A stretch of 64,000 nt of DNA from Hygrocybe punicea (lineage: Eukaryota > Basidiomycota > Agaricomycetes > Agaricales > Hygrophoraceae): positions 1,550,001 through 1,614,000 of the forward strand of contig OY744463.1 in the NCBI GenBank assembly GCA_963556145.1. Reading direction: 5' to 3'. Below, piece after piece: positions 1 to 64,000 of the stretch. The first letter of the stretch is position 1. Each line of letters opens with the position of its first letter. Below the pieces are notes generated by a model. The model made no database searches and was not told where the DNA came from. It was given only the letters and a program-made list of their open reading frames with translations. The translations under genes were made by a program, and so were the position numbers.

Positions 1-433
1 GCAAGCACCTGGTTATATGTCTTGAGCTGCTGTGCGTGATATAATTTCGGTCTGAAGCTTCTCCAATTATCGTCCAGTGATATCGCACGAAACACTAGTT
101 TTTCGGCTTCAAAGTCGAGTTCGCCAAGAGAGTATCGTGAAGTAGGGGGCAATGGGGGTAAGGGAATATTGATGTGGCGTAATAGTCGTTTCCAAATGAT
201 GGGTTGGTGAGTGAGGTAGTAGTACAGCCTGCTGACCTGCATGGGCCATAAATGCCAGGTAGCAAACAGGAAATGTAAGCAATACGCACTCTTCGCATGG
301 ACAAAATGTCCTCTACGCTAAAATAAATAAAAATATGGTCGACGAAAATGTCATTCGACAGCACGTCTATAAAGCACCCTTTCTTCTTCCGAAAGAATCG
401 AGTGATGAGAAAGTCAGGCAGGAAAGATAGCAT
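1..433 (-). CDS. F-box protein (N-terminal part, runs off left edge)
   Basis: The gene is read on the minus strand from an ATG at 433. Exon 1 is 290-433, a 53-nt GT-AG intron is 237-289, and exon 2 is 236 down to the window edge. Exon 1 carries an F-box-like core (LSNDIFVDHIFIYFSVED, about residues 25-42). After splicing it continues with the phrase HQPIIWKRLL and then PPTSRYSL, an order familiar from agaricomycete F-box proteins with leucine-rich tails. F-box proteins normally recruit substrates to SCF ubiquitin ligases through Skp1; that role is inferred from family. The C-terminal substrate-binding part lies outside the window. The intron keeps the frame open, which supports the model. The gene is divergent from the chimeric kinase gene at 790. 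Confidence 0.75.
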
Positions 434-789
434 TAAACGGATTCGTTGGAGAAAGGAATGAGCGCAAAGTCGTCACCAGGACGGAAAGGACGAGAGTTGG
501 CCGTTGGGCTAGGGGAGTAGGGTGCCATTTAGAATGCCACTGGTTGTTCTTGTACTTTCGGGCAGCTGCACTGGCCAGGATGGCCTTGTAATATTGTGTA
601 CTACAAGGCGGTTGGCGACAGAACGAACTGGAAGCTGATAACAATTGCCTAATCGAACTCATTAATATTGTATTACTTACATGTACCGCCAACACCTCCC
701 CCTTCTCATCGTTCAAACGTTCAAACTTGAATCCCTTGCGTTCTTCAAAACCCAACCGTGACAAGTCGACATACCAGCAACCTACAGGA
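434..789. promoter_or_regulatory. Divergent intergenic region, F-box gene / creatinase-kinase gene
   Basis: This is the 356-bp gap between two divergent start codons (433 minus, 790 plus). I see no conserved coding sequence in it. Open frames here lack intron logic or recognisable motifs. It presumably holds both promoters and 5' UTRs; I could not pick out a convincing TATA box. Confidence 0.4.
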
Positions 790-3684
790 ATGACTAGAGG
801 TGAATCCTCTCGAAATCCTGATGGAGAGCACCCCAGCACTGGCGTGAGGCATTCGTCCACGCGATGGGGCTTGTCATGGCCGTTCGGAAAAGCATCGTTG
901 CCTCTGAAGTCGCCAGATGGAGCCAGCTTTCAGCCTCCCATCAGCCATAACTCGAACAGCCAAGCGAATCATGATATCCCCGCCAACGGTACTCAGGTGG
1001 ATTCAACTGATGACTGCACGACAACCTCAGTGAACATCTTCGATAGACTGAAGGAACTTCGGAAGCTAATGACGGTGCACAATATTGACTACTAGTAAGA
1101 CAAAATTAGACATTCTCTGCACTTCCATCATTAATTGTCGTACTAGTGTCATTCCGAGCGAAGACGCTCACCAGTCGGAGCATATTGCATCGAGTGACAG
1201 GCGGCTAGAATACATCTCGGGGTGTGTGAACGCCAACCTTGGATACTTTATCTTATGCCATCTGATCAGACATCAGATTCGCTGGGACCGGCCAGGCTGT
1301 GGTTTCATTGATAGCCGCTTTCCTCATCGTAGACAAACGTGAAGCAGGGAAACAGTTACTCGACCTCAATTGGCAACTCACCGTTGTAGACACGCCACTC
1401 GATTGGATTGATTGGCTCATCGTGAGTTTTCTGTGATTCAGTGGAATGCCTCATTATAGTACTACCAGGATCTAGTCAAGCGTTCGCGCATAGGAATCGA
1501 CGCTCGCATGATCTCCGTTGAGACGGCTAGACGTCTTATCCCAAAATTGGCAAGCCAGTCGTCCAAGCTAGTCTTCCCGCCGCGCAACCTTGTCGATCTT
1601 ATTTGGACGGAAAGACCTCCAAAACCAAAGGCGCCCATTTTTGTAGAACAGATGGAATCTGCAGGTGATCACTCAAAGTAACACAGATTCCAGGCTGATG
1701 CTAATGGGTGCCAAGGCAAAAATGCATTAGCCAAGTTAAATGTCCTTCGAGACTGGCTCAAAGTGCAAGCAGCTGCTGTAATATCGTCTCCTTCGATGCT
1801 CGAACCGACCCCAGCTGTTGCCACTGTCATTGCTTCTCTCGCAAGGATTGGTGCGCTGACGTTTCGTGGGATGACTCTTATATCTGCTAACGTTCTTTAC
1901 AGCTGATTTACTCAACCTGCGTGGTTCTGATACCCCCTTCAGCCCACTTTTCCGATCGTACTTGTTTGTCGGTCAAGAGCGTGTGGTGCTTTTCATCAAT
2001 ACCGCAAAGGTTAACCAAGAAGTGGGTGAATATCTCAGAGAATTGGGTGTCGGCCTCATGGAGTACAACGATTTCTGGGCCTTTTTGCGAGGGAGGGAAT
2101 GGGGAGATGAAAAGGTATGACATGGCCCGAAAACTAACGCTGAACCTAACCTGGACTTTCTGTTGTTCTTAGATTCTCATATCTCCTCAGACATCTTATG
2201 CCATCTCATTGATGCTCACCAAAGACCGATATACCATCATTGATCATATGAGCTCGATCAGGAATGAGGATGAGCTCCAAGACATTCGAGATACAAATAG
2301 TCCTCACCTGAAACTGCCGAACGTTTTTGTTGATACCATTCCTCTTAGTCTGAGCACACTTCCCAATAACACACAAGATGTTCGCCATATTCCTGTTCCT
2401 CGTGAGTCGAGTGCCTTAACTACTAATGTGCAGTATCCCCGAGCGAGAATTTTTTATTAGGTGGTGACAGCTCGAATCTTCTTAATCTCACGGGTAAGGT
2501 CTTTCGAGAAGACGAGTACCCTTCTGCCCGCGGCGGGTTTGCAGAAGTTTGGAAATGCAGCTGGCACGGTGCTTCAGAGGAACGCAAAGTGAGTTTTGAC
2601 AGGCGGAATCGTCGTGACTCAGAATTTGTGGTTCTTCTCTTCAGGTTGCTGTCAAGGTGCTTCGGTTATGTACGGATGACTTAGACCAGGAAGATAAAAT
2701 AAAAAGAGTAAGTTTTAGGCGTCAGCCAGATGTGGTTAGCTGTAACGAACTGTTCCAGCGATTACGCCGAGAGCTTGGCGTTTGGCAGAGGTTGCACCAT
2801 GAAAATGTTCTACCATTATATGGCACTACCGATGACTTTGGTCCTTTAACGTCTATGGTATGTCCGTGGTTGGAGAAAGGGAATGTCAGGAAGCACCTCG
2901 AGCTCGTTGGTGATATACTAACAGTTTCTGATCGTTTGCAAATTGTTAGTTCTCTCTCTTGGCCTGTATAGACAGCATTCATGAACGCCTTTGTCACAGA
3001 TTCTGGATGTGGCCGCTGGGTTATCATACCGTTAGCCTTTATTGAACAGGGTTGATCGTACTTGTGCTCACTATGACTTCGGCGTGCAGTGCACTCGCGC
3101 TCCATTGTTCATGGGGACCTTACTGGGGTGAGGCCCTCGAATTGCTTTATTGCTTGTGTTAACAACAGATCTCAATCGCCTAGACAAACGTCCTGATCAC
3201 TGATGAAGGCAAAGCTTGTTTGTGCGATTTTGGCCTGTCTTGCATTTTAGTCGAGTTCCAAGGCAACTCATACTTTTCGTCGACTATCGGTGGTTCTATT
3301 CGTTGGGCAGCACCCGAGCTCTTCCGGTCCCAGGAAGATCATACAACTACAGTGACCGTCAAAACTGATATGTATTCATTTGGCAGTGTTGCGCTAGAGG
3401 TAAACCAGACTGGACGTCGGTTTTGCGTTTTTTTTGTGCCCTGACACCCTCTTTCGCAGATTCTTTCAGGTCGTGTCCCATATCATTACTTGAAGAAGGA
3501 TACGGAAGTCCTCTTTAAACTGAATGAAGGCATCAAACCTCGCCGTCCTGCCGCATCATTTGTGACTGAAGCACAGTGGAAATTTATTCAGCGGTGCTGG
3601 GATGACATACCAGATAAACGGCCAAACACCAAGGAAGCCGCCGATTGCGTCCGAACGTTACACAGTCTTTGTTCCAAGGATTAA
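790..3684 (+). CDS. Chimeric protein: Xaa-Pro aminopeptidase N-terminal (creatinase-type) region fused to a TKL-like protein kinase
   Basis: The model has fourteen exons: 790-1094, 1147-1221, 1277-1421, 1460-1664, 1716-1850, 1903-2114, 2173-2401, 2461-2588, 2645-2707, 2759-2944, 3000-3030, 3090-3127, 3184-3399, 3460-3684. It encodes 730 residues and every phase agrees. Residues from about 83 to 415 follow Xaa-Pro aminopeptidase domains I and II (VIPSEDAHQSEHI, LLNLRGSD, ISPQTSYAISL). The metal-binding pita-bread domain III never appears. The frame passes instead through the 2402-2460 intron into a kinase domain (about 455-722) with VAVK (Lys482), HGDLTGTN (Asp581), DFG (599-601) and APE. HGD in place of HRD is usual in agaricomycete kinases of this class. 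The kinase looks catalytically competent, while peptidase activity should be absent. Alternatives are a mis-spliced gene pair or a decaying aminopeptidase beside a kinase, but the shared phase argues for one gene. Confidence 0.75.
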
Positions 3685-3855
3685 AACTTACGTATCTGTA
3701 GTGCAGATGTGGCGGTTGGTAACAATAATGGAATCTCGCAGTGTGTATTCTCGTAGTACTCGTCCTCACTTAAATATTGGGACTACCCCACCGTAACTGA
3801 GGCACCCAGCTTGCTCAGAAACATGGCGAATGCGTCTTTCATCATGTTATGATTC

Positions 3856-5309
3856 TCAATTCTCTGCGACTTTAACTACTAATTTTCCTGCCGTTTTACC
3901 GCCGGTAAGATCCTTTTGTGCCTGTTGTACGCCCTGAGCTGTGAATGGATATTCTTTGAAGACCTTGATTTTGATGATCCCATCCGAGATCAGATCAAAT
4001 GTCTGTCCACCGTAATAGCGAACTTCCTCTGGTGTGTAAATATAGTTGCTCATCCTGATATGCGTCAAGTATCAGTTACTCCATCTCGGAAACAATAATG
4101 TAAAGACAAACGTAGGTCGCAGGAGCTTGACGTTTTTCTCTGTTAGTTTCAAAGGCGGGAAAGGAGGCACAGCCCCGGAAGCATTTCCAACGGACACAAT
4201 CGTCCCCTTGCGTCTGATCAGTTTGAAGTTGTTTTCAAACCTGATGATAGAATACAGGGTCAATGATGACGACTGCACGAGTGATCATCTGAACGAACGT
4301 ATCTCTGCCTACGCCATCAAAGACGGCGTGTACCCCTTCCCCGTTGGTAATTTCAAGCACCCTCTGCACGGTATCCTCTACCGGATAAAGAATAACGTGA
4401 TCGGCGCCATTTGCCTTGGCCAGTTCAGCTTTTTCTTTATTCGAGGTCGTTCCAATAACAGTTGCGCCCCGATGTTTCGCAAATTGCGTAAATATCAAGC
4501 CGAGGCCGCCAGCGACCGTGTGCACAAGCACGATATCGCCTTTCTGGACGTTATAGGCTTCCGTCATAAAGGAGATGGCCGTGATGGACTGCAGCAAGCC
4601 AGCAGCAGCTGTCAAGGTTGACACAGAGGACGGGACGGAGAATACAGTTTTCCATGGCACCGATATGTACTCTGCGTGGGCACCTAGGAAATCCTTTTGA
4701 TCGAAGTGTCAGGACTTGTGAAAGACCTTGAAAGAGATCAACCATACTACGACAACTTTGCCTCCAGTCTGGTAGCCCCGTTTCTTGTAATCTTCGTCAT
4801 CCACAATCGATGGATCCGTGGGCAAACCAACGATGATCCCAGCGGCTTCTTTGCCAATAATAGCGGGGAGTGTTTCAAAGGGGTACAGTCCTTGTCTGAA
4901 TGCCAAGGTAAAACTCTTTGGCGAATTGCTTTGGCAAGCTGGTTCAAGTTGACCTCACCGGTGATAGGTATCTATAAAATTGATACCTAGATATTGAACC
5001 TATTCGACCGACTTCAATTTCGCCAATGTTGACAGGATAAGTAGATTATGTACGTACCTTGATCACCACGTCTCCAGGTTTCACCTTTGGAAATGGCACC
5101 GTCGTCTTCTCGATAACGTCAAATCCACCGGTTTTTGCGATTGTAATGGCTTGGATGGACGACGGAAACGCTGAGGTCATGATTGTTCTGGGCTTTGAGA
5201 AATGACTAGCGAGTCTGCGAGACGATTGGCCCTGCTGACATAAAGAAACAAGCCGAGAGGTTGCCGGTAAGAACTTGAAGACGAAGACGCTATGGTGAAT
5301 AGCAGACAT
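3856..5309 (-). CDS. NADPH:quinone oxidoreductase, zeta-crystallin / MDR family (ZTA1-like)
   Basis: Six exons on the minus strand: 5058-5309, 4959-4999, 4748-4895, 4299-4693, 4112-4240 and 3856-4054. The spliced protein shows the medium-chain reductase order: GINFIDTY, LPAIIGKEAAGII, the Rossmann motif AGGLGLIFTQ, GATVIGTTS, DGVGRDTF, LIRRKGTIVSVGNASG and the terminal Gly-Lys-rich end. The structural and catalytic zinc cysteines of alcohol dehydrogenases are absent, as expected for quinone reductases. It should reduce quinones with NADPH in one-electron steps. The first ATG adds about 40 basic, Ser/Arg-rich residues that could be a mitochondrial presequence. A second in-frame ATG, just before the sequence TSAFPSS, would give a cytosolic form. 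The 41-nt second exon is easy to miss but is required for the NFIDTY motif. Confidence 0.9.
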
Positions 5310-5395
5310 CAAAAGCTGGGTTTATAGGAACAACTTGAAGTTCTACATGAAAGAAATACTGAGCCGAAACAGGCTGTGTGGTTTAAATCCATTGA

Positions 5396-6709
5396 TCATT
5401 GGACAAAGGCCATGGCCAAAACATCGTACATCAAGAGGATTTGTTCATCCCGTTGCACCATACTAGGCCTCTGCTCTCTCAAAGAGTCAATCTCCTGCGC
5501 TACTAGATCGTCTTTAACTGCATCAGGCAGCGGGCCAAGTGGCGACGGCGGCAGGCCTGGCAACGCCGTCACTTGGGCGGAAGGAGCACCTAGAGGAGCC
5601 ACCGAGAGCCGATCGTACGCGCGGAGGAGTGAAGCTAATGCAATAAATGCACCTGTTCGACCTACACCAGCGGAACAGTTAACCATTATCGGTGGATCAA
5701 GGTCCATCTCCAGATTGTCTGTGGAAGGTTGAAACTCAGAGGCGAGGGAGAGGTCTTTGTTCGTGCTATCAACCAGCCGGATAAATTCCAGGAAGCCGGC
5801 ACGATCCTCCCGCTGCGGTACGCCGTGGTCAGGCCAAGCGCCGTACAACAAATGTCTGAAAATAATGGGTCCCTCGTTGTCTCCTTCAGTAGTCGGCGTG
5901 GAGCCGGAAACAGGGTGAATGGATACAGTGCTTCTGATACATTGTGCTTCGTTTATGGTGTGACTAGCCAGGAGCGTCACCTTTAGTACAGGTGCGGATG
6001 ATCCTTGTTCTGGCAGTACGACATATGACTGGCCTACAGTGCTGGGGAAGTAGACATGTGCTTTTTGTCGGCCCTGCTCAAAGTTCTGTGTAAGTTGGAC
6101 GACGGTGCGGATCCTGCTCTTCCCAGTTTGGTTCGTGGACGAAGAGAGTTGGAGACAGGTCGGTGGTGAGGTTGTAGATTGTAGGAGTAAGCTGAGGAAG
6201 ACGTGCGTGGTGTTGGGCAGCGGTGCCTGCGTTGCGATCCACCATTTCCCTCCAAACAGTTCTCGTACCCAGTTTGCGTTGATATATCGACCCCCAGCAC
6301 TATCTCTACCGTCGCCCGTACTATCCCGCACCTCCGCCAGCTCATCAACCCAATCCCCGACGATAACACGCGTCCGATCATATGGCTCTAGATCCAGGTA
6401 TCGATTACTTGGTTGGTTCCAGGGTTTGCAGCCGAAGGAAACAGAGTAATGTTCGATATCACCAACAACCTGGCTCTTTGGAGTTGTCGTCGCTAGGTTT
6501 GGAGGCACTTTCCTGGAAACGCGGGACGGATTAGACCTTTGTCTTGAGATAGTTCGGGCAGACTCGCGAGTTAGTTCGCGGGTTGCAAGGGTACGAAGGA
6601 CGGTTGTAAGATGGGAGGAAGAAAACGAAGCTTTTAGCCATGTCGGGATAGCGGTACTTGACATCGATGAACGGTGGGGGTTGAAGAGATAAGTGAAGAA
6701 GTCAATCAT
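5396..6709 (-). CDS. Protein tyrosine phosphatase (classical, receptor-like fold), variant signature VNCSAGVGRTG
   Basis: This is a single-exon gene of 437 residues, unusual among its intron-rich neighbours. It contains the N-terminal PTP landmarks NRYLDLEPYDRTRV and YINANWV, the WPD loop (WPDHGVP) and the P-loop CSAGVGRTG with catalytic Cys near residue 345, plus a late Q-loop-like region. It should dephosphorylate phosphotyrosine in signalling proteins, probably MAP kinases as yeast Ptp1-3 do; the substrate is inferred. The histidine that normally precedes the catalytic cysteine (HC) is asparagine here (VNC). The N-terminal 70 residues are basic and Ser/Thr-rich with no domain I recognise. 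Its ATG lies only 41 bp from the ATG of the divergent NR2C2AP-like gene. Confidence 0.9.
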   Translation of the reverse strand: MIDFFTYLFNPHRSSMSSTAIPTWLKASFSSSHLTTVLRTLATRELTRESARTISRQRSNPSRVSRKVPPNLATTTPKSQVVGDIEHYSVSFGCKPWNQPSNRYLDLEPYDRTRVIVGDWVDELAEVRDSTGDGRDSAGGRYINANWVRELFGGKWWIATQAPLPNTTHVFLSLLLQSTTSPPTCLQLSSSTNQTGKSRIRTVVQLTQNFEQGRQKAHVYFPSTVGQSYVVLPEQGSSAPVLKVTLLASHTINEAQCIRSTVSIHPVSGSTPTTEGDNEGPIIFRHLLYGAWPDHGVPQREDRAGFLEFIRLVDSTNKDLSLASEFQPSTDNLEMDLDPPIMVNCSAGVGRTGAFIALASLLRAYDRLSVAPLGAPSAQVTALPGLPPSPLGPLPDAVKDDLVAQEIDSLREQRPSMVQRDEQILLMYDVLAMAFVQ

Positions 6710-6750
6710 GAGCCACTCGAAAGAATTCCCACGACTTATTCCTTCTGACC
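6710..6750. promoter_or_regulatory. 41-bp shared divergent promoter/5' region
   Basis: Only 41 bp separate the minus-strand start codon of the tyrosine phosphatase (6709) from the plus-strand start codon of the NR2C2AP-like gene (6751). The transcripts must therefore start inside each other's 5' regions, or have extremely short leaders. Confidence 0.5.
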
Positions 6751-7332
6751 ATGACGACCAGCGCGCTGATTACGCCCGAGACAAGAATAAAGTCTGTTGT
6801 TGTACATCGATATTTCTTCAGCAAACCGTGATCCCAAACCCTCGCATAGAGTCAGCTCGACGTTGGACAAGTCGGTTGCGAAAAAAAACCTGACAGACAA
6901 CAACCCAGAGACCTGCTGGACTTCACAGCAGGTGATTCAGACACAACCAAGATATAGACGCGCCAGCTGATGTACGGCTGTCGCCAGGGCCTGCCACAGT
7001 TTATCCAGCTTGACTTTCCTTCGCCAGTCATCCCGAAACGCGTAACCCTTACATTCCAAGGCGGTTTTGTGGGTATACGATGCTCGATCGAAATCCCTTC
7101 TGCTTCAAGAGAATCCGAGAACGCCAAGACCGAGTGGTGCACATACACACAAGTATACCCAGAAGATGTCAATAGACGACAGTATTTTGATTTGCAAGCG
7201 GCGGAACTGGGCGTCGTGGAGAAGCCTGTGATGAGTCTTAAGCTGGTATTTGAGGAGAGTTCGGATTTCTTTGGTCGAATAACCGTGTATGATTTGCAGG
7301 TCGAAGGAACAACGCTGGAATCCGTTCCCTGA
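6751..7332 (+). CDS. NR2C2AP (TRA16)-like discoidin/F5-8C-fold protein
   Basis: Three exons: 6751-6791, 6850-6931 and 6988-7332, 155 residues. The spliced start (MTTSALITPETRIKVSSTLD) and the phrases NPETCWTS, FPSPVIPKRVTLTFQGGF, YPEDVN and FEESSDFFGRITVY align end to end with animal nuclear receptor 2C2-associated protein. The fold is a small galactose-binding-like (discoidin) beta sandwich. The biochemical role in fungi is unknown; in animals the protein binds an orphan nuclear receptor, which fungi lack. The length is close to the animal protein, so it appears complete. The first exon start was chosen because it gives the correct phase and matches the conserved N-terminus. Confidence 0.85.
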
Positions 7333-7493
7333 GAGCATTTATTTATTGGACAAACAATCCTCTTGCCGAGCTCGAGGCTTTTGAGACTGAGAATACAACT
7401 AGAAACTACACATCGAGCATGACGAACTGTCCTGTCAATGGACACAAAGGTGGTCGGGAGTAAGATGAGAGTAAGATGAGCATCTCTTCAAGA

Positions 7494-9663
7494 TTATTGG
7501 AAAAGATGAAATGCCTCCCAGACTGGTGTGACCATATCCCTGTTATCAATTTCTACCCATCTTTTGCCCTTCTCATCGATGGTGCCCATCTCATCAATAG
7601 CGCCAAAAGCTCGGTCCCAGCCCAGCCCCACAGCCGATAGTCTGCAAACGCTTGAACTGAATGAAGGCTTTCTCGTTAGACTGCATATACAAAGAAACAA
7701 CCAGAACGAAATTCGCGCACCTAATTGTACACACCGTTGCCTCAGGTACCTCCTCCCCCAAGCTCCACATCCCACTGACCATCGCGAAGTCCACGATCAT
7801 CCCCTTCGTCGCCTGTTTCCTCTCCTCCTCTCCCAAACGCGCAAACTCCGCTTGTACATACTCCTTGGGACTCGCCAAAGCTCTCAGCTCTGGATCCGCA
7901 CTTCGCGACAACGAGAAAACGGATACGTCGGAGGGAAATGCGTCATCAAGTTCTAGTTGTGCTGCCGGGGAGTCTGAGGCAATGTATACTGTGAGTGGGG
8001 TGGAAGATGGTGGATGGAGACGTGACCAAGTGTCAAGGGCAGCTTGGGCATAATTGACGATGGGAACATAACTGCCGTGGAAAGCCCAGGACGTGGCGAG
8101 TTGGTCTCCCCGACGAACGTGGATACCGATGTATGATGGAATACGTTGCATGTTTTCCCTGGACGCACGGTTTTCGGCAAATGAACTCGCAATCTCCTTT
8201 CGCGCTCTGTGAATCAGGTTGGCGGTTTCTGCGTTAGGTTGAATAGTTTCGTTCAGGGAGACGAAGGAGAATTCAAATATGGGCTTCAAGCGATTGAGAT
8301 TGTGAGCATACCTATGATGCATATCTATAAGCGTACCCCCAAGGAGTGGGAAAACCGGTACTCACGGGTCCTCGTATTGATCTGAGAAGCCGCCACCGAA
8401 ATGGAATTTTGCCGTTCGAGAATTAATGACCTATGAAAAAAAGTGGACTTCATCGTGATTATACTGTCGCGTACACTGTATGGAGGATTCCTACCCAGTG
8501 CCTGTGAAAATAATAGGAATGTTACCTTCAAGAAGCGTGAATATAAGTCCTCACCTAGCTGATCGAGGACACGCAACCAACTCTATCATAGTCAAAGGGC
8601 AAGTAAGCAAGCATCCTTCTCACCGAAGGAAGGCCGAACAAACCGTTTGGAGGTGGGGCCTTGCACCCAGGTTCATGACCTGATTGCCCGGTGGTGCGTA
8701 CGTCCTGAAAATAGTCCGTCCATCTATCAACGATTGAAGTTGTGTTACTTTGAGAGGCAAACATAAACACAGATAACCTACTTTCCGCGATTCCAGTATG
8801 TATCGTCAACGAAGAATGTCCGGTTTCGCTGACAACACGATCAGAGGAGTATTCGTCATGGTATAAAAGGGAAGCGGTCCGTGTACCTCTCGAGCCAATG
8901 CCGCCGCCTGCGCCATCAATGCCAAATCCGCCAGCAGACCGACATTTCCATCCAGCTGGTAAGTAATCGTACTATTGCATGTCTTCATCCCTCCTTGACG
9001 ATCGCTTGGAATATGTGGAACGTCCATCAAGCCATGCATAGAAGGTCCCCAGTAACTGGTGTGCGCCATAAACCCTCCATTCAACTTTTGACATTCTGCA
9101 CGATACTCGACCCCGAGAAGCGGGAATCTTGTGTAGTTTGCGTATGAGATGGTGTGCGTTTTGTCCAATTGAGTGGTGGGCACGGCGGCAGGCGTGAGTG
9201 AGGAGGCAACCGCGTCGCCTGGCGCGGCGAGTTCGGGAAAGGTTTCGTTGTCTGATAGCATGTCTGCCAAGTATTCCTGCAACGAAGCCGGCTCCTTGAT
9301 TGCGACCCCAACCAGAATAAGCAAGAACATTGCAACTAGACACCCAAACACCAGGGGCAGTCGAGAAAGAACGAGGCCCAAGCTAAGCCCCTTGACTTTC
9401 GTTACCCTTTCATGGTAGTCATCTCCCCGATTCCGATATCCACTGGGTGAGAAGCTAGTGTTGTCGGACGATGCGAGAAGAGGTACGGATTGCTGGCTAT
9501 GTGCTCTGTAGTCCTCGATTTCTTCTAGTTCTACCTCCTGGAGCTCCGTTTCTGTGTAGCCTTCTTCCGCTCTTCCTGAGCGGGAATGAGGTGTGCGTGG
9601 AGTGAGAGACTGGTAGTCTGTGGCTCGTCCGCTGGTCACATTTTCGAGTGGTATGGGTCTCAT
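7494..9663 (-). CDS. Fucosyltransferase-like type II Golgi membrane glycosyltransferase
   Basis: Eight exons on the minus strand: 8887-9663, 8782-8828, 8644-8723, 8555-8582, 8495-8501, 8366-8430, 7721-8311 and 7494-7656, giving 585 residues. An acidic, Ser-rich cytosolic tail is followed by one membrane anchor (about 100-123, LPLVFGCLVAMFLLILVGVA) and a long lumenal domain. The lumenal part has RTFFVDDTYWNRGKWTDYF, LVACPRSARHWV, the donor-binding motif HVRRGD and a C-terminal AVGLGWDRAF. These are features of fungal alpha-1,6/O-fucosyltransferase-like proteins, which would use GDP-fucose or a related donor. The exact acceptor is unknown. The 7-nt exon 8495-8501 (codes RHW with its flanks) is needed to keep the conserved segment in phase. 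Confidence 0.8.
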
Positions 9664-9956
9664 AGTCTTGCCAGTGAGGGCTAAAGTCTAGTTCTATGAG
9701 TGGGGCAACTTGAATAGGTTTACGAAATACCGTGGTTACGGACGACTTGGTGACCAGAGTTGTCTGTAACGACAGCGTCAATACCTAAACGGCAAGAGCC
9801 ACTAGTACCACTAGTACTAGTATCAGAGCTTCAAAGCTCACTAGCGCTCACTCTCGTGCCTCAAAACTAAGACGTTCAAGAAGTTATATATATATATTGA
9901 ACCCAAACGTATCAGACAAATCTAGACTCTAGAGCACCGTTTACAAAGCTAGACCA
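9664..9956. other. Intergenic; short ACTAGT-rich and TA-repeat tracts
   Basis: This 293-bp gap holds no gene that I can support. It has a cluster of overlapping ACTAGT/CTAGTA hexamers around 9800-9830 and a (TA)n tract around 9884-9898. Confidence 0.4.
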
Positions 9957-10885
9957 CTAATAGGAGCCGACTCCGTCAGCTTTATTAATGAGAGGGTCGG
10001 CCTTCGCTGCTACGGGAGCGGGAGCTGTATTATCCGCCAGAGAGGTAGGCGAGGGGAGCACAGTCGGAGAGGGCGGCGGGCTCACAGAAGGGCTCACGGG
10101 AAGAGGGAGCGATGGTGTGACCTTACTAGTAGGCGGCCCAACGGCAGGAACGTTAGGAGAGTCGTCGGCTATTCCACGAGGGACCGGAACTGAGACGGGG
10201 ACCGGCATCGAGGTGGGGATGACAGATGCAGGGGGGGTTGGCTCGACGGGGATGACGGGATCAGAGGCGAATGGCTGTGCGGGGGAAGTTGACTCAGTGT
10301 GAGCCACAGTAGAAGACAATGTAACGGTGGAAGCGTCGTCCTGAGTGTCACGACGAACGGGTATTCCAGTCGAAGTACTGTCAGCCGCGATATTTGACGT
10401 GGCATTGTTCGCAAGCTGGCTCGCCATTGCATCAGCAGCCTGGGCGAGGTGGTATTGGAGGATGGATAGCTGGTCGGGGTCGAGGCTCTGTACGGCTAAA
10501 GATAAAGGCGAATCACATCTAATGCCGAGGTTCGCGAGGATGGAACTGAGGAGGGGAAGAATGGAACCGATGATGGGACCGACAATCGGAAGATCTAGAC
10601 TTGAAATTACTTGGCCTGACAAAATTCCACGATGAATCAATATTAACCGTCACGTGAAGAAATCAGTGAATCGCACGTACAGAGTGACTGAGTGTCAGCC
10701 ATTTCCGCCTCCATGGCACGAGCGCTGGTAGATACTCGTTCGCTGCCCGTAGAATGCTGTATGTCGTGAAAATCAGAGACGCCGTCGGACGAAGAGGCAT
10801 CGGCGACGGGCACAGCAAGGCTGGACAACGAGGACGAGATGGCGAGGGTGGCGAAGAGAAGCGATGAGCTGGAGGATATTTTCAT
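9957..10885 (-). CDS. Secreted Pro/Ser/Thr-rich protein
   Basis: Two exons on the minus strand, 10681-10885 and 9957-10615, give 287 residues. The N-terminus is a clear signal peptide (SSSSSLLFATLAISSSLSSLA). A central part has LPIVGPIIGSILPLLSSILA, a hydrophobic helix, and RCDSPLSL. The C-terminal half is low-complexity Pro, Ser, Val and Thr without a domain. This build suggests a cell-wall or extracellular glycoprotein with heavy O-mannosylation. I see no GPI signal and the C-terminus is not hydrophobic. Function is unknown. Confidence 0.65.
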
Positions 10886-12182
10886 CGTTAAATATGATCA
10901 ACAAATATAGCGACGAGGTGGGGAATACGGTGTGGGAAGGAAGTAGAGTAAAATGGTATATGAAAAATGTTTTAAGCAAGCGGTCTCGTCAAGAGATCGT
11001 TGGGGATTGTGAAAGAGAGGTAATGAAGTTCTATCCTGGATTTGAGGGGGTTTTATACCTTTTGGAACGCGGAAAGTCCGACTCGGTCTATTGCGTGAGG
11101 TTGGCCAGATGAATTTCTGTCAGCCTCGAATCAACGAATATGTTGCGAGACTTACGCCATTTCAGAAGGAACCACGGATCTTGTCGAGACCACATGTATC
11201 ATCGGAGGTTTAGATCCGTGAATCATAGTTGTACGCTTTTAGGAGGGGAGAAATCTTTGGAAGATGGTGATCGACGGTGTGAAAATTTGCAGTCGGTAGC
11301 CGGCGCAGTCACTGGAATAGAAAATGATTGTTTGAGCGAGAGAAAGTTGTCAGTACAGCAGAGTTCAGGTCTTCAAGTCTCCAATATTGATGAGGGGATT
11401 TTAAGCAAGGGATGAGAATATCGTCAGATTATGACTGATATGACTGATTCCAACATTTTTTTTTTTCGTGAGTGGATTGGACGCGGATTCCGATAGTGAT
11501 GAGAACAGCCAATTGCAAGGATGGAGAATTATGCTGCCCTGCCACGGCCACGGTGCTCCATCTCCCAGATTTCGCTTTCGCCGACTTCCATTCTCCTCTG
11601 TGCACTAGGAAGGATAGTACCGGGTCTGGACCTCGAAGGTGCAGATTGATAGGATAGCAAGCGACCAATGGGTACCCCGAGGCACGACGAAAGTATGCAC
11701 CAACCCAGAGATGCTATCCTAAAACGACAAGGGTGAGAACCTGAACTGGGAGAAATGAGTGGGAAATAGAGTTAAATAATCACACTAGGACGGCGAACAC
11801 AAGGAAGACGGGAGCCAGCGACAAGACATGATTTTCATCCACCATGATGGTCGTAAAATGAAGTGTTTGCTTCCAGTGATGGCCCTGCCCACAATCTGAT
11901 AAGATAGGACGTGGCATGTTCAGACGGAGTGTGGAATACACAGCCGGGTCCCTGACCGCCGCCGACTCAGAACGTCAAGCTGTCGCCCACTGGCAGATAC
12001 CCCACGCAAAGCTAGTGCGACGACCGAGGAAGTGTCGATCAGTCGTATTCCTTTTGACCAAAGCTCCCAAACCAAGGTACCTAGATTGGCTTTAAAGACC
12101 TCCGAGTTACCACTGTGTCGGCACCTTGTTCCATTCGGCTGGTTCTCCTACATTAACTCTACGTTTCATGTAAATTCTCGTG
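10886..12182. other. 1.3-kb divergent intergenic region, no supported gene
   Basis: The region lies between the secreted protein gene (start 10885, minus) and the CDF transporter (start 12183, plus). Open frames on both strands are short, lack conserved phrases and do not connect through introns. A T9 run sits at about 11458. It probably contains long 5' leaders and promoters. A non-coding RNA or a fast-evolving small gene cannot be excluded. Confidence 0.35.
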
Positions 12183-14075
12183 ATGAAGCCTGAAGCAAGT
12201 TCATCGGCGTCGAATACCGTACACGTTACAAAGGTGGGTCTAATAAGTTAATCCCCCCCTTTATTTCTTTATTTATTATTCTCCAACTTGTTGCCGTTTT
12301 TTTAGCAACAAAAAGACGTAGAAAGGAATGCTACTTCGTGCAGCAGCGTTACGCAACCCGATCCATTTATGATACGCGGTGGGTTGAAAACAGACGAGGA
12401 ACTCGCAGCGTTACGCCGTCGACACAAGACGGGGAAGCGTCTTGCAAATTACCAGCGGAAACAGAATGATGTGCGCACCTTGCAACTTGTGGTTGTCTTG
12501 CAAGAAACCAATTACAATTTCAGCTCATTACGTCTTTGCTGAAACCCATGGAGGAACATACCAATGAGGCAAGGGCCGACGAGTACACGAACCGTTTGCC
12601 TGTGAGTTGTAAACACTAGGTATCCTCCACACTAATCCCCCACGTTTTATAGATCAAAATTGCCATTTGGGCAAGCCTTGCTGCCAATTTCTCACTGTGC
12701 GCATTACAGAGTTGGTTCATTCAATTCTGCGTTCTGGCCTTGTTTGACTATCTGGTCCTAGTGTATGCGGCTGTATCAGCACTTTCATTGTCGCTGCTCG
12801 CCACTGGAATCGATGCCATATTCGATCTTGGGAGCAATGTGCTCCTATTCTGGCTTCATCGGAAAGCCTCCCGGATGGACGTCAACAAGTGGCCGGTTGG
12901 TGGTGCGAGACTTGAAACGATAGGGAATATTGTATACGGTGTGTATATTCTTTTCACGTGGATAAATCGAATACAACATCTCATATGTGATTCAAGGCTT
13001 TCTGTGAGCGTTTTTGAATTGCAAGTCTGGGTTAACGGAGTTTTTAAGATGAACGGTGGGTAGAATGGGTTCGGTTAATCTGGTCGTCATAGTTGAATCT
13101 GCACGATCGTTGATAACGAGCAAAGACGACAATTTGAAAGAGTTCCACATTCCTTCCATTGTAGCGGTAGCGGCTGCGCTGGGTGAATATTTTTGCCTCG
13201 TTCAAACGTTACCGACTGATGGCTCTTAATGCAGGAGTCAAACTCCTACTATTCCTGTATTGTTACTCACTTCGCAAAAAGTCAAGTCAAGTAGAAGTTC
13301 TCTGGGAGGATCACCGGAATGACCTGTTCCTCAACACATTTGGTGCGTACTTCTTTTTTGCCTCGTTTTGCTCAGATCTGAACCGGCACATAGGTATCCT
13401 CATGTCAACTGGTGGCAGTAAACTTCGTTGGTGTAAGTACTTGACATATCTTGACTTTTTATTTCACCCACAATAAGTAGGGTTGGACCCTACGGGAGCC
13501 ATTATTGTACGCATATTTCTATTGCTCTTGGTCTTAAGCCTAACCGTCGTGCGTGGGGATTGCAGATTGGCTTGGGAGTCATTATAGCTTGGGGACGTAC
13601 GATATACAGACAGTTTGAGCTGTTAGCTGGCAAATCTGCGCCGCACGAGTTTCTGCAGCTAATCATTTACAAGGCGACAACATTCAGTGATGAGATTGAC
13701 AAGATTGATACTGTGCGGGCATATCATGTGTGTATTCAGCGTCTCAGCCGCCTTTGCAACTAATCTAATTTCTTTTGTGATTCCACAGAGCGGACCTGTA
13801 GGTTTGCGCATGCATTTAGGAGAGCACGACTGATTAAATTATATTTCAAAAGGATTATTTCGTCGAAGTGGATGTTGTGATGGATGCGAGCACACCGCTG
13901 TGGAAAGCACATGACATCAGTCAGCAGCTTCAAGATAAAATTGAGGTGCTTCCGAATGTTGAGCGAGCCTTTGTCCATGTCGACCATGAAACGACGCATA
14001 TACCGGTCAGTTGTTGATGCGCGGTGTCGAGCTTGATCTGACCTCGAGTTGTAGGAACACCGAAAAATTATTTGA
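12183..14075 (+). CDS. Cation diffusion facilitator transporter (MMT/FieF-like, Mn/Zn/Fe)
   Basis: Thirteen exons: 12183-12233, 12306-12470, 12524-12601, 12653-12710, 12762-12938, 12997-13003, 13064-13182, 13235-13342, 13394-13432, 13481-13506, 13566-13727, 13789-13797, 13853-14005 and 14055-14075 (the last is a short terminal exon, making fourteen pieces). The protein has 390 residues. A hydrophilic N-terminus is followed by IKIAIWASLAANF, SLLATGIDAIFDLGSNVLLF, RLETIGNIVYGFLMGSVNL, a LMSTGGSKLRW loop and WLDPTGAI, then a cytosolic ferredoxin-like domain (YFVEVDVVMD, VERAFVHVDHE). The Asp residues of the metal site in the ATGID...D helix are present. It should export or compartmentalise divalent metal in exchange for protons. 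The 7-nt and 9-nt microexons are both needed to restore conserved sequence. Confidence 0.88.
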
Positions 14076-14232
14076 TGACGTTGGTTGTACACTACCATAT
14101 ATGCATTAGCAATCGAAATTCTCAAACGATGACGCAACCATTGTTTATTTTTAGCGTGATCGACGATCGTTTACAAGAATTAAGGTTGGGTTCCCCATGT
14201 GATTTTTAACGGGGGCTGACCTGTTCTCGACG

Positions 14233-14361
14233 TATAAAAGCAACCAGTTTCTCCACCGTTCAACCTCATAACGCACTTTCCCCCCACATCATACACGCAC
14301 ACACACACATATTATACACACATTCTCCGTACAAAACCTATTCCTCATACTACCCGTAATA
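14233..14361 (+). promoter_or_regulatory. TATA box (14233-14239) and pyrimidine-rich leader
   Basis: A TATAAAA lies at 14233-14239. It is followed by C/T-rich and (AC)n leader sequence leading to the ATG at 14362. The spacing fits a transcription start about 30 bp downstream of the box. Strong TATA plus pyrimidine tract is typical of highly or conditionally expressed basidiomycete genes. Confidence 0.55.
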
Positions 14362-14953
14362 ATGTCCCAATCTCACCATACTCTATTCAATATCCCTACC
14401 TCTCAATACATCAACGAACAAACCTTCCGCATCCTGACCGACTCCTCCGAAAATCCGATGTACAAGATCGCCAAGGCGATGCAGGCCACGCCCGAGGTCA
14501 CCGTCGGCGCCGTTCATACTGCCCAAAACTGCGTCTTCGAAGGACCGGAATGTTGGTGGAACCCAGGTAGCGTATTCCCCGTTATTTATTCCTTAGATTC
14601 CTCTGAATAACCGACTTTCTCCGCATCTATAATTAGCCCAACAGTTGCGTCGTGCTCCCCGTACCGATGCGACGACCAAAGTCACACACGCGCACGAGCT
14701 CAAGATTTACCAACCCGAGCCTCGCCGTGCAAATATTTGGGTGCCCCAGACGATTTCTTCCAAGCCTGATTCGCGCTCACCGCTACGTGACGTTCATTTG
14801 AACGCCACAGTCGAGCCGACTAGGCGATCGTCGGGGAGCCTCAAAAGGGTTCATACCATCACGAAGCGCGCGGGCATGGCGATCAAAGAAAGGAGACGAG
14901 AAGAGCAGGAGTACAAATCTGTAGCCGCATTTTATGCTAACGCATTCTATTAG
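14362..14953 (+). CDS. Uncharacterised 173-residue protein
   Basis: Two exons, 14362-14566 and 14637-14953, are joined by a clean 70-nt GT-AG intron in phase 1. The N-terminal part contains TPEVTVGAVHTAQNCVFEGPECWWNP in separate conserved-looking blocks. The C-terminal half is basic, with KRVHTITKRAG and IKERRREEQEYKSV. No signal peptide, membrane segment or domain is recognised. Codon use is strongly C-ending in the first exon, which together with the TATA box upstream suggests good expression. Function is unknown. Confidence 0.65.
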
Positions 14954-15107
14954 CGGCTGCAACAAGGGCGACGTGGATCACGGATTCGACTTGGACGTTG
15001 CTGACCCAGGATTCGATGGTGGTTCATGTTGCAAAACGCGCTGGTCGCAACAAGGACAGTGTTATTGCACTAACCTTACTTTACAGCGTTTACAGCTGCC
15101 ATATTGA

Positions 15108-15298
15108 GGTGGCCGACCGACCAAGGGGATGGCCGACCAACCAGGGGATGGCCGACCGACCAGGGGGTGGCCGACCGACCAGGGGATGGCAGGGTTGCCG
15201 ACCGACCGGGGGATGGCCGACCGACCAAGGGGATGGCCGACCGACCAGAGGATGGCCGACCGACCAAGGGGTGGCCGACCGACCGGGGGATAGCCGTA
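15108..15298. repeat. Minisatellite, about nine 19-20-bp units
   Basis: Tandem units of the form ggccgaccgaccaggggatg repeat about nine times. Single-base changes (aaggggat, gggggt, agaggat) and one 9-bp interruption (ggcagggtt near 15209-15217) vary the array. Unit length alternates between 19 and 20 bp, so it does not keep one reading frame. Confidence 0.9.
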
Positions 15299-15401
15299 GG
15301 GCGGACATAGGGAGCGAGGGAGCGAGGGAGTAGGATCGAACGAGGACGTCACTTCCCGTGGAAGCTCTCACGCAGACGTATAATGTATGTCACTCACCAA
15401 C

Positions 15402-15620
15402 TCATAACTCATTGCCGGCTGATTTTTTCTGGTAGTCTTCGCCAGCAGAATCTTTTCCCCGTGGGGTTTTTTGTTCCGCCGGCTTAGACTCATCGAAACG
15501 TACCATAGATGTTTTACGTCCATCTATCAACCTCTCTAGCGGTAGCTTTTTCCCCGTTGAACTTTTTTCCCACTGGGTTTTGTTCAATGGGTTTTGACGC
15601 ACCCGCACTTGCCTACAACC
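15402..15620. repeat. Possible degenerate Copia-type LTR fragment
   Basis: The phrases ttttccccgtggggtttttt, tttttccccgttgaac, ttttttcccactgggttttg and caatgggttttgacgcaccc resemble the T/C/G-rich 3' part of Ty1/Copia LTRs. No target-site duplication, terminal TG..CA pair, gag/pol homology or second LTR is visible. The assignment rests on pattern memory only. Confidence 0.3.
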
Positions 15621-16162
15621 GTTCTTCTGCTTTTACAATCGTTTGTAACTTGCTATTGTTTGATCATCATCCTGAATACCAACCAAAGTGCTTTATGCAC
15701 GCACCCAATTTTACCCGCTTGAGTTACGCAATATGAAGTTGTGAAATTGTCAAAGCTTGACCTTGTTCAACTTCGAGTCTGGTTCGTTCAGGTCACGTGG
15801 TTTCCACCGCTATCAACAACAACACCATCGCCGATGACTGATAATCTTTAAGGTAGCTACGTCCGACTGAGCGAAGAAGGAGACGGTTTCAGCACTCGGG
15901 TCCTCGGTTGATTGCGAAATCAACCTCGGTCTAAGGTCACTGGAAACGATGTATTCCCAACAGGCGCCTCGAGAATCCGCCAGGAACATGCTAGTGAATA
16001 ATAAACGGACAAGGTATTTTTCCTTATAAAAACAACAATTCGTTTCAAAATTCATGCCTCATTCCAAACTAGTTTGTCGGTCAGCCCTACTTTTTCAATC
16101 CGCTTTACGGTGCTTCCTGCCTTATATCGACGCTTTCTGATAACATTCCGCCGTTGACGCAA

Positions 16163-16810
16163 ATGCCTTCTTCGTGGTCTCTATTGGCCGTCTTCATCAG
16201 ACTGTATATTGGAACCATTGCTGGCCGAATGGTCCCTTACGTTTGCGCGCTTCCTTGTCTCTCCTCGACGTTCGACGGTCCTCATCCCCGCGCAGGTCTA
16301 GCTGCCTGTCAGACGAATTTCACTGTTCCGAATGAGTGGATCAATCCGAGAGACTTCGTGTTGAATCTAGATTCCACAGGCCAGCCATTCTCACCAACAG
16401 ATACTTCGGTCCCCTCCTTTCAGACCTTGAATGAAACCAGCGACGAATCACAAGACTCCGACGTCTCCACAGCCATTGTTCCATTTTTGCTCGTCGCGGC
16501 ATTCATCCTAACATGCTACTTCTTTGGGCCGTCCCTATACCACCGTCTGCTCAAGAAGCTGGGCCGAGAACGGACTGCAGGGCTAGGGTTTGGGTTTGAT
16601 GGGCTCACCAAGGCGCAGCTCAAGGCCGTGCGGCTCAAGGAAGAGGGGGACGGAAGAGAGGCTTTTGAATGGTTTATCAGGTTGCCTGAAAAGCCCCCCG
16701 CACTGGTACTCAAGCATGTGGCACCGCTAACACCGATACAGCCTCTGGCGGAACATGGCGATTACGACTGGAAGGTGGAGGAGTGGCGGTTGTCACTGGT
16801 AGTCACTTAG
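16163..16810 (+). CDS. Uncharacterised single-pass membrane protein
   Basis: This is a single exon of 215 residues starting at the ATG at 16163. A hydrophobic N-terminus (SLLAVFIRLYIGTIAG) may act as a signal sequence. The next 90 residues, with two Cys pairs and NFT and NET glycosylation sequons, would be extracellular or lumenal. One membrane segment (about 113-131, IVPFLLVAAFILTCYFFGP) follows, then a basic juxtamembrane stretch and a cytosolic tail of about 80 residues. No known domain is recognised. Confidence 0.6.
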   Translation: MPSSWSLLAVFIRLYIGTIAGRMVPYVCALPCLSSTFDGPHPRAGLAACQTNFTVPNEWINPRDFVLNLDSTGQPFSPTDTSVPSFQTLNETSDESQDSDVSTAIVPFLLVAAFILTCYFFGPSLYHRLLKKLGRERTAGLGFGFDGLTKAQLKAVRLKEEGDGREAFEWFIRLPEKPPALVLKHVAPLTPIQPLAEHGDYDWKVEEWRLSLVVT

Positions 16811-17211
16811 TATCGTATGTGGCAGCGGAATGCAGGTTCTCTGGCGGTCTACCTTTCCTATCGTATTGACAGCTGCAGCATGCGTAAATAATATACGGCG
16901 ATTTGTTGTAAATCACGAAACCAACTTAGCCACTTGAACATATATGGTAACTAGCGTTACCACGATGGCTTGGCTGACAGCTTGAACCTTGAGGGATATA
17001 AATAAAGTAAATTCAGCCTTTCCTCCTCGATATCTTAACAATTTGTCTCCTCTCCTAATCTTTTTGCTTTCAAATCGCCCATTGCGGCTCACATCGTTGT
17101 CCCCGTGCCCCGTGAATGCGAACCAAGGCTCAGGCTGTAACTTGAACGAACCAACGACGCGACACGAGTCAATCATACCCGTAGACTGAAATAGGGCATC
17201 ATACCTGTGGA
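16811..17211. other. Intergenic, nothing recognised
   Basis: This is a 401-bp tandem-gene spacer. Open frames on both strands are short and lack conserved motifs. It presumably carries the promoter of the Ste20-type kinase. Confidence 0.4.
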
Positions 17212-19450
17212 ATGGTCAGGCTGTTGGAACAAATCAAACGAACTCTCTATCTCACGCGACAACTTTGTTTCCAGGACCCACGCCGTCAGGATCCGGAGGA
17301 GTTATACGTTAAGCAGGATAGGATCGGTGCAGCACTTTTTTGCTTCACCATTTCACATTTTCAGATATTTCATCGCCAATAGGGAAAGGATCTTTTGGCG
17401 AAGTCTACAAAGGGTCGGTCGGTACACACACACCTCCGAAGCTCAGCTGACCACCCCCCCTGAACCATGTAGCTATGATAAACGGACTCAAAAGACTGTG
17501 GCTATCAAGATAATTGATCTCGAAAGCGCAGAAGATGAAATAGAGGATATACAACAGGAGATTCAGATCCTCTCACAGTTGGATTCGCCACATGTAACCA
17601 AGTTTGTCGCTCCCGTTGTTTTCACCAATGCGTAATTGAAGGACGATATTTTCTCGATGCAAGATATCATGGGTCTTACTTGAAGGGTTCGCATTTGTGG
17701 ATTGTAATGGAGTCCGTTCATTTCCTGGATCCAAGCAATGGTACACCGTAAATGACTTTTCTTTTGCAGGTACTGCTCTGGTGGTTCTTGCTCGGATCTG
17801 GCGAGATTTCTTCGTTGGTATCATCCGTTAAAATCTAAGGTATTCCACAGATGAAGCCTGGCGTATTTCGAGAAGAGTATATCGCCATCATCGTCCGCGA
17901 ACTCCTTCGTGGCTTGGGTTACCTTCATTCCGAAGGTAAACTCCATCGGGATATCAAAGGTTACTCTACAAGCTACTCCCGTGATTCTGGCTAATGCACG
18001 TATTCACCTAGCTGCCAATATCCTTCTCTCGGCAACGGGTGAAGTCAAGCTTGCCGATTTCGGCGTCTCAGGACAACTCTCCGGAACCCTTTCCGCTAAG
18101 AAGAACACGTTTGTTGGCACACCGTATTGGATGTCACCAGAGGTGATAAAACAAAGTGGTTACGATCACAAGGCCGATATCTGGAGTCTGGGAATTACTG
18201 CCATCGAGTTGGCTAAGGGAGAGCCTCCATATGCTGAGCTCCATCCAATGAAAGTGAGTGTCTTGTGAGCAGTTACATGAGCGGACTTTTTATTCTCTCT
18301 TCTTGGTGTTTATGGCAATCCCATCGAGTGATCGTCGCTAATTCAAGGTTGGGTTCCGTTTTGTCCTAGGTGTTGTTCTTGATACCAAAAAATCTGCCGC
18401 CGACACTAGAAGGAAACTTTTCAAAACCATTCCGGGAGTTTGTTTCTTATTGCCTTCAACGAGATCCTCGGGATGTGAGTCCAGATCTTCGGGTTGTCCA
18501 TAGTACTCTAGTTTGATCTCCCAATGCAGCGTCCGTCTGCGCGAGAACTTCTGAAGCACAAGTTCATTCGAATGGCGAAAAAGACGAGTTACTTGACTGA
18601 ATTGATTGACCGACACGAGCGATGGAAAGCCGAAGGTGGAGAACGATTGGATGAAGAAGAGCAGAACCCGGGACCCGATGCGTATGATTTTCGCCATTTT
18701 CGTCTGTCCCCTGCTTTAATAATTCGCAATAGCTCTGCAGGTGGTGACCCAGACGACCTGTGGGATTTCGGAACAGTCCGTCACGTCAACGGACCAGGGA
18801 CAATCGGGCGCACATCCAATCCCATTCAGGTATCTGGCCCACCTCTGACTTGGGAAAATGATGGCACGGCACGTACAGGGTCAGATGGTTCAACGGGCTC
18901 GACTTTCAGAAACGTAGGGTCGTCGTCGTCGTCGTCGTCGTCATCAACCGCGTCCTTTAGATCATCGCTCACAACCAAAGGCGAACTTCCACCGTTGCCG
19001 TCTACCCCGACTAAATATGATCAAGAGGCGACTGTGCGGCGGATTCCTAGCGATGGCCTTGATGATTCTAGAGTGAGCCATCAGAAGTCGTCCTCCGACG
19101 AGTACGAAGACTACGGAGATCAGTACGCGGATACGTATTCTGCGCGGAGCATCCTGCCACAAAAGACAGTGCTTGCGCCAATGGAGGACGATATACCTGA
19201 TACTACGATGCTGGAGTCTGTTGTTGTACCTGCCATATCCTCGGTCAGTTCTTCTACCATTACCACATGATACGGCTACTTGAGTCTCGATATCTAGCTA
19301 TTCCCACGAGTATCTTCACAGGAAGCACGTGTTGCTCTCAACGCTCTTCGACACGCTTTTAGGGAAGCCGAAAGAATCATTCCGGGTGTTACTATGGAAT
19401 TGGTCAACGAGATTGTAGATTCGGTTGAACATGTCGAAGATGTTGGGTGA
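17212..19450 (+). CDS. Ste20-family germinal-centre-type (GCK-III / Sps1-like) serine/threonine kinase
   Basis: Ten exons: 17212-17326, 17383-17413, 17473-17601, 17664-17711, 17770-17800, 17851-17959, 18012-18253, 18370-18474, 18530-19243 and 19322-19450, giving 550 residues. The kinase domain is N-terminal, with [37 protein letters not shown] and [11 protein letters not shown] conserved [17 protein letters not shown] segment follows, then a Ser-rich linker encoded by a TCG/GTC repeat. The C-terminus is [13 protein letters not shown]...[10 protein letters not shown], typical of fungal Kic1/Sps1 relatives. It likely works in polarity, septation or sporulation signalling with an Mo25/Cab39-type partner. 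The N-terminus is uncertain: an alternative model splices directly after the ATG, because ATG is followed by GTCAGG and a ttccag acceptor. The intron after 17800 has a GC donor. Confidence 0.88.
18919..18944. repeat. (TCG)n trinucleotide tract inside the Ste20-type kinase
   Basis: About eight tandem tcg/gtc trinucleotides encode a poly-serine run in the linker of the kinase gene. The period of three preserves the frame. Confidence 0.85.
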
Positions 19451-19684
19451 AATTGTTGGGAATTCATCAGATCCACTTGAGATTCACCAGTGTGTTTCTC
19501 GCTCTTCACATTTTGGGCATCGGAGACGTGGATAATAATCAAGTTCTCCATGCTGCTTTTCATCGTCAACAAATGTATCTCACTTATTCGCATTCCTTTT
19601 ACCCACCTCCTCATCGCTTTCCAGACTTTGATTGTATACCGTCTCCGTAATAATATCAAATTCTCGTTACCACTCGGTTTCTCT

Positions 19685-22600
19685 TTACCGGATAGCCTCA
19701 TCAACTATTGGTGTCCGTTTTTTTGTACGAGAGCTTCCCTTCTTTGCTGGGCGAATCACCTTGATTGCCTCTGGCGTACTCGGCCTACCTCCATGGTCTG
19801 CAACTCCGTGAGCTCGAAATGACGAAGCCTGTGATGGCGGGCGCGGATCGACTGCAGTCGTCGATTGAATTGATGGCTTGGCAGTAATGTCGTTAGGCAT
19901 CTCCCCTTCCTTCTCAACAACAAAGGGTTGATGCGAGAGGTGACTGGGAATGCTCTTGAAGGATGGCAACCGAGGCTCATCCACATCTTAGCAAGTTAAC
20001 GTTAAAACAAATTCAGTTGGATATTCCATGTAACCACCAGTGTACCTCTCAGATACTGACCTTTGGGAAGTGGGGGCATGTCGTCGAGATGAATCACAGG
20101 TATGGAGTCCAAGTCATCGAGAAGAGGAGGTTTATCGTCGATGATATAATATGGGTCGTCCCGCATTCGTTCCAACCTTTCTGCCCTGCGCTGCTACCCC
20201 CAGGTACCGTCTGTTGTTGTTTTTTCGACCATTTTGCAAAAATCACGTACCTGTTCTGCCTCCGCCAAGTCTTGGGTTGGTTCTGTTTCACGCTGCACAG
20301 AAGTTGAGACAAGCATGCTATCGTCAGCTTCATCATCACGCCGTTTATGCTTCCCGCGTTTCGTTTTCCCGTTGAGTTCCTTCCCTTTACCCTTTTTGCT
20401 CTTTCTAATTTTGTGTCCCTCTGGTTCATTATTTCCTGCGTCTATGGTTAACAAATCCTGAGGTGGTGGGACGATCCATGCGTCGAGGTCTAACCCTTCG
20501 GGTATCGGTACATTCTCTTGTGCATTGGGAGCGACCGGATTCAACTCGTATGCAGAAAACAGTGGTTGGATCAGGTAAAGGCTCTTAGGAAAGTCGGGTT
20601 CTGTAGACCCGATCGGGTCGAAGGAAGATCCACTGTTTGCGCCGAATGGATTGTCCGATTTGGGACGGTACGGCTGCAGATCGGCGTTGATGAGAGTGAA
20701 TAGTTGGAGCGTGTTTGCTGCCTGTGAAACAACTTGCGCAAGTTATATGCGTTCTTCGGAGACAAGGTAAAGGGGGATGGGATGATGGAATGAGGGTTGT
20801 AAGAATAGCCTTACCCGTTCTTGAACTTCGATGTGAGGGCTGCAGACGAAGTCGCTGACGCGTGTTATGATCAGGTCGACGAAACCTTTCACCTCTTGCA
20901 AGTCATCGTCTTCCCAGCGCTGAGCAACTTCCGCTGCCCAATGCCCAAAAACCTTGGTGGCGGCCTGAATGTACACCGCGATTGTATCCGGTTCGAGATT
21001 CGAGATCCCGGGCTGAAGGATCTCTGGGATCAATTTTTGTGGTTCAGCCAGCTCGCTAGCGTCGCCGGGGTCAGGTAAACGGTTCCGAGCGTTTGCAACG
21101 TGTAGGGATGGGGCACCCACCTGCAGTACTCTGCACATATCCATGCTGCAGCCCAAAGCACTTCAGCACAGCTTCCTTCTTCTCTTGCAGTCCGCAGCAT
21201 GGTTGTATCGCATAGCAGAGTATACATGAGCTTCACCGCGCTCCGCCTCGCAGCTTTCACACGTCCTACCACGTCCATCAGCTGGTCGCGTATCTGCGCT
21301 CCCACATCCACATTGGCCACGTGTGCTAGGTCGACGAGAACGGAAAGATACCACTCAAAGTTGGTGACGTTATCGTATGTTGATTGAGAGCAAATGGTCA
21401 GTATGCGTTGTGAGAGGACAAGACGATACGCGGGGGACTGGGACGGTGTGATAGGAGGCCTATCGCCACGGTCAAGGGCAGAGGGATAGGCGACCGACTG
21501 TGCGGCTATAGGCAACGCTGACAATGAGTTGGTTGAAACGAGATGAACGAGAAGTTGTTGCACGATGGACTGAAGGTTGTTTCGGTTAACCTGAGGTAAG
21601 TTTCGGTTGAGAAAACGAAAGAAGGGAAAAGAAAAGGAAGGTACCATGGCGGATACTAAATCGAGAGCTCGCATACGGATACTGATGTCCTGATCATTGA
21701 CGCTGGCAAGAATCATGTCTTGATATTCAGCGACTAGATGAGGATGTGATGGAACGATCTTGGCCATTGCGAGGAGGGCAATATACTTCACTGCGACTCT
21801 CTATTAGGTGTGTTTTCGACTGACTAGACTGGAACATTCAAGACGCACAGTTCTGATCTGAATCCTGGATAAAAGCAGCTAGTTTCGATACGCACATTCT
21901 GGCCAGGGAGTCCCCTGAAGAGTCTTGAAGCATCCCTCCAATGATGCAAGTGTGAACGCATTCGTAGAGAAGAGATATGGCGGGAGTGGTCGAAATGAGC
22001 TCGGTAATGGGAGGCTGCAGCTTCTTTACCAAGCGGGGTTCGTGAGGAGAGAGAGAACCGAACTAACAAATAGAGGAATATGACGAAAATGGGACTGGAG
22101 AAGGAAAATACCCACCAGCTTGATGATTTTGATGAGCATCCAATTGTTTGGCGAGGTAGTGAGGAGGTGGAATAACTGGGGTGCCAGTACGAGGTAGTCC
22201 TTTGGATTCCGGCGGGCCAATTCGCAGAGAACATTAACGGTTGCAGCAACGACTCCTTGAGCGACTTTTGAGCGCTTTTACAGGCATGGTATAGGGAAGT
22301 AGATTTACCTGGATCAGGATCTTCGAGCTTTTCTCGTAGGCGACCCATTGCATTTTGGTAACATTCAGGATACTTGAGCAGGACCTTGAATAAAGAGAGG
22401 ATGGCACGTTTTCGGATATTTGCGCGAGAATGATTCATCATGGCAATGAGTTCCGGGGCTAAATCACGGGCTAGATCTTGAGTAACGATGTGAGAAATTC
22501 CGTTGAGAGTGACGGCAGCATCGGCTGACGTCGAAGTCAAGTCCTAGAGAGAGAGTGAAGCGAGTGAGTAGACGTGAATATATGGAATTTGACTAACTTT

Positions 22601-22961
22601 TTTGAGTAAATTTGTGGTCAACATCAATACGTCGGTGTCCTGATCGAAGGACTGTACGGCGGCGAGATACCCGACGCTCTTGAGATGAAACTTTGCGGAA
22701 GACATGACTTCTACGACATGAAACGAAGCCCAGGTCATGTCATAACCGAGCATGTCAAGCTGTGACGGTCAGAGCCTGACCATGCTGCGAGTCTGGACCA
22801 CGTACATAGGTGAGTTTCAATACCGCTGCCGCCTTGAGTTCCATGTCTTTGCTCTTGATCTCTTGCCTGATCTCATCGACGACTTGGGAGATGAACTTGG
22901 ACTCATCCTGCTTGTTTGCACGAAGACCACGAATCAGATCCTGAAGCGTCCGCTCCCACAT
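19685..22961 (-). CDS. APL5: AP-3 complex subunit delta
   Basis: Eleven exons on the minus strand: 22806-22961, 22598-22759, 22309-22543, 22116-22255, 21849-22062, 21645-21790, 21121-21590, 20815-21055, 20251-20721, 20061-20190 and 19685-19986, giving 888 residues. The adaptin N-terminal repeat domain is unmistakable: MWERTLQDLIRGLRANKQDE at the start, VLMLTTNLLKK, NHSRANIRKRAILSLFKVL and LLYECVHTCIIGGML. The hinge is Lys-rich (SKKGKGKELNGKTKRGKHKRR), with the conserved ERLERMRDDPYYI. As part of AP-3 it sorts cargo from Golgi/endosome to vacuole. It converges on the kinase gene, with 234 bp between the stop codons. Confidence 0.93.
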
Positions 22962-23262
22962 TCGCGACCGATGAGTAGCGTCAAGTTGTTACATAAGCTA
23001 CGGCTACGGGTGCACGACGGGCACTCAGTGATATTATATAATTCCTCGAATTTCGCAGATATATCATTGACCATCATTATTATTCCTAGTGGAGCACGAC
23101 GAAACTTGTTAGAGGACATATTCGCGACGTCGGCCCCAAGTCGCGGCAGTGTCAGCCTCCTAGCCCGAAAGGCGGTGTAGATGACCATTACCATTATTCG
23201 CATTCCCCTCGTCTGCCAGTGCGCTCCTTCCTCTCGCTCGTTCAACAACTGAGTCTGTCTTC
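22962..23262. promoter_or_regulatory. Divergent promoter region, APL5 / TBC gene
   Basis: 301 bp separate two divergent start codons (22961 minus, 23263 plus). No coding sequence is supported. I could not identify a confident core promoter element. Confidence 0.4.
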
Positions 23263-25555
23263 ATGGAGGCGCCCCAGCTGCTCCTCATTCCCGCTACCCC
23301 AATCTCATACACCAAGCCACACCACTTATCCCCATCTTCGCCCATCATCGACACCCCCAGACTTCACTGCAACTCTTCCGAGGCCGCCATAGTATCCATT
23401 TATTCCATGTATGGCGACGATGACGGTACCAACACTTGGGCAACATCCACCTTCGAGCCAGTCGACAGGAGATCCAGAAACAAGGCCAAGCGTGCAGGTT
23501 TCGTACGGCCGAAAGACAGCCATCCATCTCAACATGATCCCCGTCGCGACCCTCTCTTCCTCCAAACCGAACCGACGACCCACGGGGAGCCACCCCATTC
23601 CACTCAGCCTGACGCTCAACCACCACCGAGCAATTCTTTGCTAGCTGCTCTCCCTATTCATCCCATCCACCAGCCAATGACTGCCAATGCAAACACCTCT
23701 CTTCCCCTCCATTCTCGTTCAAATTCAGCTTCCTCTCAAACTACCTTTGAGACTGCAAGCGTCGGTCGATCCTCAACTGAGTCCAACGTCGATCGAAGCA
23801 CAACTTCAACACCAGGTACCGGGCCTAAACTCATCATCTCCGCAGACAGTCCTCCTCGTTCCCGCAGCAGATCTCCTCGCAGACGACCACCATCTGCACT
23901 CCGCAAGTCCGTCTTTGCGAAACGCGAGTTACCCCCCGTCCCCGTACAGGATTCTTCAACGCTCTCCACACCGTCACCCCCATCCTTGTCTTCCAGAAAC
24001 CAGTCTCGCACCACTTCTCCCTCTAGCAAAGTTTCTTTGACCCCTTCGCAGGGAGAAGATCCCGATGCTTTCCTCGTCCGCAGCACATATGCCCTACTCG
24101 ATGAGCAGGGCGTTAAAGGTGACGGTTACGAGGAGGGCGTAGAGCGTACTCGGGCAAAGATCGGTGCAAGCAGAGCTTGTCAATTGGACGCCGAGCAGGC
24201 GTTGGGTGACCCTGGCGAAAAAACTCGAGAGCTTAATGCTAAGGAAATCGAGACACTGGCTAGTTTAGATCGGTGAGTGGTTTTTTTGCATACTGGTACC
24301 CAGTTGTTGTAACCTGTCACGACATAGCTATGGTTTCTTCACAATACCTTCTCACGACAGACTCGTCCTCCTTCCCTCTGCACCCCTTCGCAAACGTCTA
24401 GCAGTTGCACCGCCAGGGTCAAATGATGCCTCTACAGATGTTACGCCCCTCTCCTTCCTCCCGCCAATCTCGTTTCCTTCCAAGGAGACCTCGCGCATAG
24501 GCAAATGGAACCGGATGATAATACCCAGCGCCCGCGACGTCGGCGGAAACATCGAAAGCTGGACCATCAAGACCTCTAAACAGGGGAAGCTTCGCCGTCG
24601 GGTGTATAAAGGCATTCCAGATCGGTGGCGGACGGCCACATGGGATCTACTGATGTCGCGCTTTGCTCAGATGGACAAGCTCGATCTCGCAAGGCTTGGC
24701 GCTGAATATCGGGACGCAACGGACAAGCCCTCGAGCTATGACATCCAGATCGACTTGGACGTGCCCAGGACTATCAGCGGACATATCCTCTTCCGCACAC
24801 GGTATGGTGTCGGGTGCGTAATTTGCGAGTTTTTATTTCTATTTTGCGCCATGACCTGACTTCTGCACCAGACAACGATCTCTCTTTTACGTCCTCCACT
24901 CCTTCTCCCTCCGCTGTCCAGATTGTGGGTACGTGCAAGGGATGGGCCCCATAGCGGCGACCCTCCTTTGCTATTTCGAACCCGAACGTGTATACGCCTC
25001 CCTTGTACGATTACACAACGCATATGACATGCACCGGATCTTCAGCCCGGGGTTCCCAGGGCTACTCGAGGCCATTTACGTGCAAGAACGGCTGACGAGG
25101 ATGATGATGCCCAATGTGTACGCTGCTTTCGGGCGGCATAATGTGTCGACAACGGCATACGCGACCAAGTGGTACATTACCCTGTTTGCGAACTCAGTGC
25201 CGTTCCAGACGCAGCTACGGTTGTGGGATGCGTTCTTGCTGGACGGGCCGGATGTGTTTGTTGCTATGGCGGTGGCTATCGTTTGGGTTTACCGAGGTAG
25301 TTTGTTGTGTGTTCTTGTGCCATTTTGAAATTGATTTTGTGTTGGATTACAGACCAGATAACGTCCAATTCGGCCAACTTTGAAACTGTGCTGTCTCTCC
25401 TCTCGTCATTTTTCGTTCCCGAGGACGAAAATGTGCTCCTCTCTTGGATACGCAAGATGTTGGGTGACCCGAAGCTGAGGTCCAGTATGACCCTGTGGAG
25501 GGCGGAGTGGAAGCGGCTTGTCGCAAGGGGAGAGGATGGCAAGGCGCTGCTATGA
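23263..25555 (+). CDS. TBC-domain Rab GTPase-activating protein
   Basis: Four exons: 23263-24272, 24328-24813, 24872-25296 and 25353-25555, giving 707 residues. The first 300 residues are low-complexity Ser/Pro/Arg (SPPRSRSRSPRRRPPSALRK) and probably regulatory. The TBC domain begins after LRRRVYKGIPDRWR. It contains the arginine finger motif IDLDVPRT and the glutamine finger GYVQGMGP, so dual-finger GAP activity is expected. Later blocks (FALL-like WDAFLLDGPDVFV, NFETVLSLLSSFF) complete the fold. It should inactivate a Rab/Ypt GTPase in vesicle traffic; which Rab is unknown. It is closest in order to yeast Mic1/Bub2-like or animal TBC1D relatives with long N-termini. Confidence 0.88.
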
Positions 25556-26091
25556 TGTGATTTTTTTGTTTTAAATTGCATGTTGGCTTTTTATTTCTTA
25601 ATCATTTTTCTCTTCTGTTTCTGTCTTTTTTGTTGCTTTCCCCTGCACGGTTTCTCTCGTATTTAACCTCACATCCGTTTCGCTCATTTCTTGCAATTAC
25701 ACCTCAATACCAGCTTTCACTCAGCGTGCATTCTTACAACAGCAAACTGATCCTACATATGTATCCATATCCAAATAAAACATTCAAGGGTGCATGATAT
25801 TTTCTGCATATTTTAACAATGTAGCTGGCTGGAAGTCAGAGACATCGCCGTGCTGGCAACTTCAAGTTCGGCCGATGTTCATCAACAAGGACATTTAACC
25901 TTGTAATATAAGTAGGACCCAATCATGTCCTCCAAGAGTACTCTGAGTAACCAAACTCGGAACCCAACTCACCAAGGTGGCGAAAACGAGACATCGAAAT
26001 TAAAGCTCGCCGTTCTTCACCAGCATTGCCAACTGCTGATCATCCAACAGGTCATCTTCATAAATCTATCAACAATAAAATGAACATGTCA
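25556..26091. other. Convergent 3' intergenic region
   Basis: 536 bp lie between the TBC gene stop and the RNase H1 stop. The first 200 bp are T-rich, as in a 3' UTR with poly(A) signals. No gene is supported. Confidence 0.45.
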
Positions 26092-27468
26092 CTACACGTT
26101 ACGCCGACACAGGAAACGCATCACACCACTCACGGAAAAGTCGAAGTCACTGGTATTCACCGCCGTGGCGACCGCATCAGGCGGGTCCACAACCGATGGC
26201 CTCGTTTTCTCCGTCACCTCGACATTGGCAGGCGTATCGTGTGGGCAGTTCACAATCACGCGCAGAGTCGATCCTTTTATCGACACCTGCTCCACCGTCG
26301 CGCTGGCTCCGAAATCCACATTGTACGCGCGCTTCTTCGTTGGCGGACCCTCACGGGGTGGATGGGATACGGGCTTGTCACTACCCCCGCCCCGATAGGC
26401 TGGTGGCTGGTCTTGGTCCTGGTCCTGGTCCTGGTCCTGGTCCTGGTCCTGATCGGTCCCGAGCGCGTCCCGTAGTGCGTCCCAGTCACGTTCCTCGAGC
26501 GCCGGCATCATGGCGCCTTCGTTCGCAAGCGCATCGGCAGCCTCGTTCCCCGGGATGCCCCTGTGCCCGGGCACATGAGCAAATGAGACGCGCTGTCCGT
26601 GAGCGCGGCGGTGGGCCAGACACACGTCGATATAGCGAATGATGCCGAGGTTCTTGACGGGATCTCCCGAGGACGTGCGCCAGCCTTTAGCGGACCATCC
26701 TGGCAGCCAGTCTTCGATACCTGAGGGACTGGGGGTAGTGGCATTGCAGTGAAAAAATGTGAAAAGGGAAGGACGGACATTGAATGGAGTACTTCGAGTC
26801 CGTTTTTATGAGGAGAGGCTTGGTATGTTTTGGTGCAGTTTCGAGGGCACGCACAATTGCCTGTCATGTCATGTTGGTCAATAATGGTTGGTCGGGGGTT
26901 GGGGATGTGACGAACGACAAGCTCAGCCCTGTTGTTCGTTTGGTCCCCTGGACACCGTTCTGCCAGGTTCCTGTAGCGTACGGCATTATTCCCGCAGCTT
27001 CTAAAACCATGATATGAAAATCTTCATAACAAAAAACTCACCGTGGGTCGTCCTGGCCCCACCACACGCCAATACCTGCCAATGATCCGACCTGGCCATT
27101 CCCTTTACACGAACCATCGCAATACACAACATCCTGCTCATAGTCGTCCTCCTCGCCGCTCAACCTTCGGCGTTTGCGGCCTGGAGACGGTGTCTTTACG
27201 GAAGAAGTTGAAGCCGGTGCTGGTGTGACCGGCTTTTCGACAGAGACGTTCACAAAGCGTTCGGCGTCGTCGATGCTTGAAAATTTCTTGAACTGCGCGC
27301 CAACAAAGTTCTTTATTTGGGCCTCGCACTGTTCCCTTAAAAAAAAATCGAACATCATCGGGCTGCGAAGGTGGAGCAGAGGGGTGCCACACACCATGTG
27401 CGGTATATGCCAGGTATACGGCCTCGCTTTACCGCGTAAAATCGATCTTGTACATTCGGTTTTGGCAT
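26092..27468 (-). CDS. Ribonuclease H1 with C-terminal extension
   Basis: Five exons on the minus strand: 27395-27468, 27042-27335, 26919-26970, 26779-26860 and 26092-26720, giving 376 residues. The N-terminus is a hybrid-binding (caulimovirus VI-type) domain: FYAVKRGRIPGIYRTW, then CEAQIKNFVGAQFKKF. The catalytic domain has all four acidic residues in context: YCDGSC, NRAEL, KTDSKYS and GNEAADALA, plus the active-site loop HVPGHRG. It removes RNA from RNA-DNA hybrids. After the catalytic domain comes an Asp-Gln dipeptide repeat encoded by a hexanucleotide array and about 90 further residues with VEQVSIKGSTLRVIVNCP, which I do not recognise from other RNases H1. Confidence 0.9.
26410..26456. 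repeat. Hexanucleotide repeat (ggtcct)n inside RNase H1
   Basis: About seven to eight copies of ggtcct read on the minus strand as (GACCAG)n and encode an Asp-Gln dipeptide run. The period of six keeps the frame, so length change would alter only the linker. Confidence 0.85.
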
Positions 27469-27780
27469 GCGAGGTACTGCAAATCTAAGCAACCTTGTTA
27501 AAAGCCTGGTTGACATAAATCGGTCACGTGGCCAAATACCCGACGGACACCCGTCCACACCGAATCAAAGAAACTGTTTGAGCCGGCCAAAGGGTCTCGG
27601 TTTCGAAGCGAACTTTGGGTTCGCTTCGGAGCCCCGACTTGCTGCAGTAGTAATCTGCTGGCCGCAATCGCCAACTCAAAACACACACATGCACAGCGAC
27701 CCGTCAACACGTTCCCTACATCAATCTCTCTTCCTTTGTGCCACCCCACCACCACCAGCTCCTTTCCATCTCTCACCACA
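27469..27780. promoter_or_regulatory. Divergent promoter region, RNase H1 / Pro-rich protein
   Basis: 312 bp separate divergent start codons at 27468 (minus) and 27781 (plus). No further coding sequence is supported. The part next to 27781 is C/A/T-rich (ccaccaccagctcc), as in leaders. Confidence 0.4.
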
Positions 27781-28256
27781 ATGCCGAGAATAATACCCTT
27801 CATCGCAGACGCTATCGTCTCGTCCCCTTTACGCCCCCGCAAACCCGCGCCACCTTCCTCGTGCAGTGGAGAGCTTCAGGCCAAGCCCGTACGTAACTCC
27901 CGCAAGATCCACCTGACAATCACAGCGAATACCCTTGCTCACCCACATTTCAGCTGCCATCCATCCCAAATGGCCCCAGTTGGCGGAAACCTATCCCAGT
28001 CGACCAGCTCTTCCCATGGGGAAAGCGTCCCGCACCCCGTCCATCATCTCCGAAACTCAAAGCTCTCACTCCACCTTCATATCACAGGGAGCGCAGACTT
28101 CCTGATGCCCTCATATACACCCATCGTCAACCTCCTCCTCCTCCTCCCCACGTTCCGTCTCTAGACGGCAAGCATGCCTCCCGTCCGCAGGAGAAACAAG
28201 CTGCTCCACAAGCACGGAAAGACGCAAAACGTTACCATCGAGGAGGCTACTTTTAG
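27781..28256 (+). CDS. Small basic Pro-rich protein, unrecognised
   Basis: Two exons, 27781-27888 and 27954-28256, are joined by a 65-nt intron (gtacgt...tttcag) in phase 0 and give 136 residues. The protein is Pro/Arg/Lys-rich: PLRPRKPAPP, SWRKPIPVDQLFPWGKRP, a run of Pro before HVPSLDG, and a basic C-terminus ending YHRGGYF. It has no membrane segment. The conserved-looking PSWRKPIPVDQLFPWGKRPA block resembles small mitochondrial or nucleolar basic proteins, but I cannot name it. Splice quality makes a real gene likely. Confidence 0.55.
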
Positions 28257-28610
28257 CATTGTATTGGTTGCTCCATAGACACCAGAGGTGATGATGACAT
28301 TGAAATGTGGCCTTGTTGAAGAGTGTATGATATTGGTTCCGAAGGTTTGTATAGCCCAGGTCCTGGGCACCTTTCTTGGGTGCGGAAAGTGTAGCATTAG
28401 CACTCACTTGCAATCATTCAGAGATGTTGTAGGCGCAAATAGAAGTGCAAATAGATAACTGTAATCGGTGCATGTCGAATGCTTGATGGGCAGGGAATCT
28501 CCTTGAACTAGTAAGTTGAGCCTCAAAACAGGAACAATACAACATTTGAGTATCAGTAAAGTATACATACAGCGAGACGTGGTCAAACACCGAGTCACCC
28601 ACTCAAAAAA
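28257..28610. other. Convergent intergenic region, nothing recognised
   Basis: 354 bp lie between the Pro-rich gene stop and the PHD gene stop. I checked both strands for tRNA-like or coding signals and saw none. Confidence 0.4.
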
Positions 28611-30197
28611 TCAAGCATTCGTGATCCGCCCTCCTGCTCTGCTCCCCGCCGCGCGTCTCCTCCCTCCACGGCCGCTTCGCTTCGCGTTGCGTTTCGTCCT
28701 GCAAGTATTGCAGTACCACGTACCCTCCGGTGGAACTGTCAGTCCTGTGCACGCGAGGTGGAACTACTCGTGCGCAAAAATGTCCATCAGCAATCCAGTA
28801 AGAGGAACCAATAATAATAATATCAGAAACGCACCCATTCCCGCTCACACCCAATGTCGTCACACGCAATCATCTCCCCATAGCTCACGCCATCGCAGAA
28901 GCAATAGGTCTTGTCGTCGCCGTCACCTTCGCCGTCTATACCATCCGCTGGGGTGCCTTCTCCCCCTACCGCACTCGTAACCGACACAGGGACAATGGGA
29001 AGGGTTGACACGGCCAGCGCGGTGGTAGCAGCGAGAGACATCGCGGGGTGCGATTGGCCTCGGGCCACAGGCATCCCGGGGCCTTCCAGCTGCCCATGCG
29101 CCGCCCCCAACCAGTCCACCCCACTGGATGCAGCGCGCACTGCCACATCATATGCATGGAGTCCGTTGGTTGGACCGAATGGCAGTGGCAGGGACGGATG
29201 TGAGGATGATGAAGTGGGTGGTGGGTCGAAAGTATCTCGGCGGGGATTGGCAACAGGATTGGTTGGCTGGTTGTGTGCCGAGGTGCTGCCGTCCTGAGCG
29301 ATTGGCGGCCCAGGGTTGTTGTTTACGGAGGGCCGTGAGCGTCGTTTGTTGTTTGCAGAGGGGGCGTTACCAGCGCGGCTCGAGGTATGAGATGTGCCGA
29401 GCCGTGAGGGGACCACGCTACTCTGGGCGGGTGGAGCAGGAATATGTGAGGTCACAGATAAGAGGGACTCTGTCGGTGATGCGGCGTGGTCGTGTCTATA
29501 CTGGACGTCAGTACAAATTTTCGTCTGAATTTGAAAGAAGAAAAAAGAACAAGCACTTTTTGGTGCGCGCGCCATTGCGGGAACGTTGTGACATAACGTC
29601 GGGTGCCTTCTCCTTTCGAGGCGAGCGAGGCACCTCAGTATCCTCGTCGCGCGGCACTCTCTTCCTCTTCGCTGGGCTCGGGTCGGGGGCACTCATCAAA
29701 AGGGACCCAAAACCGCCGCGCCTGCGCCGGCCGGATTCCAGGGCCGCTGCGGGCACATACGCGCGGGGCGCGACGTGCGGATACGTCGTGTGCCTGTCCA
29801 GCGACGCGGCGTCAAACGATGGGACGTGCTCCAGCAGCGCGCGGAGGTGACCCATGTGTGCACGGAGGGTATCAGCAGCCTGGCACGCTACGCGGATTTT
29901 ATCCTCGCCACCGAGTTTGAGGCGATCGGCTTCCTCTGCGATCTCTGTGAGGAGCCAGAGGCGCTCCTCTGAGGGGACGGTGCTCTCCTCTATCATTCTT
30001 GTGAGTGTGTGTATTTTAGTTGTTATAGAGCCCATCGAGGAGGATAGGACGGCATCGAGTTCGCGTAAATCGGCAAAGTTGCGTGAGAGGTCGAGGGGGA
30101 GAGAATCGAGGGTGTGGGTGTATTCTGACAGTAGTGAGAGGGAGTAGGCGGTGGAAAGGTGGTTTTGGTTGGAGGTGGATGCTCGAGGCGGCGCCAT
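28611..30197 (-). CDS. ING-family PHD-finger chromatin protein
   Basis: Three exons on the minus strand: 29557-30197, 28835-29495 and 28611-28763, giving 484 residues. The N-terminal ING helical domain is visible (HTLDSLPLDLSRNFADLREL, then SEERLWLLTEIAEEADRLKL). A long low-complexity middle follows. The C-terminal PHD finger has the full C4HC3 pattern: YCFCDG, MIACDD, GCEREWFHLAC and WYCNTC, then a basic GR-rich tail. The aromatic and acidic residues around YGEMIACD predict binding to H3K4me3. ING proteins are subunits of histone acetyltransferase or deacetylase complexes (NuA3/NuA4/Rpd3 in yeast). Which complex is inferred, not shown. Confidence 0.9.
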
Positions 30198-30571
30198 TGT
30201 GTCGTCGTCGCTGTTGGGTACGGAAAAAATAACGTCACCGCCGTCCTGTAGAGTCCACGTGATGCATTTTTGCCGGGTCGAGCCTTCAAGCCGTGCGGCA
30301 CTGATTGACACTTTCCAGAAACTGTTTACCGCTGGCGGTATTCTTGGCTGCGCATCTGCGGACACCCATGCATAGGGGTTAGCTCTTACTCAAGGTGTAG
30401 TTCAGCCAACAAGATTGCAACGGTATTGGACAGCTAACGATACAGGTCTATGACACAACTAAACGAGTCCGTCGCGACACCTATGTTACCTCGAACATCA
30501 ACCCTCCCTTTTTACGCGAACGACGAGCAAGAAAGTGATATGATACAGAGCGCCTGGCATCGGGGCAACGT
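30198..30571. promoter_or_regulatory. Upstream region of the PHD gene
   Basis: 374 bp lie between the PHD gene ATG (30197, minus) and the small gene stop at 30572. An in-frame upstream extension exists without an ATG, so 30197 is the first usable start. Confidence 0.35.
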
Positions 30572-30808
30572 TTAGTTGCGGCGAATAAAATTCTTTAGAC
30601 TCCTGACGCAGTACGGGCCCCGGGGCGACGCCGATTGGTGTCCATTTTGTGAGGCAGAGGTGGACGAAAATGATGCGTAAACGGCGTGGGCATCACGCGG
30701 GGATTGATGGAACGAGGTGAAAGCATTTGGGCCAGTGTGGGCGGTGGGGAAGAGACCCCAGGTTGGGGAGGTTGGGGGAGAAGAATAAGAGTAAGAGTAA
30801 GCCGACAT
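30572..30808 (-). CDS. Possible small Ser/Tyr-rich protein
   Basis: This is a single open frame of 78 codons with an ATG at 30808. It begins MSAYSYSYSSPPTSPTWG and ends RSLKNFIRRN. Short proteins with Tyr/Ser/Pro-rich starts are common in agaricomycetes, but nothing here is diagnostic. No intron supports it, so it may be chance. Confidence 0.35.
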   Translation of the reverse strand: MSAYSYSYSSPPTSPTWGLFPTAHTGPNAFTSFHQSPRDAHAVYASFSSTSASQNGHQSASPRGPYCVRSLKNFIRRN

Positions 30809-31535
30809 TATTATAGTAAAGTGAACGGGGTGAGGTTGTAAATGGAGTATGTGATGAGGGTGTTACGATGGCGATGCTTGGTGGACTGTGCGCAAAGCTG
30901 TGTGCGATGCAAGAATATGGTGCACAGCGGTATCGACGACGACGACGGTGATGTCTGAAGGAGAAGGTCGTCAGATAGCCTCCTGTGGCTAGGAGGACAG
31001 ACTTTATAAAGGAAAGCACTAAAACGATGTCCAAACTTGGCATTCAAGAGAGCCTTGTCCAGCTATGGCCATTCCCTTGTCCTTGGCCCATAACCGAATT
31101 TCCAAATGTTCAAGAAAAATGATCCCTTGTCCTTGTATGGCCAAGGCTACAACAGCGTTGTATCACAGAAACTGTTCATTTTCCAAACATTTGCCGAGTC
31201 ACACCGGTGCCATAAGAGCTGGACATACTGTATGAGCCACCAAATGATTTTAAAAACAAAAAACGGTAGTACAAATAGATTCAAATACAGCAAAGAAAAA
31301 CGGGCGATGGAAAAATATCCTCATCCGGTCGTTTGGAAATTTAAACCCCTGTGATGTACAACCGGCGAATAGAACAGATCGAACCATCGAGCAACTGCCA
31401 TAAGCAAGGAGGTGCCACAGGCAGTTACATCTTCTCCTTGGTGGTGCCCCTTGAAGTACCATGACAAGATGTACATATTTCCTGCAACACGATGGCCCCA
31501 CCCCGACTCTAGCCAAGCAGGCAGTGGAACAATGA
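30809..31535. other. Intergenic, nothing supported
   Basis: 727 bp without a gene I can defend. Two nearby copies of cccttgtccttg occur around 31066-31135. Overlapping frames on the minus strand are Leu/Ser-rich but contain no motif or splice logic. Confidence 0.35.
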
Positions 31536-33391
31536 TCAGAATCGGGTACTCTGCAAGCACAAGTATGGAAGGGGGGATACGCACCTTTTCAGACGGCATG
31601 GTCGATTCGGTGGCTCGCTCCGTCATTGCAAAGTCCGATATGTTCACCGAAATGTGGGTATCAGCCTGGAAGGTATCTCGTGCATTCAACCTGCAACAAA
31701 AGGGGTCACTTTAATCTAAATGATACGCAGGAACGCTGAACACCTACAGGGCAAGGTACGAATTCGCGTACACTGGGGAAATGACACCGTCAATGAGGGA
31801 ATGACACATGTGATGCAAGCCCACGTACCAGGAGCCTCTACATAATAGAAAATGTCGGTCCACCTAGCGAATGGGGAGGTGTAGTTCTGAGTAGGGTGTT
31901 AGTTATTTCTCTCTTCATGCCCGAAACTCGATGCGAGGCTCACGAGGCTCACGCCCATAATTAGGATGACACTAGTAGTATGGACAAAACTTGAGCACAC
32001 CGAGACATATATCCCGCACGAAGCCTACATTGCCAACAAGCCTGCACGTCAGCTAGATCAAGTGTTCCTAAATGTAAAATGTCTGACCTGTCGCCGCAGC
32101 ATACTTGATCAGAACCTCGACCATCGTCTTGGTCCTGCCAGAGAGACTTTTGTCAAGTATCGCACTCACAAACCTGAAACAACGCAGCACACTTGTGAAA
32201 ATGGGTCCTGATCTTTTGCAGATAGTAGAACATTGCAGCAGTTATGAGAAATTCCACGATGAAGGCACAACTATACGAGACAGCAATAATCCACTGGTGA
32301 AAAGTGACAAATGTTTGAGGAGATCATGGAGGACAGTGACTGGAATGGCGGACTTACGCGCATGTCGCGATAGAGGCCACCCCCAGTGTAGATCAATGCA
32401 TCATTAGGTATTCAATAACTATGCATGGGGTGAGCAAGTCCGTGGTTGATATCAAAAAGCATGCACAGCAGTGCATAAATAGACAGCTGAAACTAGATTA
32501 GCGGTAGAGATTGCCCACTGACAAAGCGTTAAAGTCTGATGGTTCAACGCAACCCGCACTCACGATTGCACCAACTATCCATTTGTTACCTTTGCTGACT
32601 GTCCCGTAATCAATTCAGCGAGGACAATCGAAAGCACAGCTACTCACGTATCCAAATATGACGAGCATACAGGTTGTGATTTACCAGTGAGCGGCACATA
32701 CATACAAAACTAAGATAATGTATACCTGCGTATAATAAAATTCATGGTTGCCTGTTGGTGGTATTTAAACATAATGCCCGTAGTTGATATTGAAACACTC
32801 ACTGTAACGAAGGCCACCACCTGCAGCCAGAATTAGAAGGATATTCATTGGCAATGGGATGTTTGCCTTACCGACTCGCAAACAAGGAGGTCAAGTCAAT
32901 AGAAGCCATTACATCTCCACATACCACAGATCATAGTAGACGACATATGCGACCATGATAGTGTCGAGAGTGAATAAGATCCTACAGCGAGTCAGTACTA
33001 ACAACTCCACTTGAAAAGCGCACAACATACATGAAGGCCACCTGTCGAACAGGATTCGCATCAACAACGACCACAGTAAGGAAGGGAACGCTTACGGTAT
33101 ATCTGAGGAGGGGGTGATCTTTGGAGGAATTTGTGGAGTAGGCATACAAGCCATATCCCAAAGTCTAAATAGCATCTGATCAGCGTAGAACAGCAAAAGC
33201 GACTTGCGTGCTCACGCAAAAGCCCAAAAGCCCAAAAGGCTACCATAGTCGTCTTCAATGCCAAACGGATGCTCACAGAGGACATTCAGGAACTCACCGG
33301 TACTCACCACCGATCAATTTACCTCCGAAAGCGTTGTCTGCAAGGTGCATGGGAAGAATACTGGGCATTTTGATGGCCTCTTCGAGGACAT
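31536..33391 (-). pseudogene. DUF6534-like multi-pass membrane protein gene, probably disrupted
   Basis: Conserved pieces of a fungal DUF6534-type integral membrane protein appear in order on the minus strand. They are an ADNAFGGKLIGG start near 33368, TLGYGLYAYSTNSSKD, ILFTLDTIMVAYVVYYDLW, GKANIPLPMNILLILAA, VVAFVTATMNFIIRR, SKGNKWIVGAIVS, FIVEFLITAAMFYYLQKIRT, MVEVLIKYAAATGLL, YANSYLALLNARDTF and a Ser/Thr-rich tail. Many small introns separate them. The phases do not close at three places. An 8-bp tandem duplication at 33218-33238 shifts the first membrane exon. A 1-base mismatch separates LILAA from VVAF. The exon before GKANIP cannot be joined in frame. These receptor-like proteins have no known function. 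I call it a likely pseudogene, but wrong splice choices on my part could mimic some breaks. Confidence 0.5.
33218..33238. repeat. 8-bp tandem duplication inside the DUF6534-like gene
   Basis: The sequence aaaagccc occurs twice in tandem, followed by aaaag. On the minus strand this is gggctttt x2. Removing one copy would bring the flanking exons into one frame. Confidence 0.6.
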
Positions 33392-33783
33392 TTCGAAAGC
33401 CGTTCCAGTCTTTATAGTAGAACGAAGTCTTCTACACAATAGGATTAGCACATGGATGAATGTATGAACTAACGGTAGTCAGGCTAACTTACTTAATACT
33501 ATCACGATCGATCAAACCCCCAACGCCATAGCAAACGGTTCCTATCGAAGGCGGTTGAACTCGCGAGTTGCACCGGTGCGAACTCGACGGTGCGAGTTGG
33601 AATCGAGTAGCAGCTCGGACAGCACCGCATTTCAAGTTGGACCGCGGCATGCGCAACACGACTTCGAGTAAAACGAAAATGATATTCTTCCACCTGTACT
33701 AGTACTAGTACTATATTTACCAACGTGACGCTGAACTTGCGTGACGTGACAACTTATTATAATTCGCGGGCCCTGACCTTAAG
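33392..33783. other. Intergenic; ACTAGT repeats and TGACGTG motifs
   Basis: This 392-bp spacer holds overlapping CTAGTA hexamers near 33697-33716. TGACGTGAC-type motifs (possible bZIP half-sites) lie at 33725-33750. No gene is supported. Confidence 0.4.
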
Positions 33784-35861
33784 TTATCGTCGTTTGGAGC
33801 CTCGGCCATCGTCCAAACCAGGCGAGCTTCTCCGCTTCCTACAAGCAACGACAACACAGAAATAACAGTGAGCGGAACAAATTATTACCGATTGTAATAG
33901 AAAATCTCACTCACCGACCTCCACTCCGATCTTCTGGTTCCCCAGAAGGTGTCCGTCCTCCGCTATCCTTATTGGTTCCACCATAATCAAGTCCGTCCAC
34001 AGCAGGAGCATTCCCGTCCCTATCCTTGTATTTATTCTGATTACGCGGCCCGGTGGGTACTCCAGGCGGAAGTGGAGACGCAGGCCGCACAGGCAACGGC
34101 GGCGGCACTAGTATTGCGCCGCACATATAAGAAAAATAACATTCACATCACATATGCAAAGCTAATTAACGCACCACCATCGGCAACGGCATACATTCCT
34201 CTCCCTCTCCCTCTCCCCTGGAAGCCGCCGCGACCCCGCAGCGGTGCCATACCGCGGCCCCGGTACGGTACAGGTGTCCCTCCACGTCCTCCGGGACTGG
34301 GCGCCACATTTCCTTCCATTCCGGGGTACATCGTCTGACCTACTGGCCCCATCTGGCTTGGTTCCTGTATCGATGGGATGAAAAGGCGGTCGGTCGATAG
34401 CGCCGTATCGTATGCTATACCTACCTGCATACCGAATTCTCCCCCCATGCCCATTGGAATCATTCCAGGGCCTGGCCCGCCTGGTCCAAAACCATCCGGC
34501 ATACCCATCTGAGCGCCCTGATCTGGCGTGGTGCTCGGGCCACTTGGAACCCCAGGACCCGGCAGCTGCACGTCCTGCATCATAGGCCCACTAGGCTGCA
34601 TCTGCATGTTCATGTCCCCATTCATGCCCATGCCCATCGGACCCATGTTCATCGCGCTCATTGCCCCCATGCCAGACATGTCCATCATTGGGTTCATCCC
34701 AACACCCGGACCCATCATCGGGTTCGGGCCAGCGGTCGACATCATGGTGGTTGCACCCGTCATCACCATTTGCCGTACCTCTGGAGGTAGCGCGGACAGT
34801 TGATCTTCGGGCATGCCAGCAAAATTCTATGAAAAAAAACATTAATTCGGAGAATTGTAGAAAGGGCATACATACCAAGACATTCGTTTTAAGGGCGGCA
34901 CCCGAATCACCCAGGTCACGCCTTCTGTAGCAATATGCTTCCCAGGAAATCTCGTCGAAGCCATAATTGAACCAATCACTGAGATCCGAACCAGGTCTCC
35001 GCCACGGCTTTTCTGCCATTGCGCCCAAGTCGACTTCGAGAATCGAACGGCCATCAAGCATCCCAGTCATATTGGGATTTATACTAGGATGAGAGGGAGG
35101 TGCAGTTACAGGAGGAAGCGTTGACGGGTCCGGGCCATCCTCTGCATTGGTTGGATCTTGTGTTGGTATTTGGCCTTGATAAGATGACGACGTTACAGGG
35201 AAGAGAGTTGAAGAATAGGATTGAGAAATAGCTTTGGGGGTGCCAAGACCGCCCCGCTCGTGGGGAGTATATTCTGTTGTCAGGGATGGTTGTGCGGCTG
35301 TATAGAATGTGAGTAGTTGAAACAGTATGACAATGGGACGACTCTGGAACCTTTGATTGGTGTGTTGTAACTTAAACTGGCGGCGGCACGATTTGCAGGA
35401 GGTCGTGTTGGAGCACCATGCCTAGAATAAATGGTCTACAACTTGTCGTATCTGATTTAGTGAACCCCCTTACCGAAAGTCCAGTGATCGAGCGGTTGGT
35501 TCCATAATAATTTCGATCTCCTATGGAGAAGAAAGGTCACTAACTGTTGCATTAGCTAGCTAACGGAGACAATAATACGCACGTCTTCGCTTTCATCTGC
35601 GTCGACTTGGTCATTTGGTTCGGCGTCAGCGTCTTCTTCGCCCATATCGACCGTCTCCTCGGGGTCGTCTTCAGAGTGACCGGCTACACCATTTGACGAC
35701 GATGTTTTTTCGAGCGAAGCTCCTGAGGCAAGCCCAGGAATGGTGTGGCTCTGTTCAGCGACTTGCACAGGCTTGGAATCGCCGTAAAGAAATTCTTCGT
35801 CTTCGTCCCTAAAAATAATTAAAAATGGGATATATTAGCTTCAAGGCGCAGGAACGCACAT
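33784..35861 (-). CDS. FIP1: Pre-mRNA polyadenylation factor Fip1
   Basis: Nine coding pieces on the minus strand: 35860-35861, 35583-35808, 35474-35520, 35351-35421, 34876-35297, 34425-34826, 34175-34364, 33915-34107 and 33784-33838, giving 535 residues. The start codon is split: AT at 35860-35861, then a 51-nt intron (gtgcgt...tttttag), then G. The acidic N-terminus starts MDEDEEFLYGD, as in Fip1 orthologues. The Fip1 motif (KPWRRPGSDLSDWFNYGFDE, about residues 207-226) is followed by SWEAYCYRRRDLG. The middle is Met/Gly/Pro-rich and the C-terminus has RGG repeats and RKRRSSPG. Fip1 links poly(A) polymerase to CPF/CPSF through Yth1 and Pap1. No other in-frame ATG precedes FLYGD, which is why I accept the split start. 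Confidence 0.9.
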
Positions 35862-36232
35862 TGGGTATCACTCGCATAGGCCTTGACGCGGTTTTGACGT
35901 TTCCACTTCCACAAAACCACAAAACCGGGGTTCGTCACGTCACGTCACATGTCACGCGTCTCACGCCTGTATCCGCCGTTTTTCCGTAACCAACAGTAAT
36001 GATTTGTGGTCTGTTCCTGCTCGGTGTTTTCTAGCGTAAAATAAAAATATAAACGAGTTGCATGCGCTTAAAACGTCCGCTGAAACTGGCCGACTACGAG
36101 AAACGCTCAAATTTTTTGAACCACCGTAAAGTTTAACGTTAACCTTGAGCTCATCACCTGGCACATCCATTGCCCTTCAACCGATACCGCTTGGCCAATT
36201 CGCTGGTCCACCGGTCTTCGAGACCACCGAGC
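35862..36232. promoter_or_regulatory. Divergent promoter region with repeated TGACGTG/CACGTCA motifs
   Basis: The region lies between the FIP1 start and the first ATG of the prenyl synthase. At 35933-35956 the sequence cgtcacgtcacgtcacatgtcacg contains four overlapping GTCACG/TGACGTG units, plausible bZIP sites. Part of the 3' end could belong to a longer N-terminus of the synthase, since its frame is open upstream of the ATG. Confidence 0.45.
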
Positions 36233-37733
36233 ATGATACGACATTATGCTTCCGACACTCTCCACAAGCTTCTTCACCGATCTGCTGCAGTCACGAGGTC
36301 GCGAAACCGGAGTGCGCTGGCTCAGGCGTTGGATCAGCCAACCGCCCATCCTACGCGGTCGGAGCTGTCACCCCCTACGACTACTCCTCGTCCAGATCCG
36401 TATACCTTTCTGAAGCCCGAGCTCGCATTCGTAAGGGATGCCCTGCTCACCCTTCTCAGCTCGGTCAAGACCCACGCCAACCTCGGGGAGATCGCAAATT
36501 TCTATTTCTTTCACCCCTCGAACCAGATACGGCCCCTCCTGGTCCTTCTCTTCGCCCGTGCTACGAATGGATTGGGGAAAGGATGGGACATGAAAAACTG
36601 GCATGCGCAGTGCGACAGTATCACTGGTCAGACAGCAAAGATCGACAAAGCATTGACGCGTTCAGACGCTCTGAACGACTGGGATCCCAACATGTCAGAC
36701 GGCACTGCTCCATATGAACTCTCTTTCTCGCACCACGCGCCCAAGTCACCCCCCCTGCCGCCTCCTCCGCCACCACAAGAAAAACACGTACCCAGGCTCG
36801 TCTCGCCTCCCCTCATCTTGTCCACCCAAATGCGCTTGGCACAGATTCTAGAAATGATACATGTCGCATCGTTTCTGCACTACAACATCACCGACCAATT
36901 CTCGCTGCGAAGGTCTCCACCACCTTCATTCGGTGACAAACTCTCGGTTCTCGGCGGAGATTTCCTCCTCGCCCGAGCCTGTACCGCCGTCGCGTGTCTC
37001 GGCGAAAGCCAAGTCGTCGAGCTCATCGCAAACATCATTGCCGATTTCGCAGAGGGTGAGGTCTTGCACATCCGGGGCATGGGCGATTCACCATCCGCTC
37101 TCATCACTTCACCCGAGGAGAGCTGGAACACCTATATAAAGAAGTCGTACCTCAAAACAGCGAGTCTGATGGCAAACGGTGCACGAGCCGCAGTCGTGTT
37201 GGGTGGTGGCTTAGAAGGTGAAATATGGACAGAAATTGCTTACGCCTATGGCCGCAACCTCGGTCTTGCTTTCCAGGTAAGCCTTCGTCCGTCGCTCTCT
37301 GTCTTATCACCACGTCATAGATGATTTGTTCTCGAAAGCTCGTCGACGATATTCTCGACTACGAGTTAGGGGAGGCAGCGCTAGGTAAATCCGGTAGCCT
37401 GGATTGGCATTTGGGCATGGCCACAGGTCCTGTGCTATATGCCTGGGAAGAACACCCAGAGATGGGCCCACTCATTGGAAGGAATTTTGAGCAAGATGGG
37501 GATGTGGAGCTCGTAAGTGTTCAATTTGCTAATCTCTTCCCACTTTGGGAGATGATGTTTATCTTATCTAGGCTAGAGATTACGTCCGAAGATCGTCGGG
37601 TGTTGAACGCACTCGGGATCGCGCAAGAGCATTTGCAGATGAAGCCAAGGAAGTGATACAACTGCTTCCAGACAGTGATGCTAAAATTGCACTCGAAGTG
37701 TTATCGGAGCGTGTGGTAGAACGGACCTGGTAG
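36233..37733 (+). CDS. COQ1-like trans-polyprenyl diphosphate synthase with degenerate first Asp-rich motif
   Basis: Three exons: 36233-37276, 37339-37512 and 37572-37733, giving 459 residues. The sequence follows hexa/decaprenyl diphosphate synthases closely: RPLLVLLFARA, RLAQILEMIHVASFLH, FGDKLSVLGGDFLLARA, SYLKTASLMANGARAAVVLGG, the second motif LVDDILDYE (Asp351, Asp352, Asp355) and SSGVERTRDRA. The first aspartate-rich motif, normally HDDVID, reads HYNITD here (Tyr217, Asn218), so two metal-binding Asp residues are gone. Such enzymes make the ubiquinone side chain in mitochondria. The N-terminus is Arg/Ser-rich and could be a presequence. The protein may be a non-catalytic partner, as Dlp1/PDSS2 is, but unlike PDSS2 the second motif is intact. 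Activity is therefore doubtful. Confidence 0.85.
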
Positions 37734-37929
37734 ATAATAGATCGTAGACCCCTTTTTTCTTGGTACTTGCATCACCACTCATAAGCCTCCACTTTTGACA
37801 TACGAAAAAGGTCAAATTTTTCTTGTCCGCCGACATTATTACAGAGATACGTCTCATCACAGTAATCCAGAGCAAATCGACGACCAAACACGCAAGATAT
37901 GCACGCATCAACAACCGTTCCCCGTCACT

Positions 37930-40019
37930 CTACTTACGCTTCTTTACGCCAGGTTCTTCCTTTTCTCCACCAGCAGGTGCCACAGGAGCCGCATCAGTCT
38001 TTTTCTTGTCATCCGCGGTAGAAGGATCAGTCTTCTTCGTTGACTAGGGAAATAACGGATTAGCTTTATGCCTCTATGCATCATCTTATGCTGCTCACTT
38101 TGGTGATAGGTTTCTGTTGACCACCGATAAGTCCGAACAGCGCACCCAACATGCCCAGTATTGTGAAGAGTGCGGTAGCGAGACCCACACCTGTTTCGGG
38201 GTGGGTCTTGAATGCCAACATAGGATCAAGTTTCGCGACCTCGATGAAAGTGAAGACTTGTTGTCGGATGAAAGCGACAGGGTCTTCCTTGAATGTAATC
38301 GTCTCCGGCCCCTCATCCGCTTTCCGTTCAAGCTCGTCAAGTGCCGCTTCACGGACCTTCTTAATGTTGAAAGTCTCAGCGGCAAAGGCTTTGGCGTCCT
38401 CGACGGAATGGCCGACATAAATGTTATCAAATAGGATATCCTCGGTCATGGTCCAGAGTTCAATACCAACACCACCCTGTTTAGTGGTGCAACGCGAGGT
38501 CAACCAAAGTCTGGACAACAAGATATTGCTTACAATCTTCTTTAGTTTCTGCACTGGGGTCAAGTCTTCAAAGAAATCCGGGTTGGCAATTTGGCGAGGC
38601 TTCCATTCGCCGATATACGCCGGGTTGTCAATCATGGGAGCATACCATTTGCCCTTGTAGCTAGGGTTCGCTTTCCTTGGTCTAACGCGTTGAAATTAGC
38701 CAAAGTAAGGAGTGTGATGAGAAAACATACGGCGTCCATTTGCCACAACCAGGAGCATCCTTGCACACAGGGTTCTCAATGCTGGGACCAATCCATTCGC
38801 CGTCTTCATCGTCATCCCATTCCTCCGGTTTCACGGCATCTACAGTGAGAACATTGGATAGATCGGATTTGCGAATTGGTAAAGACACTGACCAGGATCG
38901 GGAATTGTAAGGGTCTGTTCTTCAAGCCATCCCTCAGGTTTCACGGCCTGATCGTCGACAATCTCATAAGGGGCATCCTCATCCCAGTCGTCAGGCTGAG
39001 AAACACGGAGTTTCAAATTAGTTAGACGATAAGACAAATGTAACAAACCTTGGTGGCGTCCGGGTCAGCGATCCGCTTCTCGTTAACCCAGTCTGACGGT
39101 TTGGAATCCTCAGGATCGTCAATTTCCTTCGGGGGATTAACAGGAGGGGTAAAGTCTTCGAGTAGACTACCAGTGGCTTGGTCTTCGCCATTCACTTGGA
39201 CGACAAAGGTATCGTTAGGACTACAAGACCACGTCCCATGTTGTCAGAAAAAAAAGACAGCAGTGGATGAAAATACGACTAACTGGATGATAAGTGTGTA
39301 AAGATTAGTTAATTTTGTGATTTGTGGCTTATGAGCTGGTTTATGGTGCTTCTCCTCGAACTCGCCAGTCTTGGGGTTCTGGTGACGGAAAATGAAATGG
39401 AGCTGGACAACGAACAGAATATTAAAATGGTGACACTAAGCGATAGAGTTCAGGCGCTGCAAACCTTGGTGCCAGGGCAGGTGAGGTCAGGTCCGAACAT
39501 AACAACCCAAGGTGTGGTGTCAGAGAATTCCTTGCCGCTGGATTGGAAGCCATCTTCGAGGAGCTTAAGGTAGCCACCACTGCACATACCGAGGTTCTGG
39601 TACTTGACCTCATACTGGACAACCAAGGGCTGGGTTTTGAAGTCGATGGGCGCGTCGAAAGGAGAGGAAATAGCATGGTGAGCAGCCTTGTCCTTCGCTA
39701 CAAGACCTTTGTCGCCCTCGATGACAGAAATCAGTGGATCCTCGACGGCCCATTTACCGACGTAGCTGAAAGTCTCGCTACCAACGGGAGTCTTTTTGGT
39801 GGCCTCAGAGGGCGTCCAGCGTTCGTGCCAGTCGTCTGTGAATTGTTCAATGAATGGAGCCTTGATTTCAGTGGGCTTTATAACGTCGTTTATCAGTTCC
39901 AGAGCCCGCTGTTGTGAATGGAGGAACGTAAAGCCCACCTTGAAAGACGGTTTTGATTCCTGTGCTGATGTGCAGGTGGCTGCAAGGGCGAGCAGGACCG
40001 ATAACGCTACTCCTCGCAT
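37930..40019 (-). CDS. CNE1: Calnexin
   Basis: Nine exons on the minus strand: 39939-40019, 39465-39875, 39284-39402, 39049-39220, 38893-38995, 38731-38839, 38534-38681, 38099-38476 and 37930-38043, giving 544 residues. It has a signal peptide, the lectin motif [19 protein letters not shown], then the P-domain repeats ([49 protein letters not shown]; and [16 protein letters not shown]). A membrane helix ([19 protein letters not shown]) and a cytosolic tail ending KKRK, a dilysine ER-retrieval signal, follow. It folds monoglucosylated glycoproteins in the ER. Two introns (39876-39938 and 38477-38533) are multiples of three and read through openly, so they could be missed without the family alignment. 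Confidence 0.95.
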
Positions 40020-40238
40020 CGTGATACGATGGACGAACAGACAATGTAATAAAGCAGAAATGAGTGGAGGATGGTAAGAAGAAAAAGTTTAACGTTTGTC
40101 CTCCTAAATATGCAACAATTTTCGGTGTGCCACGTATGCCTTTGCACAAATCTCCCACGGTCGCACGTTCGACCAAATATACCAGTCCGTATACAAAATT
40201 GAATATTCTCGAACGGCACTACGCATACACCTGTAAAT

Positions 40239-43200
40239 CTAACCAAGTAGATCCGCATGCCCAGACGCCGATAAGGCCAACTGGAAGAATAATTTATGAG
40301 CAATAAACTCAAGTCGCGAAAACAACCCGCATGCTCACCACAAACTCGTCATCCAGGTATTTCGATACTGCAATTTGATCCCCGAGACCTTTCCGCCGCC
40401 GAGTTTTGAGAACAAGATCCCTCGCTAATGCTTGGCCAGAGGCTGGTTCCAGCGGTCGAAGCTTGATACTGGTGTCTGTTGGGTCACCTGTGGAGTGATG
40501 TCATTCAGTGATCAAAGAAATGCTCTGCTCTGCATAGCAGTTTACCAGGAACAATCGACCAGTGGTCGAACACCTGTAGACAGAATGCTTGTCCTTGAGT
40601 TGCAGTTCTCAAATCCGTCTCGAAACCGTTCGCGTCGATCACTGGGATCAAAGCTTTAACTGTGTATAGCGGAGAGCCAGCCTTTGGGATGTCTTGTGTT
40701 ACGTGACCACGCCGGCGAGCAAGTACTGTGTAGACCGCCGATATGCAGTCTGCTGGTGCCTGGACTTCAACGTAATAAATTGGTTCCATCAAGCGGGGCG
40801 TGGCCTTCGGAATGAAAGTGAAGTGAATTTGCAATAATACAGACGATGAAAAAAAGGTCCGAACCATCAGGAATGACGAGTAGCACACTCTACGTGCAGT
40901 GGGTACGATTTGACCACCTCCGCGGAAGATAGGCTCCTGTGCTAGACTTGCGTCCAGGATACGGAATTTTACATTACGCATGGCTAACGATAACATTGTT
41001 CAGCAGAGGCTGAAGAAACAAGAAGAGACCTACGTTCGTCACACAAGGGCCCTTCACGAGCTCCCCATTGAAAGCCTTGCTTGATGTGTTCCTTGACAGT
41101 GCCCAGCAATTTCTTATCGATCTGGAGAGGCTGCCATTAACATATGACCAAGATCACGGACGAAAGAGTACCTGTGAAGGTAGTGTATCATCCAGAAGGA
41201 TATTCGGTCCACTTTCATCAGGTCCGAATGCCCATATAGACCGAGAGGCCAGTAAATCCCATTGATACTTTTCCTCGAAGAACTTACCCCTGTCCTTCGC
41301 AGACATACGCATAGTAACACGCCCCCGTTCGATATCCTCAGCGACACCCCGTTCCATCGGCTCCGCGATCATAGTAATTTTGTTCCTGATCTGTATCAGT
41401 CTAGTCAAAGGACCATGCAAATATACCACCAACTTTTTGTTCGGTGTGTCTGCATAACATTTCAATGCACTCGTTTCCAGCACTGTTTCACAAAATTTGG
41501 TGACAGGATCTGACACCTTGATCTCGATTTCTGAATATAGCCGCCGAAGATCATGCATCACGCAATCCAAGTATAGTTCGCCTGTACCGATGACGACGTG
41601 TTCGCCACTTTCTTCCACCTTGGTGGCTACCAAGGGATAGGACTTATTGATGCTCCGCAAGCCCGAAAGCATCTTGGGCAGCTCTGATGGGGCAATGGGT
41701 TCGATAGCAATTTTGAGAACTGACTGAGTCACATGCTTGATCGGGCGGAAGATGTGAAGGTCATCCTTGATATCTACAGATGCCAATGTTGCAGTCTTGG
41801 AGATAGACGCATCAACGCCACCTAGAAGGACCAAATTTCCTGCTGGGACCTCGTCTGCCGGAATGAAGTAGCTTTCGAGATGACCGGTTCACCATCAGGA
41901 CAGGGCGGGGGTCGTTGTAGGTACACTCACCGTGCTTCGCTGAGCCAAATATCATCCACATTCACCTTCATCATATCTTCCTCGTCCTCAGGTGAATATC
42001 CTTCTCCAAGGACCTTAATAGCCATGCCCTTCCGGATTGTACCACTTAACACGCGACCGAAAGCCCGGAAAGACTGTGCATCCGTTGTGTGGTACAATTT
42101 TGCAATTTGAACCATGAGGGGTCCTTCGGGATCGCAGGCTTTCATGGAAGCCACTAAATCCGATGTTTGAGGACCTGTGTATGTCCCTTCAATCTAAACC
42201 TTTCCGTCACCAAAAGGAATGGGATGAACCCAGAACCATGAACCAACCTTGCTGGAAGCGCCTTTGATAGGTGAAGGAATGTTTTCCACGATCATATCAA
42301 CCAGCCCCGTCGAAGTTCCAAAGAATTGATCCAATATTGCCTTCAGCAGGGGCCGGACATCCATCTTGTACATCACAGGCTTCAGACGAATACCAAGCCC
42401 ATCAAGTGTCTCCTTCAGCGTATCGGTGTCCTCGCTAAGAACATTGCTATAAAGCTTGTACAATGGTTCCAAAACGAAGTGTACAAATGACCGGGACATT
42501 TCAGGGTCGGCTGGTTTGCGAATAAACTTGCGTGTTTCGGGATTAAAAAATATGTCTCCCCAGAGTCGGTCAGCGAAGGCAATCACGTTAAGAGATCCTA
42601 CCCGAAATCAGACATGAAATAAGGCCATCCAAAAAGACATACCGTAAGTGTTGGCGTACATTTGCGCAAAAGATCGAAGGGTGAAGCACCAATTCATGTC
42701 AGTACTTGCAAAAGCTATATTGCCATGTTCCGGGCTTAGCCTCAATTCTGGATCTGGATCAATCGCACTGTGGCGAGGTGAGTGCCAAGGAGAAAGAAAT
42801 ATTGATGATCCAACCTAATGAACGTGTTTACCTCCTCGATTGTATGTTTAATTTTGAAATACGCGTCGGCAGGTTTTATACGCAATTCAAGTATCAGTCG
42901 GTCAATTTTATTGACAATTAGAGTAATTTTGACCCTTTCTTGCAGGGCATGCCGGATAATCGACTCAGTGCCAACCATGACCTGTCGGAAGCGGGTCAAG
43001 CAGCGAATAACTGATAGAATTTGAACTGACTCCTTCGACAACATCGACGACAAGGACTACACCGTCAACCAAGCGAATGGCAGATGCAACTTCGTCAATA
43101 AAATTGACATGCCCGGGTGTGTCAATTATATGTAGCAGGTGAGATTTCCCGGACATGGTAGATAAAACGAGCGACATTGGTGAGGACTTTATGGATATTT

Positions 43201-43929
43201 CGCGTTCCCGGGACAATACGTGAGTGTCCGTGTACCGAATCTAACATGCGCATGAAGTTGAGGGTGGAACAGAGTCAAAAGGGAACCTACACACCGGTTT
43301 GTCCGCATCCCAAATCAGCTTATGAGTTTCAAACACAAGCATATCCATAAGTGCGGTTTTTCCATGATGCAGATGCCCCACTATAGCTACGTTGCGAATC
43401 ATTTCTGGGTGCGACATCATGTTCAATAGAAATCTAAGTATCCATCAGCTCAAATGAACGTAAAGATTCTATGATTCTCACGCTTTGTCAAAGCGAGTTT
43501 CAGGCATATCTTTCTCCTCTATTGTCCATTTGCGAACTTTCACAGGTGCAATTATAGGCTCCGTCAGAGGTTGAGCATCTTCCTCCTGAACAAGAGTTTC
43601 CACTCCAGGTCCATAAACATCTCCTGCTGATGGGTAATATTGCTTGTCCTCGTGTAAGATTACAGCATTGTGGATAGGCTCTATTAGGCCTTGCTGAGGA
43701 CGGAATTAACACAAAAGTTGATGGAAGAACACGAACCATCCACTTGCATTAATGCATTGTCTTCTCTGCCCTGCAGAGCGTCGTTGTCATCGTAACCTTC
43801 CAAAGGAGCAGCTTGGGACCTCTCTTCTGCAGGCCGAAAATCGTTTTGAGGCATTTCATCGTCATCATCAGAATCCAGGTCGGCACCGATGTAGTTTCCG
43901 AACTCGTCATAATCCTCGAATGAAGCCAT
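40239..43929 (-). CDS. SNU114: U5 snRNP GTPase Snu114 (EFTUD2), EF-2-like
   Basis: Fifteen exons on the minus strand: 43744-43929, 43482-43693, 43295-43433, 43031-43240, 42815-42981, 42643-42767, 42248-42597, 41931-42193, 41434-41871, 41172-41385, 41034-41121, 40865-40983, 40546-40804, 40339-40487 and 40239-40280, giving 986 residues. The acidic N-terminus ([19 protein letters not shown]) is specific to Snu114 rather than EF-2. G motifs are present: [16 protein letters not shown] and NKID. The EF-2 domain III-V blocks follow ([42 protein letters not shown]) with the tail [18 protein letters not shown]. It controls spliceosome activation and disassembly with Brr2 and Prp8. Its start is 114 bp from that of prefoldin subunit 1. 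Confidence 0.95.
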
Positions 43930-44043
43930 GGCGGATGCAGCAGAAAATTTGTGCGAAATCGTCAATGGCGAGGACTCGAGTTTTTACAACTCCGTCGCGT
44001 GACATTCAGCATCGTAATAGGCGCTTCCACCCTGAAAGCAGCG

Positions 44044-44638
44044 ATGTCTGCCCTATCGGATGACACTCTGAGAAAGGTTTTCATATCCGTGCTTTACTGT
44101 CTTCAAAATCACCGCGATATATACCTATTGCACTCAGATCCTAGTTCAAATCCAACAAACTGCCGTGCAATCTCAGCGAGCTCTTAACTTGTCACGCCAA
44201 CAAGCCGCTTCCAAGGACCGCGAGCGCCGTATTCTTCAACTTACCATCGACGAGATCAGCCACATGGAAGGCGATGTAAATCTCTACAAGGGCGTCGGGA
44301 AAATGTGCATTTTTTTCATGTCGATCTCAGATAGGCTGAATATTCGAAAAGGTTTATGATGGTTCCTCGCAAGGCGATGGAGGAGGAATTGAAAAGCTCT
44401 GCTAGGGAACTCGTGGATGATATCACCAGCTTGAATAAGAAGGTTGGCAATCATTCCTCATATACAATTGGTAGACAGCGGATAACTGTTTTATGACAGT
44501 CAAAATATTTAGAGAAACAATTCAACGATGCTCAAGGCCAGCTGCGCGATATCGTTGGGTGTTTTCCCGGTATTCCTTGGCCATCAGCTAACCAATCGCC
44601 TTCATTTGTAGTTCCATCATGCCCCTCAGCAACAATGA
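44044..44638 (+). CDS. PFD1: Prefoldin subunit 1
   Basis: Five exons: 44044-44076, 44138-44304, 44352-44442, 44500-44553 and 44612-44638, giving 123 residues, the usual size. The coiled-coil N-helix (LVQIQQTAVQSQRALNLSRQ), the beta-hairpin region (DVNLYKGVGKMFMMVPR) and the C-helix ending KYLEKQFNDAQGQLRDI are those of a beta-class prefoldin. The hexamer delivers nascent actin and tubulin to the CCT chaperonin. The gene diverges from SNU114 across 114 bp. Confidence 0.93.
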
Positions 44639-44822
44639 TATTGTCCGGCCATGGCTCCAAGTCTCCTTGTTTTCTGCTTCAAATGAATATGGTATCATTG
44701 CTCATGATCCACACCACTACTACTATGTTCTCAAACAGAACACTAAATCTACGGCGCATCGTCGTTTTTTACACGTAATATCACATCTGTGACCTAGTAA
44801 TGAGATTATCACCACCTTGCTA

Positions 44823-46750
44823 ATGTCCAACTCGACTGCGACGACCATCGCTGGGGACGCTACCTCCCGCCTACAGTTGAAGACAGAAGCCAATGCACTT
44901 TATGCAATGAAACAATACGAGGCAGCTCATTTCAAGTATTCAGAGACGATCAGGGAAGACCAGACCAATGCCATCTTATCGCGCCGCAACCAGCTTGGCA
45001 ATGAAGGCGTTTAGTAAAATGTGACTGCGATGTACCTCTCGATCTCATCTCTTTCCATTCGGAATCAACAGATTCCTTGACGCAGCATCAGATGCTCGAA
45101 AGGTTTGAACGTTGTTACGTATTGTCATTTATCTGCAAGCCTGGCAAGCCTAACTTCTCGTCCGAATTCTGACCGTGAAATTGGGATAGGCGCTGTCTTC
45201 ATATGAAAAGAGCATCGACGCATGGGAGAATGCCCTGGCTTCGCTGCCCAGAGAAGGTTCTCAAGGCGCAATACGAATCCGGATTGACTTCTGCCCGGGA
45301 AGCTCAGGCAAAACCAGTGGTTACGAGACTTGTTGGAATAGCGGAAACGACAAGTTCAACAACTGACTTTCGGACAAGTCTGCCTTGGAATAAAGCACTG
45401 GCAATGGAGGGGGCCTTGGTCGAAAGCCGAGATTTCTCAAGTAGCGTAGGTTTTTTTTTTCTCCCTCCTTTTCATCTAGGATAATCTTGTTTCAGGCCTG
45501 GGTCATAATGAATGCATACAGAGTAACATCGAAACCTAAACTCGTTCTTATGTCAGTATTTGAATTCAGGACTTTCAAGCAGGGATGAAGGTTATGAAAC
45601 AAACAAAAACTCGGATAGTGGATGGGGAGATCCACTGGGAGGGCACGCCGAATGTAAGTTTCTTTGTACCTGATTTGTTGGCTAGCATAACTAATGGTAT
45701 TTTACTGGATGTTCGTGTCTTTCATATGGATAGCCTGGATTGGCCGGAACTCTATAACCGGCAAGGTATTGCTTCGTGCCACTCCCAATTCCGTATACTA
45801 ATATTGTACAGTCGATTTTGAAGGTTCTGTCAAGAACGGCTGGAGCGAAGGAGGGGCGAAAACAGTTCAAGAAGAAGCTCTTGCCAGGCTGAAAATCACA
45901 GGCTGGGGTCCGGTCTGCCGAGCACTCGCCGTAACCATCCGGTGTGTATCAAGCATTCCTCGATCATTCTGTGAGAAATCAGGACTCAATTGACTTACTT
46001 GTTAGAGCGTGGGTGATGAGAGGTTTCCTTCAACAGACACTTTTGCCACCTCTCTGGAATTCTACCGAAGAGCAGTCGAAGTGCTTGAATGGGCTCGCAG
46101 GGTGTGGAAAAATGTTTCGCGTGAAGATCGAGGTGTCATCTTCGAGGAGTAAAGCAGTTGCTGATGTCATGCCTGTTGCAGGTAAGTAGCGCTCGCAGCA
46201 CTCTATACGTTATTGATAGTATTTGCCATGGAGGCCTGTCGTTCTGACTCGGTCAATGATTCCGAATACAATATTGAAGATCTGGCAGCCATGGCCCACG
46301 ATATGATTGTGGAGATTACTTCTAATCCACCACAACTGGCGGAGCCTACGACCATGGATTTATCTTGTCATGTTGGACTTGCCCCAAAGCGGAGGCACTT
46401 TCGTAAGTTACTAGGATAAACATTTACTCGTCACGGTATTACAGAATTCTGGATTTTATCATATGCAGACTGCCAGGCAACTCGATGACTTTCAGCAGTC
46501 TCAGAATCACTTTGAACAGGCTGCTCAATATTATATAGCAGCAGGCAGTACATACCCTGAAGATGATGAGAAGCACCCATGTGAGTTACGGCTACTCAAC
46601 TGCTTATAGTTTCGCAAGTCTTTATTAAAAAGGTTGTTCAGACTTCCTCACAGTTGGTCTCGAGGCATTATGGTGGGAAAAATGCTCCTCTGCGAGAGAC
46701 TCTTGCACTTGTATACAAAATCCCAATGAATTTCCATGAATCAACTTGAT
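44823..46750 (+). pseudogene. Decayed TPR-repeat protein gene
   Basis: Recognisable pieces of a tetratricopeptide protein lie in order on the plus strand: LKTEANALYAMKQYEAAHFKYSE, YRAATSLAMKA, FLDAASDARK, YEKSIDAWENALASLP, AQYESGLTSAREAQAKP, AWVIMNAYRDF, ITNGILLDVRVFHMDSLDW, ALAVTIRAWVMRGF, EFYRRAVEVLEWARRVW, QYYIAAGSTYPEDDEK and LEALWW...APLRETLAL. Introns separate many of them and several splice sites are intact. Frames break at least five times, near 44979, 45250, 45655, 46030 and 46685, mostly by single bases. The breaks at 44979 and 45250 look like one extra T each, and the one at 46685 is in an A run. I conclude that it no longer encodes one protein. A systematic sequencing fault would have to hit only this gene, since its neighbours are clean. 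Confidence 0.65.
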
Positions 46751-47158
46751 CATAATTGCAGTGTAAACGGATCCGCTAAGCCATCCCAAAGATGACTACA
46801 ATACGGGGGAAATCATAAATGTACCGTCATCGCGATGAGTCACTTCAAGAAACTCTCGATTTCGAAGCTGAATATCAAAAAGGCACCCTAGAAGGCCGAT
46901 ATACCGTGACAAAGGATAACATGGCAACATGGAATCGATGACTGGACTACCCAACAGGGAGAAGTCAATGCAATTCGAGGGTTAATGTAGAAGGCGGAAT
47001 GACTTACCACTCATTGCAGCCTGTTGCAAGAATATTTACACCTCCAATAATAATTCAACTACTAGTATCATATAAAGGAGGAGCGTGACATGTTATGTCA
47101 CACGAGCGTCACAGGCACCTGACCTTAAATTCGTAAGTTAGCGTTGAGTACGTGCAAC
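46751..47158 (+). promoter_or_regulatory. Spacer with TATA box (47071-47077) upstream of the EF-hand gene
   Basis: The 408-bp spacer has no gene that I can support. A TATAAAG at 47071-47077 sits 82 bp before the ATG at 47159. It is followed by GTGACATG...GTCACACGAGCGTCAC, a cluster of GTCAC/GTGAC motifs that bZIP factors could use. Confidence 0.45.
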
Positions 47159-48542
47159 ATGAAAATCTTTACTAGCCTCTGTCTCTTCTTCGTTACACGT
47201 GTGGTGCGCGGCCATGGGGACCACGATGAGCAACTCAAAGGCGAAACAATACAGCAATATGCTCAAAGACACGTATGTCTTTCTGACCTTCAAGTTCGTC
47301 TCAACTTCTTGACGGCCTCCCCTTAGATGGCTTCAGAGCATCATATGTAATTTATTGTGCCGTGGCTAGTCCTTCCAGGATCTAATTATCATCATGTTTA
47401 GTGACTCGTTTGATCTCCGGAGCTTCTTCCAACTGCATGATCTCAACCGGTTCGTTTCCACTGTCTGACGCAATGCAATTGTTTTCATCTCTCAGACTCG
47501 CAGAGATGGTGTTTGGGACCGCGAGGAGATAGAGGCAATCTACGGTGTGCATCACATCTACTCACAGAAGAAGTCCAAGGTTCTTCGCTGCTTTTATTGT
47601 GCTTCAGCGGTGATCGCCTTACTGTCTGAATAGGATGACGTTGAACACCAAAACAAAGCCAACCACATCGTGAACGCTGTTCTAGATCTTCTGGACAAGA
47701 ACAAGGATGGCAAGGTGACTCCCGAGGAGTTTGAGGCCGTTGGATTGGATGGTCTTCCCAATTTTGATGAGCTGGGTGCAGAAGGACATCACTATGACGT
47801 CGAGAGCGGTAGGCACATCCTCTGCACATGTGCATCACATCTACCTTACAGCTGCTTTTTTTAGAATTTTTTCTCCACCACGAAGGTAAGGAGCTCCACC
47901 TGGTATTAGCCTCGATCGTTGTGCTGACGTGACTAGAACAATACCATTCCACGCCTGAGACCCAGACAGACCAATCATATATCCATCCTGAAGATTTGGA
48001 GCACTTTGCACACCACGAAGCTATTGAACTACAAGAGGCAGAGAGAGAGGCCAAGTTCCAAGGTATTACGGTCGAAGAGGTTATTCGGGCGCAGCACCAG
48101 GCAGAAGCCCCTCACCCTCCCCCTGCTCCAGCCGCCGGCGAACCACCCTTTCTTATCGACAATATGCATCTCCATCCTCACGATGATCAGCAACCACCAT
48201 CCCAGGAAGAACATGTAGCACCTACTAAACCCAAGGTCACACGTCTGACACCTCCCGAGAAGCAAGAGCCAAGCGTTAAGTATGCCGGTGCGGCCAAGGA
48301 GAGAGACGGACAATCGGAATGGGGCCAGGGTGACGCTGGTTATAAAACACCAAAAACACCCGTTGACAGGATGAGGTATGTTCGGCATTTCCAGAAGCCT
48401 GGAATCTTTTCTCAAATCCCATGTTGAACAGGAAAAATCTACCATACAAGGTAACTTCCCATAATGCTATTTACGTGTACTCAACTAGAACTAACAGGAT
48501 CGCATGCAGTACAAATTCCGTCGTAATTGGGGTGACTTCTGA
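47159..48542 (+). CDS. SSP120/nucleobindin-like secretory EF-hand protein
   Basis: Nine exons: 47159-47272, 47327-47346, 47402-47449, 47504-47579, 47634-47808, 47865-47885, 47937-48375, 48432-48450 and 48510-48542, giving 314 residues. The signal peptide (KIFTSLCLFFVTRVVRG) is followed by His/Asp-rich sequence. Two EF hands follow: one beginning HDLNRDGVWDREEIEAIYG and a second, DKNKDGKVTPEEFEAVG, both with calcium-ligating residues in place. A long acidic, Pro-rich segment comes next and the C-terminus ends KFRRNWGDF, without HDEL. Yeast Ssp120 and animal nucleobindins have this order and act in the early secretory pathway, where they bind the cargo receptor Emp46/47 or its relatives. That role is inferred. 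Confidence 0.85.
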
Positions 48543-48709
48543 GAGAGCCATGCTATTTTTATTTGTACAAGGGGAAATGGGAATTAGTCGACATTGTCAC
48601 TTTTCCGCCTATGAACACATACATCAACACCAGCTGGCTGTTCTTTCTTCGAATGTGTGAAATTACTGTAACCGACAGACAGTAAATGTAAATAAGAAAA
48701 TACCTCATT

Positions 48710-51700
48710 TCAACGTCCATCAAACATATCCTCCATCAGTCCTAGCTCCACTGCCTCCCAGTCAATACTACCACCACCATAAACACTCTCGTACGAGGCA
48801 ATGCTAGCATGGGAGAAGAATGGCACTAAATCACGTATACTGTCAATTTGTCGCAACGAGTTCAGCAATGGCCGCCGCATGGACCGTTGTTCCCCAAATG
48901 TTATGTGCAACCCAGAAACGGCTGGGGCAATATTTGACACCGACGTATCCTAAGCCAGAATTGGGTTAATGATTCACCAGAATTGCGGAACATATCGGTA
49001 TACCCTGCTGCCCTCCGAAAGAGGCAGACTAATGGCAATGTCTGCCAATTGATCCAGCATAGCTGCGGGAAACCAGTCATCGGGGTGATATACAGCGTCC
49101 ACAGTGTCTGTAATAAAGATCCATTGATGTCTACGCCTATATCAGCGACAGGGACAACATGCATAGTCAGAAACTCCTTGCATCTGGAACTCCTCAGTTT
49201 GTAGTACGAGCAACAAGTCCAAGCATTTGCTAGCAGCAAGTAATAACTGCAAGTCCTCGGATCCATCCGATGGTAGGGTGGTCATAGCTTGCTCGAACAG
49301 CCGATACTGCGGAGATGCGCGTCAGTATATGCCCTCGTGAGATCCGGCTAACCGACCAGTTCTGTCAAGATGACCGGCCAGAAACTCGTCAAGTTGTGAG
49401 GTGAGAGACGGCAGAGAAGAACCCTAATACATAGGTACACCTCGCTCTGTACAATTGGTGCTGGGACATTGCGCAGTATGTCGACCAACTTTTCTTGAAT
49501 GCTCGGTAAAAGTGTAAGGAACTGATTTTTATCTCCCGCCAACAGCGCAAAGGAGAGTCGCCGGACGTTTAGTGATCGTAATAGCATCTCGTATTCTCGA
49601 TTAGTGAAGATGGTTGTAGACGGGGCGGTCGCAACCTTGACTAAAGAGTGATATTATAGACCGCGCAGAAAGATAAAACAAGAACGCCTACCCAACAACT
49701 CGGGAAAGGCCGTTTTATCAGCATCAAACAAGGCTTTGACAACAGGTTTCCACTTAGCAGCCGCATCCGCATGGCAGCTGAATAGCCGATTGTCATTGAT
49801 GAGCTCTGCGATGGGTGTGCGCCAAGCTTTGAGTGCGGCAGGAATTCTGGACATCTCGACGATGATGTCCACCACTGTGTCCTCGACATCCATTGGCCTA
49901 TACTGACGGTTAAAATCGCCCACACACGCCGAAGGTTTGTAGATACCTTGGCTTCCCCTTCATAGCAGGGTTGACAATGTAGTACACTATATTGGTACAC
50001 ACGGTTAGGATTTTATCGGTCTCAATCAAGAATCTTCGCAGGCTGGGTAGAGCCGTAGTCGCGACAAATTGGTTAATCTGGCCAAGAACTTAGCCATGTG
50101 AGTGATAGCGATTGGTTAATCGAACCTGGGAAATCAATTCAGTTCCAATAACAGGCTTGAATGATTCCTGCAGCAACATAGAGCTGCCGCTCGTTTTTTC
50201 ATCAAATTTACTTTCTGAAGTAAGGCAAAATCAGAGAACCATTCTAATGAAGTGAAAATTAATACCACGGGGGACCGGCGAATCTCTGCCGTTGACCGTC
50301 AGGGTACCACGGCGGATCCATGTCCCCAGGTCAGATGAACGCCCAACATGAAGAACGCACGAGTCCAAAAGCTTCCCAAAAGTCTCCTGAGGGAAAGGGT
50401 CAGTGATTCAGTCAATCGGGCCGGGAGAGACTGCCTGCACCTGGAGTTCTTTACGAATTCGGCGATCATCCATCGCCGTTGTTTGTGTAATCTTTTCCGC
50501 CAGAGCTGATAGACACCTGACAAATATATCAACATCTAAAACTTATTATTATCGTGATGAAGCCTGACCTGAGTGTTGCGAAAGTTTGTGTCTTGAATTC
50601 CCGAGTGCCAACAATGTCTTTAACTAGTTGTAAAACGCGACTCCAGACTTGAAGCGCCAATGGGCCCTCCAGCCGTTGTAGATATTGCTCTAGAAACTTA
50701 AATAAAACCGCATCTGACCTTGAACAACGAAGTGAGATGATTTATTGGAAAGGGCCTGATAAGATGCTAACAGGTTGGGGTTGATGGCTTGCTTTTTATT
50801 TTTTTCCGAGACAGCTGATATGCGGCACGATATACTTTCACAGATCATGTGTACGGCATTCTGTGCAGTGGAGATAAGCACATCCACCAGTTCGAAGGCT
50901 GCGTCATGCCCTTTCGAGCCCTATACTCGTTCAATCAATCATCTGTATCGAGATTGTGCCAACGTACCAAAACTTCTCGATTCCAACAGTCAACTATGGA
51001 TTCAAAGACTTCTGCCGACTGAACCTGAAACAGATGTTCAAGGACCCGCCGACATCGCATACGAGTACGATTATAAATCAAAGACAGGGAATCGTCCTTG
51101 GGTGACCATATTTGAGGCTTTGACCACGACAGGGTCCCCCAAATGGAAAAAAGAACACGGACACCTTCGTGTAAAGACCGATAACCCGGCGAATGAGCCT
51201 TCGTTGGAATTCGTCAGAAAAACTGTGGGTGTCATTCAGCCGTGAAGACTTACGTTAAGCTGATCTTCAGCGGCAGTTGGGACATTGTCCGAACTGAACA
51301 CGTTTGAGACATAGCCGAGGATACCACTGTTTTCCTGACCACTTTTCTCTGTTACATTGGTTTCTTCTTCCACAGGATTCAAGTCCGATGAATGCGCCAG
51401 GCTGAGTAGTATGAGGCGTTCTAAGCCATTCAAGAACATGACTAACTCTGTATCAGTTGCGGTGGACAATTTATCGTCCAGTGTATCCTCAGCGGAAGCC
51501 CGCCGCACGTCTTCCAGAGCTGAGAGTAGTTGTCGGCACAAACAATCGGTTAAGGGGGGTATTACGGCTTCTAGAGCGGGTTGGAATTGTGGCACAGCCA
51601 TGAGGACGAAATCCAGCCAGTGTTGAAAAACCGGCCGATTGGTTGGTGTTGCGATGCCATCTACGAGAGTTTGAATCAAGAGGGGGTTGACATCATAAGT

Positions 51701-54700
51701 TCTCATTTCAGGGTCCTGCGTGCTCTCCTGAGCATGGGTCTCCTCCGACACACCGTCACCTTGGCGTTGTCGCATTGCCGCCTGATTAGGTTTAGAGTCC
51801 ATACCGGACAATGATTCCGAGATCAAGGAATGTAGAAGGTGCAGGAGTTTGTTCTGAAGGTCAAGGCGGTTTAAATGAACACAATAGTATAGCTTGCCCA
51901 AAACAGCAGCTTGGACTATTTCGATGGAGAGATTGTTGATCTCGCCACGAGAAACAATAGCCTGGAGTAGATCAACGGATGTCGATTGGATTACGGCACT
52001 GAGAGGTTGCAGAGCATTTTTCAAAGAATCCTTTGGCTCTGACTGAAGGTGTCTGTCCAAAAATTACATTAATGTTGTTCCTACAATAAATTGTATGACT
52101 AACCGAAGCAAAATCTCCACACAGACATCTAGATAGCTGATCTCTGGATCCGGGAAACCAACTATAAAGTTCAAAAATTATCCAGAGGACGATCATTTCG
52201 AAGTGAGAGGGGAACGGTACCGGAGTCTATTCGTTTGATAAGACCATTGTGGGGCGAGCGCCTTGTTGAAGTACTTCTTGCTGCCTTGGCAAACCCTTGA
52301 CCACCAAAACGGACAATGGAGAGCAAAATCTCGAGCAGGTGGTTCATGTACCGCTGATCGAAAGCACGGTCATGTAAAAAGCCTGGTAGTTCTTTGCCAC
52401 AGATTTGAGTGGTTATCGGAGTCCAGCGAACAGAAGGATCCAGAAGATCATATAGGATTGGATCGAGAACCCTACGATTGGTGAGATGTCGTAAGAGTTT
52501 CTTGTTGGACGAACACACCGTAAATATGATTTGAGACTACAGCGCATCCACGTCTCGCTGACACGACGAAGACTAGGTTCATCATTCCTGAGAGTGTCCA
52601 ATACAATCATCATTGGGATTTTGAACTTGAATCCGGGAAGAAGATTGTCCTCTGCAGCCCACGGTCAGAAGTAACCAGTAGACTTATGCGACATAACGGA
52701 CCAGACAATCTCCATAGTATTCCGAACGCTTCGTAAGATTCCCGAACGTGTCGTGGATCGGCAGATGTCATATTCTGCGCCAAAACTGATTCCACATGTG
52801 GCCGATGCACGGCAGCCTCCAGAGACCAGATTAAACTAACAACCCGGACATGGTAAACTGCGTAATCCGGTCGCAAATATTTGAGAAGCTACGCGCCAAA
52901 TCATAACAACTTGTCTGTTGAGGATGGCAAAACCGACAACAAACCTTATTAACCATCTTGTGTATAACAGTTCGCTCGTCGATGGACAATTTCGGCTCTA
53001 ATCCTTTCGATTGATGCAAGGCAACCGCTAGAGCAACGATTCGGTCTACCGTAGCAAAATTCGCCACCTGCTCATGCGTGACGTCGATCCTTGGTTTGGC
53101 TGGGAGAGTATACATACCTCATGGTCCATGACTTTCAAAACAGCATCGAGCCAACTTGAGGGATGCCAAGATACAGCGATTGACGCGTCAATCCTTTCAA
53201 CAAGCCTGTGCAAAATAACCAATACTTGCGAGAACATCTCTCGTGTAAAAGTTGGTTTCCCGGATTCCTTGATAAGACCTTCCGCACATCTTTGGTTCAA
53301 TTGGATCATATTTTCAAGTGCCGAGGCGAGAGGGTTATCGATGGAATCCTGCTGTGTCGGTATCTCTGTTGTTGGAACGATTCCGTAGAAAGTGCAAGCA
53401 AAAAAAGAAGGAGAGTGGGACTGGCTTGCCATTTGTATATCGCCGGTAAGTTCTGGACGCTTCAAAAGTGCATGGCGAGGAATATGCCGTAAGACCTCTT
53501 CTACAAGAAAAAGGCCTTCTAAGGAGGAATGAGACGCTCTGGAAACGCCCTCTGAGCATTGAACCTAGAATCTTGTTTTACTATATCAGGGCAACATTTC
53601 ATTAAAGTGGTTCCTTACATTCATAATATCGACAATCGCTGAGAAGACGATGGGAAGATGTACAGATTGAATCTCTTCTTCTTGCGATGAAAAGGTCTTC
53701 AATATGAACCTGGACAAACGGATTGCCTGCAGAGAAATTCAAAAACACCTCAAGGATACGATGGGTCTCACAAACCTCACAAACTTCACCATCCGCCAGC
53801 TCAGAGATGATCGAAGTCAGAAGTTGTTTCCAAATTACATGGGGTTCCACGGCTTCGTAGAGGGTGCTGGCAGTCATCACAACCTGGAGAGGAAACTATA
53901 AATCAGAGATTTTCTTGAAAAAAAGAGCTAGACTAATACGTCTTCGGCACTCTCTGAATCGACAAGTTGCTTGATCGCCTTGAATGCATCATAGACAAGC
54001 GCCTCAGTCAGGGGTGAACCGATTTCCCATTTATCAAGCAACGATATGAAGATCTTGAATGGACGGGATTCAGAATAATCTGTGGATGGCGAGAACATCT
54101 CATCCTAAGGTGAAGAGCATCATCAGCACAATTTCTCCCACTCCAAAGCAGGCGGTTACCTTCAGAGTGGATTTGAGCAATTCAAGCGTGTTGTTTCGGA
54201 AGTAAGCAATTTGATGGTCACTCTTCTCGTCCGGACCAAGGAGCCAGGTATATAACCGTCGATTGAGGGATAGATCGCGCCTAAGCACAACACCAGTAGC
54301 TGCCCGCATGAGATTTGTGCGATCTTCCGCCTGGGCATTTTTTACCGCTGCGCTGTCGATTCTCATTGACTGCAGTAATATATCCAAAGCGCCTCTTCGC
54401 ACAAGTAGATTGTCATCCTCAAGTGCCGCAGCAAACGCTCGAATCATCAAGCCAATGTCACGCCCGACTATTGATGATATATCTGCGGATAATGAGCCAG
54501 AGCGTGTGACAAGAAAGAATAGAGAAACGATAATCGTATAAACATTCACCTTCATTCGCATTTAATTGGGGAAGTCGGCGTGATAGGAAATTGAGGGAAG
54601 TCCCTCGAGCGGAAGGACTGGTCAACATGACCAACCAAATATTTTGAAGAAAAAATGAAGGCGAAACGGTTCCAGAAAGTCGATCTAGCAAACTCAACAC

Positions 54701-55533
54701 CTAATGTACTTTCAGTGAATGAACGTTATAGATTTTGACTAGGCGTGCCTTTTCAAAGAACTCGCCCGTCTCTTCTTCAAGACCTGGAAGCAGTGCTAGA
54801 ATAAAGGATTTCATTATTTGACGAAGGTTGGCTTGCAGCGGTAGGTAATGCGTGTCGTAGATGTTTAGTAATGTTGGCTGTACATTCCGTCAGCGCTAAC
54901 AAGAGAACTGATGTTAAATGGATACCTTGACAGATGTGGCAGCGTACTCGAAGAAGGGAAACAAACCAGACGACCAGAGCGGCAGATCTCTAGTGAGTCC
55001 CTCTGCCTACAAGACCAGTTGTGTTCTCAGTAGCAGGAATATTGAACATTGAACTCACCCCCAATACGGCCAAAATGTGTGCGTAAACCTCCAAAGCTCG
55101 TTGATGAACTCCAGTTGGCAGGGCCGGGTTCAAACACTGCGACAGCCTCTTCGCAACAACCAACTTTCGCGGAATCTCCTTGAATTGCATGTAGGATTGA
55201 AATGTCTGACGGAAATAAAGTTCTGTTGACTACTTGAAGCAAGATTCTGGGACCACGCTTCCCACCTTGAGCAGCTGTTTCAAGAAGGCAATGCAATCCG
55301 CCCACTCGTGGACATTATCGAAGGAATTAAGGCATTTTTCCACTTGCTGGGTATATTTCTTGTACTTCGGATCCGAGGTAAACGCCTGCTGGGCCAAAAC
55401 TTCCCCAAGAGGTCAATCCCAGTTCACAGCTTCAATGTGCATCTACCAACCACGTTCACTAGCCCTTGCCGAAATCCACGCAGAACTCTTGTTTACACCA
55501 GACGGTTGAGATGGTGGTGCTTTTGAGGCCATG
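48710..55533 (-). CDS. DOP1: Dopey family protein DOP1 (endosome-Golgi traffic)
   Basis: This minus-strand gene of about 6.8 kb runs from the ATG at 55533 to a stop at 48710. It has more than twenty short introns that I did not resolve one by one. Exon 1 (about 55500-55533, MASKAPPSQPSG) is followed by the diagnostic Dopey N-terminus DPKYKKYTQQVEKCLNSFDN and VHEWADCIAFLKQLLK. Next come FKEIPRKLVVAKRLSQCLNP, ALPTGVHQRALEVYAHILAVLG, FFLQNIWLVML and DIGLMIRAFAAALEDDNLLVRR. C-terminal blocks are QSEVYLCIRVLLCRLSPHN, TSFWPVILTEL, TDTVDAVYHPDDWFPAAML and IDWEAVELGLMEDMF. In yeast, Dop1 binds Neo1 and Mon2 and is essential for endosome-to-Golgi recycling. The length fits (about 1,800 residues). I saw no frame break in the parts I followed. 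Confidence 0.88.
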
Positions 55534-55639
55534 GGAAAGAACTGCGTGCCGTGAAATAATTAGACTCGGGGATCGAGCAGAATGTAAACCAATCGAACCA
55601 AATAAATAACGTATAGTATTTATTACTATCTATATGCAT

Positions 55640-57041
55640 TTACAGTCCTAGAATTGCCATATCTGAATCATTGCCACCCTCAGAGGCAGGCCCTGCTAGC
55701 ATTGACCGCATCTTTGTCGGTGCGCGAGTAGCATGAGTGTCAGGAATCGTTGAACTAGCACGCGAATGTGTCGCCGAGGCTACACCCTGCACTCTCAGCT
55801 TGCTTGCTCCCTTCCCAGATGTTGGTGCTGATATTGAGACGGAAGATAGCTTCGGTAAAGCCACTCCATCAACTACCAGGGGTGCTTTACCTGCGGCGGT
55901 AGGAGCTGTGGCGGCAGATGCAAACTCGGACTCCTTCTCGCCGACCCATGAGTGTGCGAACCATCGACCACCAGCTATACCCCGTATTTCCCGATTGGCA
56001 ACACGCCAAAGGCGTACCTGTTTGCGAGTTTTGTCAAGTGGAATAATAGGTGCAAATCCGGTGCCTATTTTTGGAGGAGGCTGGACAGGGAAGGGTTTCG
56101 ACGGGAGTGGGTAAATAGGAAGAGGAATGGAATCGAGATTAAAGTCTTCCGTTGATGGTACAACGATTGGGCCAAAGCTATCAGGCTCAGGTGTGCCGTC
56201 GGGGTGAAATGTCACAGGCGATGATGCGGCCGTACCAGTGTAAGCTATACGTCGGGTGTTGAGCCACATATCAAAGTAGACTTACTATCAAAACTCACTC
56301 TCACTAAAATTTCCACCATCCTCAAAACTGGGCCAAGCAGGATGATTGGTTGCTCTGGGTCATGACATTTGGTGGATTGAGGATAGGGTAATACACAATG
56401 AGCTCACTTTGATGACGGTTTTGCCTTGGAACGCTGCTTCCTGATGGGGGCTTTGGGATGGTGATGTTCAGGGAAAACCATATGATCACCGGAAACAGCA
56501 TGAGCAACGCCTCCTGGTGGTATTTCCTGATTCAAGTGAGATTCTGGTGTTGCAGCTTAAGCCAAGTCAACTCTGGCACGAGAAGTCACGCACCAGCTTG
56601 TATGATCTTATCTCGGTTTTTCCTCTCGTCCTCTGCTATTCGCTTTTCGGTCTTCTTTGATTTTCGCTTGTGAGAGGCCTTGCGTTTGAGTAAAGCAGGA
56701 TTAAGCTGATCCTCGTCATCGATCAGCTGGTCTTCTTCATCTTCATCCTCTTCTTGACCGCCATCATCTAACCGTCCCGTTGCTGGTTTTCGTGAGACCG
56801 AACTTGGCGAGGAAGCTGCAGCCTTGGTGTCATTTACAAGAAGCTTTACTCGAAATTTGGAGGTGCGAGTTTGTGGAGGGGGGGTTTCTTCTTCACGGAG
56901 GATGGAGATTTGGGGAGCGTCCATGTTGACGTCTCCGCTACGATCATGAAGGGTCGTATCAACTTGAACGTGATCCGATGATGAGCCTTGGTTCCTAGAC
57001 TCTGAAGGCTCATAACTGATCCAGGGAGACGCACGGAACAT
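55640..57041 (-). CDS. Uncharacterised basic/acidic, probably nuclear protein
   Basis: Four exons on the minus strand: 56594-57041, 56408-56513, 56299-56327 and 55640-56244, giving 395 residues. The N-terminal third has SKFRVKLLVNDTKAA, an acidic run (EEDEDEEDQLIDDEDQLNP) and then a Lys/Arg-rich segment (LLKRKASHKRKSKKTEKR), which suggests a nuclear protein. The later part has PLPIYPLPSKPFPVQPPPKIGTG, then REIRGIAGGRWFAHSWVGEKESE, a block that looks strongly conserved. The layout resembles fungal INO80-type chromatin-remodelling accessory subunits, but I cannot name the family. The start at 57041 is the first ATG in frame. Confidence 0.7.
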
Positions 57042-57453
57042 TACTAGTACTAGTAGCTGTACTGGAGGTTGCTCGACTTCACGCTGCACGTGGAAGTGAC
57101 TTGGGTGAAAAAATCGTACTCCGCAGCAATATATTATAATCTAAGTATACGTAGTTCGCCATAACATTACTTGCAATATCAGAGGTACTCTAGCACTTAA
57201 ATAAACCCGGGCGTAGTACAACTTGAAAGCTTGACCTTTGGCAAGGATTGACAACTGAATTCATGTCACCTGACCTTATGAGCTGTGCCGATTCTCGCCG
57301 TCACATCTTCACAACTTTCGCTAGAGCTGGTCGCCTCTCTTCGCATAGCTAGGATTAATATTGACTCAACTTGTTCTTCTCGACAACGCTCTCTCTTGGA
57401 CAGTGTGGCCGGCGACCCAGCTTTGATTGGTCTAAAACGACGAGGCGAGAACT

Positions 57454-57896
57454 ATGGTTTCGCCAACGCTCAACGTGCGCAAAAACTCAGCGCTTTTCGT
57501 ATGTTCTGGTCTAACGTGTTCATTAATATTAGGTGGCTCGATACACGGCCCTCGTTTCTGGCGTATTCTACGGCATATATCATCGCCGGACGCTCCAAAA
57601 AGCGCGTGAACAGCAGAGGGAACATCACGCAGTTCACGGAAGACAACAGTTGATTGTAAAAGCAAAGGAAGCATGGAAAAAGAAACTAGATGGTGGAAAG
57701 GACGGTGGTAAGCTTTTGAACCTATTCTTTCGAACGATGTAAATGGCCAGGTGTACGGTTTTATCGTTTTTCGTCCTGGGCTCCAACAATATTTCGAGCG
57801 TCACTCTAACACCCATTCGCAGTTATCACTGACCCAGAAGACCCTCGCTTTGACCTGGAAAAGTTAATCGCAAAATGGGAGAGTGATTCAAAGTAA
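57454..57896 (+). CDS. TIM11: Mitochondrial F1Fo-ATP synthase subunit e
   Basis: Three exons: 57454-57474, 57533-57707 and 57823-57896, giving 89 residues. The protein starts MVSPTLNVARYTALVSGVFY, the single membrane helix with the GxxxG-like SGVFYG dimer motif, followed by HRRTLQKAREQQREHHAVHG and a charged helix. This is the standard length and layout of subunit e, which stabilises ATP synthase dimers at cristae ridges. The first exon codes only seven residues. Sequence upstream (57242-57453) is open in one frame but is best read as 5' leader. Confidence 0.88.
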
Positions 57897-58057
57897 TTCT
57901 GTCGCTTACTCTCGTTTGTGAATAGATTGTTAGAGCATGGAAAAGTTTTGAGATCAGTGAATAAAGTTTGACACAGAAAATACCCGTGGGAAATTGTCGT
58001 CCCGAAGTCATCACCCATTCATCGCGTCCCGCGCTGACCAGGTAACAATTTGGAAAT

Positions 58058-59994
<1,937 letters not shown>

Positions 59995-60190
59995 ATCGGC
60001 TTTAATCTTCCGAAGAATGATTTGATTAACTGTGAGCGTCACTAGTGGGGAGAGATACCAGATAAAAATGGGGCGAGTCTTGGTGATATATACATAATAC
60101 TGTCAGGATTTCCATCCTATAGCACCTAACTGTGATCGTGCCTGCGAGGATGGCCACCCAACATTGAAAATAAAAGAGACTCGGGGAGAA

Positions 60191-60487
60191 TCACAGGAAA
60201 ACCAGCCTGATGATCTCGAAAAGGACTGTAGGGTAAGATCAGCACTGTTTCAGATTGCGAGTAAACAATAACGAACCTCCTCCAACCACGACGAATATGA
60301 TGACCCCAAGTGCCCATATGCTTATGGGACTTCTTTTTGCTAGTTTTTCCTGGCGTGAAGGGTTAACAGGCTTCCTCCCAGTTCGTGCAGCGTTGGCGAA
60401 CTTGGCGTTTCGCTGGCGTATTTCAAACTCCGTGGGCTTCCAAACAAATCATTATAAGAATAATGAAAGTGAAAAGTTACGCACCAT
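60191..60487 (-). CDS. RAMP4/SERP1-like ER translocon-associated protein
   Basis: Three exons on the minus strand: 60485-60487 (the ATG alone), 60277-60436 and 60191-60225, giving 65 residues. The protein reads MPTEFEIRQRNAKFANAART, then GRKPVNPSRQEKLAKRSPIS and a tail-anchor helix WALGVIIFVVVGGVLFEII. This is the RAMP4 (yeast Ysy6) layout: a cytosolic ribosome-contacting part and a C-terminal anchor in the ER membrane. It associates with Sec61 and is linked to ER stress. The intron directly after the ATG (gtgcgt...ttggaag) is required because no other ATG is in frame. Confidence 0.85.
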
Positions 60488-60663
60488 TTTAAAGGTGGAT
60501 TTGCTTACGGAAAGGAACGGAAGGTGTTGGGGAAATAAAGAGTGCTGTCAACAGATGGATAGTTGTGGAAACGTGGCATTGCCAGGAAATCAATGTTTGT
60601 TTGTGTTGCCCAACGACCCCCGATCCAAACATCACGCAAATACTACCGCCCATTCTTGCTGTG

Positions 60664-61783
60664 ATGGGCAAATCTGGGAAAAAATCGTCCTTGAAGGCGG
60701 CCCTTCAATCTCAGCAACTTCGGTTCAAGGTTAAGCATAAAATAGCCCAGGCCGCCCAGGTGGCGGAACAGAAGGAAAAGAGGACCGCACAAGACAAATT
60801 TAAAGGAAAAGGGAAAGCCTCTCAAGCTCCCGTACCACTGGCACCACGACTCACTGTCCCCTTCCACTCGACGGACCAAATACTGTTGATTGGAGAAGGA
60901 AACTTCTCATTTGCTCGGGCGCTAATTCAGAATCCGCCAGCAGGATTAGAATATTTGCCAGCTGCGAATGTGACCGCAACAGCCTTCGACACCGAAGCTG
61001 AGTGCTATGCAAAGTACCCAGACGCGGAAGTGATGGTTCGAAATCTACGGGAGGAAGGAATGGAGGTTGTGTTTGAGGTCGATGCTACGAAACTTGAGAA
61101 GTGTTCAGCGTTGAAAGGGCGAAGGTGGAATCGCATTGTGTGGAACTTCCCACATGCAGGCGAGTCCTCCGATCTTATGACCTGAAGGGAAGAAATGATA
61201 GATTGTTGGCGCATAGGGAAGGGCATTACTGATCAAGACAGAAATATTCTATCAAATCAACTGCTTATCGTGGGCTTTTTGCGATCAGCTGCGCCATTCT
61301 TATCTCTCGGACCAATGCCTTCCAACCTGGCTGCCCATAAACGAAAGCGAAATGCGGGCAATGGCGAGGATGACCGCGATAACCCAGATAATTCTGAAAG
61401 TGAGGAAGACTCGTTAGATACCGACGAACTGACTGGAATAAGGGCTCGGGGTACACTATTGATTACCCTTCGAAATGTGTCCCCCTATACCCTCTGGTAC
61501 GTCCAGCCAGGCTCTTTTTACCTTCGCAACGTTGAAATAGCTGTCTCGCAGGGATGTCCCCGGACTAGCAAAAAATCCACCGGCGCCAACCTCAGTTAAC
61601 GCCAAGCCAAGCCCCCGCTATACCCTTGTGCGTTCGTTCGCATTCCATCGGTCTGCGTGGAGTGGATATGAACACCGGATGACAAAGGGTGAACGGGCTC
61701 AAGGGGAAGGAAGGACTGGCAGGGGTGGCGAGGATCGTACATGGGAATTTTGCTTGCGATCTCATGTACTTTTGGAATACTAA
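60664..61783 (+). CDS. BMT5-type 25S rRNA (uridine-N3)-methyltransferase
   Basis: Three exons: 60664-61159, 61217-61496 and 61552-61783, giving 335 residues. The N-terminus is basic and nucleolar-looking (GKSGKKSSLKAALQSQQLRF). The SAM-binding motif ILLIGEGNFSFARAL (DUF2431) is followed by [35 protein letters not shown] and LLITLRNVSPYTLWDVP. The C-terminus has TLVRSFAFHRSAWSGYEHRM. This order is that of yeast Bmt5, which methylates U2634 of 25S rRNA. The intron at 61160-61216 begins GC (GCAG|gcgagt), a GC-AG intron required to join HAG to KGITDQD. Confidence 0.88.
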
Positions 61784-61969
61784 TCACGCTATCTCAATTC
61801 TTTCGAGCATGATTAGACTGTACTTGAGCTGGTAGATCATAATCTTTATTATCTGTCTACTTTTTTTTTCAGAAGAATTTGCATAACCTGAAACGTTTGC
61901 ATAACCCCAAGAATAGTAGTAAATAATCTATTTGTAAACCCAAAACTTTATGCGGAGTTTCAAATCACT

Positions 61970-62812
61970 ATGCTGGCAGCATCTTACATTTGGCTGCCAG
62001 CGAGACCTCGAATAACGTCGCGCACCTATGTCGTGTCCGTCAAACCTCCAAAGTTGTTTCCTGGCAAATCCATACCACGCAGTTATCCGGAGAAAAAAGC
62101 AATCCTTTACCACCGATACAGAAGACTCCTCGAGACCACGTCCTCGTCAACACTCATCTTCTTGCTTCATGCGAATTTTACTGCACAACGTCTGTTGAAA
62201 TTGCGCAAAGATATCATAATTGCGTCTGGCCATGTGCCTCCTTCACTTGCAAAGTTTTCGCCCCAAACTACCACCTCCCAACCACCTACACTGACCATTC
62301 TCCAAACGTCCGTCTTTGGAGCTGCATTACGCGACTTTGTACCCGTGCCTATGGAGGCAAGCGAAAAAATCGCAAGCATGGTCAAGGGAGGTCTTGCTGT
62401 CCTCAGTTTGCCAGATTTGGATCCTCCACAACTTAACGCCGTCCTCCGCGCCCTTGAGCGCGGGGTCCCCCCAAAGAAACCCAAAACAGATGAGGCGTTG
62501 GAAAAGGAGAAGCAAGAGAAAAACGCAGATCCAGTGACGCCAGGCAGGAGGGTAAAGAAAGTGAGGCCGATTCTGCAGCCAGAACTGAAGGTGTTAGGTG
62601 CACTGGTAGAAAGAAATTTGTTTACCGTCGATGGGTTGCGGGACGTATCGAAACTGCCTACACTAGGAACATTGAGGGCGCAAATAGTTGGATTGCTGAG
62701 TTCTCCCGCTACTCAGTTATCTGGCGTACTTCGAGAGGCGAGCGGGGGCAAGCTTGCAAGGACACTCGAAGGCCTGCGAAAGAGTTTAGGGGAGCATGCC
62801 GCAGGATCATGA
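61970..62812 (+). CDS. MRPL11: Mitochondrial large-subunit ribosomal protein uL10m
   Basis: This is a single exon of 280 residues. The N-terminus is Arg/Ser-rich without acidic residues (SYIWLPARPRITSRTYVVSV), a likely mitochondrial presequence. Then come SYPEKKAILYHRYRRLLETT, STLIFLLHANFTAQRLLKLR, FGAALRDFVPV and LAVLSLPDLDPPQLNAVLRA. The C-terminal part has PELKVLGALVERNLFTVDGL and LPTLGTLRAQIVGLLSSPAT, the conserved uL10 segment. It anchors the bL12 stalk to the mitoribosome. The family is assigned from these phrases. A Lys/Glu-rich insertion lies in the middle, as in other fungi. Confidence 0.85.
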   Translation: MLAASYIWLPARPRITSRTYVVSVKPPKLFPGKSIPRSYPEKKAILYHRYRRLLETTSSSTLIFLLHANFTAQRLLKLRKDIIIASGHVPPSLAKFSPQTTTSQPPTLTILQTSVFGAALRDFVPVPMEASEKIASMVKGGLAVLSLPDLDPPQLNAVLRALERGVPPKKPKTDEALEKEKQEKNADPVTPGRRVKKVRPILQPELKVLGALVERNLFTVDGLRDVSKLPTLGTLRAQIVGLLSSPATQLSGVLREASGGKLARTLEGLRKSLGEHAAGS

Positions 62813-62938
62813 ATTGTGTTCTGAACTAGATAATGGTACTCAAATTGCTTTATTGATTGCATTTCTATGCTGGAGTGCATGCACAAGCAACGAAAGGACG
62901 CCCTGCATTACGGAAGGTATGGTGTGCCATCTGTCTGT

Positions 62939-63516
62939 TCAGCGAGTCTGACGGTCTGGGGACGGAGCAGCGGAAGGAGGATTCCTCGTTGTAGCAGCCA
63001 GGTGTTCACGATACCTGCTCAGGGGTTTTGCCAGATGAGAAGCCAGCACCTTTCCCTGAACCGAATGTAAGAAATATTCCCTGCAGCAAATGAACGGGGA
63101 TACTTCACTTTCGTTTGCAAATCGTCCCATTCGACGCTATCCGTCGAATTCAGTGCAAGAAGCATGAGGGGCTGGCGATCACTACCATTGGGTCCCTGTG
63201 CTACTTCAGTTTCCTCGACGGGTAACACCAGAATCCGTCCGAGCTGGTCAGACGACGCTGGGTTAACGCCACGGTCTTCAGAATTGAGGACATGGGAAAT
63301 AACTTCGCTGTCAACCATTCCAAAGCCCTGCCCTCGGGTCTCTCGCCAAACTTCTCCACTCAAGCCAACGACTACTAAAATTTCATCCTTGGGGCGAGAT
63401 GTTTCGGCTGCAAAGGAGACCAGTTGGCCCTCGGGTGTCAAGAGGAGCGCAGTGTGAAGATCCGGTAAAGATAATATTTGGGCAAGCAAATTATGGAGAG
63501 TTGACAGCACAAGCAT
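62939..63516 (-). CDS. Roadblock/LC7 protein, Ragulator LAMTOR2-like
   Basis: Two exons on the minus strand, 63109-63516 and 62939-63055, give 174 residues. The N-terminus STLHNLLAQILSLPDLHTAL and LLLTPEGQLVSFAA is that of roadblock-fold LAMTOR2/p14 proteins. The later parts ILVLPVEE, LMLLALNSTDSVEWDDLQTK and ASHLAKPL follow the same pattern. There is an insertion after VDSEVISHVLNSE compared with animal LAMTOR2, as in other fungi. It would be part of the vacuolar Ragulator/EGO-type complex that recruits Rag GTPases for TORC1 signalling; this is inferred from the fold. The C-terminus ends with a Pro/Arg-rich tail. Its ATG is 46 bp from the divergent right-edge gene. Confidence 0.75.
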
Positions 63517-63562
63517 ATTGCTCGGAGTTCGAAGCACCTCCGATGGGGATGGATGAACATCG

Positions 63563-64000
63563 ATGAACTCCCAGGCCGCCCTCCAGGATCAGGGTCTTCG
63601 TGAGCGTCTTTGCAACTTGTCCATCAACATCACGGGAAGCTACCAGTCTGGGTTAGCTCGTGTCCCTGGTGGAGTTCAATGACTTCGCCGTCAGAAGGCT
63701 GCCTTTTCTTATCTGCCCGGACTGTCTCTTTGTGTCCGCCGAACCGCTCGTCCGACCTTACAGGTCTGATCACCATGACTGGCGGGCAAGCTCTACTAGT
63801 ATGTCAAGAAACCTCGCGAGACGAACTGGAGTCCGTTTCTTGTACTGAAACGCGCCCAGAGGATGCGATATCTGAGATTGTGGTCTCTGAGACCACCTGT
63901 CTTCTCCCCCAAGACGGGACTAACAAGCTCTCAAGTGTGGCCGCGGATCCTGAAGGTCTGGTGGTCGAACGAGCCAAAGGACTAGTCAATAACCTCACAG
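63563..64000 (+). CDS. Partial unrecognised gene at right edge
   Basis: Exon 1 is 63563-63668. A 95-nt intron (63669-63763, gtggag...cttacag) is followed by exon 2 from 63764 to the edge. The spliced start is MNSQAALQDQGLRERLCNLS, then TGSYQSGLARVPGGL and an acidic, Ser/Thr/Glu-rich stretch (ETRPEDAISEIVVSETTCLL). The frame stays open across the join and ends in a plausible codon phase at 64000. I recognise no domain. The alternative of no intron gives a stop at 63678, so the model depends on the splice. Confidence 0.45.

Follow-up and report, generated by a model that had tools for sequence, protein, structure and literature searches.

Does the start of this window encode a single protein in which the front half of an aminopeptidase P is joined to a protein kinase, and if so, where does each half come from? 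The window is a stretch of 64,000 nucleotides from Hygrocybe punicea that covers bases 1550001-1614000 of C3, one of the 42 contigs of a 92.2 Mb genome; the relatives of its proteins likewise point to an agaricomycete. The first-pass annotation had described seven exons encoding aminopeptidase P domains I-II, followed by a complete kinase with Lys, Asp and DFG residues in place, with all fourteen exon phases in agreement. This description is borne out, with one change to the splicing. The spliced model of positions 790-3684 (plus strand) comprises 14 exons and 13 introns with GT donors and AG acceptors, and it agrees in frame across every exon phase until the stop codon at 3682-3684. The acceptor of intron 3 is set to 1468, which makes this intron 47 nt long instead of 38, and the product is 727 residues long. 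Domains I-II of aminopeptidase P come first, a linker of some 38 residues follows, and a full TKL-type kinase completes the protein (Table 1). A Pfam search of the spliced protein finds both families above cut-off, with Creatinase_N at residues 86-203 (E 1.3e-10), Creatinase_N_2 at residues 223-390 (E 6.2e-31) and PK_Tyr_Ser-Thr at residues 456-712 (E 2.8e-44).

Table 1. Exons and linker of the spliced model, in window positions
Feature	Position	Strand	Content
Exon 1	790..1094	+	Start codon (first ATG of the frame open from 592), disordered-looking leader, onset of domain I
Exon 2	1147..1221	+	Domain I, contains PSEDAHQSEHIASSD
Exon 3	1277..1421	+	Domain I; loop facing the active site eroded
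Exon 4	1469..1664	+	Domain I to domain II
Exon 5	1716..1850	+	Domain II
Exon 6	1903..2114	+	Domain II, LLNLRGSD
Exon 7	2173..2401	+	End of domain II (SPQTSYAISL), junction at ~2289/2290, then linker
Linker, ~38 residues	2290..2462	+	Split by intron 7 (2402-2460)
Exon 8	2461..2588	+	Kinase N-lobe, glycine-rich loop; in-frame ATG absent
Exon 9	2645..2707	+	VAVK, catalytic lysine 479
Exon 10	2759..2944	+	Glu501; residue 529 is the first in-frame Met of the kinase
Exon 11	3000..3030	+	Part of the spliced model
Exon 12	3090..3127	+	HGD 576-578
Exon 13	3184..3399	+	Asn583, DFG 596-598, APE 624-626
Exon 14	3460..3684	+	End of kinase C-lobe and stop

The aminopeptidase homology stops at residue 395 (window position 2289), which the domain borders of the C. 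elegans enzyme place some 10 residues inside the catalytic domain. The best solved-structure matches of the front in a phmmer search are C. elegans APP-1 (E 5.1e-32) and human XPNPEP1 (E 1.1e-29). The alignment to APP-1 reaches approximately residue 329 of its renumbered chain, and the C-terminal domain of that enzyme spans residues 319-616 (PMC4404410). No match to the catalytic domain III was found after the front within the window's initial 20 kb.

The exons at the junction bear directly on whether the two halves are translated together. No in-frame Met occurs from residue 434, at the exon 8 boundary, to residue 528, so exons 8 and 9 require upstream coding sequence. A start codon belonging to the kinase alone, which the first-pass annotation had named as evidence against a fusion, is absent ahead of the catalytic lysine. 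A kinase-only start would lose this lysine unless translation began in the aminopeptidase exons; together with the open frame, this favors a single protein. The locus could instead give two transcripts joined in appearance only, one from a truncated gene resembling an aminopeptidase and the other from a kinase with its own start. Retention of intron 7 would lead to a stop at 2458-2460, and in exon 7 either Met370 or Met382 (2248) is a possible in-frame kinase start. However, intron 7 is of usual size (59 nt) with consensus ends, and Met529 lies past the catalytic Lys, so that a start or a splice from the aminopeptidase coding region would still be needed. We consider two transcripts distinctly unlikely. 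By eye, intron 7 also contains a second acceptor, GCAG at 2434, just past a TACTAAT branch-like site; its use would keep the frame but shorten the intron to 33 nt, and it was passed over. On the evidence of the gene model, the locus probably encodes one single fused protein, and we infer that one transcript spans 790-3684.

Several other loci were seen in the window. On the minus strand, exons at 3856-5321 resemble by eye a quinone oxidoreductase of the zinc-type alcohol dehydrogenase superfamily. A single-exon protein-tyrosine phosphatase (PF00102, E 7.3e-37) lies at 5396-6709, some 1.7 kb past the end of the kinase gene and on the opposite strand. Fragments of a second kinase are present on the plus strand at ~17850-18300; by motif, it resembles the Ste20/germinal-centre kinases.

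The front has a counterpart in the same genome. Contig C33 carries an intact gene for aminopeptidase P, whose 15 exons encode 845 residues, and each of the six introns in the front of the fusion lies at a position matched in this gene. The identity of the two over their common core is 63%. A 27-row tree joins them as sisters (support 96/83), with branch lengths of 0.94 for the front and 0.06 for the intact copy, a rate about 15 times faster, and the tree software cautions against relying on the position of so long a row. The introns of the two copies are 65-84% similar, a value that was given no weight because short gapped alignments score high by chance. A six-frame Pfam search of the genome found no Creatinase_N, presumably because introns break up the domain; a protein query did recover both loci. 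Taken together, the front is most likely, by sequence comparison, a duplicate of aminopeptidase P that arose within the fungus's own lineage and then changed rapidly.

A genome-wide search for an orphan catalytic half of this duplicate found none; the matches were the intact gene on C33, a gene on C40 and a partial copy on C35. The C40 locus (1924500-1931500) is a second aminopeptidase P gene in which front and catalytic parts are both present. The C35 copy (5002500-5009000) is a lone catalytic half, near-identical to that of the C40 gene. It was considered as the lost half of the front and rejected, as it derives from the C40 gene, which is not the parent of the gene in the window. Because the identity to the C33 gene is only 63%, the front is a distinct locus and not a misplaced piece of that gene. 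An assembly join of two loci is barely credible: apart from the oddity of the protein itself nothing favors it, whereas the junction lies within an open exon on a contig of 8.2 Mb and no detached catalytic half matching the front was found elsewhere.

In the kinase half, Lys479, Glu501, the HGD and DFG triads, Asn583 and the APE motif are all present, with HGD in place of HRD as in four aligned relatives. A 29-row tree places this kinase inside a 20-row clade that contains Cdc24-headed TKL-ccin proteins (99/96); two other kinases from the same genome fall outside the TKL-ccin clade, and the genome's kinase on C8 was excluded from this tree. The end branch of the fusion kinase measures 0.42, against a median of 0.37. 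The six introns of the kinase half match those of a paralog on C3 of the same genome, which has one extra. Also on C3, at ~6716.4-6719.2 kb (1390-4180 of the extracted locus, minus strand), lies a standalone relative of the fusion kinase, with a degenerate-looking second kinase-like stretch directly after it. Among the matches listed (best 120 of 1047), many of the top relatives are long and a number of them carry the source name TKL/TKL-ccin.

TKL-ccin proteins usually have another front. Six members were scanned and gave CDC24, RhoGEF or PH_10 matches, some below the Pfam cut-off, in a head of ~550-600 residues. A search for a Cdc24-like head of this kind in the 10 kb preceding the window and in its initial 20 kb found none. 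When three TKL-ccin heads were used as genome queries, the sole locus found was the Cdc24 locus on C33. With its CDC24 and PH_10 domains and a weak match to PB1, this locus is read as the true Cdc24 gene. Exon-wise searches may miss diverged heads, as most of the nine TKL-ccin heads compared are only 26-47% identical. Besides Cdc24, another PH_10 domain protein above the family cut-off is located on C35 (2760328-2760699, minus strand). The fusion protein lacks the Cdc24-like RhoGEF-PH head and has a kinase of the TKL-ccin clade. Two other clade members, P0177 and P0204 (Piloderma and Athelia by source names), also have no recognizable head. Head loss is therefore not unique to the fusion, and the aminopeptidase front was seen only there.

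The linker was compared with the region preceding the kinase in these relatives. Among the matches listed (best 120 of 1047), a SPxLLPxLF motif stands before the kinase in 56 of the 73 long relatives and in 1 of the 47 others. The fusion linker contains a relaxed form of this motif, a pattern picked post hoc that occurs in 441 of 200000 shuffles and in none of 144 aminopeptidase proteins. Scores for the linker as a whole vary with the method. A profile test does not support homology, as 13285 of 20000 shuffles score as high. Pairwise comparison gives moderate support: the mean score is equaled by 2 of 300 shuffles and 10 of 400 real tiles, and the best score by 43 of 300 shuffles and 52 of 400 real tiles. 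An origin of the linker from a TKL-ccin protein is likely but unproven on these comparisons.

Since the kinase belongs to the TKL-ccin clade and the head queries reach only the Cdc24 locus, a head swap on a conserved kinase looks likely. On balance, we favor a TKL-ccin kinase whose Cdc24-like RhoGEF-PH head has been replaced, in one protein, by domains I-II of a lineage-specific XPNPEP1-type duplicate. We infer that the old head was lost through the same event that brought the front.

Is the new front under constraint? Over 313 aligned codons of the front and the intact copy, pN is 0.203, pS is 0.581 and dN/dS is ~0.21 (bootstrap 0.13-0.31). Nearly all of the protein change falls on the fusion branch; if this branch is given all amino-acid changes and half of the silent changes, dN/dS becomes ~0.42 (upper bound ~0.62). 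Every indel relative to the intact copy is in frame. When 142 orthologs are used as reference, the front is altered in 5 of 43 near-invariant columns and 14 of 56 conserved ones, that is, in 19 of 99 conserved columns against 130 of 227 variable ones (Fisher 1.5e-10). Six of the 19 are clustered in 12 columns at or around the TDSRYWLQA loop, and a four-residue stretch close to the end of domain II is lost. The alignment places Arg78 of C. elegans APP-1, which contacts the inhibitor in the active site (PMC4404410), in this loop; the equivalent residue survives in the fusion, and the surrounding loop is eroded. Judged by these columns, the pattern is that of a fold preserved and an enzymatic contact released. 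Part of the constraint may predate the fusion, when the duplicate was possibly full length.

These values also bear on whether the gene is a recent chance chimera or a decaying pseudogene, as could be suspected from its fast-evolving front and from its presence in one genome only. At a pS of 0.58, however, there is no stop and no frameshift, the splice sites are complete, and the branch length of the kinase is ordinary. In a neutral simulation with at least 0.2 changes per site, at most 0.05% of 2000 runs were free of stops. Such a chimera or decaying gene is very improbable. A different possibility is promoter and first-exon capture, in which the front is translated but serves mainly as a passive fold and as the source of promoter and start codon, with the kinase working alone. 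The speed of the front relative to its sister, the disappearance of the active-site-facing loop and of the stretch near the end of domain II, and the headless clade members P0177 and P0204 would all suit this possibility. Nevertheless, a dN/dS well under 1 and the avoidance of conserved columns exceed what a passive remnant needs, unless the constraint is mostly older than the fusion, and capture appears rather unlikely.

The protein was compared with known systems. In domains I and II (63%, C33 copy) and in its six introns, the front is like cytosolic aminopeptidase P (XPNPEP1 type, M24B), but the fusion protein has neither domain III with its metal ligands nor a catalytic site, and its TDSRYWLQA loop is eroded. 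The kinase is 48-58% identical to the long, motif-bearing TKL-ccin kinases of Agaricomycetes and has normal catalytic motifs, whereas aminopeptidase P domains I-II occupy the place of their CDC24/RhoGEF/PH_10 head. Other relatives of the kinase are also joined to unrelated partners, namely DUF6593 (P0237), a Bud6-like domain (P0216) and a response regulator (P0215). The N-terminal domain of Spt16, in the FACT complex, is likewise described as a dead aminopeptidase-like fold used for binding, which retains the pita-bread C-lobe and binds histones (PMC4741192); in the fusion, the kinase stands in place of this C-lobe.

No creatinase-type domain was found among the kinase relatives in the best 120 of 1047 matches. 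Likewise, no protein with both domains stands among the best 120 of 311, of 1047 or of 4254 matches, the 311-match and 4254-match sets overlapping. A literature search for creatinase or aminopeptidase P fused to a kinase yielded no described protein, in agreement with the first-pass annotation, which knew of none with this architecture. Among the matches listed, the nearest source-named aminopeptidase relatives are 77-78% identical and others up to 86%. Because the nearest named relatives reach only 77-78%, failure to see the fusion in named genomes says little about sister species. Laccaria bicolor has a large TKL set, and domain organization differs among fungi, according to Kosti and colleagues (PMC2838846). 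Domain shuffling of TKL kinases is already known, and the aminopeptidase partner is, at the level of sequence, new among the proteins compared.

What might such a front do? Dimer contacts in the animal enzymes are made by the N-terminal domain as well as by the catalytic one (PMC5774706; PMC4404410), and the interface of the C. elegans dimer extends along its entire length (PMC4404410). Since these contacts include the N-terminal domain, a front made of domains I-II could bind to itself or to the intact enzyme. The C. elegans interface residues Lys136 and Glu301, placed by hand, are kept neither in the fusion nor in the intact fungal enzyme. By analogy, dimerization of the front is possible. 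A ligand-sensing front, as the first-pass annotation had imagined, fares less well. Apart from Arg78, the inhibitor contacts given in the available text of PMC4404410 are numbered in the C-terminal domain of APP-1. As most of the pocket belonged to the missing domain and the loop with the Arg78 equivalent is eroded, a role in sensing peptides is less likely.

We tentatively propose that the front folds into a module devoid of catalytic activity that serves binding and self-association. It may pair kinase copies and so permit trans-phosphorylation; alternatively, it may dock the kinase on the intact aminopeptidase P or on another partner. In either case, it would take over from Rho and lipid targeting. 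It is a bolder and unlikely step that the fungus's only TKL-ccin kinase has been freed from Cdc24-like Rho signaling and rewired to peptide or proline metabolism through a dead module pairing with the enzyme or with itself.

Mushroom fungi can carry big, little-studied sets of TKL kinases, and this fusion illustrates the recruitment of metabolic enzymes as signaling parts. Because the probable replacement head is a defined, foldable module and the cell also contains its intact sister enzyme, what the head does becomes testable. If the proposed rewiring is true, the TKL-ccin protein would amount to a head swap performed by nature on a conserved kinase of fungi.
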